Source of the DNA: Halorubrum rubrum
GTDB lineage: Archaea; Halobacteriota; Halobacteria; Halobacteriales; Haloferacaceae
DNA length: 64,000 bases
NCBI RefSeq assembly: GCF_024494685.1
Contig: NZ_JANHDM010000009.1
Location: 62,001-126,000 of the forward strand
Reading direction: 5' to 3'
Part shown: positions 1 to 64,000 of the stretch, in pieces
Layout: each line of letters begins with the position of its first letter
Position numbering within the stretch: position 1 is the stretch's first letter
Notes under the pieces: generated by a model
The model's database searches: none
What the model was told of the DNA's origin: nothing
Seen by the model: the letters and a program-made list of their open reading frames with translations, nothing else
Translations under genes and position numbers: made by a program

Positions 1-126
1 ATCCCGTTCTCATCACCCCGATCTCTACTGAAACACCCGTACTACAAGCAGACTGTATAGATCGGACGTTTCGGACGACGCTATGCGTAAGAAGGGACGG
101 GAATCGACACGGCCGACCCGCCGAGA

Positions 127-1092
127 TCACTCGCCCGGTCGTTCGAAGACGTCGTCGAGACGGTCCGCCGCGAGCCCGACGATCGTCCGGATCCGCGTCT
201 TCTGGAGGTTCAGGTCGCTGTAGTAGCACCCGAGATCCTGAAGCGTCCGCTCGCTTCCGCGGAAGCCGTAGGTGTCCCGCGCGAGTCGACCCTCAGGACA
301 CCGCGTGGTCGCGACGATCGGGACGCCGTTTTCGGCGACGGACTCCAACTCGGGGATGATCGTCGGGGGGATGTGCCCGGCACCCGTCGCCGCGAGACAG
401 AGCGCGTCGCTCTCGCGGGCGGGGGCGAGCTGTGCCGGCGGCACGTCCGCGGTCACGAAGGCGGCGTGTACGTCGTTCGTGAGATCGTCGTACTCGACGG
501 CGAGGTCCGGATCGGGCGACGCGGGCGTCCGCCGCCACGTGACGCGCGACTCGTCGATGACTCCGAGCGGGCCGAACTCCGGCGACCGAAACGTGTCGAG
601 GTTCATCGAGTTCGTCTTCGTCACTTCTCGAGCCGCGTGGATCCGGTCGTTGAACGCGACGAGCACGCGTCCGGACGCGCGGTCGCTCGTCGCCGTCCTC
701 ACGCTCGCGAGGAGGTTGGCGGGGCCGTCCGGGCTCGGTAGCGATGGGTTTCGCATCGCCCCCGTGAAGACGACCGGCGTCTCGCCGTCGTAACAGAGGT
801 CGACGAAGTACGCCGACTCCTCGAGCACGTCCGTCCCCTGCGTGACGACGATCCCCTCGACGTCTCCGTCCCCGTCGAGTTCCGCGAGGAACCGCGCGAG
901 GTCTCCCATCTGCTCGACCGTGAAGTGCGCGCTCGGAACGTTGGAGAACTCCCGCGTGTCGACGTCCGCGACGTCGGCCAGTTCGGGAACGGCGGAGACG
1001 AGGTCCTCGCCGGTGAGCTCCGGGCTCGCGTCCCCGCCGGAGTCCGGCGTCGAGGCGATCGTGCCGCCGGTAGAGACGACGGTTACCGTCAT
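127..1092 (-). CDS. L-asparaginase, type I/II fold
   Basis: Predicted to hydrolyse L-asparagine to aspartate and ammonia. The 321-residue product has the N-terminal nucleophile motif STGGTIAS (residues 7-14), the second-threonine block TQGTDVLEE (84-92), and the VTKTN block that carries the catalytic lysine in the family. I chose the start at 1092 rather than the longer frame from 1119 because the shorter form begins directly with the beta-strand MTVTVVSTGG and has a GGAGGGG ribosome site just upstream. The gene is divergent from the DoeA-like gene, with 142 bp between them holding the shared promoter element. Asparaginase would feed the same aspartate pool as ectoine breakdown, but a role in that pathway is inference. 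Family call is firm. Confidence 0.92.
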   Translation of the reverse strand: MTVTVVSTGGTIASTPDSGGDASPELTGEDLVSAVPELADVADVDTREFSNVPSAHFTVEQMGDLARFLAELDGDGDVEGIVVTQGTDVLEESAYFVDLCYDGETPVVFTGAMRNPSLPSPDGPANLLASVRTATSDRASGRVLVAFNDRIHAAREVTKTNSMNLDTFRSPEFGPLGVIDESRVTWRRTPASPDPDLAVEYDDLTNDVHAAFVTADVPPAQLAPARESDALCLAATGAGHIPPTIIPELESVAENGVPIVATTRCPEGRLARDTYGFRGSERTLQDLGCYYSDLNLQKTRIRTIVGLAADRLDDVFERPGE

Positions 1093-1166
1093 GCCCCCTC
1101 CTGTCCGGCGAACTCGCATAAGCGTTCTCCCCTCTACGGGGGCGTCCGTCGCAGATCGGTAAACGG

Positions 1167-1198
1167 TTTCCGTAGTTCTCGTACACGAAATATTTTAC
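1167..1198 (+). promoter_or_regulatory. Shared regulatory element plus TATA box upstream of doeA-like gene
   Basis: A 21-bp element (1167-1187) ending GTAGTTCTCGTACACG lies directly before an AT-rich TATA box (AAATATTTTA, 1188-1197), about 40 nt before the doeA-like start. The same element recurs at 4107-4127 and 9062-9082, with 16 of 21 positions shared in each pair. The right half of the palindrome seen at the other promoters is degraded here. It is likely a binding site for a pathway-specific regulator; the identity of that protein is unknown. Confidence 0.6.
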
Positions 1199-1234
1199 CT
1201 CCGCGCGAGAGAGGGGACCGGTAGAGCCCGGACC

Positions 1235-2413
1235 ATGCCACACGATGTCTTTCCCCGATCGGAGTACGAATCGCGGGTCGACCGCACCAAGGAGCGCCTC
1301 CGCGAGCGCGATCTCGACGCCATCGTCGTCTCGGATCCGGCGAACATGAACTACCTCGCGGGCTACGACGGCTGGTCCTTCTACGTCCACCAGGCCGTCG
1401 TCGTCACGCGCGAGTATCCCGAGCCGGTGTGGGTCGGCCGCGACATGGACCGGAACGGCGCGCGCGCCACGACGTGGCTCGCCGAGGAGAACATGCGCGC
1501 GTACAGCGACGACCACGTCCACTCCCCGTACGACCTCCACCCGATGGACTACCTCGCGGACGTGCTCGAGGACCTGGGGGTCGACGCCGGCCGCATCGGC
1601 GTGGAGATGGACGCCTCCTACTTCACGGCGAAGTCGTACACTCGGCTCCAGTCGCAGCTGCCGAACGCGGAGTTCGTCGACGCCGACCTCCTCGTCAACT
1701 GGCTCCGGATACGCAAGTCCGACCGCGAGATCGCGTACATGGAGGAGGCCGCCCGCATCTCCGAGGAGGCGATGCTCGCGGGGCTCGACGCCATCGAGGC
1801 GGGCGTCCCGGAGTACGAGGCCGCCGCCGCGATCTACGACCGGCTGGTCCGCGGCACCGACGAGTACGGCGGCGACTACCCCGCGATCGTCCCGCTCATG
1901 CCCTCGGGCGACCACACGGGGACGCCCCACCTCACCTGGACCGACCGAGAGTTCGAGGAGGGCGACCCCGTCCTCATCGAGCTGTCGGGGTGTCGCCACC
2001 GCTACCACTCGCCGCTCGCGCGGACGACGTTCGTCGGCGACCCGCCGGACGCCATTCGGGAGACCGCCGACGTCGTCGTCGAGGGGATCGAGGCCGCGCT
2101 CGACGTCGTCGAGCCCGGCGTCACCTGCGAACGCGTCGAGCGCGAGTGGCGCGAGACGATAGCGCGGTACGGCGTCGAAAAGGAGGACCGGATCGGCTAC
2201 TCGATGGGGCTCGGCTACCCGCCGGACTGGGGCGAACACACCGCCAGCATCCGCCCCGGCGACGAGACCGTCATGGAGGAGGGGATGACCTTCCACATGA
2301 TCCCCGGACTGTGGGAGGACGAGTTCGGCGTCGAACTCAGCGAGACGTTCCGGGTCACCGCGACGGGCGCGGAGACGCTCGCGGACTTCCCTCGCCGGCT
2401 GTTCACGGCGTGA
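1235..2413 (+). CDS. doeA: Ectoine hydrolase-like protein, M24/creatinase fold
   Basis: Likely opens the ectoine ring to N-alpha-acetyl-L-2,4-diaminobutyrate, the first step of ectoine degradation. The 392-residue protein has the family's two domains: an N-terminal creatinase-like half with the diagnostic stretch NMNYLAGYDGWSFYVHQ (37-53) and GRDMDRNGARATTWL (68-82), and a C-terminal pita-bread half. The C-terminal half keeps GGDYPAIVPLMPSG and GYSMGLGYPPDWGEH, but where metallopeptidases carry the first metal aspartates it reads IELSGCRHRYHSPLART (248-264). That is typical of the metal-poor ectoine hydrolase/creatinase branch rather than Xaa-Pro dipeptidases. Its own promoter with the shared element lies upstream. 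The alternative is another M24 amidinohydrolase; context with a DABA-type aminotransferase and a BCCT carrier favours ectoine. Confidence 0.82.
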   Translation: MPHDVFPRSEYESRVDRTKERLRERDLDAIVVSDPANMNYLAGYDGWSFYVHQAVVVTREYPEPVWVGRDMDRNGARATTWLAEENMRAYSDDHVHSPYDLHPMDYLADVLEDLGVDAGRIGVEMDASYFTAKSYTRLQSQLPNAEFVDADLLVNWLRIRKSDREIAYMEEAARISEEAMLAGLDAIEAGVPEYEAAAAIYDRLVRGTDEYGGDYPAIVPLMPSGDHTGTPHLTWTDREFEEGDPVLIELSGCRHRYHSPLARTTFVGDPPDAIRETADVVVEGIEAALDVVEPGVTCERVEREWRETIARYGVEKEDRIGYSMGLGYPPDWGEHTASIRPGDETVMEEGMTFHMIPGLWEDEFGVELSETFRVTATGAETLADFPRRLFTA

Positions 2414-2443
2414 GACCGGCAGGGATCGACCGCGTCGCGCAGC

Positions 2444-2977
2444 TCACTCCTTGACGGTCGCGTAGGTTCGAGCGTACGAGCCCACGAGCGGCACCGAGTA
2501 CTCCTCGCCGCTGTACGCCTTGTACAGCAGGAACGCCCACGCGAGGAACGCGACCGGCGTGAGGAGCAGACTCCCGAGTCCCAGCGCCGCGGCCGCGATC
2601 CAGCCGACGCCGGGTACGAACGATATCACGGTGAGGACGACCGAGAGCACGATCGAGGCGACGAACAGGCCGCCGAAGACCAGCGTGCTCTGAACGGCGT
2701 GGAACCGGACGAAGGCGTCCTCGGGCTCCAAGACGTAGAACAGCACGCCCGTGATCGGCCCCAGCAGGTAGCTGAGCGCGCCCGCGACGTTGGGTTCGAG
2801 CCCGGTACCCGTCGCCGTGTCGGCGGTCGGCGCGGTCGTCCCCGACTCGGTCGCCTCCGTCATCCCCGGCTCGGTCGCCTCCGAGTCCATCGATTTCTCT
2901 CTCGTGAGCGCGTCGTCAGTCGACTCCTCGACGACGGCGTCGACGGCGTCTCCGGCGGTTGACCGATCCGTTACCAT
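2444..2977 (-). CDS. DUF4870-type membrane protein
   Basis: The predicted 177-residue protein has an acidic, Ser/Thr-rich N-terminal tail of about 70 residues, then three hydrophobic segments. The signature LSYLLGPITGVLFYVLEPEDAFVRFHAVQS matches the DUF4870/Tic20-like family of small integral membrane proteins of unknown function. The start at 2977 is preferred over 3001 because a TATA-like TTTAATA lies near 3011-3018, which places the transcript start around 2990. The gene sits inside the ectoine block but on the opposite strand from its DoeA neighbour, and nothing ties it to the pathway. Confidence 0.75.
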   Translation of the reverse strand: MVTDRSTAGDAVDAVVEESTDDALTREKSMDSEATEPGMTEATESGTTAPTADTATGTGLEPNVAGALSYLLGPITGVLFYVLEPEDAFVRFHAVQSTLVFGGLFVASIVLSVVLTVISFVPGVGWIAAAALGLGSLLLTPVAFLAWAFLLYKAYSGEEYSVPLVGSYARTYATVKE

Positions 2978-3062
2978 TGATGATACACCACGTACACCCA
3001 CGCTCGCTGAGGTATTAAAGACGGACGACGGTCGGCGGATCGCCCTCGGGGACCGAAACCGC

Positions 3063-4046
3063 TCAGTTGCCGTCGTCGGGCGCGGCGACGAGGTTCCGGA
3101 GGTCGGCGGGGTCGCCGCCGGCGTCGATCGCGGCGACGTTGTCCGCGACGATGTCGGCGAGCCGGTCCCAGTGTTTCGGGGTATGGCCGCCAGTGTGGGG
3201 CGTGATCAGGCAGTTCTCGAGGTCCCACAGCGGGTGGTCCGCGGGCAGCGGCTCGGGGTCGGTCACGTCGAGGGCGGCCCCGCGGAGCCCGCTGGAGCGG
3301 AGCGCGGAGACGAGGGCGTCGGTGTCGACGATCCCCCCGCGGGCGGCGTTGACGACGACCGCGTGCGGCGGCAGCGTCGCCAGCTCCGGCTCGCCGATCA
3401 GCCCGCGCGTGAGGTCGTTGAGCGGGCACGCGACGACGACGTAGTCGCTGCGTGCGAGCGCGTCGTGGATCGCGTCCGCCTCGAAGCCGACCACCTCGTC
3501 GGTCGGTCCGCCCTTCGAGGGGGTGTAGCGGACCCCGATCGTCTCCACGTCGAACCCCTCGAGGCGCTCGACGACGTGCCGGCCGATGGAGCCGAGCCCG
3601 ATCACGGTGACGGTGCTGCCCGTGAACTCGAACGACTGGAAGTGTCGCCACTCCGCGTTCGACTTGCGTCGCCACCCCTCGTGGAGCCGACGAGCGAACA
3701 CGAGCATGTTGGCGATCGACTGCTCCGCGATCCCCGGCGCGTGGATCCCGCCGGCGTTGGTGACGGCCACGCCGCGCTCCGTGAGCGCCTCGACGGGGAC
3801 GTGGTCGGTGCCGGCGAAGGTACACGCGAACAGCTCCAGGCGGTCCGCGTCGGCGATCTGCGCCTCGTCGACCGTGATCCCGGTGACGACCCGCGCCCGC
3901 GGGACGAGTTCCCGCTCCTCCGCGGGCGTCCGCGCCAGCGCGACCTCGCGGTCGGGCAGGCGCTCGCGGAGCGTCTCGGCGTACGATCCCATCGACAGTC
4001 CCTCGGTCCCCTCGCGGAGGACGACGACGTCTGGCTGGTCGCTCAT
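3063..4046 (-). CDS. D-2-hydroxyacid dehydrogenase (NAD-dependent)
   Basis: An NAD(P)-dependent oxidoreductase of the D-isomer 2-hydroxyacid family, interconverting 2-oxo acids and D-2-hydroxy acids; the real substrate is unknown. The 327-residue protein shows the Rossmann loop VIGLGSIGRHV (about 163-173), the substrate arginine in NAARGGIVDTDAL, the conserved DVTDPEPLP, and the catalytic histidine in TPHTGGHT. Length is normal for the family. It is divergent from the deacetylase gene at 4171, and the 124-bp gap holds the shared element and palindrome. Its role in ectoine breakdown is not established; it may reduce or oxidise a keto-acid formed by transamination. Confidence 0.85.
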   Translation of the reverse strand: MSDQPDVVVLREGTEGLSMGSYAETLRERLPDREVALARTPAEERELVPRARVVTGITVDEAQIADADRLELFACTFAGTDHVPVEALTERGVAVTNAGGIHAPGIAEQSIANMLVFARRLHEGWRRKSNAEWRHFQSFEFTGSTVTVIGLGSIGRHVVERLEGFDVETIGVRYTPSKGGPTDEVVGFEADAIHDALARSDYVVVACPLNDLTRGLIGEPELATLPPHAVVVNAARGGIVDTDALVSALRSSGLRGAALDVTDPEPLPADHPLWDLENCLITPHTGGHTPKHWDRLADIVADNVAAIDAGGDPADLRNLVAAPDDGN

Positions 4047-4106
4047 TGGTGGATTCGCCGCGCGATGGCGGTGACGTCCGGGAGTTCGCCGGACCGGTAC
4101 TTACCT

Positions 4107-4146
4107 TTTTTGTAGTCTTCATACACGATCATCGTGTACGTTTAAG
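4107..4146 (+). promoter_or_regulatory. Shared element with perfect palindrome and TATA box
   Basis: The pyrimidine run and GTAGTCTTCATACACG (to 4127) overlap a perfect inverted repeat TACACGATCATCGTGTA (4122-4138: two 8-bp arms around one base). The TATA box TTTAAG (4141-4146) follows immediately and is 28 nt before the ATG at 4171, so that transcript should be leaderless. Sitting on the BRE position, the palindrome is well placed for either an activator or a repressor. The same region serves the divergent dehydrogenase gene. Confidence 0.7.
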
Positions 4147-4170
4147 TACATCCGAGCGTCACGGACTCAC

Positions 4171-5631
4171 ATGACACGACCCGTGGCGGAGCGGCTCGTC
4201 GAGACGCGCCGAGGACTTCACGAACACCCCGAGCCCGGCTGGCGCGAGTTCTACACCACGAGCCGACTGGTCGAGGAGATAGAGCGGATCGGCGTCGACG
4301 AGCTCGCGGTCGGGCGGGAGGCGTACGACCCCGCCGACCGGATGGGCGTCCTCGAGGACGACGCCTACGAGGAGTGGGTCGACCGCGCCCGCGACCTCGG
4401 CGCGCGCGAGGACGTGCTCGAACGGACCGAGGGGGGCGTCACCGGCTGCGTGGCCGTCCTCGAGCGCGGCGAGGGGCCGACCGTCGGGTTGCGAGTCGAC
4501 ATCGACGGCCTGTTCATCGAGGAGTCGGCGGACGACGAGCACGCCCCCGCCCGCGAGGGGTTCCGGTCGGACACGGACGGCGTGATGCACGCTTGCGGCC
4601 ACGACGCGCACATGACCATGGGGCTCGCGACGCTCGAGGCGGTGAAAGAGAGCGACTTCTCCGGGCGGCTCGTGGTCTTCTTCCAGCCCGCCGAGGAGCT
4701 CGGCGGCGGCGGCCACCCGATGGCGGAGAGCCGGTTCATCGAGGGGATCGACTACCTGTTCGCGGTCCACGTCGGCCTCGGCCACCCCACCGGCCGGGTC
4801 GTCGCCGGCATCGAGCGGGCGCTCGCGATCGCACACGTCGAGGCCGTCTTCCACGGGACCTCGGCGCACGCGGGCAAGTCCCCCGAGGAGGGCGACAACG
4901 CGATGCAGGCGCTCGGCACCGCCATCTCGAACGCGTACGGGATCCCCAGACACAGCGAGGGGATGACCCGCGTGAACGTGGGGTACGCGGAGGCCGGGAG
5001 CGCGAGCAACGTGATCGCCGACCGCGCGCGCGTCGAGGCGGAGGCCCGCGGCGAGACGACGGCGCTCAAAGAGTACGGGAAGTCGCGGCTGAAGCGGGCG
5101 TTCCGCGGCGCCGCCGAGTCGCACGGCTGCGAGCTCGAGTTCGAGGTTACGACCGAGTGTCCGCGGGCGGACAGCGACCCGGAGCTCGCGGACCACGTCG
5201 CGTCCGTCGCCGAGGGCGTCGAGGGCGTGACCGAGGTGCTGCCGATCGCGGACTTCGGCGCGAGCGAGGACGCGACGTACCTGATGGACCGCGTCCAGGG
5301 GAACGGCGGGCTCGCGACGTACATGATCGTCGGGACCGACCACCCCACCGGCCACCACTCCCCGACGTTCGACGTCGACGAGGAGAGCCTGCCGATCGGC
5401 GTCGGGGTGCTGACGGAGGCGATCCTCGGCGTCGGCGACGGCGACGTCGCGGCCGACAGTGACGTCACGGCGACCGACGGCGACGTCGCGGCCGACAGTG
5501 ACGTCACGGCGACCGACGGCGACGTCGCGGCCGACAGTGACGTCACGGCGACCGACGGCGACGTTTCGGCCGGCGGCGGCGACGCCCCGGCGACGGACGG
5601 CGGTTCGACGGGTTCCGGCGCCGATCGATGA
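4171..5631 (+). CDS. M20-family amidohydrolase, probable N-acetyl-diaminobutyrate deacetylase
   Basis: A zinc-dependent deacetylase/aminoacylase of the M20D group (AbgA/AbgB-like), proposed to remove the acetyl group from N-acetyl-L-2,4-diaminobutyrate. Seen: RRGLHEHPEPGWREF (13-27), the metal block HACGHDAHM (140-148, C142, H144, H147), the glutamate pair in FQPAEE (171-176), and metal H200. The dimerisation domain with HGTSAHAG follows, then a late histidine in GHHSPTFDVDEE. Bacterial DoeB is an M14-type enzyme, so an M20 enzyme here would be an alternative solution; the assignment rests on context. The last ~50 residues are an acidic tail built from a 13-residue repeat, outside the catalytic fold. 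Substrate is uncertain; the family is certain. Confidence 0.8.
   Translation: MTRPVAERLVETRRGLHEHPEPGWREFYTTSRLVEEIERIGVDELAVGREAYDPADRMGVLEDDAYEEWVDRARDLGAREDVLERTEGGVTGCVAVLERGEGPTVGLRVDIDGLFIEESADDEHAPAREGFRSDTDGVMHACGHDAHMTMGLATLEAVKESDFSGRLVVFFQPAEELGGGGHPMAESRFIEGIDYLFAVHVGLGHPTGRVVAGIERALAIAHVEAVFHGTSAHAGKSPEEGDNAMQALGTAISNAYGIPRHSEGMTRVNVGYAEAGSASNVIADRARVEAEARGETTALKEYGKSRLKRAFRGAAESHGCELEFEVTTECPRADSDPELADHVASVAEGVEGVTEVLPIADFGASEDATYLMDRVQGNGGLATYMIVGTDHPTGHHSPTFDVDEESLPIGVGVLTEAILGVGDGDVAADSDVTATDGDVAADSDVTATDGDVAADSDVTATDGDVSAGGGDAPATDGGSTGSGADR
5437..5564 (+). repeat. 39-bp minisatellite inside the deacetylase gene
   Basis: Three exact 39-bp tandem units (5437-5475, 5476-5514, 5515-5553) plus an 11-bp partial unit encode the peptide DGDVAADSDVTAT three times in frame. 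The repeat lies in the C-terminal tail after the conserved M20 domain. Exact identity at the DNA level means recent expansion by slippage or unequal crossing-over. Confidence 0.95.
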
Positions 5632-5702
5632 CGGCCTCGGCGAGGTCGGCGTCGCTCGACGGGTAGTCGCCTCCCCGACGGGTTCGAACGGTGTCCGGCG
5701 AC

Positions 5703-7064
5703 TCAGGCAGTCGTCGGCGTCGGTCCCGCGGCCGCGACCGCCTCGAGGAAGATCGAGACACCCAAGTCGATCTCGCGTTCCGTCGAGTCGAGCGGGGGGA
5801 GAAGCCGGATCGTCTTCTTGCCGCAGCCGAGCGTGAGCAGGCCGCGCTCCAACGCCTCCGCGACCACGTCGTCGCGGCGCTCCGGCGTGTCGAACTCGAC
5901 GGCGAGCATGAGTCCCTTCCCGCGCACGTCGACGACGTGGTCGCCCGCGTCGTCCGCGAGCAGCTCCTTCGCCTGCCGGCCGCGCGTCCGCGCGTTCGCG
6001 AGCAGGTCGTGCTCCTCGATCGCCTCGATCGTGAGCGCGCCCATCATCGACCCGAGGAGGTCGCCGCCGCCGAACGTGGAGCCGAGCCGGTTCTTCTCGT
6101 CGGGGAACAGCTCGGAGCGGCCGACCGTCGCGCCGACGCGGAGCGCCTTCGCCGCGCCGATCACGTCGGGCTCGACGTCGTAGTGCTCCGACGCCCAGAA
6201 CCTCCCGGTGCGGCCGACGCCCGACTGGATCTCGTCGACGATCAGGGGGATGTCGTACTCGTCGGTCACCGCGCCGACCTCCGCCATGAACGACTCGCTC
6301 GGGAAGCGGTAGCCGCCGACGCCCTGGATCGGTTCGAGGACCACGAACGCGACCTCCGCGGGGTCGATGTGGCCACCCTCCGGCGCGAGCGCGTTCCGCA
6401 GCTGGGAGCCGCCGCCGGCGAAGAAGCCGCAGTCGCACGTCTCGGGGGAACACTCCCGGTCCGCACAGAACGGCACCGTCTCGATCCCGGCGACCTCCGG
6501 GTAGTGGCGGGTGTAGACGTCCTTGGTGTTGGTGAGAGAGAGCGTCCCGAGAGTGCGGCCGTGGAAGCTCCCGCCGAACGCGACGCCGTACTTCGCGGCC
6601 GGCTTGTGGTCGTGGGCGACCTTCATCGCGTTCTCGATCGCCTCCGCCCCGGAGTTCGAGAGGAAGACGGTGTCGAGCCCGAACGTCGCGGAGACCTCCG
6701 TGAGCCCCTCCATCAGCCGTGCCGATCCGGGGAACGGCGCGGCGTCCGGGTCGGGTCCGGAGCCGAAGTACATGTCCTGGCCCGCGATCTTCATCGGCTC
6801 GACGAGGTCGAACTCCCGGAGCGTGCCGAGCACCTTCTCGTTGTTGTAGCCGAACGGCGCAGCCCCGATGTGACACGTGAAATCCATGAGGACGTTGCCG
6901 TCCACGTCGGTGACGAAGGGACCGTCCGCTTCGCGGGTGACGTCCCAGACGAACTCGTGAGAGTACTCGCTCGGCGCGGCGTTTTCGCCGTAGCGTTCGA
7001 CCCACTTCTCGGCGTTCGGCCCCGGCAGCCCGCCGGTGTCCGGCTCCGCAGTGTCCCTGTCCAT
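5703..7064 (-). CDS. Class III aminotransferase, probable diaminobutyrate transaminase
   Basis: PLP-dependent aminotransferase; in this context it would convert L-2,4-diaminobutyrate to aspartate semialdehyde (DoeD role). The 453-residue protein has the PLP-phosphate block SNSGAEAIENAMK (136-148), FHGRT (167-171), the cofactor aspartate in IVDEIQSGVGRTGRF (275-289, D277) and the Schiff-base lysine in GAAKALRVG (303-311, K306). A four-cysteine insertion (C200, C205, C210, C212) resembles that of archaeal GABA-type aminotransferases. I took the start at 7064 because TATA TTTTAA near 7091-7096 is about 29 nt upstream, giving a leaderless mRNA; the longer frame to 7109 would cross the operator. 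GABA or ornithine-type substrates remain possible. Confidence 0.82.
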   Translation of the reverse strand: MDRDTAEPDTGGLPGPNAEKWVERYGENAAPSEYSHEFVWDVTREADGPFVTDVDGNVLMDFTCHIGAAPFGYNNEKVLGTLREFDLVEPMKIAGQDMYFGSGPDPDAAPFPGSARLMEGLTEVSATFGLDTVFLSNSGAEAIENAMKVAHDHKPAAKYGVAFGGSFHGRTLGTLSLTNTKDVYTRHYPEVAGIETVPFCADRECSPETCDCGFFAGGGSQLRNALAPEGGHIDPAEVAFVVLEPIQGVGGYRFPSESFMAEVGAVTDEYDIPLIVDEIQSGVGRTGRFWASEHYDVEPDVIGAAKALRVGATVGRSELFPDEKNRLGSTFGGGDLLGSMMGALTIEAIEEHDLLANARTRGRQAKELLADDAGDHVVDVRGKGLMLAVEFDTPERRDDVVAEALERGLLTLGCGKKTIRLLPPLDSTEREIDLGVSIFLEAVAAAGPTPTTA

Positions 7065-7097
7065 ACACAGTAAGTGTGTACAACGTCCATTAAAACC
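7064..7097 (-). promoter_or_regulatory. Operator palindrome over the start of the aminotransferase gene
   Basis: On the minus strand, TATA TTTTAA (7091-7096) is followed by a perfect inverted repeat TACACA-N5-TGTGTA (7064-7080) whose last bases touch the start codon. With a leaderless transcript the palindrome covers the transcription start. It is the same 17-bp architecture as the sites at 4122-4138 and 9077-9093. Here the position suggests repression by steric block. Confidence 0.65.
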
Positions 7098-7214
7098 TTC
7101 TCCCGACACGCGAGCGGGCGGGAACGGGGGCGCGAGCGGACCGAGCGGAGAACGTGAGCCGGAACCGGATCCGGCAGGCCGGGCCGGCGTCGATCGATTC
7201 GGTCGTCAGTCGCG

Positions 7215-8924
7215 TCAGTCGTCGTCGGACTCGACGGCGGATCCGGCCCGCGATTCGGCCTGTGACCCGGAGCCGCCCTCGGATCCGTACAGCACGGTCT
7301 CGTTCTGGAAGAGCACCTGGTCGTAGTTCTCGCCGAAGTCCTTGATCAGCGCCAGCATCGCGAGGAGGCAGACGAAGGCGAACGGCGTGCCGGTGATGAT
7401 CGCCGCCTGCTGGAGCGTCTCCGCGCTGTCGCTGCCGCCGAGGATCATCAATATCGCCGCGGTCATCCCAAGGACGACGCCCCAGAAGATCCGGTTGATG
7501 TTCGACGGCTCCGCCTTTCCCCCGGTCGTCATCATCGAGACGGCGAGCGTCGAGGAGTCCGCCGACGTGACGAAGAAGGTCGTCACGAGGACCATGAACG
7601 CGTAGATCAGCACGGATCCGATCGGGATCGTCATCGACGCCCCGCCGAGGTTCAACGTGAAGTTCAGCGCCTCGAAGAGGATGAATCCGGACACCTCGGG
7701 GCCGGCCTCGCCGGCTATCACCGCGCCGAAGTCGGCGATGCCGTTGTGCTGTGCCCAGACCGCGGTGCCGCCGACGAACGTGAACCACGGGATGGTCGCA
7801 CCGGAGGTCGCGACGATCCCCGTGAACGCGACCTCGCGGACGGTCCGTCCCTTGGAGATCCGCGCGATGAACAGCCCCGCGAAGGGCGACCACGAGAGCG
7901 CCCACGCCCAGTAGAACACCGTCCACGCGTTGATCCATCCGGTCGCACCGGTATCGCCCGCACCCAGTGGCCCCGCACCGGTGAAGAGGCTCATCGAGAC
8001 GAAATCGGAGATCATCCCGCCGAACGCCTGGGTGCCGAGAAGCAGGAGGAACAGCGTCGGGCCCACGACGAACGTCACGAACATGAGCACGACGAAGAGG
8101 ATCATGTTGAAATTCGAAAGTCGGCGGATCCCCTTGTCGACCCCGAGCACCATCGAGGTCGTGAAAAGCAGAGTCATCGTGGTGACGACGAGCAGGATGC
8201 CGAGATCGCCCATGTTGATCCCCCACTGGTAGTCGAGGCCGGTGACGAACTGGCTCCCGATGAAGCCGAGCGACGTGGCGACGCCGCCGATCGTCGCGAA
8301 GACGGCGAGGACGTCGACGACCTTCGCGAGCGGGCCGTCGAGGTTGTCGGCACCGAGGATCGGCGTGAGCGCGGAGGAGACGCGCAGCGGGACGTTCTCG
8401 TAGTTGTACGCGAAGTAACCGATCGCGATGCCCATGATGGTGAACACCGCGAGCTGCGGCAGCGCCCAGTGGAACAGCGTCTGCTGGACGGCGATCGTCA
8501 TCGCCTCGGCCGTTCCGCCCTCGACGTTACTGAAGAGCGGCGAGGGGTTGCTGTAGTAGAACAGCGCCTCGGTCGGCCCCCAGAACACGACACCGGCCGC
8601 GAAGCCCGCCGAGTACAGCATCGCGAAAAACGAGAGGAAACTGTACTCCGGGGGTTCGTCGCCGAGCTTGATACCGCCCCACGGCCCCACGATCAGGAAG
8701 AGGAGGAACAAGACGATCAGGAACACGATCAACATCAGCGCCCAGTTGAACGCGCCGAGAAGCTGGTCGTTCAGCGACGAGATGCCGTTCTCGACGGTCG
8801 ACGGACTGATGAAGAACGCGACGATCACGCCCAGAGTTATCAGCGCGCCGAACGCGAAGACGACCGGGTCGATCTCCTCGAGGAACGCCGTGACCGGGCT
8901 CTCTGACTCCTCCGCGTCGCTCAC
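7215..8924 (-). CDS. BCCT-family compatible-solute transporter
   Basis: Secondary carrier of the betaine/carnitine/choline/ectoine family in the cytoplasmic membrane, most likely importing ectoine or glycine betaine with sodium. The 569-residue protein has 12 hydrophobic segments and the hallmark block of segment 8, WALSWSPFAGLFIARISKGRTVREV. Segment 3 reads YSAGFAAGVVFWGPTEALFYY, lacking the GMGIG glycine motif of BetP. Both termini are acidic and Ser-rich. The start is GTG at 8924, backed by a ribosome site GGGGGTGATCC; TATA-like CATTTATG near 9045-9052 lies upstream with the shared palindrome just beyond. Carrier substrate is inferred from the neighbouring catabolic genes. Confidence 0.88.
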   Translation of the reverse strand: MSDAEESESPVTAFLEEIDPVVFAFGALITLGVIVAFFISPSTVENGISSLNDQLLGAFNWALMLIVFLIVLFLLFLIVGPWGGIKLGDEPPEYSFLSFFAMLYSAGFAAGVVFWGPTEALFYYSNPSPLFSNVEGGTAEAMTIAVQQTLFHWALPQLAVFTIMGIAIGYFAYNYENVPLRVSSALTPILGADNLDGPLAKVVDVLAVFATIGGVATSLGFIGSQFVTGLDYQWGINMGDLGILLVVTTMTLLFTTSMVLGVDKGIRRLSNFNMILFVVLMFVTFVVGPTLFLLLLGTQAFGGMISDFVSMSLFTGAGPLGAGDTGATGWINAWTVFYWAWALSWSPFAGLFIARISKGRTVREVAFTGIVATSGATIPWFTFVGGTAVWAQHNGIADFGAVIAGEAGPEVSGFILFEALNFTLNLGGASMTIPIGSVLIYAFMVLVTTFFVTSADSSTLAVSMMTTGGKAEPSNINRIFWGVVLGMTAAILMILGGSDSAETLQQAAIITGTPFAFVCLLAMLALIKDFGENYDQVLFQNETVLYGSEGGSGSQAESRAGSAVESDDD

Positions 8925-9061
8925 ACGGGATCACCCCCATCGGGCCGTCTCGAACTCGGGCGCTCGCGACGGTCGTCGTCCGATCCCCCCCGCCGGCCGA
9001 CTGTCGTGATACGTGATAGCACAGTCCGCTTGTCGAATCGTCCTCACATAAATGTTGTCTT

Positions 9062-9093
9062 TTTTCGTATTCGTAGTACACGGTTGTTGTGTA
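9062..9093 (+). promoter_or_regulatory. Shared element and palindrome between BCCT and deacetylase-fold genes
   Basis: The 21-bp element ends at 9082 (CGTATTCGTAGTACACG) and overlaps the palindrome TACACG-GTTGT-TGTGTA (9077-9093), which extends by one G/C pair on each side. It lies in the divergent region between the BCCT gene and the gene at 9313, just upstream of the BCCT TATA box as read on the minus strand. Confidence 0.65.
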
Positions 9094-9312
9094 CACTTCG
9101 TGCCAACGGGGAGGAACCGACGCTCGATGGCGGGAACTCCCGATCACCGCTCGGACGCCGTGATCTTTTCACAGCTCCCACGAAAGCGAACCCGTGCGAC
9201 ACACGACACACGCGTCGTCCGAAGGGACGACCGCCGGAACGAGGCCGAACCGAACGGGGGCGAGCGCGCCCGAACCGAACCCGTCCGACCGCTCGCGTGA
9301 GGGGACGGGACG

Positions 9313-10488
9313 ATGACTGTCGAACGAACGACGAACGGCGGAGGCGACGCCGAGATGGCCGTCTTCTGGCACGAGCGCATGCTGGACCACGAGCAGCCGG
9401 CGGGGGCGTTCAAACACCCGTCGACGCCGATCGTTGCCGCCGACGAGACGCACCCGGACCGTCGCGAGCGCGTCGAGAACATCGTGGCGACGGTGGAACA
9501 CGGCTTCCCCGAGGAGAGTCGCTTCGTCGAGCCCGAACGGGCGAGCAGGGAGGCGATCGAGCGCGTCCACGACGCCGAGTACGTGGACTGGCTCGAGGCG
9601 TTCTGCGCCGACGGCGGCGGCCGGATCGGTCGGACGACCACCGGGGCGAACGAGGCGACGTACGACGCGGCGCGGGTCGCCGCGGGGGCCGCGGTCGCCG
9701 CCGCCGACCACGCGCTGTCGGACCGACCGGGAGTCCCGTACGCGCTCTGCCGCCCGAGCGGTCACCACGCCCAGCCGACCCAGGCGGACGGGTTCTGCTT
9801 CCTCAACAACGCGGCCGTCGCCGCCGCCGACGCGCTCGCGACCGACGGGGTCGACCGGGTCGCGATCGTCGACTGGGACGTCCACCACGGCAACGGGACC
9901 CAGGAGGTCTTCTACGACCGCGACGACGTCCTCCTCGTGAGCGCTCACCACGACCACGGCTCGTGGTCCGAGTACCACCCGCAGGAGGGGTCGCTTTCGG
10001 AGGACGGCGAGGGCGACGGAAGGGGGTACACGGTGAACGTTCCGCTCCCGCCCGGCACGGGCGACCGCGGGTACGAGCGCCTGTTCGAGGACGTCGTCGA
10101 GCCGATCGTCCGGTCGTACGACCCCGACCTCGTCCTCGTGAGCGCCGGGCAGGACGCGGGCACGGTCGACCCCAACGGCCGAAACCTCGTCACCCGCGGC
10201 GGGTTCCGGACGCTTGGCTCGCGGGTCCGCGCGCTCGCCGACGACGTCGCTGACGGCCGCCTGGCGCTGATCCAGGAGGGCGGCTACCAGCCGTCGCACC
10301 TCTCGTTCGCCACCCTCGGCGTCCTCGAGGGCGTCCTCGATCGGCTCGTCGACCTGGAGGGGTACGGTCACGACGACCCGATGGCGTGGCTCGACGAGCC
10401 GACGGCACTCGTCGACGAGTGGCTCGACGAGGCGATCGACCACCACCGAACGCACTGGCCGGTCCTGGCGGAACCCGTCGAGCGGTAA
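9313..10488 (+). CDS. Histone-deacetylase-fold amidohydrolase (acetylpolyamine/acetoin-utilisation type)
   Basis: Zinc amidohydrolase of the class II HDAC superfamily, removing acetyl groups from amines. In 391 residues it has the catalytic pair RPSGHHAQPTQADGFCFLNNAA (HH at 151-152), the zinc-binding VDWDVHHGNGTQ (186-197; D189, H191), a third zinc aspartate in VSAGQDAGTVDP (usual family form SAGFDA), and the late tyrosine in EGGYQP. It starts 388 bp after the BCCT start, with the shared element in between. It could be the true deacetylase for N-acetyl-diaminobutyrate, or act on acetylated polyamines. A second in-frame ATG at 9355 is possible, since the family fold starts there. Confidence 0.87.
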   Translation: MTVERTTNGGGDAEMAVFWHERMLDHEQPAGAFKHPSTPIVAADETHPDRRERVENIVATVEHGFPEESRFVEPERASREAIERVHDAEYVDWLEAFCADGGGRIGRTTTGANEATYDAARVAAGAAVAAADHALSDRPGVPYALCRPSGHHAQPTQADGFCFLNNAAVAAADALATDGVDRVAIVDWDVHHGNGTQEVFYDRDDVLLVSAHHDHGSWSEYHPQEGSLSEDGEGDGRGYTVNVPLPPGTGDRGYERLFEDVVEPIVRSYDPDLVLVSAGQDAGTVDPNGRNLVTRGGFRTLGSRVRALADDVADGRLALIQEGGYQPSHLSFATLGVLEGVLDRLVDLEGYGHDDPMAWLDEPTALVDEWLDEAIDHHRTHWPVLAEPVER

Positions 10489-10518
10489 CGCCACGCCGAC
10501 GGCTCCCGTTAGCTGCCG

Positions 10519-11400
10519 TTACCGACCGCCCGAGCCCTCCCGTCGCGCCGTGAACCGGTCGAACGCCGCGTCGCCGACCGCCGCGACCGCGTCGCCCGCG
10601 TCGCCGCCGTTCCCCGCGCGCGTCGCGAACGCCGCGAACACGAGCGGCGGCGTCTCGGCGTCGTCGGCCCGAACGACGCCCGCGTCCAGCGCCGCCGTCG
10701 GGAGGCCGCCGGTCTTGTGTGCGATCGGCGTCCCGTACGGGAGGTAGCGGGCGAAGAGCGAGGCGTCCTTCTGCTCGTCGAGCGGTACGCGGAGCCGCTC
10801 GTACGCCGCCGGCGAGAGCGTCGCCTCGTGAACCAGGTCGGCGAAGAAACGGGCGCAGTCGGCCGGCGTGGTGACGTTCGCCGGTCCGTTCTCCGGGATC
10901 TCGCCGAGCGGCTCGAAGTCGTGTCCCTCGAGCGTCGCCATCATCTTCCGGCGGAGCCGCGTGTCGGCCATGTCGAGCCGAGCCGCGGCCGCCTCGATCC
11001 GCTCCGCGCCGAGCTCGTCGATCAGCTGGTTGGTCGCGGCGTTGTCACTGATCGCGATCATCGCCCGCGCGAGGTCCTCGAGCGACGGGGTCGGGCCCTC
11101 GAGCAGGTGGAGGATGCCGCTGCCGCCGACGCGGTTCTCCGTCGCGATCGATCGGGGCGCCGAGAGGCCGTCGAGCCGCCCGTCGTACTCCTCGTAGAGG
11201 GCGTAGAGTATCGGGAGCTTGATCACGCTCGCGGCGACGAACGTCTCGTCCGCGTTCCGCCGGTGGAGCACGTCGAACGCGTCCGGCCCCCGCGGCACGC
11301 CGAGGAACACGCCGAGCCGGCCGTCGAACCCGTCGGCGATCGCGTCGATCGCGCGAGCGAGGTCGGCGTCGGTCTCGACGGCCGGTCGGTCGGACCTCAT
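10519..11400 (-). CDS. Serine hydrolase of the class A beta-lactamase fold
   Basis: A 293-residue protein with the full active-site set of penicillin-recognising enzymes: SVIK (S58, K61), SDN (118-120) and HKTGG (228-232). An Ala-rich region between SDN and KTG could form the omega loop (PENGPANVTTP), though the classic glutamate motif EPELN is not evident. There is no signal peptide, so it is probably cytoplasmic. The ATG overlaps the TGA of the upstream M42 peptidase gene by 4 bp (ATGA), showing translational coupling. Archaea have no murein, so the substrate is likely a peptide or amide other than cell wall; hydrolysis of beta-lactams is possible but unproven. Confidence 0.8.
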   Translation of the reverse strand: MRSDRPAVETDADLARAIDAIADGFDGRLGVFLGVPRGPDAFDVLHRRNADETFVAASVIKLPILYALYEEYDGRLDGLSAPRSIATENRVGGSGILHLLEGPTPSLEDLARAMIAISDNAATNQLIDELGAERIEAAAARLDMADTRLRRKMMATLEGHDFEPLGEIPENGPANVTTPADCARFFADLVHEATLSPAAYERLRVPLDEQKDASLFARYLPYGTPIAHKTGGLPTAALDAGVVRADDAETPPLVFAAFATRAGNGGDAGDAVAAVGDAAFDRFTARREGSGGR

Positions 11401-12476
11401 CCGTGTCGGACCTCGTCCCGTCCGGGAAACGGCGTCCGGATCGCCTCGGCGAGCGCGCGCGTCGCGTCGTTGGCGTCCGCGAGCGAGAGCGTCTCGACCG
11501 GCGAGTGCGTGTACCGACAGGGGACCGCGACCGCCCCGGCGTGACGGCCGCCGCGGACGCTCTGAAACTCCGTCGCGTCCGTCGTTCCGCGGAGCATCAC
11601 TGCCTCCTGGACCGACACGCCGGCCGCGTCCGCGGCTTCCGTGAGCCAGGAGCGCGTCCGCCGGTCGACGAGGAGCCCGCCGAACAGGTACTCGGAGGTG
11701 CCGTCGCCGAACTCGACGACCGGGCCGCCACCGACGGCGACCTCCGGTCGGCCGTCGACCCCCGTGGGGTAGTCGTTCGCGGGGAAGACCTCGAGCGCGA
11801 CCGCCACGTCCGGGTCCACGCCGTGACCCGCAGCGCGCGCCCCGCGGAGCCCGACCTCCTCTTGAACCGTGGCGACGTAGTGAACCGTCGCGTCGGCGTC
11901 CTCCTCGCGGGCGATCGCGAGCAGCATCGCGAGCGCGACGCGGTCGTCGAGCGCCCGCCCCGCGATCCGGTCGTTCGCCAGCCGCATCACCGTCCGATCC
12001 CACGTCGCGTGGTCACCCGGCTCCACGTCGAGGGCCGCGACCTCCGACCGGTTCGTCGCCCCCACGTCGACGACGAGGTCCTCCGCGAGCGACTCCCGCT
12101 CCTCGTCGGTCATGCGGTGGCGCGACTTCGGACCGATCACGCCGGGAACGGCCTCCGGTCCGACGCGAACCCCCTGACCGGGGAGGTTTCCCTTGTAGTG
12201 TCCGCCCAGCATCACGAACTCCAGAAAGCCCTCCTCGGTGATCGAGTCGACGAGCAGCGCGAGCTCGTCGGTGTGGGCCGCGAACATCAGTTCGGGGGCG
12301 TCGGGATCGCCCTCGCTCGTCGCGACGAGGTTACCCATCGGGTCACGCGAGACGGCGTCGACGTGCGGTTCGACGAGTTCCTCGAAGACCGCGGCGACGG
12401 GGTACTCGTCGCCGGGAGGTCCGCGCGTGGAAACCAGCCGTTCGACGTCCGCGAACTCGACCGTCGGTTCGGACAT
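11397..12476 (-). CDS. M42-family aminopeptidase/endoglucanase-type metallopeptidase
   Basis: Cytoplasmic dinuclear-metal aminopeptidase of the M42 (TET/FrvX) family, 359 residues. Visible: metal histidine in FAAHTDELALLV, bridging aspartate in GRALDDRVA, catalytic glutamates in VQEEVGLRGA, acid ligand region EVFPANDYP, and final histidine in CRYTHSPVETL. The PDZ-like insertion domain with GVIGPKSRHRMTDEER lies in the middle, as in the family. The start at 12476 is the first Met that precedes the conserved N-terminus. It is the first gene of a two-gene operon with the beta-lactamase-fold gene. Confidence 0.9.
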   Translation of the reverse strand: MSEPTVEFADVERLVSTRGPPGDEYPVAAVFEELVEPHVDAVSRDPMGNLVATSEGDPDAPELMFAAHTDELALLVDSITEEGFLEFVMLGGHYKGNLPGQGVRVGPEAVPGVIGPKSRHRMTDEERESLAEDLVVDVGATNRSEVAALDVEPGDHATWDRTVMRLANDRIAGRALDDRVALAMLLAIAREEDADATVHYVATVQEEVGLRGARAAGHGVDPDVAVALEVFPANDYPTGVDGRPEVAVGGGPVVEFGDGTSEYLFGGLLVDRRTRSWLTEAADAAGVSVQEAVMLRGTTDATEFQSVRGGRHAGAVAVPCRYTHSPVETLSLADANDATRALAEAIRTPFPGRDEVRHG

Positions 12477-12586
12477 GTCGCGACGCTCCCGGCGGAGCGG
12501 CATAACGCCTCGGGAAGGGGTCACGCGGTGCCGGGTCCCGGCCGTAGGTTCGAGTTCGACTCCCGCGGGCTCCCGGTTCGCCAGCC

Positions 12587-13096
12587 TCAGCGGTCCAGCC
12601 GATGGTGTGTCACGGCCGCGACGCCCGACTTCGTCGTGTCGAGCGTCGCCACGTGAAAGGCGTCGTCCGCGCCGTCGACCGGGATCGGGAGCCCGCCGGG
12701 GTTCACCCGCACGGTGCCGTCCCGTTCCTCGGCCCCGTGTGCGTGGGTGTGACCGTGGAGGACGTAGTCGTAGTCGCCGCAGTCGACGAGCGCGTCGACG
12801 ACGACCTCGCTCGTCCCATGGGTGACGGCGACGTCGACGGCGTCGAACGGGAGCGTCCCGGCCTCGCCGAGGTAGGTCCCGAACGAGTTCACCGTGGACT
12901 CCACCGCCCACTCGCCGTCGTTGTTGCCGCGGACGGCGTGGAAGTCGACCCCGGCGTCGAAGGGGGTCACGGAGAAGGGGGCGACGAAGTCGCCACAGTG
13001 GACGATCGCGTCGACGCCTTTCGATTCGAACAGGTCGACCGCCGCCTCGACGGCGGCGAGGTCGTCGTGGGTGTCGGAGACGATGCCGACGAGCAT
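12587..13096 (-). CDS. YfcE-type metallophosphoesterase
   Basis: Small (169 residues) calcineurin-like phosphodiesterase. All metal motifs are present in order: SDTH (7-10), HCGDF, RGNNDGE, VTHGTSE and LHGHTHAHG. This compact form without extra domains matches YfcE/MJ0936 phosphodiesterases, usually manganese- or nickel-dependent with unknown natural substrate. It stands alone between the M42 peptidase and a small membrane protein on the same strand. Confidence 0.93.
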   Translation of the reverse strand: MLVGIVSDTHDDLAAVEAAVDLFESKGVDAIVHCGDFVAPFSVTPFDAGVDFHAVRGNNDGEWAVESTVNSFGTYLGEAGTLPFDAVDVAVTHGTSEVVVDALVDCGDYDYVLHGHTHAHGAEERDGTVRVNPGGLPIPVDGADDAFHVATLDTTKSGVAAVTHHRLDR

Positions 13097-13190
13097 GCTC
13101 GCCGGTACGCGCGCGGCGATGAAAAGCCACCGGGGTGGCGCGAGCGGGGGTCGCGAGCGCCCCCGCCGATCACGCCGCGGACCCGACCGA

Positions 13191-13631
13191 TCACGCGTCG
13201 ACGGTCTCTACCGAGCCGTCGCCGCTTCCGTCGTCCCCGCTCCGACGCCGGCGACGCCTCCGGAACTCGCGGAGGGCCACGAGGGCGTACGTCGCTCCGA
13301 CGGCCCTGAACACCGGCGTCGAGCGGTCCGCCCACCGGACGTCGTCCGGCTCCTCGTACAGGAGCCGGGCGGCGAACGCGCGGTACGCCCTCGGGACCGC
13401 GAACACGACGAGGCCGAAGACGCCGGTGACGTTCACCAGCCACGCGTAGGCGCGACCGCCGAGCAGGCCGGCGGCGACCGCGAGGACGCCCTCGGCGCGG
13501 ACCGCCGATCCGACCCACGGCTTCGCCTCCGATCCGGCCTCCTCGAGCACGACAGTCTCGAAGGCGTCGACCGCTCGGTCCGGGAACAGCGCGGCGAGGG
13601 CTCCGACGAGTCCGAGGATCGCTCGTATCAT
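13191..13631 (-). CDS. Small membrane protein of unknown function
   Basis: A 146-residue protein with an N-terminal hydrophobic segment, a longer central hydrophobic pair (about residues 45-85), and a basic patch (REFRRRRRRRS) followed by an acidic Ser/Gly tail. The start at 13631 is chosen for its ribosome site (CGGAGGAACG just upstream); the frame is open a further 48 nt. I do not recognise a family. Confidence 0.7.
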   Translation of the reverse strand: MIRAILGLVGALAALFPDRAVDAFETVVLEEAGSEAKPWVGSAVRAEGVLAVAAGLLGGRAYAWLVNVTGVFGLVVFAVPRAYRAFAARLLYEEPDDVRWADRSTPVFRAVGATYALVALREFRRRRRRRSGDDGSGDGSVETVDA

Positions 13632-13734
13632 ACGCGTTCCTCCGGCCCGGCGCGGCAAAGCGACTCCGATCGTTCTCACTCCCCGAGAGCGGTGGTTCGC
13701 TCGGCGGGACGGATCGGCCGACGGTTCGCGCCGA

Positions 13735-15165
13735 CTACTCCTCGTCGAGCGCCTGCCAGGAGAGCCGCGGGTTCCGCGCGGCCCCGACCTGGTCGATCCG
13801 GGCGGCGGCGGTGCGGTTCGGCGCGGTCTCCAGCGCCTCGTCGGCGTCGGCGTACGCGAGGTCGAACGCCTCCGCGAGGTCGTCGAGCGAGGACCGGTTC
13901 TCGATCTCCGTCGGCTCCGTCAACATCGCCTCGGGCACCATCTCGGGCCACTTCGTCGTCGGCGGGTGGACGCCGAAATCGAGCATCCGCTTTGCCACGT
14001 CGGCGGCGTCGCGGTCGCCCGCGGTCGCCGCGAACTCGTGGTGGAACGGCCCGTGGGGGACCGCGAGGTCGATCCGCTCGGCGAGGTAGTTCGCGTTGAG
14101 CACGGCCTTCGCCGCGGCGTCACGGAGCCCGCCGTCGCCGAGGCGCGCGATGTACGCGTACGCCTTGACCAACACGAGCCAGTTGCCCTCGAAGCCGTGG
14201 ACCTTCCCGATCGACTCGGCGGGCTCGAAGCGCTCGTACCCCTTCTCACCGTTCGTCTCGCGGACCCGCGGGCTCGGGAGGAACTCGGCCAACTCCTCGG
14301 TGACGCCGACGGGTCCCGCGCCCGGTCCGCCGCCGCCGTGGGGCGTCGCGAACGTCTTGTGGACGTTGTAGTGCATCACGTCGAACCCCATGTCGCCGGG
14401 GCGGCCGCGCCCGAGCAGCGCGTTGAGGTTCGCCCCGTCGTAGTAGAGCAGTCCGCCCGCGTCGTGGACGACGTCGGCGATCGCCGCGATGTCGCGCTCG
14501 AAGAGTCCGACCGTGTTCGGGTTCGTGAGCATCAAGGCGGCGGTCTCGTCGCCGACGGCGGCCTCCAGCGCCTCCAGATCGACGCGGCCGTCCTCGCCGG
14601 AGGGGAGTTCGACCACGTCGTAGCCGGCGGTCGCGGCGGTCGCGAAGTTGGTCCCATGTGCGGACGCCGGGATAACCACCTCCGAGCGGTCGTTGCCGTG
14701 ATGGTCGTGATACGCCTTCGCGATCAGGATCCCCGTGAACTCGCCGGCCGCGCCCGCGGGCGGCTGGAGCGTGACCGCGTCCATGCCGCCGATGTCGGCG
14801 AGGAACTCCTGGAGCCGGTACTGTAACTCCAGGTTCCCCTGGACCGACCGGTCCGGCCGGTCGGGATGGACCGCCGCGTTCGGGTCCGCGGCGACGTCCT
14901 CGGTGAACTTCGGGTTGTACTTCATCGTACAGCTCCCGAGCGGGTACGGTCCCGAGTCGATCGCCCAGTTCATCTGCGAGAGCCGGGTGTAGTGTCGGGC
15001 GATCTCCGGCTCCGACGGGGCGGGAAGCGTGAGCTCCTCGCGGGTCAGCTCGTCGGGTAACGGCGACTCCTCCCGTACGTCGACCGTCTCCTCGCCCTTC
15101 TCGGAGAGCAGCGGTTCGTGAACCGCCTCACCCTCGCGCGTGTAGTCGGCCTGGTCGTGGATCAC
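13735..15165 (-). CDS. gcvPB: Glycine dehydrogenase (decarboxylating) subunit 2
   Basis: C-terminal half of the split P-protein, which carries the PLP lysine and decarboxylates glycine onto lipoylated GcvH. 476 residues with the PLP motif NVHKTFATPHGGGGPG. It starts with GTG immediately after the TGA of gcvPA, and a near-perfect archaeal ribosome site GAGGAGGTGATC lies inside the end of gcvPA, so the two are translationally coupled. The two-subunit arrangement is typical of archaea and Gram-positive bacteria. Confidence 0.97.
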   Translation of the reverse strand: MIHDQADYTREGEAVHEPLLSEKGEETVDVREESPLPDELTREELTLPAPSEPEIARHYTRLSQMNWAIDSGPYPLGSCTMKYNPKFTEDVAADPNAAVHPDRPDRSVQGNLELQYRLQEFLADIGGMDAVTLQPPAGAAGEFTGILIAKAYHDHHGNDRSEVVIPASAHGTNFATAATAGYDVVELPSGEDGRVDLEALEAAVGDETAALMLTNPNTVGLFERDIAAIADVVHDAGGLLYYDGANLNALLGRGRPGDMGFDVMHYNVHKTFATPHGGGGPGAGPVGVTEELAEFLPSPRVRETNGEKGYERFEPAESIGKVHGFEGNWLVLVKAYAYIARLGDGGLRDAAAKAVLNANYLAERIDLAVPHGPFHHEFAATAGDRDAADVAKRMLDFGVHPPTTKWPEMVPEAMLTEPTEIENRSSLDDLAEAFDLAYADADEALETAPNRTAAARIDQVGAARNPRLSWQALDEE

Positions 15166-16485
15166 TCAGATCACCTCCTCGAACGCCGCGACGAGGTCGT
15201 CCGTCCGCCCGGCGGTGAGGTCGGTCACGCACACCTGGAGCAGGTGTTCGCCGACGACGTGGACCAGGAATCCCGAATCGGCGAGGTCGTCGGCGATCGG
15301 GGCCGCCGGCTGGTCGGTCCGCATCGCGAACTCCCGGACGTGGTGGCGGTCGTGAACCGGTGCGGTCGCACCCGAGACGGCGTCGAGGCGGTCGGCGAGG
15401 TCGGCGGCCTCGCGCACGCAGTCGTTCGCGAGGTCGACGAGCCCGTCCGGACCCAGCCACGCGGCGTGGATCGCCGCGCGCAGCGCGACCCACGCCTGGT
15501 TCGTACAGATGTTCGAGGTCGCCCGTTCCTTGCGGATGTGCTGTTCGCGCGTCTGGAGCGTGAGCGTGAACGCCCGGTCGCCCGCGGCGTCCTCGCTCGC
15601 GCCGACGAGCCGGCCGGGGACCTGCCGGAGGTGTTCCTCGCGGCAGGCGAAGATCCCCAGTCCCATCCCGTAGGACGTCGGGAGTCCGAGCGCGCCGGCC
15701 TCGCCGACGACTACGTCCGCCCCGACGCTCGCCGGCTCCTCGAGCACCGACAGCGCGACGACGTCCGACCCGAGCGTGAACAGTGCGTCGGCGTCGGCGG
15801 CGATCGCGCCGATCGCGTCGAGGTTCTCCTCGATACAGCCGCGGAGGGTGGGGTTCTCCGCGTACACCATGACGACGTCGTCGCCGACGCGGTCGCCGAG
15901 GGCGTCGACGTCGGCGGTCCCGTCGTCCATCGGGTACGACTCGACGGTCAGGTCCGCGCCCGCACAGTAGTTCTCGAGGACCGCACGCTTCCCCTCCCGG
16001 AGGTGGTCGGGGACGAGGACGACGTCGCCGGACGTCGATCGGGTCCGGTCCGCGAGCGTCGCGGCCTCCGCCAGGGCGGTGGCGGCGTCGTACATCGAGC
16101 AGTTCGCTATCGGGAGGCCGGTGAGTTCGACGAGCATCGACTGGTACTCGAAGAGCGCCTGGAGGAATCCCTGTGAGATCTCCGGCTGGTACTGCGTGTA
16201 GCTCGTGAGGAACTCCGCGCGGTCCGAGAGGTGGCCGACCACGCTCGGCACGTAGTGGGCGTAGTGGCCGCGGCCGAGGAACTCGGTCGCGTCGTCGTTT
16301 CGTCCGAAGATCCGGGCGCACTCCTCGCGGATTCCGCGTTCGGTTCGGGCGTCGATCCCGAAGTCGCCGTCGAAGGCGACCTCGTCCGGGATGTCGAAGA
16401 GCGCCTCCTCGTCGTCGACGCCGATCGTCTCCAGCATCGCCGCAGTCTCGGCGTCGGTGTGGGGCGCGTACGGGCTCCCGCTCAT
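15166..16485 (-). CDS. gcvPA: Glycine dehydrogenase (decarboxylating) subunit 1
   Basis: N-terminal half of the split P-protein, 439 residues, beginning [22 protein letters not shown] as is usual for archaeal subunit 1. Conserved landmarks are [22 protein letters not shown] and [17 protein letters not shown] near the C-terminus. It is second in the order gcvH-gcvPA-gcvPB, with 135 bp between gcvH and its start. Confidence 0.97.
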
Positions 16486-16620
16486 CTGCTCCCCGCGCCG
16501 AGAGCGGCCGTGGCAGTCGTGGCGGCCGGTCCGGTTCGTCCGACCGGTCCGGTTCGTCGGTTCGTTTCTGCGGTATGGTGGCTCGTCATGTGGTGTTCGG
16601 TGTGTCGGAACGCTCCGCGT

Positions 16621-17004
16621 TCAGGCGATCTGCGCGTCGTACTCGTCGGCGTCGAGCAGGTCGTCGTATCCGACGCCGTCGCTCGGGGCGATCTCGATCA
16701 GCCAGCCGTCGCCGTACGGGTCCTCGTTGAGGAGCTCGGGGCGGTCGAAGAGGTCCTCGTTGACCGCGAGGACCTCTCCGGACACCGGCGCGTACACGTC
16801 CGAGACCGCCTTGATCGACTCCACCACGCCGAACGCCTCGCCGGCGACGACCTCGTCGCCGACGGCGGGAAGCTCGACGAAGACCACGTCGCCGAGCTCG
16901 TCCTGCGCGAAGTCGGAGATGCCGACGCGGACGGTCTCGTCGTCGACGGTGGTCCACTCGTGCGATTCCAGGTATCGTAACTCGTCGGGAACTTCGAAGC
17001 TCAT
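16621..17004 (-). CDS. gcvH: Glycine cleavage system H protein
   Basis: Lipoyl carrier of the glycine cleavage system, 127 residues, with the lipoylated lysine in [19 protein letters not shown] (K65). It is the first gene of the operon. A TATA box CCTTTTATTTCC lies at about 17090-17101 on the minus strand, so the transcript should carry a leader of about 60 nt. Confidence 0.97.
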
Positions 17005-17246
17005 TGTGGGATCGATCGCGGCGCACGTCGACCGACGCCTCGGTCCGAACGCCCCCGCGATTCGCGTGTGTGTCCCTACCGAGGACGGGGAAATAAAAGG
17101 TGCGTTCCCGGCGGTCGATCGGCCGCGTTCCGGGGGGATTCCCGCCGGCAGCGAGCGCTCTCCGTCCGGCTCACGCCACCGCCCGCGAACCGTTTTCCAC
17201 GGCCGGATCCCGACGGTTTATTCTCCCGGCGGGTCGGAGCGCGACC

Positions 17247-17846
17247 ATGCTGATCACGCTGGAGGGGCTGGACGGGAGCGGGAAGACGACCGTGTGGGAG
17301 GCGCTGAAGGACGTCCACCCGGAGGCCGTCTTCACTCGCGAGCCGACCGACAGCTGGTACGGCGACGCGGTGTACCGCTCGATGAGCGACGCCGGCGCCG
17401 ACCCGCTCGCGGAGCTCTTCTTGTACACCGCCGACCACGCCGACCACCTCTCGGGGACGATCCGGCCCGCGCTCGACGAGGGGACCCTCGTCGTCTCGGA
17501 CCGGTACTCCGACTCCCGGTTCGCCTATCAGGCCGCGACGCTCGCCGAAAGTGACGTCGAGATCGCCCGGCCGATGGAGTACGTCCGCGGGATCCACGCC
17601 GCCTTTTCGCGCCCGCCGGACGCGACGATCTACCTGGATCTGGACGCGTCGACCGCCGCCGAGCGCGCCGGTCGAACGGACAAGTTCGAGCGGGACGGCT
17701 ACCTCGCCGCGGTCAGGGAGAACTACGAACGGCTGATCGACGCCGAGCCAGAACGGTTCGTCCGCGTCGACGCCACGCGAGCCCCCGAGGACGTGATCGC
17801 TCGCGTCGAGGACGTCGTCGCCGACCTCCTCGCGGACCCCGAGTGA
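17247..17846 (+). CDS. tmk: Thymidylate kinase
   Basis: Phosphorylates dTMP to dTDP. 199 residues with P-loop GLDGSGKTT (7-15), the DR(Y/H) substrate motif [12 protein letters not shown] and the [10 protein letters not shown] stretch. TATA-like GTTTATTC lies near 17215-17222, 28 nt before the ATG, so the transcript is probably leaderless. The longer open frame upstream lacks conservation and is not used. Confidence 0.95.
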
Positions 17847-17928
17847 GAAGCCGACGCTCCGTCGGTCTCGCGGGGGCGTCGCCCTCACCGTATGACGATC
17901 TCGCCCTCTCCGTGTGATTTCCCCGCCC

Positions 17929-18249
17929 TCATCGCGTGTCGGGTAGCTCGTACTCCTCCGGCGGCGGCACGTAGAGGTAGTCGATCGCGACGCCGAGCAC
18001 GATCGGCAGTCCGACGAGCGCCGAGACGACGATCGTCGGGCTGACGAGGTCGACGCCCGCACCGACCCCGATGCCGGTGAAAAACAGCGTCGAGACGAAA
18101 AGCAGCATCGGCGTCAGGACGACCGTGTACACCACCCATCCCCACGACGTGGCCAGCCGGAGCCTGAAAAAGCGGGTCGTCACGCCGGCGATCAGCGTGT
18201 GGAGGGCGACGAGTCCGACGAGGCTCGCGAACCCGAAGAGCGCGATCAT
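17929..18249 (-). CDS. Small three-segment membrane protein, unknown function
   Basis: About 106 residues with an N-terminal hydrophobic segment, a second around residues 38-60 and a third around 72-92, ending with a short soluble tail rich in Pro/Glu. I take the ATG at 18249; a GTG two codons upstream (18255) is an equal alternative. No family recognised. It is on the strand opposite tmk, with convergent ends. Confidence 0.65.
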   Translation of the reverse strand: MIALFGFASLVGLVALHTLIAGVTTRFFRLRLATSWGWVVYTVVLTPMLLFVSTLFFTGIGVGAGVDLVSPTIVVSALVGLPIVLGVAIDYLYVPPPEEYELPDTR

Positions 18250-18343
18250 ACCCACGCTACGGGCCCCCCGCTTTTGCCCCTATCGCCCCGTCCGGTCGGG
18301 GGACGGCGTCGCGGGACGCTCCGATCGATCGTCCGCGCACGGC

Positions 18344-18877
18344 TCAGAACCCCTCGGATCCCCCGCCCTGTCGCCTGGCCGACGAGATGAGGCCCTCGAC
18401 GGGCCCCGTGTACTCGTAGCCGGGGATCACGCCCTGGACGTAGGTCCCCTCGACGAAGTCGACCAGCGCGCCCGCGTCGTCGACGCCGCGACGCTCGTTG
18501 ACGTCGGTGAGCGCGAACGCCACGACGACCGTCTCCCCGTCCCGCTCGACCCGCGGGTCGAACTCGTGGTCTCCGCGGGTGAGCCCGCCGACGTCGGCGA
18601 CGCGCCGCTCGAACGTCTCGTACCAGCCCGTCTCGACCACGTCGGCCACGTCGTCGACGGTCACCGCCGACAGCGTCGGGACGCGGACGGTGACGGAAAA
18701 GCGGATCCGGCCGTCGTCCTCGGGGGCCGGCTCGGCGGCGACCGCTGCGTCGAATGCGGTCGTCGTCGCGGTCCAGCCGTCCTCTCCGGCGGGCTCGAAC
18801 GAGCCGTGGTCGCGGAAGGCCCGGCGGACGCGTCCCGGAACCTCGGCGGTGTCGTCCTCGCGTTCGCTCTCGCTCAT
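18344..18877 (-). CDS. Haloarchaeal conserved protein (DUF5813-like)
   Basis: Soluble, acidic, 177 residues, with an N-terminal region resembling a short helix-rich domain (RVRRAFRDHGSFEP) followed by an alpha/beta domain with PTLSAVTVDDVADVVETGWYETFERR. The pattern is one I associate with a haloarchaeal domain of unknown function (DUF5813); that label is tentative. No catalytic motif seen. Confidence 0.7.
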   Translation of the reverse strand: MSESEREDDTAEVPGRVRRAFRDHGSFEPAGEDGWTATTTAFDAAVAAEPAPEDDGRIRFSVTVRVPTLSAVTVDDVADVVETGWYETFERRVADVGGLTRGDHEFDPRVERDGETVVVAFALTDVNERRGVDDAGALVDFVEGTYVQGVIPGYEYTGPVEGLISSARRQGGGSEGF

Positions 18878-18912
18878 ACCTCGAGAAGGGCCCGCGTCCT
18901 CAAAAGGACCGC

Positions 18913-18954
18913 GTCGTCGGAGCGATCACGTCGTCGGAGCGATCACGTCGTCGG
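18913..18954. repeat. 17-bp tandem repeat in intergenic DNA
   Basis: GTCGTCGGAGCGATCAC is repeated twice and followed by a partial third unit, between the starts of the divergent genes at 18877 and 19087. It may be neutral slippage or a pair of binding sites for a regulator; sequence alone cannot decide. Confidence 0.7.
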
Positions 18955-19086
18955 TGGGACCCACCGGCGGCGAGGCCGCGTCGTCGGGGGGAAGCGTCGC
19001 CGGGGCGACGACTGCCGGTCGTCACCGATGGGGGCACGTCGAACCGCTACTGGTGTACCTTTGTATCCGGACGCGCGAGGAGCCGT

Positions 19087-20403
19087 ATGGCAGACCGATT
19101 CCGCTCGACTCAGGGCTTGATCGACGCGCTCGCGGACGCGTCGTTCGACCGGCCGCCCGCGCTCGTCAGCAACGCCCACGTCACCGGCCTCGGGGTCGCC
19201 CGCGCGCTCGACGCCCACGACGTGCCCGTGATCGCGCTCGACCGCGCGGCCGGCGACGGAACGGAACCCGTCACCCACGACGGGCTCGCGCCCCCGTCCG
19301 AGGCCGTCGACTTCGCCGGCGCGGTCACCTACCCGCTCGATGACCTCGACGGCTTCCGCGAGGACGTGGAGGCGATCGTCGACGCCGCCGGCACCGAGGC
19401 GGTCGCGTTCGGCTGTATGGACGAGTGGGCGCTCGCGTACGCCGAGGCCGACCCCGCCGGGGTCCGGCTCCCCTACTCGGGGATCGACACGATCGACGAC
19501 GTGTTGAACAAGTCGCGGCTGTACGCTACCTGCGAGGAACTGGGGATCCCGTACCCGGAGACCCACCGGCTCGGGGGCGGTTCCGACGGAGACGCCGGCG
19601 ATACGGGCGGGATCGACGAGGACGCACTCGAGGAGGCGGCCGACGCGCTCGGCTTCCCGCTCGTGGTGAAGCCCGCCCGAAAACGCGAGTTCGAGGAGGC
19701 GTTCGGCACGAACGTGCTCACGGTCGCGGACCGCGAGGAGTTCGAGGAGGTCGTCGCGAGCGCGGCCGCCGAGGGCGTCGAGGTGATGGCCCAGAAGCGC
19801 GTCGACGTCGCGACCGGGCGGGACCACTCGCTGGCGTCGTACGTCCCGCCCTCCGGCGTCGACGACGCGCTCGCGGTCGTGGGCAACGCCGCGGTCCGGT
19901 ACCCGCTCCAGTTCGGCACCTCCTGTCTCGTCGAGACGGCCGACGAGCCGGTGATCGAGGAGCGCGCGCTCGCCGTGCTCGACGACGCCGGCTACCACGG
20001 GATCAGCGAGGCGGAGTTCGTCTACGACGCCGACCGCGAGGAGTTCCTGCTGCTCGACGTCAACACCCGCCCGTGGAAGTGGATCTCGCTGCCGGTCGCC
20101 GCGGGCGCGAACCTCCCGATGGCGGCGTACGCCGCCGTCACCGACGCGGCGTACGAGCCGGCGGTCACGGAATCGAGCGAGCCGAACCGCTGGGTGTACC
20201 TGCGCGACTACCTCTCGCTCCTCGCCGGCGACGACGCCTTCTGGGACCAGCTGTCGGGCGACGACTGGCGGCGGCTCGTCGCCGGCTCCTTCGAGCGCGA
20301 GGGCGACCTGACCACCGGGGTCTACCGCCCCACCGATCCGGGCCCGGCCGCGAAGCTGTTCGAGACGGCGTTCCTCGACCGCGAGTACTACTGCTCCTGT
20401 TGA
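19087..20403 (+). CDS. ATP-grasp carboxylate-amine ligase
   Basis: A 438-residue ATP-grasp protein, likely joining a carboxylate to an amine with ATP. The N-terminal preATP-grasp domain is followed by KSRLYATCEELGIPYPETH, the lysine in LVVKPARKREF, and the magnesium-binding glutamate and asparagine in FVYDADREEFLLLDVNTRPWKW. The C-terminal 100 residues are alpha-helical and end in a Cys pair (YYCSC). Such stand-alone haloarchaeal ligases have no assigned substrate. Start at the ATG preceding the conserved MADRFRSTQGLIDAL. It is downstream of the 17-bp repeat region. Confidence 0.85.
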   Translation: MADRFRSTQGLIDALADASFDRPPALVSNAHVTGLGVARALDAHDVPVIALDRAAGDGTEPVTHDGLAPPSEAVDFAGAVTYPLDDLDGFREDVEAIVDAAGTEAVAFGCMDEWALAYAEADPAGVRLPYSGIDTIDDVLNKSRLYATCEELGIPYPETHRLGGGSDGDAGDTGGIDEDALEEAADALGFPLVVKPARKREFEEAFGTNVLTVADREEFEEVVASAAAEGVEVMAQKRVDVATGRDHSLASYVPPSGVDDALAVVGNAAVRYPLQFGTSCLVETADEPVIEERALAVLDDAGYHGISEAEFVYDADREEFLLLDVNTRPWKWISLPVAAGANLPMAAYAAVTDAAYEPAVTESSEPNRWVYLRDYLSLLAGDDAFWDQLSGDDWRRLVAGSFEREGDLTTGVYRPTDPGPAAKLFETAFLDREYYCSC

Positions 20404-20434
20404 GGGGTGAGCCCGCGGAGTCGGCCGATCCGGC

Positions 20435-21430
20435 TCACTCCGTGAGCGATCCGAGGTGGTCGACCGTCTCGCGCATGAGGTCCGCGTCCGCACGCCGCGG
20501 GAAGTACAGCGAGAGTCCGTCGACGCCGAGGTCCTCGTAGGCCGCCAGACGCTCGGCCGCCCGTTCGGGCGTACCGGCGACGGCCGCCGCGTCGACGATC
20601 GCGTCGGGGACTCGCTCGGTCGCGGCCTCCGAGCCCTCGTCTCGCCAGGCGTCTCGGATCGCATCGGCCTCGTCGCCGTACCCGGCTTCCGAGAGCATCC
20701 GGTGGTAGAACGACCCCATCGTGCCGACGTAGAACGCGATGTGGTGTCGGACCATGTCGCGGGCGGCTCGCCCGTCCTCCGCCACCGCCGCGACGGTGTT
20801 CGGGACGACGGCCAGCTCGTCCGGATCGCGTCCCCGTCCCTCGGCGCTGTCGCGGAACTCCTCGTAGAGCTCCTCGAATCGTCCCTCGGGCATGAACACG
20901 GGCATCCAACCGTCGGCCTCGGCGCCCGCCATCCGAACGTTCGTCTTCCCGAGCGCGCCGACGTAGACGGGGACGTCGCCCGGCGGGTCCACCCTGAGCC
21001 GGAAGCCCGAGAGGTCGAAGTCCGTTCCGTCGTGGTCCACGACCTCGCCGCAGAGGACCCGCTTTACGATCTGAACGGTCTCCGCCGTCCGGCCGACGGG
21101 ACGGTCGAACTCGGCGCCGTGCCAGTTCTCGATGACGGCGGGACCGCTGGCGCCGATCCCGAGGAGGAACCGACCGTCCGTGGCGCGGGCGGCCGTCGCG
21201 GCTGCCTGCCCCAGCAACGCGGGCGATCGCGAGTAGACCGGGACGATGCCCGTTCCGAGCGTGACGGTCTCGGTTATCTGTGCGAGTTCCCCGAGCAACG
21301 TGAACGCCTCCCACCCCCAGGTCTCGCCGAGCAGGACGCTCTCGAGTTCGGCCCGTTCGGCGCGACGGGCGAGGTCGATCGTCAGGTCGTGGTCGATGTC
21401 GCTGACGTTGATTCCCACGTTCATCGTCAT
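20435..21430 (-). CDS. LLM-class (F420-type) oxidoreductase
   Basis: Luciferase-like monooxygenase family TIM barrel, 331 residues, with the usual TLGTGIVPVYSRSPALLGQAAATA and FLLGIGASGPAVIENWHG. These proteins use F420 or FMN; haloarchaea make F420, which favours an F420-dependent dehydrogenase. It is coupled to the upstream acyl-CoA dehydrogenase gene: the ATG at 21430 overlaps the TGA in an ATGA, which fixes the start. Confidence 0.88.
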   Translation of the reverse strand: MTMNVGINVSDIDHDLTIDLARRAERAELESVLLGETWGWEAFTLLGELAQITETVTLGTGIVPVYSRSPALLGQAAATAARATDGRFLLGIGASGPAVIENWHGAEFDRPVGRTAETVQIVKRVLCGEVVDHDGTDFDLSGFRLRVDPPGDVPVYVGALGKTNVRMAGAEADGWMPVFMPEGRFEELYEEFRDSAEGRGRDPDELAVVPNTVAAVAEDGRAARDMVRHHIAFYVGTMGSFYHRMLSEAGYGDEADAIRDAWRDEGSEAATERVPDAIVDAAAVAGTPERAAERLAAYEDLGVDGLSLYFPRRADADLMRETVDHLGSLTE

Positions 21431-22560
21431 AGCGCCCCCTCCGCGATCACCTCTCGCAGTATCTCGTTGGTTCCCTCGTATATCTGTGGGATCTTCGAGA
21501 AGCGGAAGAACGTCTCGACGCGGTACTCGTCGAAGACGCCGTACCCGCCGTGTAGTTGGACGGCCTCGCTCGCGACGTCCTCCAGAAGCGTGGTCGCCAG
21601 CAGCTTCGCCTTCGCCGACCGGTCGGAGTCGACCTCCCCTTCGCGCTCGAGGTCACGCCCGACCTCGTAGACGAGCGCCCGACCGGCGTCCAGTCGCGTC
21701 TCCAGGTCCGCCACCCGGTGGCGAACGGCCTGTTTCTCCGCGACGGCGTCTCCGAACGCCTCCCGCTCCGTGGTGTACTCGCGGAGCAGGTCCATCGCGC
21801 CGCGGGCGGCGCCGATCGACGCCGCCGCCACCTCCAGGCGGGCCTCGTCGAGGAAGGCCATCGCCTGATAGAAGCCGTCGCCTTCCGCACCGAGGCGATC
21901 CTCGACGGGCACGCGGACGTCGTTCAGGAAGACTTGAGCGACGTCGGTCGGGGCCGGTCCGAGATACCCGTCCATCGACGTCCGGTCGACGCCCTCCCGG
22001 TCCGTCGGGACGACGAAGGCCGAGATACCGCGATGGGGCTCCTCCGGCTCGCTCGTGCGCGCGTACACGACGAGCGCGTCGGCGACGCTGCCGTTGCTGA
22101 TGAACACTTTGTCGCCGTTCAGCAGGTACTCGTTGCCGTCGCGCTCGGCCATCGTCCGGATGGTGGCGAAGTCGGAACCGGCTTCGGGTTCGGTCATCGC
22201 GACCCCCGTGACCGCCTCGCCTCGGGTGGCGGGTCGGACCCACTCCTCGACGTGTTCGTCGCGACCGTATTCGACGAGCGGTTCACACCCGAACGTCGTC
22301 GACGTAACCGACTCGGCGATACCCGGGTCAGCCCGGTGGAGTTCCTCGTTGACTAGTAGCGAGGCCACGACGTCGAGCCCCGCACCGCCGACCGATTCGT
22401 CGAGTCGGGGGGCGAGCAGGTCCGCCCCGGCGGCGGTCTCGATCACGTCCCAGGGGTAGCGCCCCTCGCGCTCGTGCTCGACCGCGACCGGTTCGATCTC
22501 CTCGCGGCCGAACTCGCGCACCTGTCGTCTGATGAAGCGCTCCTCGTCGGTCAGTTCCAT
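21427..22560 (-). CDS. Acyl-CoA dehydrogenase
   Basis: FAD-dependent acyl-CoA dehydrogenase, 377 residues, introducing a 2,3 double bond in an acyl-CoA. The signature VAMTEPEAGSDFATIRT and the C-terminal QLHGGYGVFDEYRVETFFRFSKIPQIYEGTNEI are present; the catalytic base is the glutamate of YEGTNE. Promoter: TTATAT near 22583-22590, 27 nt before the ATG, giving a leaderless mRNA. It is divergent from the acyl-CoA ligase gene; together with the LLM gene they form a small acyl-degradation unit. Confidence 0.95.
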   Translation of the reverse strand: MELTDEERFIRRQVREFGREEIEPVAVEHEREGRYPWDVIETAAGADLLAPRLDESVGGAGLDVVASLLVNEELHRADPGIAESVTSTTFGCEPLVEYGRDEHVEEWVRPATRGEAVTGVAMTEPEAGSDFATIRTMAERDGNEYLLNGDKVFISNGSVADALVVYARTSEPEEPHRGISAFVVPTDREGVDRTSMDGYLGPAPTDVAQVFLNDVRVPVEDRLGAEGDGFYQAMAFLDEARLEVAAASIGAARGAMDLLREYTTEREAFGDAVAEKQAVRHRVADLETRLDAGRALVYEVGRDLEREGEVDSDRSAKAKLLATTLLEDVASEAVQLHGGYGVFDEYRVETFFRFSKIPQIYEGTNEILREVIAEGAL

Positions 22561-22718
22561 GCGAACTAGTATCAACGTTTTCTGGATATAACTACCGGCG
22601 GCGCCGATGCGGCGATCCGCGTCCGTCCGCGGCCGAGTCCTCGATCGACCACCGTAACCGTTTTGTATCGATGCGACACCGGTCCGCCTGTCATCGGATC
22701 CCGTGGACGACGTCGCCA

Positions 22719-24227
22719 ATGAACTACCTCGACTATCTTGCATCGAACGAACGCGTGTTTCCCGACCGAGTCGCCGTCCGCGAGGGTGACGTAACGTGGA
22801 CCTACGCGGAACTGCTCGAGGACGCCCGCTCGGCGGCCACCGTTCTCGGCGACGCCGGGGTCGACGCCGGGGATGCCGTCGTGGTGATGCTCCCGAACAC
22901 CTACCACTTCGTCACGTCCACGCTCGGGTCGCTCGCCCGGCGGGCGGTCGTCGTCCCCGTGAACACCCGTTTCCAGCGACGGGAGGTCGCGTCGCTGATA
23001 GATCAGGTCGAGCCGAGTGCCGCGATCGCGAGCGGGGGAACGCTACCGGCGGTCAACGACGCGCTCGACGAGAGCGACGCCACCGACGTCACCGTCTTCG
23101 GCGTTCGAATCGACGACGCCCCGGACGACGTCGGACGGTGGGACGCCGCGGTTCGCACGACACGCCCCGCCGTCGCCGTCCCCGAGACGATGGGCGAGCG
23201 TGAGGCGTTCGTCCTCCATACGAGCGGAACGACCGGTCGTCCGAAGGGCGTGGTCCACACGCATGCCAACCTGATCGCCGTCAGCGACGCCTCCGTGATC
23301 TCCTACGAGATGGGGCCGGGAAGCGTCTTTCTCGCGGTCATGCCGCTGTATCACTGTACGGGTATCGGAACGATCCTGGGGCCGACGCTGAAGGCGGGCG
23401 GCGAGCTGCTCCTGCGCGAGGAGTGGGACCCGGTGGCGGCGCTCGACGACGTCGAGACCCACGGCGTGAACGTCTTCTCCGGCGTCCCGGCCATGTTCAA
23501 AGACTGGCTGGCCGTGGCGTCGGACCGCTCGGTCGACACCGACTCGGTGCGCACTGGCGTCATCGGCGGGGCTGGCGTGTCCGCCGACCTGATACGGCGT
23601 TCGGAGGCGTTCCTCGACGCCCCGGTCCTCAACGGCTGGGGCATGACCGAGACCTTCGCCGCCGGCCTCTGGGAGGACAGACGCGGGTCGCGACGGCTCC
23701 CGAGCGTCGGCCGGACCTCCGGGCGGCTCATCGAGGCGACGGTCGTCGACAGATCGACCGGCGCGGAGGTCCCGACGAACGAACCCGGCGAACTGCTGGT
23801 TCGCGGCGACGCGTTGTTCACGGGCTATCTCGACCACGAGGCGGAGTGGACCGACGAGTGGTTCCACACCGGCGACTACGCCCGCGTTGACGAGGACGGC
23901 TACGTCTACGTGCTCGACAGGGTCGACTACACGATCATCACCGGCGGCGAGAACGTCTACCCCCAGGAGGTCGAGGGCGTCATCGAGGAACTCGACGACG
24001 TCCGCGAGGCCGCCGTCGTCGGGAAACCCGACGAGTGGAAGGGAAGAAAGCCGGTGGCGTTCGTCGACCGTCTCCCTCGAGCCGATCTCACCGCCGAGGA
24101 GGTGAAAGACCACGTTCTCGCGGAGCTCGCGGCGTTCAAACATCCGCGGGAAGTGACCTTCGTCGACGCGCTCCCGCGGAACGCCACCGGAAAGCTCGAC
24201 CGGAAGACGTTGGAGGAACGGCTTTGA
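22719..24227 (+). CDS. Acyl-CoA/aryl-CoA ligase (AMP-forming)
   Basis: ANL-superfamily enzyme activating a carboxylic acid to its CoA thioester. 502 residues with the P-loop-like LHTSGTTGRPKGVVHTH, NGWGMTE, hinge YARVDEDGYVYVLDRVDYTI and the C-terminal lysine in PRNATGKLDRKTL. The chain ends LEERL, which is within the normal range, but the stop codon TGA (24225-24227) is part of the IS right end that begins at 24224, so the insertion sets the C-terminus. Substrate class (medium-chain, branched or aryl acid) is not readable from sequence. Confidence 0.92.
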   Translation: MNYLDYLASNERVFPDRVAVREGDVTWTYAELLEDARSAATVLGDAGVDAGDAVVVMLPNTYHFVTSTLGSLARRAVVVPVNTRFQRREVASLIDQVEPSAAIASGGTLPAVNDALDESDATDVTVFGVRIDDAPDDVGRWDAAVRTTRPAVAVPETMGEREAFVLHTSGTTGRPKGVVHTHANLIAVSDASVISYEMGPGSVFLAVMPLYHCTGIGTILGPTLKAGGELLLREEWDPVAALDDVETHGVNVFSGVPAMFKDWLAVASDRSVDTDSVRTGVIGGAGVSADLIRRSEAFLDAPVLNGWGMTETFAAGLWEDRRGSRRLPSVGRTSGRLIEATVVDRSTGAEVPTNEPGELLVRGDALFTGYLDHEAEWTDEWFHTGDYARVDEDGYVYVLDRVDYTIITGGENVYPQEVEGVIEELDDVREAAVVGKPDEWKGRKPVAFVDRLPRADLTAEEVKDHVLAELAAFKHPREVTFVDALPRNATGKLDRKTLEERL

Positions 24228-24297
24228 CATCCTCCCCGCGCTGAAGCGCGAGGATTCCCACGGCACCGTACCGCTGGGTTGGGATATTGTGGGTTAC
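24224..24297 (-). mobile_element. Solo right end of an IS200/IS605-type TnpB element
   Basis: 74 bp identical at every position to 33482-33555, the right end of the TnpB element in this window. It contains the hairpin CCCCGCGCTGAAGCGCGAGG. No transposase accompanies it here. Sequence beyond 24297 differs at once, so this is an isolated end: a relic of excision, a decayed element, or a stand-alone guide-RNA scaffold. The same DNA could be transcribed on the minus strand with acyl-CoA ligase sequence as its guide. Confidence 0.85.
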
Positions 24298-24544
24298 CTT
24301 CGTCCACCGTGGTCGGGTGGACCTTTTGTGCCGGAACACCCTCCTCAGATTCGTCCTGTCGTATCCAAGTATCTAGGATTGATGTAGTGCTAACCTCCTT
24401 TTTGAATGCCTTTCGAATAGCTTCTCTTCTATCTTCTATCCGTTCTGTATAGACCCAATAGCTACCGAAAACACCAATAAGAGCAGCTAATACTAGTAAC
24501 AGATTTCCTGCCACTGGACTTGAGAGAACCTGAACCCGATTCAC
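24298..24544 (-). pseudogene. Truncated low-GC membrane-protein gene
   Basis: On the minus strand a reading frame starts MNRVQVLSSPVAGNLLLVLAA, crosses one membrane segment (residues about 10-32) and continues through a basic coiled stretch (ERIEDRREAIRKAFKKEV) to about residue 82, where it runs into the IS right end. Beyond that the frame reads only the IS and the acyl-CoA ligase antisense. Base composition is far more AT-rich than the neighbours, so it looks recently acquired and then cut. No function assigned. Confidence 0.6.
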
Positions 24545-24638
24545 ATATTGGAAGATCTAATTTATGGGACAAAAGTTCACGGCTTCTTACACACTCCGCC
24601 AGAACACTTTTCACCGGTTCCACGCCTCGTTACTGGTG

Positions 24639-24896
24639 ATGGCGACCACTTCGGAGAACGACCGCGCCGACGGGGTGGAGTTCACCTACGAGGGCGACCT
24701 CGTGACGGCGCGCGACGTCGAGTCGGGCGTCGCTGCGTCCGGCGAGTCGAAGCCGGTCGCGCTCTCCCGGCTCGCGGACGCGTTGACCCTTCACGCCGGC
24801 GGCGGCGAGCCGATCGACGACGAGGAGGCGTTCCTCCAGGAGATCGGCGTCGACTCCGACGAGATCGAGGACGCCGGCGAGCCGCCGTGGGAGTAG
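24639..24896 (+). CDS. hicB: HicB-family antitoxin
   Basis: Short (85 residues) antitoxin-like protein. DLVTARDVESGVAASGESKPVALSRLADAL is the usual HicB core, followed by an acidic C-terminus with DDEEAFLQEIGVD, as in haloarchaeal HicB proteins. In HicAB systems this protein binds and blocks HicA and represses the operon. Start at the ATG after GGTG at 24636; a longer frame from 24564 is less likely. It precedes hicA by 7 bp, antitoxin first. Confidence 0.82.
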   Translation: MATTSENDRADGVEFTYEGDLVTARDVESGVAASGESKPVALSRLADALTLHAGGGEPIDDEEAFLQEIGVDSDEIEDAGEPPWE

Positions 24897-24903
24897 GTCC
24901 CGA

Positions 24904-25155
24904 ATGGCCTACGCGAGCTTTGACGGTCGAGAGATCCTGAAGGCGCTCCGGTCGATGCGGTACCGACCGGTCGGCCGCGAGGGGAGTCACGTGAAGCTCC
25001 GGTACGAGCACCCGGAGACCGACGAGGTCCGAGTGGTGAGCGTTCCGCTCACCGACGGCGACCAGATCTCACAGGACACGTACCGCTCGATCGCCGACCA
25101 ATGCGGTGCCGACGACTTCGAGGTGTGGTGTGAGTGGATCGACGATCTTCTGTGA
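24904..25155 (+). CDS. hicA: HicA-family mRNA interferase toxin
   Basis: 83-residue protein with the small dsRNA-binding-like fold of HicA: FDGREILKALRSMRYRPVGREGSHVKLRY, in which the histidine of GSHVKL is the catalytic residue in the family. Expected to cleave mRNA when not bound by HicB. The C-terminal extension (QDTYRSIADQCGADDFEVWCEWIDDLL) is longer than in most bacterial HicA. It forms an operon with hicB next to the IS relic and truncated gene, typical of an accessory insertion site. Confidence 0.85.
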   Translation: MAYASFDGREILKALRSMRYRPVGREGSHVKLRYEHPETDEVRVVSVPLTDGDQISQDTYRSIADQCGADDFEVWCEWIDDLL

Positions 25156-25179
25156 CGGCCAGGAGTGGCTGCCGACTCG

Positions 25180-25848
25180 TTACCGAACGGCCGCCTCTCG
25201 ATACCCGGCGCTCACCACGATCGTCCCGAACACGAACGTCCCGCCCTCCACCCTGTCCATCCGCGCTTCCAACCCGCGACGGGCGGCCGCAGTCCGTCGA
25301 TCCAGTTGGCCCAGCGGGTCCTCGTCGGTCGCGTCGAACAGCGACGTGCTCAGCCGCGTGAACGCCCACAGCGCCGCGTTCGCGGCGCGGTTCCCGCGCG
25401 GTGCGAAGCCGGCGACGACGACGCCGTCGGCCAACTCGCACCACTCGCCCACCACCGCCGCCGGATCGGGGAACAGCGAGGTGACGAACGTCGACAGCAC
25501 CGCGTCCGCGTCGACGACGGGCGGGGTGGCCGCATCTCCCTGTACGAGCGAGACGTTCCGCCAGCCGCGGCGGGCGATCAGCGCCCGCGCGCGGTCGAGC
25601 ATCCGCCCGGTGAGGTCGACGCCGACGACGTGCCCCGACGGGCCGACCGCTTCCCGGAGCGCGGGGAGGTTCGGGCCGGGGCCGCAGCCGAACTCGACCA
25701 CCGTGTCACCCTCGTTCACGTCCAGTGCCTCGACGCAGGCGTCCCGGACGCCGCCGAGGTCGGCGGTCGCTCGCGCGAACCAGTCGTAGACCCGCGCCCA
25801 GCGGCCGTAGCTCTCCCGCACGCGGTCGACGTGCTCGGGACCCGTCAC
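25180..25848 (-). CDS. SAM-dependent methyltransferase
   Basis: Class I methyltransferase, 222 residues, with motif I VVEFGCGPGPNLPALRE and the acidic loop VVGVDLTGRMLDRAR. It resembles ubiquinone/menaquinone-type methyltransferases (UbiE group), acceptor unknown. The start is GTG at 25848, overlapping the TGA of the upstream Cys-rich gene as GTGA, so the pair is translationally coupled. Confidence 0.87.
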   Translation of the reverse strand: MTGPEHVDRVRESYGRWARVYDWFARATADLGGVRDACVEALDVNEGDTVVEFGCGPGPNLPALREAVGPSGHVVGVDLTGRMLDRARALIARRGWRNVSLVQGDAATPPVVDADAVLSTFVTSLFPDPAAVVGEWCELADGVVVAGFAPRGNRAANAALWAFTRLSTSLFDATDEDPLGQLDRRTAAARRGLEARMDRVEGGTFVFGTIVVSAGYREAAVR

Positions 25849-26597
25849 GACTCGCGCACCGCCGCGGGCGGCGTCTTCGGCCACCAGCGCTCGGGGCTCT
25901 CCCGCGCGACCGTGGAGTAGCACTGCTCGGATCCGACACAGCCTCGCGGCCGCCGGTAGTCGATCCCGCGCTCCGCGAGGTAGGTGACGTAGCCGTCGTC
26001 GACGCGGTCGAGCTTCTCGTGGCAGAGCCAGCGCGTTCCGCACCGACCGGCGCCGAGGTTCCGGTACGGGCAGGTGAACGTCGTCCGCTCGACGCCGTCG
26101 GACGCGGCGTCGTCGATCCGGACGCCGACGAGTCGGTAGGCGAGTCTGAGCCGGCGAACCACGGTTTCGGGCGCGTTGGCGCCGAGGAACAGCCCGTGTG
26201 CCACGGCGTAGCCGAAGTCGTGGAGCGCGCGTTCGACCAGCGTGAGATCGTCGGGGTCGTCCTCGAGCAGGCTTCGGAGGTCGGCGTACCACGCGGCCGC
26301 CTCGGCGATCTCCGGGAGTTCGTCGGCGGCTTCCGTCAGCCGTCTTCGGCGCTCGGGCAGCGGCGCGGCGCCGTCGCTCAGGCGGAACGCGGGGACGCCC
26401 TCGGCGTGGACGAGCAGTTCCTCGCGGAGCGCGTCGCCGTCGGCGTAGGCGTCCGCGAGGCTGCGGAGGCGGTCGTACCACTCGCCGGCCATTCGGCCGT
26501 AGGCGCCGTCGAGCAGGTCGTCGGCGCGGTCGTCGTCCGGTGGCCGGGGGAAGCGGTCGATCAGGTGGCGTAGCTGCGTGGGGTCGGGCCCCGCCAT
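25845..26597 (-). CDS. Cys-rich protein of unknown function
   Basis: 250 residues, mainly helical at the N-terminal two thirds. The C-terminal third carries conserved-looking cysteines and aromatic residues: FTCPYRNLGAGRCGTRWLCHEKLDRVDDGYVTYL, then GCVGSEQCYS. Five cysteines plus a histidine in this spacing could bind a metal or an iron-sulfur cluster. It is translated together with the methyltransferase, which suggests a joint job. I do not recognise the family. Confidence 0.75.
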   Translation of the reverse strand: MAGPDPTQLRHLIDRFPRPPDDDRADDLLDGAYGRMAGEWYDRLRSLADAYADGDALREELLVHAEGVPAFRLSDGAAPLPERRRRLTEAADELPEIAEAAAWYADLRSLLEDDPDDLTLVERALHDFGYAVAHGLFLGANAPETVVRRLRLAYRLVGVRIDDAASDGVERTTFTCPYRNLGAGRCGTRWLCHEKLDRVDDGYVTYLAERGIDYRRPRGCVGSEQCYSTVARESPERWWPKTPPAAVRES

Positions 26598-26653
26598 ACG
26601 CGAGAATGGATGTCGGGCTACTTGAACGTGGGTGCGCGGACGACCGCGAGTGA

Positions 26654-27307
26654 CTACGTCGCACGGAGTTCGCGGACCGCCGCGGCCGAGATCGTGACCT
26701 GCGGTTGCTGACGGTCACCGATCGTCCGGTCACGTCCGCCAGCAACTCGCGAGCCCCTCAGGTAATCGGCCGAGCGTTCCTCGTGTACCGCCATCGTTCG
26801 CTTCCCGGCGTAGTCGGTCCCGCGGTGGTCGACGTAGATCCGCGCGAACGACTCGCGGACCGCCCTCGGGACCTCCCACACGACCGCGGGGAAACCGTCG
26901 AGATCGACCTCCTCGCCCGCCGGGGCACCCGTCGTGACGGGACATCGCCCGAGGACCGAGCCGTCGGCGGTGGGGATCACCTCGGTCGCGCGGTTCTCGT
27001 CGTCGGCACGCCGAACGACGGTCTCGACGCCGACGCGCTCGAAGGCGTCCCGCACTGCCTCGAGCCCGACGCGCCGGCCGGTCGTCACCGCGGGGACGAA
27101 CGTCCGGCTCGTGACGCTCCCGCCCGCGAGGACGTGCGCGAGCAGCTCGACGAGCGCGGCCGCCACGCCCCCGTCCGGGTCGGGCATCCCGCCGTCGAGC
27201 CAGCCGCGGACGCGGCTCGGCGGGAGGTCGAGGGCGTTTCCGACGCCAGCTCGGCCGTGGTTGGGGTGGTCGGCGGCGTACTCCCGAACGCGTCGGTAGT
27301 CGAGCAC
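26654..27307 (-). CDS. HTH protein of haloarchaeal type, 5' end doubtful
   Basis: 217 residues from a GTG at 27307. The N-terminal 40 residues (DYRRVREYAADHPNHGRAGVGNALDLPPSRVRGWLDGGMPDP) look like the helix-turn-helix found in haloarchaeal mobile-type proteins; the rest is alpha/beta with no motif I can name. Upstream of the GTG the frame stays open and coherent (ARTYSDREYPDPWEKV) to beyond 27450, yet I find no ATG, GTG or TTG in it. Either the real start is lost and the gene is decayed, or an unusual start is used. Confidence 0.55.
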   Translation of the reverse strand: MLDYRRVREYAADHPNHGRAGVGNALDLPPSRVRGWLDGGMPDPDGGVAAALVELLAHVLAGGSVTSRTFVPAVTTGRRVGLEAVRDAFERVGVETVVRRADDENRATEVIPTADGSVLGRCPVTTGAPAGEEVDLDGFPAVVWEVPRAVRESFARIYVDHRGTDYAGKRTMAVHEERSADYLRGSRVAGGRDRTIGDRQQPQVTISAAAVRELRAT

Positions 27308-27548
27308 CTTCTCCCACGGGTCGGGGTACTCCCGATCGCTATAGGTCCGGGCGAGAGCTTGTGCCGTGGGGGACAGACACGTGATTCCGCACGAACCGAA
27401 TTTGAGGAGGCTGCCCCAATTTTCAGTCCTGATACGTACGCCATTAAGTACATATACCGGATCCGCTTCCGTTCAGATAGCCAGCAACCGACGAACGCGG
27501 ATCGGGGGGTTCTCGTAACCGCGCTCTCGGCCCCAGCTGGGTTCAATC

Positions 27549-28001
27549 ATGAAACCACGCAACCTGTTCGAAGCGGACGACCGTGCGGTGAGTCCCGTTA
27601 TCGGGGTCATTCTGATGGTCGCAATCACCGTCATTCTGGCCGCCGTCATCGGGACGTTCGTGCTCGGTCTGGGTGACTCGCTCGGGGACAACCAGCCGAC
27701 GGCACAGTTGAACCTTGACGTGAACGATAGCGCAGTCATAATCACTCATGACGGTGGTGACCCGATTTCGAGTGGCGATCTTGAAATTGTCGCGTACAGC
27801 GGGGATTCGGCAACTGATCAGAGGGCGACTATTAACCAGGATCTGAGTGTAGGTAGTTCTGCTTCGATCGCTTACAACACTACTGAATCTGGTGGTGCAT
27901 CGAATGTGGATCGGTTCCGGGTCATCCACACGCCTTCGGATTCGATTATTCTCGACTCCGATGTGGATGAATTCTCGGATTTCCAGTGGGATAGCTCGTA
28001 A
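27549..28001 (+). CDS. Archaeal type IV pilin-like protein
   Basis: 150 residues with the class III signal of archaeal pilins: short charged start, then [33 protein letters not shown], where a PibD-type peptidase would cut before the hydrophobic stretch. The exported domain is beta-rich and Ser/Thr/Asp-rich with possible N-glycosylation sites (NTT). It stands alone without pilin assembly genes. A TATA-like TACATATACC at 27447-27456 lies about 95 bp upstream, implying a long leader. Base composition of the second half is lower in GC than surrounding genes. Confidence 0.9.
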
Positions 28002-28796
28002 ATTCACCTCCACCGACTTTTTGTTCGCGTCCGGTACTGACGCCCGAGAATTGACGTGTTACAGAGCTGCTGAACCGTCACCGGGTCGTACTCGTTACAC
28101 CCCTCTCGAATGTTCTCCTCGCTGAGATGCGCGAGTGCCGCGTCGATAACGACGCTCATCGGGCGGATCGTCGTCCGGACCCCTCGCGACGACCTCGATC
28201 GTCGTTTCAAGTTGTCGCTCGCGTCCGTCGGAGCGTTTCAGACTGGTTCGACGGTTCGAGCAGCGAGAACGTCATCACCGCGTCGAGAACCCCGTGGGAC
28301 GTGACGATCGCGGCCGCTTCCCCCGTGCGATTTTCGTACCCAACCGGGACGACGCTTTGTCTCGAGAGTTCGTTCCCCTTACTGCCGGAGCATCCGATCC
28401 GTGTCGTCAGAGGCACACGCTCGCGCTCCGTTTTCTCGCTCCGGTCGTTCACGCGGACCGCCCCCGTTCGGCGTCACGCTTCCATCGAAGCCGAGCGGCG
28501 TCGCGGACGTGTGGGATCGGACCACGATCCTCGTCGTCGCCGTGGACTCGCCGGAAGTCACTCGGGACGTGCGCGTCGAGTGAAGGCAGTCGCTCCGGCT
28601 ACCGTGCGATCGGAGCAACATCACGCCGAGACCACCTTGGCTAACGTCGATCGGGGGACGGGAGCGACTATCGGTTTGATTCAGCCCGGACGAGATACGA
28701 TAGCGGTATATCCAGGGGAGCAGGATACGGAAATTGGGTGGCTGGGGAGTCCCAGCCCACCAATCCCGGACGGCCAAAGACCGTCCGTTTCGTAGG
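28002..28796. other. Gene-poor, apparently decayed stretch beside tRNA-Ile
   Basis: About 795 bp between the pilin gene and tRNA-Ile with no frame I can support. Short minus-strand frames (28004-28210, 28207-28452) have partly protein-like composition and abut in different frames, as in a frameshifted gene, but I recognise no family. A hairpin CGGACGG-N7-CCGTCCG at 28767-28787 lies just downstream of tRNA-Ile and may end its transcript. Confidence 0.5.
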
Positions 28797-28870
28797 TGGG
28801 CCAACACGGATTTGAACCGTGGACCTCCCGGTTATCAGCCGAGCGCTCAACCTGACTGAGCTATTGGCCC
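28797..28870 (-). tRNA. tRNA-Ile (GAT anticodon)
   Basis: Reads GGGCCAATAGCTCAG on the minus strand and folds as a standard cloverleaf of 74 nt without intron: acceptor GGGCCAA/TTGGCCC, anticodon loop CTGATAA, T-arm CACGG TTCAAAT CCGTG, discriminator A. CCA is not encoded. A TATA box (CCTTAAAATCC) sits at about 28904-28914, upstream on the minus strand. Confidence 0.97.
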
Positions 28871-28981
28871 AGGTGAGCGCATCAGATGATTTCGTGGGTA
28901 GGATTTTAAGGGTTTCCTTTCAATAGTGCGCCGCCGTCACGCGGTTTGTGACGGGATCGCGAGACCGAACGGGGTCCGCGC

Positions 28982-29644
28982 TCACCCGGAGCGATCCTCG
29001 CGTTCCGGGTCGTCGTCCTCGACCGTGTACTCCACGTCGACGACGTCCTCGGCGTCGTCGTCGGCCCCGCGTCCCCTCGATCCGGAGGCTCCGGTCCCGC
29101 CGGCTCCATCGGCCCCGCCGACGCCGCCGGTGGGGCCGTCGTCGTCCCCGCCGTCTCCGGACGGACCGGGAAAGTCGCCGGAAAACCCCCCAGCGTCGCC
29201 CTGGCCACCGAACCCCTCCTCGCCGGGGAAGCCGCCGATGTACACGTTCCCGGTGGCGAAGCCGCCGGTCTCGCTGTCGATGTAGGGCACGACGACGTAC
29301 CGCTTGACCGCCATCCGGATCGGGACCCGCGTGATCGGCAACGCGAGGAGGAAGCCGAGCGCGTCGGTGACCAGCCCCGGCGTGAGCAGGAACGCGCCGG
29401 CGGCGATGAGGAGCCCGCCGTCGAGCAGCTCGTCCGTCGGCGGCTCGCCGCGGGCGAGCTTCCGTTGGACCCGCGCGAGCGTCGCGCGTCCCTCCGCGCG
29501 CAACAACAGCATCCCGAGGATCGCCGTCAACACGACGAGTCCGACCGTCATCACCCACCCGAGCCGCGTCGCGACGAAGACGAGGAACAACGCGTCGGCC
29601 AGGGGGACGACGAGGAGCAACGCGAGCAGCGTTCGCGGGCGCAT
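28982..29644 (-). CDS. FxsA family membrane protein
   Basis: 220 residues. The N-terminal 125 residues match FxsA: MRPRTLLALLLVVPLADALFLVFVATRLGW, LLLRAEGRATLARVQRKLARGEPPTDELLDGGLLIAAGAFLLTPGLVTDALGFLLALP. The rest is a low-complexity Gly/Asp-rich tail. FxsA in E. coli relieves phage T7 exclusion by F plasmid; its cellular role is not known. Start at 29644 fits the family N-terminus; an upstream ATG at 29671 would add nine residues. Confidence 0.88.
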   Translation of the reverse strand: MRPRTLLALLLVVPLADALFLVFVATRLGWVMTVGLVVLTAILGMLLLRAEGRATLARVQRKLARGEPPTDELLDGGLLIAAGAFLLTPGLVTDALGFLLALPITRVPIRMAVKRYVVVPYIDSETGGFATGNVYIGGFPGEEGFGGQGDAGGFSGDFPGPSGDGGDDDGPTGGVGGADGAGGTGASGSRGRGADDDAEDVVDVEYTVEDDDPEREDRSG

Positions 29645-29770
29645 GCCCCTGGGTTCCGCCCCGGTCCCCATAGCCCTTTTCGTCGCGGTCGGGGGGTCCC
29701 CGCCCGACGCGATCGGTCGTCTCCCACCCGCGACCGCCACGGCTTTGAACCGGCGGGCCGAGCCACGGTC

Positions 29771-30472
29771 ATGGACATCGTCGGCGCGCTCGGCCGCGAC
29801 CCGCCCGAGCGCGGATCCGCGGAGGACGGCCGACTTCCCCGGTGGGTCGCGCCGCTGCCGGCGGCGCTGGAGGACGTCGCCTACCGGTTCGTCTGGGTCG
29901 TCGTCGCGATCAACCTCCTCGGGACCGCCTTCGGCTTCTGGTACTACCGCTTCCAGTTCGCGCGGGTACCCGTCGAGATGTGGGCGTTCGTCCCCGACAG
30001 TCCGGGTGCGACGCTCCTCATCGCCCTCGCGCTCGCGTCGTGGGCGGTCGGGCGGGAAAGCGACACCCTCGCGGCGCTCGCGTTCTTCGGCAATATAAAG
30101 CTCGGACTGTGGACCCCGTACGTGCTCGTCGTCTTCTACCCCGAGTTCCTCGCGACCTCGGGTCCCGCGCTGTACGCGTTCCTCCTCGTGAGCCACCTCG
30201 GCATGGTGCTTCAGGCGTTCGTGCTCCACCGGATGACCGACTTCCCGGTGCGGGCGGTCGCGATCGCGACCGCGTGGTACACCCTCGATCTGCTGATGGA
30301 CTACTTCGTTCCGGTGATCGGCGGGGTCACCCACACGTCGCTGCCGTATCCGGACCCCCAACCCTGGTTCACGACCACAGTCCTCCAGGTCGCCGCCGCC
30401 GGCGCGGTCGTGCTCACCGTCGTGCCGCTGTTCCTCGCGCTCGCGACCCGCGTCGAGACGCTGCGAGGGTGA
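29771..30472 (+). CDS. DUF1405 membrane protein
   Basis: 233 residues with six or so hydrophobic segments. NLLGTAFGFWYYRFQFARVPVEMWAFVPDSPGATL and NIKLGLWTPYVL match the DUF1405 family of membrane proteins found in archaea and Bacilli; function unknown. It is divergent from fxsA. Confidence 0.85.
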   Translation: MDIVGALGRDPPERGSAEDGRLPRWVAPLPAALEDVAYRFVWVVVAINLLGTAFGFWYYRFQFARVPVEMWAFVPDSPGATLLIALALASWAVGRESDTLAALAFFGNIKLGLWTPYVLVVFYPEFLATSGPALYAFLLVSHLGMVLQAFVLHRMTDFPVRAVAIATAWYTLDLLMDYFVPVIGGVTHTSLPYPDPQPWFTTTVLQVAAAGAVVLTVVPLFLALATRVETLRG

Positions 30473-30540
30473 GTTCTGCGACGCCGCGAGCCCCTCGCCG
30501 ACGACACCCGTTTAAGTTCTCGGCCGGCGTCGGACGACTC

Positions 30541-31587
30541 ATGAGCACGTACGACCGGATCGCGGACCTCACCGTCACGATCGAGTCGATCGATCGGCGA
30601 CGGTACACCGCGGACACGACGAGCGGGTTCGAACGGACGACCACGGAGTTCCGGCTCGCCGGCGACGGCCTCGTCGGCCGCGGCGAGGACGTGACCTACG
30701 AGACCGCCGACCACGACGCGCTCGCCGGGACGGACCCGATCGATCTCGAGGGGGAGTGGACGATCGACGAGCTGTCGGCCGCGCTCGACGACGTCGACCT
30801 CTTCGACGCGAAACCCCCGGAACGGGAGTCCTTCCGGAACTACCGCCGGTGGGCCGTCGAGAGCGCGGCGCTCGACCTCGGCCTGCGGCAGGCCGACGCG
30901 AGTCTCGGGGAGTTCCTCGGGATCGAGCCCGATCCGGTCGAGTTCGTCGTCTCGACGCGGCTCGGCGACCCGCCCTCCGCCGACCCTGTGACGGAACTGC
31001 TCGCGGTCGACGACGACCTGGAGTTCAAGCTCGACCCGACCCCCGACTGGCCCGACTCGGTCTTCGAGCGCCTGCGCGAGACCGGCGCGGTCCGCATCGC
31101 CGACCTGAAGGGATGGTACGAGGGGACCGACGTCGACGTCCCCGCCGACCCAGAGCTGTACCGAGACGTCCTCGCCGCCTTCCCGTCGGCCGTGATCGAG
31201 GACCCGGCGTTCACGTCCGAGACCCGGCCGCTTCTCGAACCGCAGACCGACCGCCTCGCCTTCGACTACCCGATCGACGGGGTCGAGGCGATCGAGTCGC
31301 TCCCCATCGAGCCGGGGTGGTGTAACGTCAAACCCTCGCGGTTCGGAACGCTCGAATCGCTGTTCGAGACGATCGCGTACTGCCGCGAGGAGGGGATCGA
31401 GATGTACGGCGGCGGGCAGTTCGAACTGGCGAGCGGGCGGACCGCGATCCAGACGCTCGCGGCGCTCTTCTACCCGGACGGCCCCAACGACGTCGCGCCC
31501 GGCGCGTTCAACGATCCCGACGCCTCGCCGCCGTACCCGAGGAGCCCGCTGAGACCCGACAGCGACGCGGTCGGCTTCGAGTTCTAG
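30541..31587 (+). CDS. Enolase-superfamily protein (muconate-lactonising/OSB-synthase type)
   Basis: 348 residues. An N-terminal capping domain (ADTTSGFERTTTEFRLAGDGLVGRGEDVTY) is followed by a modified TIM barrel: KLDPTPDWPD, RIADLKGWYEG, PSAVIEDPAF, RLAFDYPIDG, GWCNVKPSRFGTLESL, MYGGGQFELASGRTAIQTLAALFYPDGPND. Metal acids appear at the ends of three barrel strands, but the usual KxK pair is not clearly conserved. In haloarchaea such a protein could be an o-succinylbenzoate synthase of menaquinone synthesis; no men genes are nearby, so the reaction is open. Confidence 0.8.
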   Translation: MSTYDRIADLTVTIESIDRRRYTADTTSGFERTTTEFRLAGDGLVGRGEDVTYETADHDALAGTDPIDLEGEWTIDELSAALDDVDLFDAKPPERESFRNYRRWAVESAALDLGLRQADASLGEFLGIEPDPVEFVVSTRLGDPPSADPVTELLAVDDDLEFKLDPTPDWPDSVFERLRETGAVRIADLKGWYEGTDVDVPADPELYRDVLAAFPSAVIEDPAFTSETRPLLEPQTDRLAFDYPIDGVEAIESLPIEPGWCNVKPSRFGTLESLFETIAYCREEGIEMYGGGQFELASGRTAIQTLAALFYPDGPNDVAPGAFNDPDASPPYPRSPLRPDSDAVGFEF

Positions 31588-31593
31588 GCTACC

Positions 31594-31901
31594 GGTGCGG
31601 CGGCGCGCCTCCGAGCGAGCCGTCGGCTCGCGAGGAGCCCGCGAGGGAGTTGGCCGCCCGGAGCGACGCGGAGGGCGGCTGACAGAGCGAGAGCTTCGCT
31701 CTCGCTTGCAACCGGCGCTACGCGCCGGTGACGAGGCTGGGGAGGGGTGAGGCTGCGGGTGCGGTCGGGTGGGACTCAACGGGGCAGCCGTCTCCGGGAA
31801 GACGGCCGACGTAAGCACCGCAGGGAGGGAACGAACGAAGTGAGTGACCGACCAAGGAGCGCAGCGAGGCCCTCAACCGGAGCCGGCTGGGGCTTTGGAG
31901 G
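31594..31901 (+). repeat. Dispersed hairpin-rich repeat, copy A
   Basis: About 308 bp in the gap between the enolase-like gene and engB. It begins near GCGGCGCGCCTCCGAG, holds GAGGAGCCCGCGAGGGAG, CGAGGCTGGGGAGG, GGTGGGACTCAACGGGGC, and ends GGCTGGGGCTTTGGAGG. The same blocks in the same order occur in copies B and C. Between them lie short perfect hairpins such as GAGAGCTTCGCTCTC. No reading frame is convincing. Confidence 0.85.
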
Positions 31902-31973
31902 TGTCCTCCGCGATCGTGATTCCCGCTTCGTATTGTCGATAGGCTGGGCCGTTGATGCCGGCCCGTTTTCGAT

Positions 31974-32594
31974 CTACGAGACGAACTTCAACAGGTCGTC
32001 GCGGTTGTGGTCGTGAAAGCGCTCGCGCAGACACGCCTCGAGCGCGTCGATGTCGCCGCGCTTCGCGCAGATCGGCGCGACCGTGTCGGACCACTGCTGC
32101 CACGGCGGGTACAGCCCGAGGCGGTCGCAGATCTCGTCGAGCCGCTCGTCGAGGTCGTCGATCTTGTCGGTCTTGTTCACCGCCACGATCGGGTCGACGC
32201 CGACGTCCTCGAGGAACGCGAACATCTCCACGTCGTGCGGGACGTTCCCGCGCTCCCGGTGGCGGTCGATGATGTCGACGGCGCTCTTGCCGTCGAGGAC
32301 GACCACGCCCGCGAGGATCCGATCGGCGTTCTCCTCGACGTAGCGCACCACGTCCGTCTTGATCTGCTCGCGGCGGTCCTCCTCGACGCCGGACATGAAG
32401 CCGAAGCCGGGGAGGTCCGTGAACATGAACGACTCGCTCGCCCAGTCGAAGTGGTTCGGCTGTCGGGTCACGCCGGGTTTCCCCCCGACGGAGACGTCGT
32501 GGCCCGTCAGCTCGCGCATGATGGTGGATTTCCCGACGTTCGACCGTCCGACGAGGACGACCTCCGCGTCGCGGTCCGGCCGGTCTTCGAACAT
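31974..32594 (-). CDS. engB: GTP-binding protein EngB
   Basis: 206-residue TrmE-Era-like GTPase with G1 [10 protein letters not shown]3 DLPGFGF and G4 NKTD. EngB/YihA proteins act in ribosome large-subunit assembly in bacteria; archaeal members are common and probably similar. No unusual features. Confidence 0.95.
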
Positions 32595-32664
32595 ACCCGC
32601 ACTCGACCGCCGAGCGGGTTAAAAGGCGCGTCGCGGAGGCGACCCCTCTGGCCGCGATCCGGGT

Positions 32665-33387
32665 TCAGTTCGCCGCCGGCTCGGCCGAGTCCGCGGATCC
32701 GACGTCGTCGTCCGACCCCGCGGAGCCGGCGTCCAGTTCGTCGCTCTGACTCGAGAACGCGGAGCCGAACATCCGGAACACCGCCACCTGACCGTAGAAC
32801 TGGAGGAAGGGGACGAGGAGCAGACCGACGACCGTGACCGCGAGGATCCCGGTCGCGATCCAGAGGACGAACGTCACGACGAGCGGCATGAGGATCGCCA
32901 CGAGGTAGTCGGTGCTCAACAGCGTGGGCTTCAACAGGTCGACGTCGAAGGCCGCGCCGATCTCGCCGCGAGCCGCGTAGGCTGTCAGCGCCGCGGGCAC
33001 CGCGTAGTAGACCAAGAGCAACACCGGGAGGAACGCGAGCGCGAGCAGGACCCCGAGCACTCCCACGAGCGCCCCCGCGTCGCCGCCGATCGCGCCCCCG
33101 GTGCCGATGACCACGAAGACCAGGACCGTGTAGGCGAGCACCGGGACGAACGTGTACGCGACGGTGATGACGGTCCCGATGATTCCCTTCACGAGGAGGT
33201 CGCCCCAGTCTTCGAACTCCGGCGGGTCCTCCGCGCCCTCCACGGTGGTCTCGAGCACACGAACGAGGTAGCCGAGGATGACGAACGCCGGGAGCAGAAG
33301 CACCGAGAGGAACCCCAACACGCCGCCGATGAGAACGCGCCCTATCCAATCGCCGCGAACCGGGTACGAGAGTCCGTCTTCGAGCAT
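32665..33387 (-). CDS. DUF4013 membrane protein
   Basis: 240 residues with about six hydrophobic segments and an acidic Ser-rich C-terminal tail. FEDWGDLLVKGIIGTVITVAY and the N-terminal LSYPVRGDWIGRVLIGGVLGFLS match DUF4013. A strong TATA box (CTTTTATATAC, near 33408-33418) is 26 nt before the ATG, giving a leaderless mRNA. Confidence 0.87.
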   Translation of the reverse strand: MLEDGLSYPVRGDWIGRVLIGGVLGFLSVLLLPAFVILGYLVRVLETTVEGAEDPPEFEDWGDLLVKGIIGTVITVAYTFVPVLAYTVLVFVVIGTGGAIGGDAGALVGVLGVLLALAFLPVLLLVYYAVPAALTAYAARGEIGAAFDVDLLKPTLLSTDYLVAILMPLVVTFVLWIATGILAVTVVGLLLVPFLQFYGQVAVFRMFGSAFSSQSDELDAGSAGSDDDVGSADSAEPAAN

Positions 33388-33481
33388 GGTCTGGAGATCT
33401 CACAGGAAGTATATAAAAGTAGGTCGACAATCGGAGCCGATCGCGCTTCGGGAGTCTTCATCGCGATCTCGAAATCGGCCG

Positions 33482-34860
33482 TTGACATCCTCCCCGCGCT
33501 GAAGCGCGAGGATTCCCACGGCACCGTACCGCTGGGTTGGGATATTGTGGGTTACGACGTAACCCGTTCTTGAGGCGCGAATGCGCCAGTTCCCTTGTCA
33601 AACAGGAACGTCGATGGCTGTGCCAACCAGCCGTTACTCCTATTCACCGACAGATTCGGTGAACTCGGAGATACTTTCTGCCGAATGTTCTCAGCGCCGT
33701 TCACATCTGCATTCGCCACTGTACCGCACTCATCACAGACATACAGTCCGCGTTCAACACGGTTCGCGTCACGCTTCCGGCCACAGCACGAACACGCCTT
33801 CGAGGTATCCCGCTCAGACACCTTTTCAACCGTGATACCTTCCATCTCCGCCTTGTATTCAAGAAGGTCTGTGAACCGGTCGAACGCCCACGAGTGGAGG
33901 TCAAGATTGCCATGCTTGCCCCAGTTCTTTGACTTATCCTTCTCCGCATCCTCACGGATGCCAGAGAGATCGCCCACCACGATCGTTCCAATTTCCTCGT
34001 CAACACACCGCTGGACGATATGCTTCGAGAGGGTGTGGAAGTAGTGGGTCCGGCGGGCCGACTTCTTTTCGTTCAGCCGGGTGGCCTGCTCTGAGTCCGA
34101 ATCGTCACACCGAGCGATTTGCTTGCTGAAGTAGTAGTCGTCCTGTTTCAAGCAATTGAGCGGGTACAATTCGCTGTGACCGTCTTCATAGGCGAGCGCG
34201 GCGAAGTTGTTGATCCCGAGATCAACACCCACAGTCTTCTCACCGGGGGCTTCAGCCACGTCGATTTCGACCTTACAGACGAAGTGTAGTTCCCATTCGT
34301 CGCCCGTCCATACAATCTTGACTTGTTGGACGTTCTCTACGGTGGAGAGGTCAACGTCCGGGCGAGTTTGGTACTTACACAGGACGAAATCCGACCAGTA
34401 CTCTTTCAGGTTCGATCCTTTTGAGAGTCGAACTCGGTCGTACTGCGTGTCGAGTTTGAACCCGGCAGTTTTGAACGTGACTGTGGAACGCGGGTGTTCG
34501 TCGCCGTGTTTGCGGTAGCCGGGCGGGTTCGCTTTCGTATCCCCGGTTTGTCGTTTGCCGTACCAGCTGTTGAACGCCTCAGCGAGTTCTTGAAGGACTC
34601 GCTGACTTGACTGAGAGTGCAAGTCATCGTAGCGTTCGTGCGACTTCAGGTACGTGGTGAGTTCGTTGTGGTTCGGGATGTGATCGATTTCATCCCAAAT
34701 CCGACTACACGTCCACCGTCCAACGTTCCAGAGTTTCGAGGCGGCGAACCCGAGCGAATCAAGGTCGTCTTGCACCCGAGACTGGTTCCGTATGGAAGCA
34801 GTGTAGGTGCGAGTAACGACTTGATACGCCATACGTAACCTATGTAGATAAAATTACTTG
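33482..34860 (-). mobile_element. IS200/IS605-group (IS1341-type) element carrying only tnpB
   Basis: The right end (33482-33555) with the hairpin CCCCGCGCTGAAGCGCGAGG follows the tnpB stop; the left boundary is set only roughly by the AT-rich stretch around 34840-34860. There is no tnpA, so it cannot move alone. The right end is duplicated exactly at 24224-24297. By analogy with other TnpB systems, the right end plus the tnpB 3' end would be transcribed as the guide RNA, and the guide would be the sequence below 33482. Confidence 0.8.
33552..34832 (-). CDS. tnpB: RNA-guided endonuclease TnpB family protein
   Basis: 426 residues. N-terminal helix-turn-helix/OrfB region, then the RuvC domain: D204 in VGVDLGINN, the second motif region IVVGDLSG (285-291) where most TnpBs have a glutamate but this one has G287, the zinc ribbon C347/C350/C366/C369 and the last aspartate D376 in NADVNGAENI. 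A glutamate just before the zinc ribbon (VSERDTSKAC, E340) could replace the missing acid, as in GDL-type TnpBs. The gene is full length with intact zinc ribbon, so it is probably functional rather than decayed. TATA-like ATTTTATC is near 34848. Confidence 0.93.
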   Translation of the reverse strand: MAYQVVTRTYTASIRNQSRVQDDLDSLGFAASKLWNVGRWTCSRIWDEIDHIPNHNELTTYLKSHERYDDLHSQSSQRVLQELAEAFNSWYGKRQTGDTKANPPGYRKHGDEHPRSTVTFKTAGFKLDTQYDRVRLSKGSNLKEYWSDFVLCKYQTRPDVDLSTVENVQQVKIVWTGDEWELHFVCKVEIDVAEAPGEKTVGVDLGINNFAALAYEDGHSELYPLNCLKQDDYYFSKQIARCDDSDSEQATRLNEKKSARRTHYFHTLSKHIVQRCVDEEIGTIVVGDLSGIREDAEKDKSKNWGKHGNLDLHSWAFDRFTDLLEYKAEMEGITVEKVSERDTSKACSCCGRKRDANRVERGLYVCDECGTVANADVNGAENIRQKVSPSSPNLSVNRSNGWLAQPSTFLFDKGTGAFAPQERVTS

Positions 34861-34935
34861 AAGGCTTGGATTGGAGGCAGAGTGGAATATCCAGCTGTGC
34901 CATCGACCGGTGGAGTGTGAAAGGAAGTGTCGGGT

Positions 34936-34975
34936 TCATCCCCGCGCTGAAGCGCGAGGCTTTCTCCTCGATTCT
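34936..34975 (-). mobile_element. Relic of a related IS right end
   Basis: TCATCCCCGCGCTGAAGCGC and the following GAGGCTTTCTCC resemble the right-end hairpin at 33482 but differ in flanks. It has the same orientation and lies beyond the left end of the intact element, so a second, older insertion probably existed here. Confidence 0.5.
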
Positions 34976-35103
34976 CCGTAACGTGAGCGGGGAGACTCAC
35001 GAACGAGAACAACTACCCGCGAGAACCCGTGAAAACGACGATTCCAAAAAATCTGGAATCGACGTGGCCTTTTGTATTCTCACCGTCAAATATTGCCACG
35101 CAC

Positions 35104-35958
35104 ATGCCCTCCAGTAATCGACGAACGTTCCTCGGTGCGAGCACGGTCGTGGGCCTCGGGGCCCTGGTCGGCGTCGACGCCGTCCGGAACACGAACGCGG
35201 CGACGGACAGCACGGAAGACCACGACGACGGCGACACGAACGGCGAGTCACTCGACGACTGGCTCGCGACGGCCAACGACCCGCGGACGCCGAAGGTCCG
35301 CGACTTCCGGTTCGACGACCCGCCGACGGTGTTCCTCGACGTCTCCGACTCGACGTCGTTCTCGCCGCCCGCCCTCAAGGTGGAGCCCGGAACGACGGTG
35401 ACGTGGGAGTGGACCGACGGCGACGAGGCGCACAACGTCGTCGCCGTCGACGGCGCGTTCGACAGCGGCTCCGCCGAGTCCGGGGCGGAAACGACGTTCG
35501 GGCACGCCTTCGAGGAGACCGGCACCTACCGCTACGTGAGCGAGCCGCAGGCCGACGCGGGGATGAAGGGCGTCGTAGTCGTCGAGTCCGCGCCCTCCAG
35601 CGAGTACCCGGCGGTCGACGAGTGGTTGGTCGACACGAACGGGTACGACGGGGACATCGCCGACCGGAGGGACGAGGACCTCGTCGAGATCGCGACCGGG
35701 GCGGACGGTAACGGTGGACACTTGGCCTTCGAGCCCCACGCGGCGAAGGTCTCGACCGGCACGACCGTCCGCTGGGCGTGGACCGGCGAGGGCGGCGGTC
35801 ACGACGTCGTCTTCGAGGACGCAGATATCCGGACCGAATCGATCGCCGTCGACCCCGGCGTTCACTTCGAGCACACCTTCAACGAGACCGGCGTGTTCCG
35901 ATACGCCTGCCGACCTCACCGCGACCTCGGCCATCGCGGCGCGATCGTCGTCGAGTGA
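35104..35958 (+). CDS. Two-domain halocyanin with altered copper sites
   Basis: 284 residues: Tat signal SNRRTFLGASTVVGLGALVG, then two plastocyanin-like domains (about 62-160 and 195-284). Domain 1 keeps H110 and M154 but has S146 and Q149 where the copper cysteine and histidine belong (YVSEPQADAGMKG), so it should not form a type 1 site. Domain 2 has H233, C269 and H272 with histidine H277 in place of the axial methionine (ACRPHRDLGHRG). Exported electron carrier or copper protein is likely. Start at 35104 is supported by the Tat motif and TATA-like CCTTTTGTAT about 30 nt upstream. It follows the IS region. Confidence 0.87.
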   Translation: MPSSNRRTFLGASTVVGLGALVGVDAVRNTNAATDSTEDHDDGDTNGESLDDWLATANDPRTPKVRDFRFDDPPTVFLDVSDSTSFSPPALKVEPGTTVTWEWTDGDEAHNVVAVDGAFDSGSAESGAETTFGHAFEETGTYRYVSEPQADAGMKGVVVVESAPSSEYPAVDEWLVDTNGYDGDIADRRDEDLVEIATGADGNGGHLAFEPHAAKVSTGTTVRWAWTGEGGGHDVVFEDADIRTESIAVDPGVHFEHTFNETGVFRYACRPHRDLGHRGAIVVE

Positions 35959-36037
35959 GGTCGGCGGTCGCGATCCGCGACGCGGGCTCCCAGCGCCGGC
36001 CCGGATCCCTTAATCGGCCGCCGAACTCACGGTCGAC

Positions 36038-36793
36038 ATGGAGAACCTGAACAAACAGGCGGTCCGGCATGCGGTGTGGGACGCCCTCGAGGAGCGCGGG
36101 ATCGCCCGGTTTCCCTTCCCGCCGCACGAGCGGATCCCGAACTTCGCGGGCGCGGACGAGGCTCGCGACCGACTCGTCGAAACCCCCGAATGGACGGCCG
36201 CGGAGACGGTGAAGGCCAACCCCGACGCCCCACAGCTGCCCGTCCGCCGGGCCGCGCTCCGCGCGGGCAAGACCGTCTACGTGGCCCAGCCGCGGCTCCG
36301 GGATCCGGACCCGTTCCTCCGGCTGGACCCCGCCGCGATCGACGACGTCGACGCCGCCACGACGGTCTCGGGGATCGCCGAACACGGCGTCCCCACCGCC
36401 CCCGAAGACGTCGCCGAGATCGACCTCGTCGTCTCCGGGTCTGTCGCGGTGCGGACGAACGGAACCCGGATCGGGAAGGGCGAGGGGTACAGCGACCTCG
36501 AGTGGGCCGTCCTCCGCGAACTCGACGCCGTCGACGACGACACGGCGGTGGCGACGACGGTCCACGAACTCCAGGTCGTCGACGAGGCTCCGTCGCCGGT
36601 CGAAAACGCCGACCGCCTTCCCGAGCCCGACCGCCACGACGTACCCCTCGATCTGGTCGTGACGCCCGAGCGCACGATCCGAAGGGGAAGCGACGCCGAG
36701 CGTCCCGCGGGCGTCGACTGGGACACGCTCGACGAGGAGCGACTGGACGAGATTCCGGTGCTGGCCGAGCGCGCGCCCGGAATCGATCGGTAG
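36038..36793 (+). CDS. 5-formyltetrahydrofolate cyclo-ligase-like protein
   Basis: 251 residues with the MTHFS fold: N-terminal basic helix NKQAVRHAVWDALEERG, ETVKANPDAPQLPVRRAALRAGKTVYVAQPRLRDPDPFLRLDP, the ATP loop GTRIGKGEGYSDLEWAVL, and a late TVHELQVV. Archaeal members are annotated as 5-FCL family proteins; some may instead act in other ATP-dependent ligations. It fits the folate use implied by gcvT. Confidence 0.85.
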   Translation: MENLNKQAVRHAVWDALEERGIARFPFPPHERIPNFAGADEARDRLVETPEWTAAETVKANPDAPQLPVRRAALRAGKTVYVAQPRLRDPDPFLRLDPAAIDDVDAATTVSGIAEHGVPTAPEDVAEIDLVVSGSVAVRTNGTRIGKGEGYSDLEWAVLRELDAVDDDTAVATTVHELQVVDEAPSPVENADRLPEPDRHDVPLDLVVTPERTIRRGSDAERPAGVDWDTLDEERLDEIPVLAERAPGIDR

Positions 36794-36859
36794 ATCCGAC
36801 CGGATCGGATCGATCGGATCGGCTCGATCGAACTGGACCGGACCGGACCGATCCGGATC
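36783..36859. repeat. Short GATCGG-rich simple repeat
   Basis: A run of imperfect CGGATC/GACCGGA units at the end of the cyclo-ligase gene and in the gap to the ZIP gene. Probably slippage-derived; no regulatory meaning is evident. Confidence 0.6.
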
Positions 36860-36911
36860 AGGTGGCCCCATCCGTCACGGATTTGTCGATGCGGAGACGA
36901 GTTCCACACGG

Positions 36912-37709
36912 ATGGCCCTTTTCGAGAACCTCGCGTTCGTCTTCGTCGCCGGGCTCCTCACGGCGCTCGCGACCGGGCTCGGCGCGCTCCCGTTCTTCTT
37001 TTTCGAGTCCATCAGCGACCGCGGGAACGTGGTCCTCTGGGGACTCTCCTCCGGGATCATGGTGACCGCGTCGCTGTTCGGGCTGATCGACGAGGGACTG
37101 GCCGAGGGGACGGTCGGAGAGGTCGCGGTCGGGATGGCCGTCGGCGTCGTCCTCGTCGTCGTGGCCCACGAGGTCCTCCTCGACGCCGACGTGGATCCCC
37201 ACCAGTACGAGGAGGCGGACTTCCGCAAGCTCGTGTTGATCCTCGGCGTCCTCACGGTCCACAGCTTCCCCGAGGGCGTCGCCGTCGGCGTCTCCTTCGC
37301 CGACCTCGGGCTGGGGGGTGGGGTTTCAGTCCTGGGGTTCACGGTGCCCGCGCTCGCGGTCTTCATGACCCTCGCGATCTCGGTCCACAACGTCCCCGAG
37401 GGGACCGCCATCTCGATCCCGCTGCGGGCGATGGACGTCCCCGAGTGGAAGATGGTGTGGTGGGCGGTGTTCTCGAGCCTCCCGCAGCCGATCGGGGCGG
37501 TGATCGCGTTCGCGTTCGTCCGGATCGCCAGAGAATTTCTCCCGTACGGGTTCGGGTTCGCGGCCGGCGCGATGATCTACCTCGTGCTCACGGAGTTCCT
37601 CCCCGAGGCGCTCGACGCCGGCGAGGGGCTCCCCTACGGCGGCAAGCGCGAACTCGTCGGCGGGATCCTCCTCGGCGCGGCGGTGATGGTCCCGCTGGCG
37701 TACGTCTAG
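36912..37709 (+). CDS. ZIP family metal transporter
   Basis: 265 residues, eight hydrophobic segments. The metal-binding motifs of segments 4 and 5 are present: TVHSFPEGVAVGVSF and SVHNVPEGTAISIPL. Likely imports zinc or another divalent metal. It has no dedicated regulator nearby. Convergent with the P450 gene. Confidence 0.92.
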   Translation: MALFENLAFVFVAGLLTALATGLGALPFFFFESISDRGNVVLWGLSSGIMVTASLFGLIDEGLAEGTVGEVAVGMAVGVVLVVVAHEVLLDADVDPHQYEEADFRKLVLILGVLTVHSFPEGVAVGVSFADLGLGGGVSVLGFTVPALAVFMTLAISVHNVPEGTAISIPLRAMDVPEWKMVWWAVFSSLPQPIGAVIAFAFVRIAREFLPYGFGFAAGAMIYLVLTEFLPEALDAGEGLPYGGKRELVGGILLGAAVMVPLAYV

Positions 37710-37723
37710 GTGCCCGGTTTTGA

Positions 37724-39190
37724 TCACTCCACAAGCTCGTGGACCCGAACGCGGACCGGCCCCGCCGGCCGCGTGTTCGCGCTGGCGCGGAGCGCCAGCT
37801 CCCCGTCAACTGCCTCCAGCCGGGCCCGCCGGAGCAGCGTCGCGGTCGCGAGCCGCAGCTCCTGGCGAGCGAACCGCATCCCGATACAGTGGCGCGGCCC
37901 GCCGCCGAACGGGAAGTAGGCGTACTCCGGCCGCTCGCCGACGGCCGGGCCGGGCGTGTCGTCGCCGAGCGAGACCTCGCCCGACGACGATCCGTGAAGC
38001 CAGCGCTCCGGCCGGTACGTCTCCGGGTCCGCCCACCACCGCCCGTCGCGGTGGACGACCCACGGCGAGAGCGTCACCGCGACGCCGGCCGGGAGCCGGT
38101 AGCCGCCGAGCGTCACCGGTTCGGTCGGCTCCCGGAAGAAGGAGTGGACCGGCGGATACAGCCTGAGCGCCTCGTTGACCGCGGCGGTCAGCGCCGGACA
38201 GTCGCGGACCGCGGCCGGAGAAGGGTCGTCGTCGAACGCCGTGACCTCCCGGCGGACCCGTTCCTGGAAATCGGGGCGCGTCGCGAGCGCGTGGAGGGTG
38301 TAACTCAGCCCGAGCGCGCTCGTCTCGTGGCCGGCGAAGAGGAACGTCACGGCGTTGTCGACGAGCTCGTCGTCGTCGAGCGCGCCCAGCTCCGCGGCCG
38401 CGACGAGCGTCCCGAGCAGGTCGTCCGCGGCCCCCGGATCGGCGGCCGGTCCCGCCGCGCGTCGCTCGGCGACGAGGTCCTCGATCGCCTCGCGTAGCGC
38501 GTCGAGCCGCCGGCGATACCGTCGGTTCGCCGGCGTCGGGATCCACTCGGGTAGAAAGGAGGCCAACCGCCGCATGTCGAACCGCTCGGTGATGCTCTCC
38601 GCCGCCGCGCGCACCGTCTCGCGTTCGCGCTCGACGTCGTCGCCGAGGAGGCTCTCCGCGAGGACCGAGAACGCGTACTCCGTGGCCGTCTCGTGGACGT
38701 CGACGACCTCGCCGTCGTCCCAGTCGGCCGCCGCGCCCCTGGCGTGTTCGACCATGGCGTCGCCGTACGCGTCCACGCGCTCGCGGAAGAACGCCGACCG
38801 CATCGCGGTTCGCTGCTCGCGCCACCGCTCTCCCTCCGCGAGAAAGAGCCCGTCGCCGAGGAGGGTGCCGAGCTGCTCGCGGGGCATCTCGCCTTTCACG
38901 TACCGGTCGTGCTCGTCGACGAGGACCCGCCGGATCGCGTCGGGGTCGGTGAGGAGGTAGCTCTCCGTGCCGAACACGTCGTACCGGGCGACGCCGCCGC
39001 GCTCGGCCGCCCGCCGCTCGTAGAACTCGAGCGCGTCGGCGGCGATCGAGTGGACGTTGCCGAGGAGCGGGAGCCCGTCCGGATCGGGCGGGGAGACGGG
39101 CGTCTCACTATCGTCGGCGTCGTGAGCCGTCGTCTCGACCGCGGATCGCTCGCTCTCGCCGTCGTCGGACCGTCGAACCGTTTCGCTCAT
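37724..39190 (-). CDS. Cytochrome P450
   Basis: 488 residues, a full-length P450 with the oxygen-binding helix AGHETSA (286-292), ExxR (E340-R343 in NEALRLYP), the PERF-like region RPERW and the heme loop FPFGGGPRHCIG with C435. The N-terminal 35 residues are an acidic disordered extension, without membrane anchor. It likely hydroxylates a hydrophobic substrate such as an isoprenoid or carotenoid with electrons from ferredoxin. Divergent from the Bat-type regulator at 39326. Confidence 0.95.
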   Translation of the reverse strand: MSETVRRSDDGESERSAVETTAHDADDSETPVSPPDPDGLPLLGNVHSIAADALEFYERRAAERGGVARYDVFGTESYLLTDPDAIRRVLVDEHDRYVKGEMPREQLGTLLGDGLFLAEGERWREQRTAMRSAFFRERVDAYGDAMVEHARGAAADWDDGEVVDVHETATEYAFSVLAESLLGDDVERERETVRAAAESITERFDMRRLASFLPEWIPTPANRRYRRRLDALREAIEDLVAERRAAGPAADPGAADDLLGTLVAAAELGALDDDELVDNAVTFLFAGHETSALGLSYTLHALATRPDFQERVRREVTAFDDDPSPAAVRDCPALTAAVNEALRLYPPVHSFFREPTEPVTLGGYRLPAGVAVTLSPWVVHRDGRWWADPETYRPERWLHGSSSGEVSLGDDTPGPAVGERPEYAYFPFGGGPRHCIGMRFARQELRLATATLLRRARLEAVDGELALRASANTRPAGPVRVRVHELVE

Positions 39191-39325
39191 GTCTCCCGAT
39201 AGACGCGGCCGCGTGCTGAGGATTCGGCCGGACACGTCCGTGCGTTCTTGTACCCGTCCGCGCCGAACTGGATCCCATCCGAACCGGCTCGCATCTTCAA
39301 GTCGCCGGCGACCGACGATCCTCGC

Positions 39326-40036
39326 ATGCGGTACGTCCACGTGAGGTTCCGGTTCCCGCGGTCGATCCGCCACCCGATGCACGACTTCCTCGACGGCGGT
39401 GAGGAGTGGCGCTCGGAGCTTCTGACCTGGCGTCGGCTCGATGACGGGACGCTCGCGACGCTGTTCCGGGTCACCGCCGCGCGGGAGCCGTACCTCGAAC
39501 GGCTGCGGGCCGTCGACTCGATCGAGCGATTCGAGGTCAGTCCGGCGACCGAGTCGCCTCCCGGCGACGGGGGTGACGGAAGCGACGGGGGCGACGAAAG
39601 CGACGACCCCGAGACGTTCTACCTCAAGGCACACGAGACGCTCGACGGCCCGCTCGACGCGTTCCTCGGCGCGTTCCTCGAGACAGAGTTCCTCTCGGTC
39701 CCGCCCGTCGTGTACCGCCCGGACGGGCGGCTCTCCGTCGGCGTCGTCGGCCCGCCGGACCAGCTGCGGGGGGCGCTCTCGGCGCTCCCGGACGCGATCG
39801 ACGTCGACGTCGACCGGATCGGATCGTACGACGGCGGACGCCGGATCGCGGGGGTCGACGTGACTGACCGGCAGGCTGAGGCGCTCCGCGCGGCGCGACG
39901 GGTCGGCTACTACGACGTGCCGCGGACCGGATCGGTCGACGACGTAGCCGACGCGATCGACTGCTCGTCGTCGACGGCGGGGACACACCTCCGGAAGGCG
40001 GAGGCCGCGCTCGTCGACGCGTACCTCGACGAGTGA
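39326..40036 (+). CDS. Bacterio-opsin-activator-type HTH regulator
   Basis: 236 residues ending in the HTH_10 domain: LTDRQAEALRAARRVGYYDVPRTGSVDDVADAIDCSSSTAGTHLRKAEAALVDAYLDE-like (starting DVTDRQ). The N-terminal half (VRFRFPRSIRHPMHDFL...) is the usual haloarchaeal partner domain, with an acidic insertion around residues 72-95. It lies divergently 135 bp from the P450 gene, so it is a candidate local regulator. ATG at 39326 fits the conserved start MRYVHVRF. Confidence 0.92.
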   Translation: MRYVHVRFRFPRSIRHPMHDFLDGGEEWRSELLTWRRLDDGTLATLFRVTAAREPYLERLRAVDSIERFEVSPATESPPGDGGDGSDGGDESDDPETFYLKAHETLDGPLDAFLGAFLETEFLSVPPVVYRPDGRLSVGVVGPPDQLRGALSALPDAIDVDVDRIGSYDGGRRIAGVDVTDRQAEALRAARRVGYYDVPRTGSVDDVADAIDCSSSTAGTHLRKAEAALVDAYLDE

Positions 40037-40168
40037 ACGCGACCTCGTTGACTACGTCTTGAACGTCTTTTCGTCCGAAACGGCCGTTACGTTTCGAGTG
40101 CGTATTGGACGGGTGTTTCGATCGGAAACGAGTTGATAAAAATGAGACTGTTGCTGGCGCGGTGAACT

Positions 40169-40513
40169 CTTCCAAAGCCCCAGCCGCGAGGGCTCACGGC
40201 TTCACCGTTCGCCGGCCGAGGGCTCCCTTCGGTCGCCCTCGCACGACTCGCGCGGCTTGCTACGCGCCTCACTCAGTCGCTTTGCTCCTTCGCTGCGGTG
40301 TCGCCGGCGGCTCCGCCGCCGGCTGCCAGCGGCGCGTAGCGCCACGCTGCTTACTGCGCCGTGCTTCGTCCTCGCGACTGCCCCTTTGAATCCCACCCCG
40401 CACAGTACCGCAACCGCACCTCACGCCTCCCCAGCCTCGCGGCTCGCTCCGCTCGCCGCGTCCCTCGCGGGCTCCTCGTGCCCTGTCGGGCACTCGGAGG
40501 CGCGCCACCGCTC
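40169..40513 (-). repeat. Dispersed hairpin-rich repeat, copy B
   Basis: About 345 bp, opposite orientation to A and C. On the minus strand it runs GCGGTGGCGCGCCTCCGAG, GAGGAGCCCGCGAGGGA, GAGGCTGGGGAGGCGTGAGG, GGGTGGGATTCAAAGGGGC, then a variable part with GC hairpins, and a block GAGGGCGACCGAAGGGAGCC that continues almost unchanged for about 60 nt in copy C, ending GGCTGGGGCTTTGGAAG. It fills most of the 590-bp gap between the Bat-type gene and gatE. Confidence 0.85.
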
Positions 40514-40626
40514 GGGCGGCCGTTCACTCCTTCTCTGTATTGATCGAACTGGGCCGGGACGGGTCTCGATCGAATGGTGTATACGGAGCAGTGAGCGGAG
40601 GGGAAGCCCGAACCGAGTCGGGAGTC

Positions 40627-42495
40627 CTACGACCGCCTCGCGATCTCCTCGCGGAGCGCGTCGGAGACGACCTCGCCGTCGGCCTTCCCGCGGAGCGCGC
40701 CCATCGCCTCGCCCATCAGCCCGGAGAACGCGCCCATTCCTTCGGCCTCCACTTGGTCGGCGTTGCGCTCGACGACCTCGCGGACCGCCTCGCGGACCGC
40801 CTCGTCGCTCACGCCCGAGAGTCCCGCCGCCTCGACGGCCTCGGCCGCGGTCAGGTCGGGATCCTCGGCGAGCGTCGCGAGCACCTCGGGGACGCCCTCC
40901 TTCGCGAGGTCGCCGTCCTCGACCAACTCGAAGACCGCGAGGAAGTGGTCGTCGGTCAGGTTCTCGACCGGCGCGCCGTCCCGGCGGATCGCCGTCGTCG
41001 TCGACTCCAGCGTCGAGGCCGCGAAGGTGGCGTCGACGCCGCGATCGACGGCGGTCTCGAAGAGCGGGAACCGGCGGCCGAACGCCACCTGCTCGGCGAG
41101 CCCGCGGTCGAGCCCGAACTCCTCGGCGTATCGGTCGGTCTTCTCGTCGAGCAGCTCCGGTCGCTCGACGTCCGAGGGGTCCGGCTCGACCGGCGGCACG
41201 TCGGTCTCGGGGTACATCCGCGCCGCGCCGGGAAGCGGCCGGAGGTAGCGCGTGGTGCCGTCGTCGTTCGCGCCGCGGGTCTCCTCGGGGACGCCCTCGA
41301 TCGCGGCGGCCGCGCGCTCCGCGGCGGCCTCGATCGCGAGATCCGCGGTCTCCGGGTCGGCCGCGACGATGGCGACGGCGTCGTTCTCGCCCGCGTCAAC
41401 CGCCTCGCGAAGCCGCCCGACCTCGGCCTCGGTCACGCCGTAGGCGGGCAGCTCGTCGGTGTGGAAGATCCCGCCCGCACCGTGGCGCTTCGCGTGGTCC
41501 GAAAGCTCCGTGCCGAGCCGGCGGTCCGGCTGTATCTCCCGGCCGACGAGCCCGTCGAAGCCGTACAGCGGGACGGCCGTCACCTTCCCGCCCGCGTCGA
41601 GCGCGCCCCGGATCACGCCGGAGTCGGTGTCGGCGAGGACGTCGGTGACGTCCGAAACGGTTCCGACGCCCGCGTCGCGCTCGCGGAGCTCGTCGCGGAT
41701 CGCGAGCAGTTCGGCCTGTCTCCCCACCTCGCCGCGGACGATGTCCTCGATCCCCGCCAGGTCCTGGACGCCCTTCACCTCGACGCGCGCACCCTCGGCG
41801 ATGGAGACGTTCACGTCCTGACGGATCGTGCCGAGCCCGCGTTTCACCGCGCCGGTCGACCGGAGCAGCATGCCGATCCGCTCGGCCGCCTCCTTCGCCT
41901 GCTCGGGGCTCCGGACGTCCGGACCGGTCCCGATCTCGACGAGCGGGACGCCGAGGCGGTCGAGCGAGTAGACGACGCCGTCGTCCGTCTCCTCGACGCG
42001 CTTCGCCGACTCCTCCTCCAGCATGAGGTCCTCGATGGAGACGCTCCCCTCGCTGGTCTCGATCGCGCCGTCCTGTCCGAGCAGGATCGACCGCTGGAAG
42101 CCGGAGGTGTTCGACCCGTCGATCACGAGCTTCCGCATGACGTGCGCCTGGTCGACGACGCTCACGTCGAGGAGGTCGGCGATCTGGAGCGCCACCGACA
42201 GCGCCTCGTCGTCGACCCAACGGGGGGGTTCGTCGTCCTCCTCGACCAGACAGGTCGTGTCGTACGCGAGGTAGGTGAACTCGCGGTCGACCCGGCTCTC
42301 CTCCAAGGCGGCCTGGTCGAGCTCGCCAAGTTCGCTCTTGGTCGGGTGGAGCCGGCGGGTGATCTCCCGGTCGGCCTCGGCGGGGTCGCGCTCGACGGTC
42401 GGGGAGTCACAGAACAACTTCGTCGCCGTGTCGAGCTGCTGGTGGATCTCCAGCCCGGCGACGAGGCCCAACTCCTCGTGGTCGTACTCGCTCAT
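40627..42495 (-). CDS. gatE: Glutamyl-tRNA(Gln) amidotransferase subunit E
   Basis: Archaeal GatDE subunit that activates Glu-tRNA(Gln) for transamidation. 622 residues: the N-terminal GatB-like cradle (LGLVAGLEIHQQLDTATKLFCDSP), the AspRS-like insertion domain in the middle (GVGTVSDVTDVLADTDSGVIRGAL), and a C-terminal YqeY-like helical tail (FSGLMGEAMGALRGKADGEVVSDALREEI). gatD is not in the window. The gene is flanked on both sides by inverted copies of the dispersed repeat. Confidence 0.97.
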   Translation of the reverse strand: MSEYDHEELGLVAGLEIHQQLDTATKLFCDSPTVERDPAEADREITRRLHPTKSELGELDQAALEESRVDREFTYLAYDTTCLVEEDDEPPRWVDDEALSVALQIADLLDVSVVDQAHVMRKLVIDGSNTSGFQRSILLGQDGAIETSEGSVSIEDLMLEEESAKRVEETDDGVVYSLDRLGVPLVEIGTGPDVRSPEQAKEAAERIGMLLRSTGAVKRGLGTIRQDVNVSIAEGARVEVKGVQDLAGIEDIVRGEVGRQAELLAIRDELRERDAGVGTVSDVTDVLADTDSGVIRGALDAGGKVTAVPLYGFDGLVGREIQPDRRLGTELSDHAKRHGAGGIFHTDELPAYGVTEAEVGRLREAVDAGENDAVAIVAADPETADLAIEAAAERAAAAIEGVPEETRGANDDGTTRYLRPLPGAARMYPETDVPPVEPDPSDVERPELLDEKTDRYAEEFGLDRGLAEQVAFGRRFPLFETAVDRGVDATFAASTLESTTTAIRRDGAPVENLTDDHFLAVFELVEDGDLAKEGVPEVLATLAEDPDLTAAEAVEAAGLSGVSDEAVREAVREVVERNADQVEAEGMGAFSGLMGEAMGALRGKADGEVVSDALREEIARRS

Positions 42496-42608
42496 TACGG
42501 CTCACTCCGGCACGCCGGGACTAAAAGGGTGGCAGTTCGCGGGTGCCGGCGAGCGACGGCGGATGCGAGGGTCATGGACCCCAGCCGGCGACGTGGTATA
42601 TAGCCCAG

Positions 42609-42921
42609 GGGCGGTGGCGCGCCGGTGAGTGCCGCGAAGCGGCACGAACCGTCCGCGAGGGAGTCGACCGGCCGGAGCGACGCGGAGGCCGGTCGACGAG
42701 GCTGGGGAGGCGTGAGGTGCGGGTGCGTTCCCGCGAGTGGAACGAGCGGGAGCATGGAAGTCGCAGCCCGCGCAGCGAACGAAGTGAGCGCAGGACCGTC
42801 TTCCGGTGGTGCGGTCGGGTGGGACTCAACGGGGAGTCGCGAGTCGTGTGAGGGCGACCGAAGGGAGCCCTCGGCCGGCGAACGGTGAAGCCGTGAGCCC
42901 TCGCTGCTGGGGCTTTGGAGG
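42609..42921 (+). repeat. Dispersed hairpin-rich repeat, copy C
   Basis: About 313 bp. From GCGGTGGCGCGCCGGTGAG through CCGCGAGGGAGTC, CGAGGCTGGGGAGGCGTGAG, GGTGGGACTCAACGGGG, the 60-nt block starting GAGGGCGACCGAAGGGAGCC, to GCTGGGGCTTTGGAGG. The interior differs from A and B and contains hairpins such as GCCGCGAAGCGGC. With the tRNA leader region it fills the 654-bp gap between gatE and tRNA-Leu. Confidence 0.85.
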
Positions 42922-43105
42922 TCAAGACTGACTTCCGCGTTAGCAACGAAAAGCCGGTCGCCAGCGACGCCGCTCGTTTCTTTATATATACCCGGAGAAA
43001 CTGACGGCGTCGACACTACTCGCGTGGCGTCCGTAGGAATTGTGCGTGGGTGCTGTCGTAGAGACAACACCGTGCATCGGTGTGGCGGGTGTGCCGCCGT
43101 GCCTC

Positions 43106-43145
43106 GCAAATCGAAGATTTGCTGGCACACAGATGCAATCTGTGT
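43106..43145 (-). terminator. Two adjacent hairpins downstream of tRNA-Leu
   Basis: Two perfect stem-loops lie just beyond the tRNA 3' end: GCAAATC-GAA-GATTTGC (43106-43122) and ACACAGAT-GCA-ATCTGTGT (43127-43145). They could end transcription or guide 3' processing of the tRNA. Confidence 0.45.
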
Positions 43146-43149
43146 ACGA

Positions 43150-43234
43150 TGCGTGGGACCGGATTTGAACCGGCGGACCTCTACAGGACAGCGCCCTCAA
43201 CGCTGCGCCGTTGGCCTGGCTTGGCTACCCACGC
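43150..43234 (-). tRNA. tRNA-Leu (GAG anticodon)
   Basis: 85 nt on the minus strand starting GCGTGGGTAGCCAAGCCAGG, with a long variable arm as expected for leucine. Acceptor GCGTGGG/CCCACGC, anticodon loop TTGAGGG with GAG, T-arm CCGG TTCAAAT CCGG, discriminator A. No intron and no encoded CCA. Confidence 0.96.
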
Positions 43235-43399
43235 TCGCTGCGTTCTGTCGCGTCTCGTCGTACCCCGTCCCAGATTAAAAGCCCTTCCATTCGATACCGG
43301 GGTGCCGACCGATGACACCGACCGACGCGGGCCGAGTCGACGGCGGGTTTCCCCGCCGGGACCGGCACCGGTTTGCCCCTTCGGATCGATACCCGATCC

Positions 43400-43960
43400 A
43401 TGCGAGAGTGGGCACGCGAGAACGTTCCGATACTGACCGCCGCCGCCTCAGTCGCCTCGCTGGCGCTCGTCTTCGGGGCCGTCGGCGGCGTGGTCCCGAG
43501 CAGCCTCCTTCCGCGCGCGAGCGACGCGACCCTCGCCGCGATCCCGCACCTGAACGCCGCGATCTCCGCGACCGCGATCGCCACGATCCTCCTCGGTTGG
43601 CGGGCGATCTCCCGCGGAAACGTCCGGCGACACCGGGCGTTCATGCTGGCGTCGTTCGCGCTCTTCTCGACGTTCCTCGCCGGCTATCTCTACCGGCTGA
43701 TCCTCGTCGGGACCGCGGAGTTCCCCGGCCCGGAGGCCGCCTATACCTACCTCTACCTCCCGTTTCTCGCGATTCACATCCTGTTCGCGATCGTCTGTAT
43801 CCCCTTCGTCTTCCACGCGCTGTTCCTGGCGGCCACCCGCCCGTACGCCGAGCTGTATCACACCCGCCACGCGCAGGTCGGCTTCGTCGCCGCGCTCCTC
43901 TGGCTCGTCTCCTTCGCGATGGGCATCGGCGTCTACGTCATGCTGTATCACGCGTTCTGA
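43400..43960 (+). CDS. DUF420 membrane protein
   Basis: 186 residues, five hydrophobic segments. DUF420 hallmarks: PHLNAAISATAIATILLGWRAISRGNVRRHRAFMLASF and HILFAIVCIPFVFHAL, then HTRHAQVGFVAALLWL. The family is found with cytochrome oxidase/CtaG-like genes and has conserved histidines that may bind heme or copper. Here it is followed by a halocyanin gene on the other strand. Confidence 0.88.
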   Translation: MREWARENVPILTAAASVASLALVFGAVGGVVPSSLLPRASDATLAAIPHLNAAISATAIATILLGWRAISRGNVRRHRAFMLASFALFSTFLAGYLYRLILVGTAEFPGPEAAYTYLYLPFLAIHILFAIVCIPFVFHALFLAATRPYAELYHTRHAQVGFVAALLWLVSFAMGIGVYVMLYHAF

Positions 43961-44038
43961 CGGCGCGACAGTCGAGGGAAGGAGGCGCGTTCGATCGCGC
44001 GACCGTCGAAGATCCGCGATATCCTCGAATCCGCCGCG

Positions 44039-44725
44039 CTACCGGTTCTTCTCCGCCTTGCGGTGGGCCGCGTAGAACAGCGGCACGAGGAGTGACCCGG
44101 CGACGCCGAGGCCGAGCGCGAGCGCGCCGATGTCGCTCGCGGAGAGGTCACGACCACCCCCGCCGCCCGTCGACTCGTTACCGTCGCCGTCCCCCTCGCC
44201 GTCGTCGTCGCTTCCGCCGTCGTCGCCGTCCCCGTCGTCCGGGCTCACGATGTCGTCGTCGACGTCGCCGATCGCGACCGACCCTTTCATGCCGGCCGAC
44301 TCGTGGGGGACACAGAGGTAGTTGAAGACGTCGCCCTCGCTCGCGTCCTCGAAGGTGTACTCGAAGGTGGTACCCTCCTCTTCGACCGTCTCGCCGCTGT
44401 CGAACGTCTCGTCCTCGGCGACCACGTTGTGGAGCCCGCCCTCGCCGGTCCACTCCCAGACCACCGTCGCACCGGGGTCGATCAGGATCGCGGCCGGGGC
44501 GAAGAGCAGCCCGGTATCGCCAGCGCCGACCTCGACCGTGACCTCGTCCCGGCCGCGGTAGTCGTGGGTGCCGTCGTAGTTCTCGACGTCGTCCAGCCAC
44601 CCGTCGTACTGGGCGGATCCGGTTCCGGTCCCAACGGCGAGTCCCGCCGCCGCGACGGCGCTCGCACCGCTCGCTCGGATGAGTCGGCGGCGACTCATCG
44701 ACGTCTCGCCGGCGTTCCCTGTCAT
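44039..44725 (-). CDS. Halocyanin (membrane-anchored blue copper protein)
   Basis: 228 residues: Tat signal SRRRLIRASGASAVAAAGLAVG, one halocyanin domain with the full type 1 copper set H99, C138, H141, M146 (LHNVV and YLCVPHESAGMKG), a Gly/Asp-rich linker, and a C-terminal membrane segment (DIGALALGLGVAGSLLVPLFYAAHRK). Exported electron carrier held at the membrane. TATA TTAAATA at about 44749-44755 is 27 nt before the ATG, so it is leaderless from 44725. Confidence 0.94.
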   Translation of the reverse strand: MTGNAGETSMSRRRLIRASGASAVAAAGLAVGTGTGSAQYDGWLDDVENYDGTHDYRGRDEVTVEVGAGDTGLLFAPAAILIDPGATVVWEWTGEGGLHNVVAEDETFDSGETVEEEGTTFEYTFEDASEGDVFNYLCVPHESAGMKGSVAIGDVDDDIVSPDDGDGDDGGSDDDGEGDGDGNESTGGGGGRDLSASDIGALALGLGVAGSLLVPLFYAAHRKAEKNR

Positions 44726-44810
44726 ACGCGCATGTCGAACGGTCGCCGTATTTAAGCTCCCGATACGCTCCGCAGGCTGAGAGCGCGACGCCTTCGGACC
44801 GGCCGCCGGT

Positions 44811-46310
44811 TCAGTCGTCGGCCGCCGGCGCGTCCGTCGAGGGAGTATCGACCGGACGGTCGGTCGCCTCGCCCTCGACGTCGAAGGGGTACTCGCCCGT
44901 CACGCAGCCGAGACAGAGGTCCGCCCGGCTCGCGTCGAGCGCCTCCGCGACCGCGTCGATCGAGAGGTACGACAGCGAGTCGGCCTCGATCCGCTCGCGG
45001 ATCTCCTCCGTCGACTTGTCGGCGGCGATGAGTTCCTCGCGGGTCGCCATGTCGATCCCGAAGTAACACGGCGCGACGATGGGCGGCGCGCCGATCCGGA
45101 GGTGGACCTCCTCGGCACCCGCCTCGCGAACCAGCTCGACGAGCTGAGTCGAGGTCGTCCCGCGGACGATGGAGTCGTCGATGATGGTGACCGACTTCCC
45201 CTCGACCGTCGAGCGGATCGGGTTGAGCTTCAGTCGCACCGCGCGCTCGCGCTCGTCCTGCGTCGGCATGATGAACGTCCGGCCGACGTACCGGTTTTTC
45301 ATCAGCCCCTCGGCGAACTCGATGCCGTCGTCGTCCTCGGGTCGAGGATCGCCGTCGGCCGTCGTCTCCGCGCCGGCGTCGGCGTAGCCGGAGGCGAACG
45401 CCCGTCCGGAGTCGGGGACGGGCATCACCACGTCCGACTCGACGCCGGACTCCTCCCACAGCTTCCGGCCGAGCTCGCGGCGGACCTCGTAGACGAGGTC
45501 GCCGTCGATCACGGAGTCGGGCCGCGCGAAGTAGACGTGCTCGAAGAAACAGTGGGCGGTCGAGTCGCGCTCGACGAGCTGGTAGGTGTCGTAGCCGGAG
45601 CCGTCGGGTTCGAGGACGACGAGCTCGCCGGGGCGGACGTCGCGGATCAGCTCCCCGTCGAGGGTGTCGATGGCGGCGGACTCGCTGGCGAGCACGTACC
45701 CGTCCTCGAGCTTGCCGAGACACAGCGGCCGGTTCCCCATCGGGTCGCGCACGCCGAGGACGGTGTCGTCGTGGGTGATCGCGAGCGAGTAGGAGCCGTG
45801 GATCCGGTTCATCGTGTGTTTGACCGCGCGGACGAGGTCCTCCTCCAGGAGGTTGCGCGCGAGGTCGTGGGCGATCACCTCGGTGTCGCCGTCGGAAGTG
45901 AACGCGTGGCCGGCCGCGGCCAGCTCCTCGCGCACCTCGTCGGCGTTCACGAGGTTCCCGTTGTGCGAGAGTCCCAGCGATCCCGACTTGAACGACACCG
46001 AGAAGGGCTGCGCACAGCTCTTGTCGAGGCTGCCGGCCGTCGGATAGCGGACGTGGCCGATCCCGGTCGAGCCGGCTAGCGACTCCAAATCGCCCGCCTC
46101 GAAGGCGTCGCCGACGAGCCCGCGTTCGACGTGGCTGTGCTGCTGGAAGCCGTCGTGCGTGACGATCCCCGCGGACTCCTGGCCGCGGTGCTGGAGCGCG
46201 TACAGCGCGTAGTACAACGGCCGCGCGGCGTCCCTCCCCGCGAGCGAGACGCCGACGACGCCGCACTTCTCTCGCGGCTCGTCGTCGGCGTGGTCCCCAC
46301 CGGCGTTCAT
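44811..46310 (-). CDS. purF: Amidophosphoribosyltransferase
   Basis: First step of purine synthesis, making phosphoribosylamine from PRPP and glutamine. 499 residues with an N-terminal Ntn glutaminase domain whose nucleophile C16 follows a 15-residue propeptide (EKCGVVGV), and a PRTase domain with VTIIDDSIVRGTT. A conserved cysteine pair near the C-terminus (LCLGCVTGEYP) would ligate the [4Fe-4S] cluster of the B. subtilis type. Start at 46310 is supported by TATA GGTTTTTATCG about 29 nt upstream; the frame open to 46454 is not used. Confidence 0.97.
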   Translation of the reverse strand: MNAGGDHADDEPREKCGVVGVSLAGRDAARPLYYALYALQHRGQESAGIVTHDGFQQHSHVERGLVGDAFEAGDLESLAGSTGIGHVRYPTAGSLDKSCAQPFSVSFKSGSLGLSHNGNLVNADEVREELAAAGHAFTSDGDTEVIAHDLARNLLEEDLVRAVKHTMNRIHGSYSLAITHDDTVLGVRDPMGNRPLCLGKLEDGYVLASESAAIDTLDGELIRDVRPGELVVLEPDGSGYDTYQLVERDSTAHCFFEHVYFARPDSVIDGDLVYEVRRELGRKLWEESGVESDVVMPVPDSGRAFASGYADAGAETTADGDPRPEDDDGIEFAEGLMKNRYVGRTFIMPTQDERERAVRLKLNPIRSTVEGKSVTIIDDSIVRGTTSTQLVELVREAGAEEVHLRIGAPPIVAPCYFGIDMATREELIAADKSTEEIRERIEADSLSYLSIDAVAEALDASRADLCLGCVTGEYPFDVEGEATDRPVDTPSTDAPAADD

Positions 46311-46450
46311 GTACGCGACCGTGGGACGGGAATCGATAAAAACCCTCGTGTTCGTGGCTTTCGAGCCTTCACATACAGCCCGTATTATCCATATATGTGG
46401 ATCGTCACGCGTGAAACGGGAGACCGCGGGAACCCCCGATCGCGGTCGGA

Positions 46451-46834
46451 TCACGCCCCCCCGACGAGTTCGTCGAGCCGTTCGAAGTACGCCTCCCGAG
46501 GGACCTGATAGGCCGCCCGGTAGTCCACGTCGCCGGCGGCGAACCGCGCCGCGACGTCGACGGCGGCGTCCGCGCCCGCCTCACGCGATCCGTACGTCTC
46601 CGCGACCGCCTCGATCTCGGGCTCTAAAAAGAGCACGACGTGCCACTCGTCGGTCGCGTACTGGCCCGACCCCGGACGGGCGTTCCGCGCGCCGTTAGTC
46701 AGGTAGATCGTCGGCAGGCACTCGGCGGGGACGTCGTCGCCGTCGAAGACGTCCGGCCGGTAGACGAGGATGGCCCGCCCGCTCGGCTCCTCGTTCCACA
46801 CTCGCCAGCCGTCGGGCAGCGATTCGAAGCTCAT
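46451..46834 (-). CDS. Conserved haloarchaeal protein (DUF5820-like)
   Basis: 127 residues, soluble and acidic, with LPDGWRVWNEEPSGRAILVYRPDVFDGDDVPAECLPTIYLTNG, a pattern I associate with a haloarchaeal domain of unknown function (tentatively DUF5820). No catalytic motif. Lies between purF and rqcH on the same strand. Confidence 0.75.
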   Translation of the reverse strand: MSFESLPDGWRVWNEEPSGRAILVYRPDVFDGDDVPAECLPTIYLTNGARNARPGSGQYATDEWHVVLFLEPEIEAVAETYGSREAGADAAVDVAARFAAGDVDYRAAYQVPREAYFERLDELVGGA

Positions 46835-46899
46835 GGGTCGACTCCGGCCGTCGAAGAGTTAAAACGTCGCGCTCGCTCCGGCGGAGAGAGCCTGGCGCC

Positions 46900-49083
46900 T
46901 CAGTCGACGATGTCGGAGCCGCCCGGCGGCAGGAACTCCTGGAGCCGGTCCGCGCTCGCGACCTTCCGCACGAACGACTGGTCGGCGAACCGTTCCTTGA
47001 GGGTCCGGTACGCCATCATCGCGGCGTCGTTCTGTGCGTACATCCCCGGTTCCAGCGTGACGCTCGTCGCCGCCCGTCCCTCGATCGCCGAGGGCGGCCC
47101 GCCGATCGCGCGCGTCACCGGCTCGCACTGGACGCCGACCGCGACCCGGCAGGGCACGTCCTCGAAGTAGGTGCGGTCGCCGCGGATGACGAAGCTCCCC
47201 TTCTCGATGTACTCGCCGCTCTCGGGCGTCTTCGACACCTGATCGGGCTCGACCATGTACGCGTCGCCCGCGCCGCGGCCGTCCTTCCAGTCCGAGGAGT
47301 ACGACACCGCGAACTGCGCGGCCTCCCGCAGCGTCTCCTCCGAGAAGTCCACCGGGTCCGCCGACTCCGAGGGGCCCGCCGCCTTCAACAGCGTGACCGG
47401 GCCGCCGTGCGCCTGCGTGTGGAAGAAGCGGTCGTGTTTTCCCATGTACTTTTTCACCAGCTCCTCGTTCTGGTCGGCGTTGCGCCCGCCGATGACGAGG
47501 TAGCCCGTCGAGGTGTGGAACCACCGGAACCGCTCGTACCAGTCGTCGGGACTCCGGATCGGGATCGACGACCGGGAGAGCCAGTCGACCTCGTACTCCT
47601 CGTCGTCGCCGTCCCCGTCGCTTCCCCCGTCCTCACCCGCCGGTCCACCGTCGTCGTCCTCGTCCGCGGCTGCCCACTCGGCTTTGCGCTCCTTTACCGC
47701 CTCCAGCTCCCTCCGGGTCGACTCGATCGCCTCCTCGGCTCCCGCCTTCTTCCCCTCGATCCGCTTCGCCTCCCGGTAGAGCCGGTCGGCGTTCACCTCG
47801 ACCCCGTCGTCGGCCTCGAGCTCGACCGCGAGGTCGTCCTCGCCCAGTTCGACCGTCACGGTCCCCGCGCTCCCGTCGACGTCGACGACCGCCTCCGCGG
47901 CCGCGATCCCGCGTTCCGCGCCCGCCTCCAGCGTCTCCTCGATCTCGTCCCAGGACACGTCGTTCTCGCGGGCCTCCCGAACCGTCGAGAGCACCTCGTC
48001 GACGAGGTCGTAGTGAGCGTAGACGAGCTCCGCGCGCTTGCGTTCCGTTTCGGCTTGCTCCTCGAACCCCTCGATCGCGCCCCGCTGTTGTTCGATGATC
48101 CGCTCCTGTTTGGCGATCTCTTCCTCGAAGTCCGGCCGGGACGCCGAGGCGTCCGCGGGTGCGTCGGCCTCCGCCGCGTCGTCGCGTGCGAGCCGATGGA
48201 AGTACTCGTCGACGGCGGCGTTGAAGGAGTCGAAGCCGACGCTCGGGAGCCCCTCGTGCTCCGACAGCGGGAACGGCGTGACGTCGACGACGGGCCGGTC
48301 CGCGTCGGGATCGTCGAGCTCCGCGTCCTCGAGCGGCTCCTCGTACACGCGCGGGTCGATGTCGCCGGAGCGGAGCCGCTCGGCGATGCGATCGAGCGCT
48401 CCGTGGAGCGCCCGGTAGATCTCCTCGTCCGCCTCGTCGATCGGGGTCTCCTTCTCGACGCCCGCGCGGGAACACACTTCCTCGGCGTAGAGGCCGCCGA
48501 GGTTGAGCTGGGTGGCGAGCGTCCGGACCACGTCGGTGTCGGACTCGTCCATGTGCCGGGCGAACGCGTCGAGGCTCACGTCGAGGGGGTTGAGCCGGGA
48601 GGCCGGGTACTCGTACTGCGCGCCGGGCGCGACCGTGCGGGACTTGAGCCGGACGGTCGACAGCGAGCCGACGACCTCGCCCGTCTCGTCGAGCGCGGCC
48701 ACGTTCCCCTGGCCGAACAGCTCCGCGACGAGCGTCGTGTTCTCGTCCTCGCGCTCGAACTCGAAGGTGAGGATCCGGTCGAACTCGTACTGGCTGACGC
48801 CCGCGAAGTCCGCGCCCGACAGGCGGTTCCGGAGCATCTTCGCGAAGTTCGGCGGGCGTCCCGGCGCGTCCGCGACGTGGGCCGGGTCCGCGACGTGGGC
48901 GCGCTTCACGTCGCCGACCTCGATCATGAGTTCGACGCGGCCGCGGTCGAAGTCGCGCAGCTTCAGCCGGAGCAGGTCGTCGTCGTAGAGGTACGCCTTG
49001 TCGACCTTCGCGCCCTCGTACCGGCCGAGCTCGGTGACGAGCGCGCTGAGGTCGATGCTCGATAGCTCCCGCTTCGGGTCCAT
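46900..49083 (-). CDS. rqcH: RqcH/NFACT family ribosome quality-control protein
   Basis: 727 residues. NFACT-N domain at the start (ALVTELGRYEGAKVDKAYLYDDDLLRLKLRDFDRGRVELMIEVG), a helix-hairpin-helix and long coiled-coil middle (about 320-450), an acidic linker, and the NFACT-R domain RWFHTSTGYLVIGGRNADQNEELVKKYMGKHDRFFHTQAHGGPVTLLK. It binds 50S subunits with stalled peptidyl-tRNA and recruits alanyl-tRNA in characterised homologues; archaeal members are expected to act alike. Confidence 0.93.
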   Translation of the reverse strand: MDPKRELSSIDLSALVTELGRYEGAKVDKAYLYDDDLLRLKLRDFDRGRVELMIEVGDVKRAHVADPAHVADAPGRPPNFAKMLRNRLSGADFAGVSQYEFDRILTFEFEREDENTTLVAELFGQGNVAALDETGEVVGSLSTVRLKSRTVAPGAQYEYPASRLNPLDVSLDAFARHMDESDTDVVRTLATQLNLGGLYAEEVCSRAGVEKETPIDEADEEIYRALHGALDRIAERLRSGDIDPRVYEEPLEDAELDDPDADRPVVDVTPFPLSEHEGLPSVGFDSFNAAVDEYFHRLARDDAAEADAPADASASRPDFEEEIAKQERIIEQQRGAIEGFEEQAETERKRAELVYAHYDLVDEVLSTVREARENDVSWDEIEETLEAGAERGIAAAEAVVDVDGSAGTVTVELGEDDLAVELEADDGVEVNADRLYREAKRIEGKKAGAEEAIESTRRELEAVKERKAEWAAADEDDDGGPAGEDGGSDGDGDDEEYEVDWLSRSSIPIRSPDDWYERFRWFHTSTGYLVIGGRNADQNEELVKKYMGKHDRFFHTQAHGGPVTLLKAAGPSESADPVDFSEETLREAAQFAVSYSSDWKDGRGAGDAYMVEPDQVSKTPESGEYIEKGSFVIRGDRTYFEDVPCRVAVGVQCEPVTRAIGGPPSAIEGRAATSVTLEPGMYAQNDAAMMAYRTLKERFADQSFVRKVASADRLQEFLPPGGSDIVD

Positions 49084-49178
49084 ACGGGCCCCACACGTGG
49101 GCCGGGAAAAGGCGTGTCGTTGTCGGGTGGACGCCCGTTACCGCCCGAGGGGATCGGTCGCCGCCCGCGTACCCTCGA

Positions 49179-50186
49179 TCACTCCCCGGCGACGACCTCC
49201 CGCCGTTCCGAAACGAGGTCGAACGACTCGTCGATGCCCCCGAGAACGAGCAGCGCGTAATACCGGAGGTACGTCACGACCGGAACCTGCGCGAGCGCCG
49301 AGATCACGAGCATCGTCGCCCCGAACACGAGTACGAGGCCGACGAGGACGACGAGTCCGACCGTCGACGAGAGCGAGACGGTGACGTGGGCGATCAGGGC
49401 GACGACGACGAACGGGACGGCGAGTAGGACCGCGACGATCCCCACCGCGATCGACGCGACCAGTCCGACGGCGACCGTCAACAGGAACGCGACGACCGCG
49501 TACGCCAGGTACTGTGTCCACGCCGCCCTGATCGATTCCCAGAGCCGCCGCCACGCCGCGAGAACGCCCGAATCGAACCGGATCATGAGGGGAACGACGA
49601 GCGTGGTCGTGAACCCCGAAACCAGCCCGTAGACGACGCCGCCGACCAACAACACTGGGATGCCCGCGAGGAACGCCACGAACGGAACGCCGAGGTCGCG
49701 TCCGGTGAGAAGCGGGACGAAGACCAGCGCGAGCCAGCCGAGGACCAGCGCGAGCATCGGGAGCCCGACCGCGACCCGGAAGCCGAACAGCCGGAGCCCC
49801 TGTCGCCAGCGACGACGCCAGTGGCGTCGGATCGACACCTCGCCGGTCCGGAGCGACTCGATCAGGACGAACTCCATGACCGCGGCGACGAACGCGAACA
49901 CCGCCCCGAGGAGGACGCCCGCACCGACGAGTGCGACGACTATCAGCAGGGGATCGGCCGGGAGGGCGTCCGCGAGGCCGTTCGGGAGCGACCCGGGAAC
50001 GTCGCCCGCGGGGATCTCCTCGGACGGGGCGGAGGCGTTGAACTGCGCCGACGGGAAGCTCACGCCGCCGCCGACGAAGAAGACGACGAACGCGAGTTTC
50101 AGCCAGCGACGAACGTCGATCGGGGTCAGGAACTCGCGGGTGACGCCGAAGGCTCGCTCGATCTCGTCGACCGCGTGGAGGGACAT
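49179..50186 (-). CDS. Haloarchaeal multi-pass membrane protein, unknown function
   Basis: 335 residues with six or seven hydrophobic segments. N-terminus MSLHAVDEIERAFGVTREFLTPIDVRRWLKLAFVVFFVGGG is typical of a family common in haloarchaea but without assigned function. A basic patch RRHWRRRWRQGLRLFGFR sits between segments. No enzymatic motif. Confidence 0.75.
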   Translation of the reverse strand: MSLHAVDEIERAFGVTREFLTPIDVRRWLKLAFVVFFVGGGVSFPSAQFNASAPSEEIPAGDVPGSLPNGLADALPADPLLIVVALVGAGVLLGAVFAFVAAVMEFVLIESLRTGEVSIRRHWRRRWRQGLRLFGFRVAVGLPMLALVLGWLALVFVPLLTGRDLGVPFVAFLAGIPVLLVGGVVYGLVSGFTTTLVVPLMIRFDSGVLAAWRRLWESIRAAWTQYLAYAVVAFLLTVAVGLVASIAVGIVAVLLAVPFVVVALIAHVTVSLSSTVGLVVLVGLVLVFGATMLVISALAQVPVVTYLRYYALLVLGGIDESFDLVSERREVVAGE

Positions 50187-50241
50187 ACCGGACCGATCGC
50201 CAAGCGTCGAGTTAGCCGTTTCGGTGGCTCAAACGCCCGAT

Positions 50242-51987
50242 TCACAGTCGCTTCGACACGTACGGCCCGTCCTGATGGTACCCCAGCTTGTTCCGGTAGT
50301 ACTCGCGCGCGCCGATCCCCGAGATGATCGCCGCCTTCCGGTACCCCGCCTCGCGGGCGAGCTCCTCCGCGCGCTCGATGAGTCGTCGGCCGTACCCCTG
50401 GTGTTGCCAGTCGCCGTCGCCGCCGAGCGCGACCTCGCTGCCGTACACGTGAAGCTCGCGGACCAGGGCCGCGTCCTCGAGCTCGCGGCGGATCGCGTCG
50501 CCCTCGGTGCCGGGCGCGCCGGGCTGGTCGGGCGCAAAGGAGGGGAACCGCAGCCGACAGAACCCGACGAGCAGGTCGCGGACGGGGTCCTCGAAGGAGA
50601 CGAAATGCTCCGTCCCGCCGCCCGCCTCGTAGGTGAGCACGTCGAGTTCGACGTCGTCCGGGTCGGGGTCGGCGTCGTTGTGGCCCACCTCGCGGGCACG
50701 GACGTCCCGCTGGACGATCCCCTTCTCCTCCGCCCGCCGATCGGCGAGCTGGCGGAGGTTCGACTTCCAGACGCCGCCCTCGATGAAGTCCGCCGGGATG
50801 TCGCGCTGGACGCGCTGGAGCCGCGTGTACTTCGGGATGACGTCCATGACCTCGGCGACGAGGTCCGCGGCCTCCTCGTTCGACAGCGGCTCGAACTCGT
50901 CGCGTCGCCAGCGGTCGTACACGCGGGTCCCGCCGACGACGAGCGTCGGGTAGATCTTGAGGTAGTCGGGCCGCCACTCCGGACGCTCGAAGAGCTGTCG
51001 GAAGTCCTCGAGACACATCTCCCGCGTCATCCCCGGCTGGCCCGGCATCATGTGGAAGCCGACCTTGAACGCGGCGTCGCGCAGCCGGCGGTTGGCGTTG
51101 CGGGAGGCCTCGTTGCCGTGGCCGCGGTGCATCTCGCGGTTGATCCGCTCGTAGGTGGTCTGGACGCCGACCTCGACCTTGGTGCCGCCGAGATCGAGCA
51201 TCCGGTCTATCTGCTCGGGGTCACACCAGTCGGGCTTCGTCTCGAAGGTCGTCCCGATGTTGCGGATCGCGTTCGTCTCGTTCTCCGCGATCACGTCCTC
51301 GAGGTACGCGAACTCGGTCTCCTCGGGATCCGGCGCGAACGACTCGCCCTCCGCGGGCTCGGGCTCCGTCTCCAGGTCGTAGTCGTTCATCGCCTGGAGC
51401 GCGCGCTTGACGAACCACTCCTGGTAGTCGTGTGAGCGCGCCGTCATCGTCCCGCCCATCAGGATGAGCTCCACCTTGTCGACCGGGTGGCCGATCTTCC
51501 GGAGCTGTTCGAGCCGCAGGGTGACCTGCCCGTACGGGTCGTAGTCGTTCTGCTCGCCGCGGGCGGCGGCGGGCTCGTGGCCGGTGTACGACTGCGCCGA
51601 GGAGAACTCCGAGGCCGGCCCGCCGGGACAGTAGAGGCACTTCCCGTGGGGGCACAGCTTCGGCGAGGTCATGATCGCCACGGGCGAGACCCCGGATGCG
51701 GTCCGGACCGGCTTACGGCGGACCACCTCGATCACGTCGTCGCGGGCCTCCGCGGGGGCGTGATCGAGGATCTCGGTGTTCTTCGGAACCTTCGGCGAGG
51801 CGAACGCCGAGCAGGCGTCGAGCTTCGCGGACTCGAGGTTCTCCCGGTCCACGTCGCCGGCGAGGATCCGGTCGACGAGGTGCTCGCAGGCGTCGACGAA
51901 CGCCTCGGATTCGGCGTCCGGCACTGCCTCCGACTCGGCGTCGGATCCCGTCTCGGGCTCCGCATCGCTCGGCGCGTCGGCACTCAT
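50242..51987 (-). CDS. elp3: Elp3-type tRNA uridine-34 modification enzyme
   Basis: 581 residues: an acidic N-terminal tail, radical SAM domain with the cluster cysteines C112, C117, C120 in LCPHGKCLYCPGG, and a C-terminal GNAT acetyltransferase domain (WQHQGYGRRLIERAEELAREAGYRKAAIISGIGAREYYRNKLGY). Archaeal Elp3 makes carboxymethyl-uridine at tRNA position 34. TATA CCTTAACTCC near 52013 lies 28 nt upstream. Full length and intact. Confidence 0.95.
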   Translation of the reverse strand: MSADAPSDAEPETGSDAESEAVPDAESEAFVDACEHLVDRILAGDVDRENLESAKLDACSAFASPKVPKNTEILDHAPAEARDDVIEVVRRKPVRTASGVSPVAIMTSPKLCPHGKCLYCPGGPASEFSSAQSYTGHEPAAARGEQNDYDPYGQVTLRLEQLRKIGHPVDKVELILMGGTMTARSHDYQEWFVKRALQAMNDYDLETEPEPAEGESFAPDPEETEFAYLEDVIAENETNAIRNIGTTFETKPDWCDPEQIDRMLDLGGTKVEVGVQTTYERINREMHRGHGNEASRNANRRLRDAAFKVGFHMMPGQPGMTREMCLEDFRQLFERPEWRPDYLKIYPTLVVGGTRVYDRWRRDEFEPLSNEEAADLVAEVMDVIPKYTRLQRVQRDIPADFIEGGVWKSNLRQLADRRAEEKGIVQRDVRAREVGHNDADPDPDDVELDVLTYEAGGGTEHFVSFEDPVRDLLVGFCRLRFPSFAPDQPGAPGTEGDAIRRELEDAALVRELHVYGSEVALGGDGDWQHQGYGRRLIERAEELAREAGYRKAAIISGIGAREYYRNKLGYHQDGPYVSKRL

Positions 51988-52059
51988 TACCCGCCATTCG
52001 ATGGGTTTCGGAGTTAAGGGTGTCGGGCCGTGACGGCGTCGTCGACTCCTCTCGGCGGT

Positions 52060-53250
52060 CTATTGGTCGAGGAACGGCGGCGTGACGACCTCAGCGCGCT
52101 TCTCGTCGCCGCGCACGACGACGCTCACCTCGGTTCCGGGCTCGGCGTGCTCCTCGCGGAGGTAGCCGAGTCCGATCGGCTCGCCGAGGGTGGGGCTCAT
52201 CGTGCCCGAGGTGAGGTGGCCGATCCGGGTCAGGTCGCCGTCGGTGACCGCGTAGCCGCCTCGGGGCACCCCGCGCTCGAGGAGTTTGACGCCGGTGAAC
52301 GTCTCCGTCGGCCCGCCGTCGTCGCGCTCCGCGGCCAGCGCGTCACGGCCGACGAACTCCGTATCGAGGTCGACGACGAACCCGATCCCCGCCTCGTAGG
52401 GAGTGCGCGGCTCCCCGTCGGGATCGAAGTCCTGACCCGACAGCAGAAAGCCCATCTCCGTCCGGAGGGTGTCTCGCGCGCCGAGCCCGCACGGCTGGAC
52501 GTCGAACGCCGACCAGACCGTCTCGGCGTCGACCGCGGGGCACATCACCTCGAAGCCGTCCTCGCCGGTGTAGCCGGTACGGGCGACCCAGCTCGCGACG
52601 CCGCCGACGGTCGCAAGCGTTGCCTGGAACTTCGACAGGCCGGCGACCGCGTCGGGAGGCGCGGCCGCGTCGTCACCGAGCGCCCCCTCCATCGCGTCGA
52701 CCGCCTCTGGCCCCTGGATCGCGAACATCGCCCACTCCGCGGTCGTGTTCGCGACCGCCGCGTCGAAGTCGTGGTCGTCGCGATAGTCGATCCAGCGCTC
52801 CGTCATCTCCCCGTCGTGGCCCGCGTTGGGGACGAAGAGGTACGCGGGCTCGCCGCTCGTCGCGTCCAGGTCGCCGTCGGTCTCCCCGTCGAGTCCCGCC
52901 AGTGACGCGGTCGCGCTCCCGGCCTCGACGCCGTCCGGAAGCCGATACACCACGGTGTCGTCGAGCATGATCCCGTCCTCGTCCGTGACCGCGGCGTACT
53001 GGGAGTCGCCCGGACCGAGCGCCGCCACGTCGTTCGTGGTCAGCCGGTTCATCAGCGTCGTCGCGTCCGGGCCCGACACCTCTATCTCGCCCATGTGGGA
53101 GACGTCGAACGCGCCGACCGCCTCGCGGACGGCCGCGTGTTCCTCGCGGATCGAGTCGAACTCGACGGGCATCTGCCACCCGCCGAAGTCTGTGAACGAC
53201 GCGCCGCGCGCCTCGTGAACGCCGTGAAGCGGAGGAGTCCGTTCGCTCAT
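52060..53250 (-). CDS. gcvT: Glycine cleavage system T protein (aminomethyltransferase)
   Basis: 396 residues. The folate-dependent aminomethyltransferase domain begins PLHGVHEARGASFTDFGGWQMPVEF and has FDVSHMGEIEVSGPDA; the C-terminal GCV_T barrel ends with IGHLTSGTMSPTLGEPIGLGYL. Transfers the aminomethyl from GcvH to tetrahydrofolate, releasing ammonia. It is placed upstream of elp3, not with the gcvH-PA-PB operon at 13.7-17.0 kb. Confidence 0.96.
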   Translation of the reverse strand: MSERTPPLHGVHEARGASFTDFGGWQMPVEFDSIREEHAAVREAVGAFDVSHMGEIEVSGPDATTLMNRLTTNDVAALGPGDSQYAAVTDEDGIMLDDTVVYRLPDGVEAGSATASLAGLDGETDGDLDATSGEPAYLFVPNAGHDGEMTERWIDYRDDHDFDAAVANTTAEWAMFAIQGPEAVDAMEGALGDDAAAPPDAVAGLSKFQATLATVGGVASWVARTGYTGEDGFEVMCPAVDAETVWSAFDVQPCGLGARDTLRTEMGFLLSGQDFDPDGEPRTPYEAGIGFVVDLDTEFVGRDALAAERDDGGPTETFTGVKLLERGVPRGGYAVTDGDLTRIGHLTSGTMSPTLGEPIGLGYLREEHAEPGTEVSVVVRGDEKRAEVVTPPFLDQ

Positions 53251-53319
53251 GCCAGCACCTCTCCGGCGCGGACCTAATGTCTTGTCATCGAGGGGGTCTC
53301 GCCCCCGATCGCCCGTTCC

Positions 53320-54057
53320 GTGATCGGCGACACCCTCAAGTCCGATCCGGCCCCCCTACGACACGTGATCCGCCGTCCGAGAGAACGCTTCGGTCCCGCC
53401 GCCGCAGTCCTCGCCGTCGCCCTCCTCGTCGTGGCGGTCGGCGGCGCGTGGCCCCCGCTCGTCGCCGTCGAGAGCGGGAGCATGGAGCCCGCCGTCGAGC
53501 GTGGCGACCTCGTCGTCGTGACCGCGGTCGACCGGTTCCCGTGGGACGACCCCATCGGGAGCGACGCGGCGGACGCGCCGACGCGACTGGACGGTCCCGG
53601 CGACGTCGTCGTCTTCACCTCCCCGGTCGATCCGAGCCGACCGATCCTCCACCGGGTCGCGTTCCGGGTGACCGCCGGGGAGGACTGGACCGACCGGGCC
53701 GACCCCGACCTGCTCGACGGGGCCGACTGCGCCGACATCGCGGCCTGTCCGGCCCCCTACGACGGGTACGTGACCTACGGCGACGCCAACGGCGAGTACG
53801 ACCAGAGCGCCGGGATCGCGCCGGTCGTCCACGAGGAACTCGTCCACGCCAAGGCGCTGTTCTCGGTCCCCTACCTCGGGTTCCTCCAGCTGGGCGTCGA
53901 CGCGGCGGTCGCCCGGTTCGGGCTCGTTCCGGCCGGGGTCGGGATCCTCACCGCCGTCTCGCTCGTGAGCGGGACCGGCGCGCTCCTCGTCGGCCGGATC
54001 CAGGACGCCCGGCGGACCCGCAACGGTCGGGGCGGTCGCCGGGGTCCGCCCAGGTAG
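53320..54057 (+). CDS. Signal peptidase I, archaeal Ser/His type
   Basis: 245 residues from a GTG start. One N-terminal membrane segment, catalytic serine in ESGSMEP (S54), the histidine replacing lysine as general base (ILHRV, H111) and the aspartates of YGDANGEYDQ (D155/D161). A C-terminal membrane segment follows. It cleaves Sec signal peptides on the outer face of the membrane. Confidence 0.93.
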   Translation: MIGDTLKSDPAPLRHVIRRPRERFGPAAAVLAVALLVVAVGGAWPPLVAVESGSMEPAVERGDLVVVTAVDRFPWDDPIGSDAADAPTRLDGPGDVVVFTSPVDPSRPILHRVAFRVTAGEDWTDRADPDLLDGADCADIAACPAPYDGYVTYGDANGEYDQSAGIAPVVHEELVHAKALFSVPYLGFLQLGVDAAVARFGLVPAGVGILTAVSLVSGTGALLVGRIQDARRTRNGRGGRRGPPR

Positions 54058-54106
54058 CGACGCCGGCTCGTTCCGGTCGATCGACGCCGACCCCTTGGCG
54101 GTCGCC

Positions 54107-54664
54107 TCACTCACCGCCACCAGCGCCGCCGTTCCCGTTTCCCTCCCGACCTCCCTCTTCGTCCGAACCGTTCGATCCGTCGGCGCGTTCGACCGTCTCG
54201 GACAGGTCGCCGTCGAGGGTCACCGAGTCGCTGGCGGCGTTGCGGAGGGCGTCCGACCGACCGAACTCGCCGGGCGCGATCGCCAGCGTCCGGATGCCGT
54301 ACCCGTTGGCCGTCTCGAGGACCGGCTTGAAGTCGGTGTCGCGCGAGGCGATTGCGAGCGTCGCCATCCGCTCTTCGGCGGCGAACCGGGCGGCGTCGAC
54401 CGCGAGCTTCACGTCCACGTCGCCGCTGGTCACGACGACCTCGAACCCGCGCGCCTCCGCCGCCTGGATCAGTCCGGGCGTGGCGTGCTCGTCGAGGTAG
54501 AGCCGGGTCGTCACGAGCCGTCCCTCGGCCGCCGCCGCCTCGCGGACGTCGTCGAGGTCGACGTCGAACTCCTCGCGCAACACGTTCGGCCCGTCGACGA
54601 ACAGCGCGACGCCGGCTCGCTCCGAGCCGCCACGTTCCGCGTCACCCGGACTGCTGGTCTCCAT
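54107..54664 (-). CDS. NYN-domain protein (LabA-like/TIGR00288 type)
   Basis: Predicted RNase-fold protein of the NYN family, 185 residues. ALFVDGPNVLREEF gives the first acid, VVVTSGDVDVKLAVDAARFA the second, and ASRDTDFKPVLETANGYGIRTL the third. The C-terminus is a Gly/Asn/Glu-rich disordered tail. These proteins are candidate ribonucleases of unclear target. ATG at 54664 follows GGTGACC; an upstream GTG at 54670 is possible. Confidence 0.85.
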   Translation of the reverse strand: METSSPGDAERGGSERAGVALFVDGPNVLREEFDVDLDDVREAAAAEGRLVTTRLYLDEHATPGLIQAAEARGFEVVVTSGDVDVKLAVDAARFAAEERMATLAIASRDTDFKPVLETANGYGIRTLAIAPGEFGRSDALRNAASDSVTLDGDLSETVERADGSNGSDEEGGREGNGNGGAGGGE

Positions 54665-54740
54665 GGTCACCCTCGGTGGCCGTCAGAAAAAGGCGTGCTG
54701 ATCCGCGATCGTCCCGATCACCGGGAACCGTACCGCCGCT

Positions 54741-55367
54741 TCAACAGACCGGTTTCGGGTTGACACCCATCGATTCGAGGCTGTCGGTGTACTCCCCGTA
54801 GGCCGCCTCGATCGCGCCGCCGGCCGCCTCGCGGGCGCGCTCCCACGCCGCATCGTCGTCGCCGCACTCGCCCGCGAGCAGGTCGATCGCCCGCTCCAGT
54901 TGCGCGTCGAGGTCGTCACCCATCGACCGGAACAGCCCCGCAGTCTGCGGGTCCGCGTTGCCGACGAAGAAGCCCGTCACCTGCGTCTTCGACTTCTCGG
55001 CCGCGAGCGTCCGCCCGACGAACCCGCCGAGGCGCTCGACCGTGTCGTCGAGCCCGCGGAGGTACGACTGGATCGCGGGCGTCTCGCCCGGCTCGTGGTC
55101 GTCGAGGTCGCCGACGACCGTGTCGTAGTGGGCGCGCTCCTCGCGGGCCGTCTCCGCGAACGCCTCGGCGACGTCGCCGGCCTCGCTCTCCGCCCACGCC
55201 TCGTACGTCTCGGCCGCGTGGTGCTCGGCGGTCGCCGCGGCGGCGAGGACGGCTTCGGGCTCCATCTCGCCCGCCGTGTCCGCGAACAGCGACTTCGACG
55301 AGCCGAGCCGCGAGAGGGCGGTCTCGTTGTCGTCGCGAACGGCCTCGATGAACGCCTCGGGGGTCAT
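54741..55367 (-). CDS. Ferritin-like (rubrerythrin-family) protein
   Basis: 208 residues, helical. Iron-ligand patterns of a ferritin-like bundle are visible: ATAEHHAAETYEAW and ETAREERAHYDTVV (ExxH). The rubredoxin domain of true rubrerythrins is absent. Probably acts in oxidative-stress or iron handling. Confidence 0.82.
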   Translation of the reverse strand: MTPEAFIEAVRDDNETALSRLGSSKSLFADTAGEMEPEAVLAAAATAEHHAAETYEAWAESEAGDVAEAFAETAREERAHYDTVVGDLDDHEPGETPAIQSYLRGLDDTVERLGGFVGRTLAAEKSKTQVTGFFVGNADPQTAGLFRSMGDDLDAQLERAIDLLAGECGDDDAAWERAREAAGGAIEAAYGEYTDSLESMGVNPKPVC

Positions 55368-55423
55368 GCGCTTCGGTACCGTCTCCGAGTAGTTGTATGC
55401 GACGGTCGGCGTCGAAAAACGAG

Positions 55424-55636
55424 TTCGCTACGCTCAGTCGCCGACTTCGCCCTGCTCCGCGGGTCGCTCCGCTACGAGGCTTCGCTCGCGTTGCTCACTC
55501 AGCCTCGCCCTTCTCACGGGTCGTTTCACTCCCCGTTCGATATTCCGAAGTCAACTCCTTCGCTACGCTCAGTCGTCGACTTCGCCCCGCTCCGCTACGA
55601 GGCCTCGATCCTTCGTCACTCGGCCTCGCCCTTCTC
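55424..55636. repeat. Direct duplication of the rhodanese gene 3' end
   Basis: Two copies of a 78-91 bp segment (55424-55514 and 55559-55636) share TTCGCTACGCTCAGTCG, GACTTCGCC, CTACGAGGC and the tail GCCTCGCCCTTCTC. The second copy contains the last codons and stop of the rhodanese gene (55616 on); the first carries a copy of that end (EKGEAE then stop on the minus strand) in non-coding DNA. The spacer is 44 bp. Confidence 0.8.
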
Positions 55637-56482
55637 TATCGGCGCACCGACCAGATTGCCCCACTCGGTCCAGGAGCCGTCGTAGTTGACCGCGTCCTCG
55701 TACCCGAGCAGCTCGTGGAGCGCGAACCACGCGACCGACGAGCGCTCGCCGATCCGGCAGTACGCGACCGTCGTCTCGTCGCCGTCGATGCCGTACTCCG
55801 CGTACAGCTCCTTCAGCTCCTCTGCGGTCTTGAACGTCCCGTCCTCGTTCGTGACGACCGACCAGGAGACGTTCTGCGCGCCGGGGATGTGACCGCCGCG
55901 CTGGGCGGTCTCGTTGAGTCCGGGCGGGGCGAGCACCTCGCCGCTGAACTCCTCGGGCGACCGAACGTCGACGAGCGGAAGCCCGCGGTCGATCGCGTTC
56001 TCGACGTCCTCGCGGTACGCGCGGATGGACTCGCGCGGGCCGGACGCCTCGTACTCGACCGCGGCGTACTCGGGGACCTCGTCGGTCGTCGGGTAGTCGT
56101 TCTCGAGCCAGTACTCCCGGCCGCCGTCGAGGAGCTTCACGTCGTCGTGGCCGTAGTACTTGAACTGCCAGTAGGTGTACGCCGCGAACCAGTTCGCGTT
56201 GTCGCCGTACAGCACCACCGTCGACTCCTCGGAGATCCCGTGGTCGCCGAGCAGCGCCTCGAAGTCGCCCTTCTCGAGGACGTCGCGCGTGGTCTGGTCC
56301 TGGAGGTCGGTCTCCCAGTTGAAGCCGATCGCTCCGGGGGCGTGGCTCTCGTCGTACGCCTCGGTGTCGACGTCGACCTCCACCAGCCGGAGGTCGGGGT
56401 CGTCGCTCCCGAACTCGTCGAGTCGCTCTTCGACCCAGTCGGCCGAGACCAGCACGTCGTTCGCGTAATCGGAATCGCTCAT
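55616..56482 (-). CDS. Thiosulfate sulfurtransferase (tandem rhodanese)
   Basis: 288 residues, two rhodanese domains. The active cysteine is C242 in VAYCRIGERSSV in the second domain; the first domain has aspartate D94 (LYGDNANWF) at that position, the usual inactive form. CRIGERSS fits thiosulfate:cyanide-type sulfurtransferases. Divergent from the second rhodanese gene with 157 bp between starts; the 3' end has a nearby duplication. Confidence 0.93.
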   Translation of the reverse strand: MSDSDYANDVLVSADWVEERLDEFGSDDPDLRLVEVDVDTEAYDESHAPGAIGFNWETDLQDQTTRDVLEKGDFEALLGDHGISEESTVVLYGDNANWFAAYTYWQFKYYGHDDVKLLDGGREYWLENDYPTTDEVPEYAAVEYEASGPRESIRAYREDVENAIDRGLPLVDVRSPEEFSGEVLAPPGLNETAQRGGHIPGAQNVSWSVVTNEDGTFKTAEELKELYAEYGIDGDETTVAYCRIGERSSVAWFALHELLGYEDAVNYDGSWTEWGNLVGAPIEKGEAE

Positions 56483-56639
56483 TACATCCACACGTACGGG
56501 TCGCCCCCGTATATCCCCCACCCTCACGGCACGCTCGGCCGCTCCTCGGCGATCGCGGCAACATCTTCCCGTTGGATTCGAGCGAGGAAGGGATCGCCCG
56601 GAAGGGAGGGGTTAAACCGACGGCTCCGAACGACGAGAC

Positions 56640-57446
56640 ATGAACGACCGGATCGTCGACGTGGAGTGGCTCGCCGAGCGGCTCGACGCCCCGAACGTCG
56701 TCGTGGTCGACGTGCGCGACGCCTGGGAGTACGAGGGGATCGGCCACGTTCACGGCGCGGTCAACGTCCCGTTCGACACGTTCCGCGCCGAGGAACACGG
56801 CGCGGCCGAGGCCGGCATGCTCCCCGGCGCGGACGCCTTCGCCGCGATCGCCGAGGCCGCCGGGATCGACCCCGACGACGACGTCGTCGCCTACGACGAC
56901 ACCCACGGCGTCTTCGCGGCGCGCTTCCTCGTCACCGCCGAGCTGTACGGTCACGACCCCGCGAGGCTCCACCTGCTCTCCGGCGACTACTCCGTCTGGA
57001 ACCGCTCGCAGCCGACGACGACCGACGAGTCGGACGTGACTTCATCGACGTATCCGGCCGCGTTCCGAACCGACGGCCCGCTCATCGACCGCGAGACGAT
57101 GGCGGCCGCCGTCGACGACCCGCACGCGACGATAGTCGACACTCGCGAGGCGTGGGAGTACGAGGAGGGCCACATCCCCGGCGCGGTCCGGCTCGACTGG
57201 CGTGAACTCGTCGACACCGACGCCCGGACGGTCCGGCCCGAGGCGGAGCTACGGGAGCTTCTGGCCTCTCGCGGCATCGACCCCGACGACCGGGTCGTCC
57301 TCTACTGTAACACCGCGCGCCGCATCAGCCACACCTACACCGTCCTCCGCGCGCTCGACTATCCCGAGATCGCGTTCTACGAGGGGAGCCTGACCGAGTG
57401 GGAACGGGAGGGCGGCCGGCTGGAGACGGGCGAGAGCGACGACTGA
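56640..57446 (+). CDS. Second tandem-domain rhodanese
   Basis: 268 residues, two rhodanese domains. The active cysteine is C223 in LYCNTARRISHT; the first domain has D86 (AYDDTHG) and is inactive. The loop CNTARR differs from the neighbour's CRIGERS, so the substrate is likely different (thiosulfate versus mercaptopyruvate-type; not settled). It probably arose by duplication with the divergent neighbour. Confidence 0.92.
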   Translation: MNDRIVDVEWLAERLDAPNVVVVDVRDAWEYEGIGHVHGAVNVPFDTFRAEEHGAAEAGMLPGADAFAAIAEAAGIDPDDDVVAYDDTHGVFAARFLVTAELYGHDPARLHLLSGDYSVWNRSQPTTTDESDVTSSTYPAAFRTDGPLIDRETMAAAVDDPHATIVDTREAWEYEEGHIPGAVRLDWRELVDTDARTVRPEAELRELLASRGIDPDDRVVLYCNTARRISHTYTVLRALDYPEIAFYEGSLTEWEREGGRLETGESDD

Positions 57447-57627
57447 ACGGAGCGAAGGAGTCGGTCTCGTAGCCGAGCGGCGACGAAGGAGCCGCGAAGC
57501 AAGGTACGAGTGACTCACTCGACGGAACCGTTCAGAATTGCGGAACCGAGCGACCGATCGCCGCCCCGGTTCCGGACGGACTTGTTCGGGTGGGTTCGTT
57601 TAAGACCCCCGAGCGACAGGTACGACT

Positions 57628-59421
57628 ATGAGCGAACAGCAGCCGCGACCCGACGGGGAGGAACGCTCCCGACGGCGTGCGGACGACGCGGATCGATTCG
57701 CGGGCGAGAAAGGGGAGAGCCTCCGGAGCCGGGACGTGACCGAGGGTGCCGACCGGGCCCCACATCGGTCGATGTTCCGCGCGATGGGCTTCGACGACGA
57801 GGACCTCTCCTCGCCGATCGTCGGCGTGCCCAACCCCGCGGCGGACATCACGCCCTGTAACGTCCACCTCGACGACGTGGCCGACGCCGCCCTCGACGGG
57901 ATCGACGACGCCGGCGGGATGCCCATCGAGTTCGGCACCGTCACCATCTCCGACGCCATCTCGATGGGGACCGAGGGGATGAAGGCGAGCCTGATCTCGA
58001 GGGAGGTGATCGCCGACTCGGTCGAGCTCGTCTCCTTCGGCGAACGGATGGACGCCCTGGTCACCGTCGCGGGCTGTGACAAGAACCTGCCCGGCATGAT
58101 GATGGCGGCCATCCGGACGGACCTGCCGAGCGTCTTCCTCTACGGCGGCTCGATCATGCCCGGCGAACACGAGGGACGCGACGTGACGATCGTCCAGGTG
58201 TTCGAGGGCGTCGGCGCGTACGCCGAGGGCGACATGAGCGGCGAGGAGCTCGACGAACTCGAGCGGCACGCCTGCCCCGGCGCGGGCTCCTGCGGGGGGA
58301 TGTTCACCGCCAACACGATGGCGTCGATATCGGAGGCGCTCGGTCTCGCGCCGCTCGGCTCCGCCTCCGCGCCCGCGGAGAACGAGGAGCGCTACGAGGT
58401 GGCCGCGGAGGCGGGCGCGCTCGTCATGGACTGTATCGAGAACGACCGCCGTCCGTCCGACATCCTCACGCGGGAGTCCTTCGAGAACGCGATCGCCTTA
58501 CAGACCGCGATCGGCGGCTCGACGAACGGCGTGTTACACCTGCTCGCGCTCGCCGCGGAGGCCGACGTCGACCTCTCGATCGAGGACTTCGACGAGATAT
58601 CGAAGCGGACGCCGAAGATCGCGGACCTCCAGCCCGGCGGCTCGCGCGTGATGAACGACCTCCACGAGATCGGCGGCGTCCCGGTCGTGATCCGCCGCCT
58701 GCTCGAGGCGGATCTGTTCCACGGCGACCAGCTGACCGTCACCGGCAACACGATCGAAGAGGAGATCGCCGAACTCGAGGCGGACGGCGCTCTCCCCGAC
58801 GACGACGCGATCGACGCGGACTTCCTCTACTCCGTCGACGACCCGAAGGAGGCGGAGGGCGCGATCAAGATCCTGGACGGGAACCTCGCGCCGGACGGCG
58901 CGGTCCTCAAGGTGACCGGCGACGACGCGTTCTACCACGAGGGGCCCGCGCGGATCTTCGAGAACGAGGAGGACGCGATGGAGTACGTCCAGTCCGGTGA
59001 GATCGAGTCCGGCGACGTGATCGTCATCCGGAACGAGGGGCCGACGGGCGGTCCCGGCATGCGCGAGATGCTCGGCGTGACCGCCGCCGTCGTCGGCGCG
59101 GGCCACGAGGAGGACGTGGCGCTGCTCACCGACGGGCGCTTCTCGGGCGGGACGCGCGGTCCGATGATCGGCCACGTCGCCCCGGAAGCGGCCGTCGGCG
59201 GCCCGATCGGCTTCCTCGAGGACGGCGATCACGTCACGGTGGACATCCCGAACCGCGATCTCACGGTCGACCTCTCCGAGGAGGAACTCGAGGAGCGCGC
59301 GGCGGGCTGGGAGGCCCCGGAGCCCCCCTACGAGGGCGGCGTGCTGGCGAAGTACGGTCGCGACTTCTCTTCGGCGTCGATCGGTGCGGTGACGAACCCT
59401 CGGCTCACGCCCGACGAGTAA
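57628..59421 (+). CDS. ilvD: Dihydroxy-acid dehydratase
   Basis: 597 residues; makes the 2-oxo acids of valine and isoleucine. Iron-sulfur cysteine motifs [11 protein letters not shown] and [16 protein letters not shown] are present, plus [15 protein letters not shown] near the C-terminus. It has an N-terminal extension of about 50 residues ([14 protein letters not shown]...) before RSMFRAMGF. No other ilv gene is adjacent. Confidence 0.97.
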
Positions 59422-59492
59422 CGGAGCGCGGTCGACGGAGGTCCGCGGCGCGGCCGACCGTCGATCCGTTCCGTGGCGGGGATTCGGTTCTT

Positions 59493-59750
59493 CTATCCTT
59501 CCAGCTCGACACCGCCGTCGGTCTCCGCGGCGTGAACCGACTCGGCGCGCCAGACGTTGCTCCGACGCCCGGCACGGGAGAGCTCCATCTGGACGACGGA
59601 GCCGGCCGGGAGGTCGGCGACGCGCTCGCGAGCGGTCCCGTCGGCGTAGTCGACGATGTGGTACGTCTCGTTGCGTGGATGCGCACGTACTGCGGCGTGA
59701 TCGTGATCGTTCTGTTCGGAAACGACGGTGAACTTGTTTGACTTCGCCAT
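59493..59750 (-). CDS. Small conserved haloarchaeal protein, unknown function
   Basis: 85 residues with even alpha/beta composition, no membrane segment: MAKSNKFTVVSEQNDHDHAAVRAHPRNETYHIVDYADG. Has the look of a conserved small haloarchaeal protein but I cannot name a family. Convergent with ilvD. Confidence 0.75.
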   Translation of the reverse strand: MAKSNKFTVVSEQNDHDHAAVRAHPRNETYHIVDYADGTARERVADLPAGSVVQMELSRAGRRSNVWRAESVHAAETDGGVELEG

Positions 59751-59875
59751 CTTACACCTACATAATTGGAAACCCTACTTCAAGACTTCGTATAGTTACT
59801 CGGGTGATGCGGGAGGAGCTAATAGGAATATAAGGTCGGCGAGGCGACGAGCCCCGATGCGAGTCACTCGGCGCG

Positions 59876-60271
59876 CTACGCGTTACACTCGGCGAGCCAC
59901 TCTTGGGCCCACTCGTCTATCTCTGCGAAGACGGGCGCGAGCGATTCGCCCTTCTCGGTGAGGCTGTAGTAGGTCGCGACGGGCGCGTCCTCCTCCATTC
60001 GACGGTCGACGAACCCGGACTCCTGGAGGTCGTCGAGCACGCGAGAGAGCGTGCGGGCGTTCGCATCGGTCTCGCGTTTGAGCTCGTTGAACCGTCGCTC
60101 GCCGTTCTGTAGCTCGTAGAGGACGACGAGCCGCCACTGCGAGCCGATCTGTTCGATCGAGTCGACGATCGGACAGGGGGTATCGACCGCCGCCTCGTCG
60201 ATCGCTTCCTCGTCCGTCGGCGCCGTGGCGTCGGCCGTCGGGTCCGACTCCGCGAGATCCTGTGATGACAT
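59876..60271 (-). CDS. HxlR-family redox-type regulator
   Basis: 131-residue winged-helix repressor/activator: CPIVDSIEQIGSQWRLVVLYELQNGERRFNELKRETDANARTLSRVLDDLQESGFV. The cysteine before the HTH (C33 in TPCPI) is the position that senses thiols, quinones or aldehydes in the Bacillus YodB/CatR proteins. It is divergent from the doxX-like gene; an inverted pair of GTGTTACCTAC-like half-sites abuts both starts. Confidence 0.93.
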   Translation of the reverse strand: MSSQDLAESDPTADATAPTDEEAIDEAAVDTPCPIVDSIEQIGSQWRLVVLYELQNGERRFNELKRETDANARTLSRVLDDLQESGFVDRRMEEDAPVATYYSLTEKGESLAPVFAEIDEWAQEWLAECNA

Positions 60272-60340
60272 GGGTGTTACCTACTAACCGTTTTGTCCGG
60301 GAATCGATATATAGGTTGCGTTCGTACATGTAGTTACACG
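60272..60340 (+). promoter_or_regulatory. Shared control region between hxlR- and doxX-like genes
   Basis: 69 bp. TATA box GATATATAGG (60306-60315) is about 30 nt before the doxX-like ATG and can also serve the other strand because it is nearly symmetrical. GTGTTACCTAC (60274-60284) and GTAGTTACAC (60330-60339), the second being an approximate reverse complement of the first, sit next to each start codon. This arrangement suggests autorepression and control of the neighbour by the HxlR protein. Confidence 0.6.
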
Positions 60341-60790
60341 ATGTTAGCTGAATTCACGACGCTACCGCTCCAGCTCGACGCGCCGTTCGCCGGCGAACTG
60401 TTCCTGCTCGGTCGCCTCCTGTTCGGCGGCGTGCTCGCGTTCATGGGACTGAATCACTTCATGAACGTGGACGGGATGGCCGGCTACGCCGAGTTCAAGG
60501 GGCTCCCCGCACCGCGCTTCTCGACCGTCGCCTCGGGCGCGCTGCTCGTCCTCGGCGGGCTCGGGGTCGCCGTCGGTGCGTTCCCCGTCCTCTCGGCTGG
60601 CGCGCTCGCGGTCTTCCTCCTCGTCTCCGCGGTGACGATGCACGACTTCTGGTCGGTCGACGACCCCGAGGAGCGCCAGAACGAGCTGACGGGCTTCCTC
60701 AAGAACCTGTACGGTGCCGGGGCGGCGCTCGCGCTGCTCGCCGTCGGCGGCTCCGCGTGGCCGTACGCGATCGGCATCGGCCTCCTCTAG
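60341..60790 (+). CDS. DoxX-family membrane protein
   Basis: 149 residues, four hydrophobic segments, with GRLLFGGVLAFMGLNHFMN and the DDPEERQNELTGFLKNLYGAGAALALLAVG typical of DoxX proteins. DoxX relatives include CatD of Bacillus, which works with catechol dioxygenase CatE. Here it is followed by a VOC dioxygenase gene and preceded by an HxlR regulator, matching that set. Start at 60341 fits the TATA box. Confidence 0.88.
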   Translation: MLAEFTTLPLQLDAPFAGELFLLGRLLFGGVLAFMGLNHFMNVDGMAGYAEFKGLPAPRFSTVASGALLVLGGLGVAVGAFPVLSAGALAVFLLVSAVTMHDFWSVDDPEERQNELTGFLKNLYGAGAALALLAVGGSAWPYAIGIGLL

Positions 60791-60904
60791 GTCGCCTCGT
60801 CGCACCTCGTCCCGCTTCCGATCGCTCGATCGCCCGAACGGTCGATCGTTCGCGAACCGATCTCTCCAGCCAACGCCTTTCACGGTGGACGTTCACGTCC
60901 CGCT

Positions 60905-61387
60905 ATGGGTGACGCGCCACCGACCACCGGCTTACACCACGTAACGAACGTCTGTACGGACATGGACGAGACCGTCGCGTTCTACGAGGACGTCCTCGGC
61001 TGGCACACGGTCAAGCGGACGCAGAACTACGACGATCCGGGGACGCCCCACTACTACTTCTCGTCGACGCCCGAGGGCGAACCGGGCACGAACGTCACGT
61101 ACTTCGAGTATCCCGACTCGCGGGGAAACCCCGGTCCCGGCGCGAGCCACCACTTCGCGTTCGGCGTCGACGACGAGGAGACGCTCCGCGAGTGGCGGTC
61201 ACACCTCCGCGAGCGGGGGGTCAACGTAAGCGAAGTCAAAGACCGCACCTACTTCAAGAGCATCTACTTCAGCGACCCCGACGGACTCGTCTTCGAGCTA
61301 GCGACCGGCGGCCCCGGCTTCACCCGCGACGAGGACGAGCCCGGCTCCGAGGAGATCGACCCGTTCGAGCGGGGGTACTCCCGGTAG
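60905..61387 (+). CDS. VOC-family dioxygenase/glyoxalase-like protein
   Basis: 160 residues, one vicinal-oxygen-chelate domain pair: LHHVTNVCTDMDETVAFYEDVLGW, ASHHFAFGVDD and DPDGLVFELAT give the ligand set H11 (or H12), H82/H83, E131 of ring-cleaving or glyoxalase-type enzymes. CatE-like catechol dioxygenase or a glyoxalase/bleomycin-resistance-type enzyme is possible; context favours a quinone/catechol function. Confidence 0.86.
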   Translation: MGDAPPTTGLHHVTNVCTDMDETVAFYEDVLGWHTVKRTQNYDDPGTPHYYFSSTPEGEPGTNVTYFEYPDSRGNPGPGASHHFAFGVDDEETLREWRSHLRERGVNVSEVKDRTYFKSIYFSDPDGLVFELATGGPGFTRDEDEPGSEEIDPFERGYSR

Positions 61388-61471
61388 ACGCGAAATGCCT
61401 TATATAATATAAGGACTCGTTATCTCTTTTCACGAAGCGTTAATACTCGGATCCGCGCTACAGCCGCTACC

Positions 61472-61594
61472 ATGACCGACGCCGACCGCGACACGATGAA
61501 GGACGTCTCACACACCGCCCCGAACGACACCTCCGCGCGGGCCGTCTGGGAGCGAGGTCGAGTTCCGGTCGAAGAGGAAGAAGAGGAGGAGTGA
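61472..61594 (+). CDS. 40-residue acidic microprotein
   Basis: MTDADRDTMKDVSHTAPNDT then SARAVWERGRVPVEEEEEEE, too short for routine gene calls. TATA GCGTTAATACT near 61438 lies about 30 nt before the ATG, giving a leaderless mRNA. Short proteins starting with a similar MKDVSHTPPN-like stretch occur in haloarchaea, in my recollection. The stop abuts the convergent stop of the neighbour. Confidence 0.6.
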   Translation: MTDADRDTMKDVSHTAPNDTSARAVWERGRVPVEEEEEEE

Positions 61595-62518
61595 TCACTC
61601 GCCGTCGCGACCTCGGCGGCCGTCTCCGTCCCCGTCTGCCGTCTTCTCGCTCGGCTCGAACGGTTCCGCCAGCGACGCTTCGGGCGGCTCCCTCCCGAGC
61701 ATCGCCCGCAGCGAGGACCACGCCTCGCTGCGGTCCGCTCCCTTCGACAGTTGGACGCCGTCGAACGAGGCGGCCGCGTGTCTCCTCTCCGGACCGAGGT
61801 GGTCCATGTGCGCGGCGATCCAGGTGAAGCCGCCGCCGAAAAGGGTCAGGACGGCGAACGAGACCCACGACGCCGCCGGCGAGAGCCCGGCCGCGCCGAC
61901 CGCGACGCCGGCGACGACGTAGACGAACGCGAGGAAGACGAGAAGCACCGTCACCGTCGCGAGCAGGTCGTTGACCGCGGTGACGCGGGCGTTGTAGTCG
62001 ATCCACTCGGCGTAGCTGCGGAGCAGTCGCTCGTCGAATCCGGGCGGTCGGTCCTCCGTCCCGTCGACGCCCGACTCCTCGGATCCCGTTCGCCCGCGCT
62101 CGGCCGCGATCACCGCGTCCACGTCCGCGATGCTCAACCCGCCGCGGAGGTCGGAGGCCGTGTACGTGACCGCGGCCAGCCCGGTCGAGACGAGCAGGAG
62201 GATCCCGCCGGCGAGCGTGAAGGGATTGAGGAACCCGCCGAGGTCGACTTCCGTCTGGACCACGATCGACCCGCCGGTGACGACGATCCCGATGAGCACG
62301 AGGTTGGCCTTGAGGATCTCGATCGCCTTGGTGTCGATCTCCCTGAGACGTTCGACCTGGTAGGTGAACGCCGTCCGCAACTCCTCGCGGACCGTCGCGG
62401 CGACCGCGGGATCGATCTCCGGGCCGGATCCGCGGTCGGGACCCGGCCCGACACCGGACTCCGGTACGGAGCCCGCCGACGACTCGGGCCCCTCTTCTCC
62501 CGCCGATCCCTCGCTCAT
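61595..62518 (-). CDS. Four-segment membrane protein, unknown function
   Basis: 307 residues: acidic N-terminus, then TYQVERLREIDTKAIEILKANLVLIGIVVTGGSIVVQT, two hydrophobic pairs separated by a soluble loop of about 55 residues, and a charged C-terminus. The helix with IDTKAIEIL resembles the start of SMODS-linked transmembrane effectors, but no nucleotide cyclase is nearby, so I do not assign that role. Start at 62518. Confidence 0.75.
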   Translation of the reverse strand: MSEGSAGEEGPESSAGSVPESGVGPGPDRGSGPEIDPAVAATVREELRTAFTYQVERLREIDTKAIEILKANLVLIGIVVTGGSIVVQTEVDLGGFLNPFTLAGGILLLVSTGLAAVTYTASDLRGGLSIADVDAVIAAERGRTGSEESGVDGTEDRPPGFDERLLRSYAEWIDYNARVTAVNDLLATVTVLLVFLAFVYVVAGVAVGAAGLSPAASWVSFAVLTLFGGGFTWIAAHMDHLGPERRHAAASFDGVQLSKGADRSEAWSSLRAMLGREPPEASLAEPFEPSEKTADGDGDGRRGRDGE

Positions 62519-62683
62519 ACGGACCTCGTTATCGAAGCGACGTCGTAAGGCTACCGCCGACCCGGTCTCGGTCCGATGCGGATCCGGCACCGGCCCGACG
62601 ACGCTCCGTCACCGTCCCGCCCGCATCCGCCGCTCGTCCGCCGTCGGCACAGCAGTTTTCCCCCGTCCTCGTGACTCGCTCGC

Positions 62684-62938
62684 ATGAGCGAGCCGCGTGC
62701 CGAGCCGGAGCCGTTCCGCTACGACGCCGAGGTCGACCCTGGCGAGAAGCGCGTCGTCCGCGCGCCCTTCGACGGGCTGATCCTCGGGGCCCTGGAGAAC
62801 CCGGTCGCCGCCCCCGGTCACCCGCTCTGTCACCTTCTTCGGCTGGATCGGGAGACCCGACGCGAGATCGAACGGCAGATCGACCGCGGCGAGTTCGACG
62901 GCTACCGCGCACGGCGACGCCTGGGCGGACGGCTAGAC
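62684..62938 (+). pseudogene. Possible fragment of an M14 aspartoacylase-like protein
   Basis: From the ATG at 62684 the frame reads FRYDAEVDPGEKR and then RAPFDGLILGALENPVAAPGHPLCHLLRLD, which resembles the C-terminal beta-barrel of succinylglutamate desuccinylase/aspartoacylase proteins. The catalytic zinc domain expected between the two is absent. The frame has no stop before the overlapping convergent genes and remains open to the window end, so its 3' limit is uncertain; the end given is where the reading loses protein-like character. Confidence 0.35.
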
Positions 62939-63172
62939 CGAAAACGCCCGGTAGCCGACGACCGCGGCGACCGCGAGACACGCGACGCCGAGCCCGCGGA
63001 CGATCCAGAGCCACCGATCGGGGACGGACGCGTCCGTTCCGTACTCCCCTCCCCGACGGTGATCGGGGCCGACGAACACGGAGAGCCGGACGGCCGCCCG
63101 CGGCGCGGCGATCAGGAGGAGTCCGAACAGGGTACCGATGGCGACCGCGAGGAGTTCACGGATTCCCGTCAT
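62933..63172 (-). CDS. Small membrane protein adjoining htpX
   Basis: 79 residues with two hydrophobic segments, near the start (RELLAVAIGTLFGLLLIAAP) and the end (WLWIVRGLGVACLAVAAVVGY). Its start abuts the TAG of htpX, so it is probably transcribed and translated with it. Unknown function. Confidence 0.65.
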   Translation of the reverse strand: MTGIRELLAVAIGTLFGLLLIAAPRAAVRLSVFVGPDHRRGGEYGTDASVPDRWLWIVRGLGVACLAVAAVVGYRAFSV

Positions 63173-64000
63173 CTACGACCGGAGTCGCTCGACGCGTTTC
63201 TCCATCGGCGGGTGCGTGGAGACGATCCGCTGGAGCAGCCCGCGGTCGGGACTGGAGATACAGAGCGCGCTCACCTGCCGGTCGACCCCGGCGTCGCCGG
63301 AGCCTCGGCCTCCGCGCCCGCGGCCGCCGCGTCCCGTCGAGCCGCGCGTCCGCCGTCCCGTCGACCCTCCCGGCCGGTTCCCCTGGTGGATCTTCTCGAG
63401 GGCGCGGGCGAGGGGTTCGCCCGAGCCGACCGCGCGTCTCGCGTCGGCGTCGGCGACGTACTCGCGGTACCGCGAGATGGCGAGCACGAAGATCATCACG
63501 ATGAACTGGACGACGTTCCCGACGACGATCGCGAGGAAGAAGTCGGCCAGATCGTTCTCGCCGGTGAACAGGACCGCCCACTGCGCCGCGATGGCGACGA
63601 TCGACGCGATCCCCTGTCCGAGCTGCATCGTCACGACGTCGCGGTTGGCGATGTGGGCGAGCTCGTGGGCGAGCACGCCCTCCAGTTCGTCGTCCGCGAG
63701 CAGCCGGACCAGCTCCTCGGAGACCACGACCACGCCCGCGCCCTTCCGGCCGACGGCGAACGCGTTCGGAACTCCCATCCGGGCGATCTTCAGGGTCGGC
63801 TTCTCGATCCCCATCTCTCGGGAGTGCGTCTCCACCGTCCGGTGGATCCGGGGGTACTGACTCTCGGGCAGGTCCTCCGCGCCGACGCTCCGGAGCGCCG
63901 CCCACTTGCCGACCTTGTACTGGACGCCGACGAGGAGGACGCTGCCGGCGACCGCGAGCGGCAGGATCCCCTCCCCGAACAGCACCATCGCGGCCGCGAC
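63173..64000 (-). CDS. htpX: HtpX-family M48 membrane metalloprotease (5' end outside window)
   Basis: The last 276 residues are in view and the frame runs through the window edge, so the N-terminus is missing. Zinc motif LAHELAHIANRDV, third ligand region SRYREYVADADARRAVG and two internal membrane segments are present. The C-terminal region has a Gly/Arg-rich insertion before CISSPDRGLLQRIVSTHPPMEKRVERL. HtpX removes damaged membrane proteins. The small membrane protein follows at once. Confidence 0.93.
   Translation of the reverse strand, partial: VAAAMVLFGEGILPLAVAGSVLLVGVQYKVGKWAALRSVGAEDLPESQYPRIHRTVETHSREMGIEKPTLKIARMGVPNAFAVGRKGAGVVVVSEELVRLLADDELEGVLAHELAHIANRDVVTMQLGQGIASIVAIAAQWAVLFTGENDLADFFLAIVVGNVVQFIVMIFVLAISRYREYVADADARRAVGSGEPLARALEKIHQGNRPGGSTGRRTRGSTGRGGRGRGGRGSGDAGVDRQVSALCISSPDRGLLQRIVSTHPPMEKRVERLRS

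Follow-up and report, generated by a model that had tools for sequence, protein, structure and literature searches.

Halorubrum rubrum likely encodes a co-regulated regulon for the uptake and catabolism of ectoine, and probably of hydroxyectoine too, one half of which lies in the window (the 64,000-nucleotide stretch analysed here, from contig NZ_JANHDM010000009.1) while the other genes are on a second contig of the same genome, C19. An archaeal cluster for ectoine uptake and degradation had been proposed in the initial annotation, and that interpretation is supported by the identity and active-site conservation of a DoeA-like hydrolase, by co-occurrence and by co-regulation; its HDAC-fold deacetylase and its asparaginase member did not survive, and two elements had been under-read, a D-2-hydroxyacid dehydrogenase (HADH) and the M20 route. 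Family-level gene identities, conservation of the DoeA active site, co-occurrence and a common operator-like repeat are observed directly in the sequence.

Organization of the locus

All genes were found where the initial annotation placed them, and the features are as follows.

127-1119, minus strand: asparaginase; adjoins the cluster in just five Halorubrum genomes and is judged a non-member
1235-2413, plus strand: DoeA-like ectoine hydrolase, predicted, creatinase/M24 fold with a non-metal active site (TIGR02993, PDB 6twk, residues)
2444-3001, minus strand: predicted membrane protein matching neither Pfam nor NCBIfam; seen at four Halorubrum loci only
3063-4046, minus strand: HADH, core member (co-occurrence, motifs, operator toward the M20 gene)
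4122-4138, no strand: putative operator TACACGATCATCGTGTA in the divergent HADH/M20 promoter
4171-5631, plus strand: M20 amidohydrolase, AbgA-like, M20a clade; candidate N-acetyl-diaminobutyrate (N-acetyl-DABA) deacetylase (profiles, tree, co-occurrence)
5703-7064, minus strand: class III aminotransferase (AT; profile, start placement, co-occurrence)
7064-7080, no strand: putative operator TACACAGTAAGTGTGTA (read on the plus strand), overlapping the AT start
7215-8924, minus strand: BCCT transporter, betaine aromatic cage largely gone (profile and cage residues)
9077-9093, no strand: putative operator TACACGGTTGTTGTGTA upstream of the BCCT gene, also 220 bp upstream of the HDAC-fold gene
9313-10488, plus strand: HDAC-fold amidohydrolase; a neighbour in six Halorubrum genomes, judged non-core

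No ect gene lies in the window, and the genome as a whole lacks ectoine synthase (PF06339), in agreement with the earlier statement that ectoine synthesis is lacking.

A putative common operator and the limits of the proposed regulon

The 3.23 Mb genome contains the repeat TACAC-N7-GTGTA four times, three of them at promoters of this cluster (4122-4138, 7064-7080 and 9077-9093; 0.00 expected by chance in the window). The shared promoter elements suspected initially are thereby confirmed and sharpened to a defined motif. The copy between HADH and M20 is kept in 51 of 56 genomes, and that of AT sits at the same position relative to the ATG in the other genomes compared. When upstream regions were scored with a model trained on the HADH/M20 regions, the 99th percentile was exceeded by 85% of those of AT, 53% for BCCT, 33% for DoeA and 21% for the C19 DABA-transaminase-like gene (DABA-AT), against 1% for other genes. 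Counting against the main reading, the scores in the window genome itself are weak at DoeA (6.0) and DABA-AT (10.2), both under that percentile. In several genomes an IclR gene stands next to the cluster, and some of these have a copy of the operator ahead of it; naming IclR as the regulator was rejected in view of the size of the family and because none of its Halorubrum members could be identified as a DoeA-specific orthologue.

DoeA was found in 103 of 292 sampled Halobacteria, and gene content was compared between 40 DoeA-positive and 40 DoeA-negative genomes. Co-occurrence in other haloarchaea, the point on which the initial annotation had said its proposal could fail, proved strong, with the M20 gene, AT and DABA-AT following DoeA almost perfectly: an M20a orthologue (>540 bits) is present in 39/40 positive and 0/40 negative genomes, and AT and DABA-AT each in 40/40 and 0/40. 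Within Halorubrum alone the three genes occur in 9/9 DoeA-positive and 0/8 DoeA-negative genomes, and genus g3 retains both halves though its DoeA lies ∼600 kb from the rest. HADH, treated earlier as a bystander, belongs to this core (40/40 versus 3/40). The asparaginase, formerly counted as part of the block, adjoins the cluster in only five relatives, with a strong operator upstream in 0/5.

The initial annotation made the HDAC-fold enzyme a further candidate for the deacetylation step. In such a scheme two alternative deacetylases would exist and the HDAC-fold protein would act on N-acetyl-DABA, perhaps on its γ isomer, which Halomonas DoeA also makes (PMC5924519). Orthologues are indeed commoner in DoeA-positive genomes (16/40 versus 1/40), and the gene adjoins the cluster in six related Halorubrum genomes; in G061 it is no more than 2.6 kb from a second copy of DoeA, and in G098 it is next to DABA-AT. 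The arrangement is nevertheless unlikely: synteny beyond the six relatives is wanting, the gene being missing or unlinked in most DoeA-positive genomes, 0/14 of its upstream regions exceed the operator threshold, and its neighbours elsewhere are amidases and ABC transporters of the polyamine or branched-chain type, contexts that fit the expectation for acetylpolyamine-type enzymes. On these grounds it was rejected as a core step.

The DoeA-like hydrolase and its probable solute

Profile search matched the DoeA-like protein to TIGR02993 with 469 bits (E 1e-140), under the equivalog cut-off of 613 bits, a shortfall that counts against the main reading; on sequence grounds the protein is filed as DoeA-like rather than as a certified equivalog. 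A DoeA-like protein from Priestia is also under the cut-off, at 531 bits, so that the threshold may be tuned to Proteobacteria. Against solved structures the best DoeA match (PDB 6twk) has E 6e-114. Among the 62 archaeal copies, 112 residues are common to at least 95%, and the DoeA-specific residues within GYDGWSFYVHQ, GGDYPAIVP and PHLTW, and E255, Y329, W339, E341 and H361, are kept.

The BCCT protein is under the NF047988 cut-off (396 versus 650 bits), and the residues W189, W194, Y197 and W374, which we take to form the aromatic cage of BetP, appear in it as W, L, F and A, that is, with W194 changed to L, Y197 to F and W374 to A. Such a carrier is compatible with several non-betaine solutes, and together with the sub-threshold DoeA-like score and an M20 enzyme closest to AbgA, an N-acyl-amino-acid hydrolase, it lends some weight to a different solute, in which case the cluster would serve another cyclic amidine or N-acyl diamino compound and a creatinase-like hydrolase would have been built on the DoeA scaffold. 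We regard this as improbable in view of the retained DoeA-specific residues, the 40/0 association of the DABA-transaminase-like gene with DoeA, and the bacterial counterparts, which adjoin EutB/EutC genes.

The four M24 metal-ligand positions compared are E249, P260, Y322 and I356, invariant in 62/62 archaeal copies; the first three are identical to E255, P266 and Y329 of DoeA, and I356 stands where DoeA has M363. Replacement refers to four of five positions, and the fifth ligand aligns with some uncertainty. In all 62 copies these ligands are replaced while E255, whose role in DoeA we assume, and its surrounding pocket are conserved, which bears out the initial assignment of a DoeA-type hydrolase as a close relative of the bacterial enzyme. 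That the protein is an ordinary M24 dipeptidase in a peptide-degrading cluster of M24, M20 and aminotransferase enzymes, as the public annotations 'M24 family metallopeptidase' and, for M20, 'amidohydrolase' might suggest, is very improbable, since the ligands D, D, H and E have become E, P, Y and I (E, P, Y and M in DoeA) and similarity to the best prolidase is weak (3e-31).

Candidates for deacetylation and transamination

No M14-type DoeB (TIGR02994) is over cut-off in any of the 80 genomes (best 114 versus 402.7 bits), as the initial annotation had held for this cluster. Its non-canonical M20 deacetylase stands in so far as the enzyme is not of the M14 type; the M20 route itself is common outside Proteobacteria, with a named family, DoeB2 (NF038260). 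The window M20 scores 260 bits against TIGR01891, among solved structures it is closest to AbgA (PDB 3io1, E 8e-86), and it falls in a monophyletic DoeA-linked clade, M20a; with 116 bits it does not reach the curated DoeB2 cut-off of 550, and membership is not claimed. A paralogue, M20b, is on C19.

AT starts at ATG 7064, directly downstream of a TATA element and the operator, and not at GTG 7109. It reaches no DABA transaminase cut-off, PRK05769 being its best profile (299 bits) and PRK09264 giving only 151. The earlier reading of AT as the DABA transaminase gave way to a better candidate at G000:C19:195878-197308, which is DAT-like and, by its profile scores, the nearer of the two to DABA transaminase/DoeD; it has 399 bits against PRK06938 and is under the TIGR00709 cut-off (328 versus 401.6 bits). 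The DABA transaminase of the pathway is probably this C19 gene, and for AT we propose a 2-substituted 4-aminobutyrate as substrate.

A proposed pathway

In vivo reactions and substrates, transport specificity and the regulator, as we infer them, would be these. BCCT would import ectoine, and DoeA would open the ring to N-acetyl-DABA, which M20, with or without M20b, would deacetylate in place of M14 DoeB. The two class III aminotransferases would take off the amino groups, and the resulting aldehyde would be oxidized by an aldehyde:ferredoxin oxidoreductase (AOR) on C19, the candidate for the DoeC role, or in other species by an enzyme of the succinate-semialdehyde dehydrogenase (SSADH) type. 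HADH, with its catalytic Arg/Glu/His motifs and GxGxxG within conserved blocks, would reduce a 2-oxo intermediate; many relatives have a threonine-dehydratase-like enzyme, joined in some of them by RidA, that would produce this intermediate from hydroxyectoine. TACAC-N7-GTGTA would be bound by a regulator, either a repressor or an activator and perhaps of the IclR type.

Near the cluster AOR occurs in 19 genomes, SSADH in seven and both in none (p 0.03, confounded by family). The two were rejected as strict alternatives on account of this confounding and of an SSADH-like gene on C10 of the window genome. The dehydratase-like gene of relatives, c4, is present in 28/40 DoeA-positive and 0/40 DoeA-negative genomes. 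It is under the EutB cut-off (TIGR02991, 247 versus 413 bits), over that for threonine ammonia-lyase (TIGR01127, 388 versus 379) and 34-42% identical to EutB, and was not accepted as a true EutB. Dehydratase and RidA are absent from both loci of the window genome, which counts against the main reading as regards the HADH substrate here.

A tentative extension is that the pathway in Archaea has another end point than aspartate and follows a 2-hydroxyacid branch to D-malate or oxaloacetate. (Hydroxy-)DABA would lose its 2-amino group to give 4-amino-2-oxobutanoate, through dehydratase and RidA in hydroxyectoine users; HADH would reduce this to 4-amino-2-hydroxybutanoate, the GABA-transaminase-like AT would yield malate semialdehyde, and AOR or SSADH would form D-malate; a YdiJ-like D-2-hydroxyacid oxidoreductase, present in many relatives, may turn this into oxaloacetate.

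Lentibacillus has the same set of genes: in Lentibacillus persicus DoeA is grouped with a D-2-hydroxyacid dehydrogenase, GABA-transaminase, SSADH, RidA, M20 and an EutB-like gene. The bacterial dehydrogenase is only 24-27% identical to HADH, which counts against the main reading.

Comparison with known systems

To our knowledge, experimental proof of ectoine catabolism is confined to a few Proteobacteria. Should the reading be correct, haloarchaea of brines and salt lakes (one third of the sampled species) could consume the main osmolyte that halophilic bacteria release, and would do so through another deacetylase and another importer, and probably by another carbon route. The operator offers a simple handle for regulon prediction and the search for the regulator, and the conserved HADH makes the handling of hydroxyectoine's hydroxyl testable.

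As in doeABDC of Halomonas elongata and eutABCDE of Ruegeria pomeroyi, the first step falls to a DoeA-type hydrolase; the deacetylase, the class III aminotransferase and aldehyde oxidation each have a representative, and an importer is in the cluster. Unlike those systems, the haloarchaeal cluster is without M14 DoeB, and no EutA, EutC or EnuR was recognised in it; it has BCCT instead of TRAP or ABC importers, an additional D-2-hydroxyacid dehydrogenase and second aminotransferase, AOR as the aldehyde-oxidation candidate and another operator. For the same step as our M20, an M20 amidohydrolase has been proposed in DoeB2, the window enzyme being nearer to AbgA. Putative haloarchaeal ectoine clusters were first proposed in April 2026, in PMC13188858, which describes >100 archaeal EutD matches in conserved clusters that also hold genes for an aminopeptidase, an aminotransferase and a BCCT carrier; its Bacillota clusters contain abgB and lack eutE. 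Its main-text passages on Archaea make no mention of a D-2-hydroxyacid dehydrogenase, dehydratase, RidA or AOR, nor do they speak of a second locus, an operator or co-occurrence genome-wide. The present analysis adds a more complete gene inventory, the division of the genes over two loci, the operator and the proposed 2-hydroxyacid branch.

Gene content and layout

The initial annotation had proposed an ectoine uptake and degradation cluster containing an M20 enzyme and an HDAC-fold enzyme as two candidate deacetylases. The genes it named are real and their coordinates hold:

127-1119, minus strand, asparaginase
1235-2413, plus strand, DoeA-like ectoine hydrolase
3063-4046, minus strand, D-2-hydroxyacid dehydrogenase
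4171-5631, plus strand, M20 enzyme (M20a)
5703-7064, minus strand, class III aminotransferase
7215-8924, minus strand, BCCT transporter
9313-10488, plus strand, HDAC-fold enzyme

The conserved order in fetched loci is DoeA, D-2-hydroxyacid dehydrogenase, M20, often a threonine-dehydratase-like gene, aminotransferase and BCCT, after which c9, an M20 paralogue (M20b), RidA and a DABA-transaminase-like gene often follow, with an aldehyde:ferredoxin oxidoreductase (AOR) or succinate-semialdehyde dehydrogenase (SSADH) in some loci. Halopiger xanaduensis carries the set on a single plasmid, while in Halomarina sp. BND7 it is compact and includes IclR and RidA. In the host genome (3.23 Mb, 25 contigs; window at G000:C25:62001-126000) the set is split in two, the DABA-transaminase-like gene, M20b, c9 and AOR lying together at G000:C19:195878-201283. 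In genus g3, DoeA is ∼600 kb from the rest of the cluster, and both are kept. In one congener (L122, G009:C1, 9195-10576) the DABA-transaminase-like gene is broken across overlapping reading frames (two in number), owing to a frameshift or to a sequencing error; its remaining cluster genes are intact.

The DoeA-like hydrolase and its co-occurring genes

The 1235-2413 protein scores 469 bits against the DoeA model TIGR02993, below the cut-off of 613, and matches the solved DoeA 6twk at E 6e-114 (top prolidase, 3e-31). When the protein is aligned to a metal-dependent prolidase, the fifth metal-ligand column is uncertain by one residue; at the other four, every one of the 62 archaeal copies carries E, P, Y and I, where DoeA has E255 (taken to be the catalytic residue), P266, Y329 and M363. 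At 112 positions the DoeA residue is shared by at least 95% of the archaeal copies. Second DoeA-type paralogues, ∼55% identical, occur in two haloarchaea (G247:C33, L088/L165; G061:C12, L089); that of G061 adjoins an IclR-type gene accompanied by an operator-like site, and an HDAC-fold gene lies 2.6 kb off.

DoeA orthologues occur in 103/292 Halobacteria genomes (33/77 genera). Forty DoeA-positive and 40 DoeA-negative genomes, hand-picked from the class sample and phylogenetically non-independent, were compared by Fisher tests with score thresholds fixed after hits were seen: the aminotransferase (40 vs 0), DABA-transaminase-like gene (40 vs 0, with 58-61% paralogues in two DoeA-negative genomes), M20a (39 vs 0), D-2-hydroxyacid dehydrogenase (40 vs 3) and dehydratase (28 vs 0) track DoeA. 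The within-genus contrast is the cleaner figure, M20a, aminotransferase and DABA-transaminase being present in 9/9 DoeA-positive and 0/8 DoeA-negative genomes.

A candidate M20 deacetylase in place of DoeB

No match to M14 DoeB (TIGR02994) exceeded the cut-off in the 80 genomes searched. M20a forms a single DoeA-linked clade (support 97/98), separate from M20b and general haloarchaeal M20 enzymes; the sole cluster M20 outside it is that of DoeA-positive G039, which scores only at paralogue level. M20a falls far under the DoeB2 cut-off, and its nearest PDB relative is AbgA. An M20 gene lies near DoeA in 44 of 70 bacterial loci and M14 DoeB in five, and no locus has both. The M20 solution is thus common rather than exotic, although these loci, drawn from the best 80 hits and of uneven length, give a trend, not a census. 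At 5436-5572 the window's M20 gene contains 3.5 copies of a 39-bp tandem repeat (97% matches) that keeps the reading frame; the acidic tail it adds at the enzyme's C-terminus, DGDVAADSDVTAT, is shorter or absent in congeners.

A proposed hydroxyacid branch

The textbook route to aspartate leaves the constancy of the D-2-hydroxyacid dehydrogenase unexplained. In relatives it is paired with the dehydratase and sometimes RidA, and in many genomes with a YdiJ-like FAD/FeS enzyme. Lentibacillus persicus combines DoeA with D-2-hydroxyacid dehydrogenase, M20, RidA, an EutB-like gene, and a GABA transaminase and SSADH that both exceed a curated cut-off. These pairings and this gene set suggest, as a hypothesis, a route via 4-amino-2-hydroxybutanoate to malate. 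The clustered dehydratase and RidA are missing from the window genome, where the first branch step would thus need another enzyme.

Transport

At the BetP cage positions W194, Y197 and W374 the window BCCT has L, F and A; of 45 cluster BCCTs, 39 have the L, 44 the F and 40 the A. Betaine is therefore unlikely to be the main substrate; we infer ectoine.

A putative shared operator and the excluded genes

TACAC-N7-GTGTA occurs at four places in the genome, three within the cluster (4122-4138, 7064-7080 and 9077-9093), against 0.00 expected in the window, although a binomial probability overstates the case as the motif was first spotted in these same intergenic regions and searched afterwards. 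A matrix trained only on the dehydrogenase/M20 regions was scanned over 200 bp upstream of genes, and the threshold was set at the 99th percentile of the scores from 1050 upstream regions of other genes. The threshold was exceeded in 85% of aminotransferase, 53% of BCCT, 33% of DoeA and 21% of DABA-transaminase regions; these matches at non-training genes are independent support for the putative operator. Some high-scoring "other" regions belong to IclR regulators or genes divergent from cluster genes. Far from the cluster, a site at 22570-22590 in the window scores 13.8 with the operator model. At the aminotransferase promoter the operator site is flanked by a TATA-like TTTTAAT on one side and ATG 7064 on the other; this placement favours a leaderless start at ATG 7064 over one at GTG 7109.

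The HDAC-fold gene and the asparaginase are excluded from the cluster. Within the 200-bp scan, 0/14 HDAC and 0/5 asparaginase upstream regions exceeded the threshold, the BCCT site in the window lying 220 bp from the HDAC start, just beyond that range. HDAC-fold orthologues elsewhere (L101 in G047:C2; L097/L152 in G017 and G061) have amidases, aminotransferases and ABC transporter genes of Pot-like or branched-chain-like type as neighbours, identified solely from gene length, gene order and N-terminal sequence. Such surroundings suggest that acylated amines are taken up and deacetylated.

Comparison with known systems

An earlier survey found ectoine consumers confined to Proteobacteria (PMC5924519). 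The core idea of ectoine clusters in Halobacteria is already published, since an April 2026 paper reports putative clusters with aminopeptidase, aminotransferase and BCCT genes, which it calls provisional (PMC13188858). The present additions are the active-site test, genome-wide co-occurrence, the split layout, the operator, the case against HDAC and asparaginase as members, and the proposed hydroxyacid branch.
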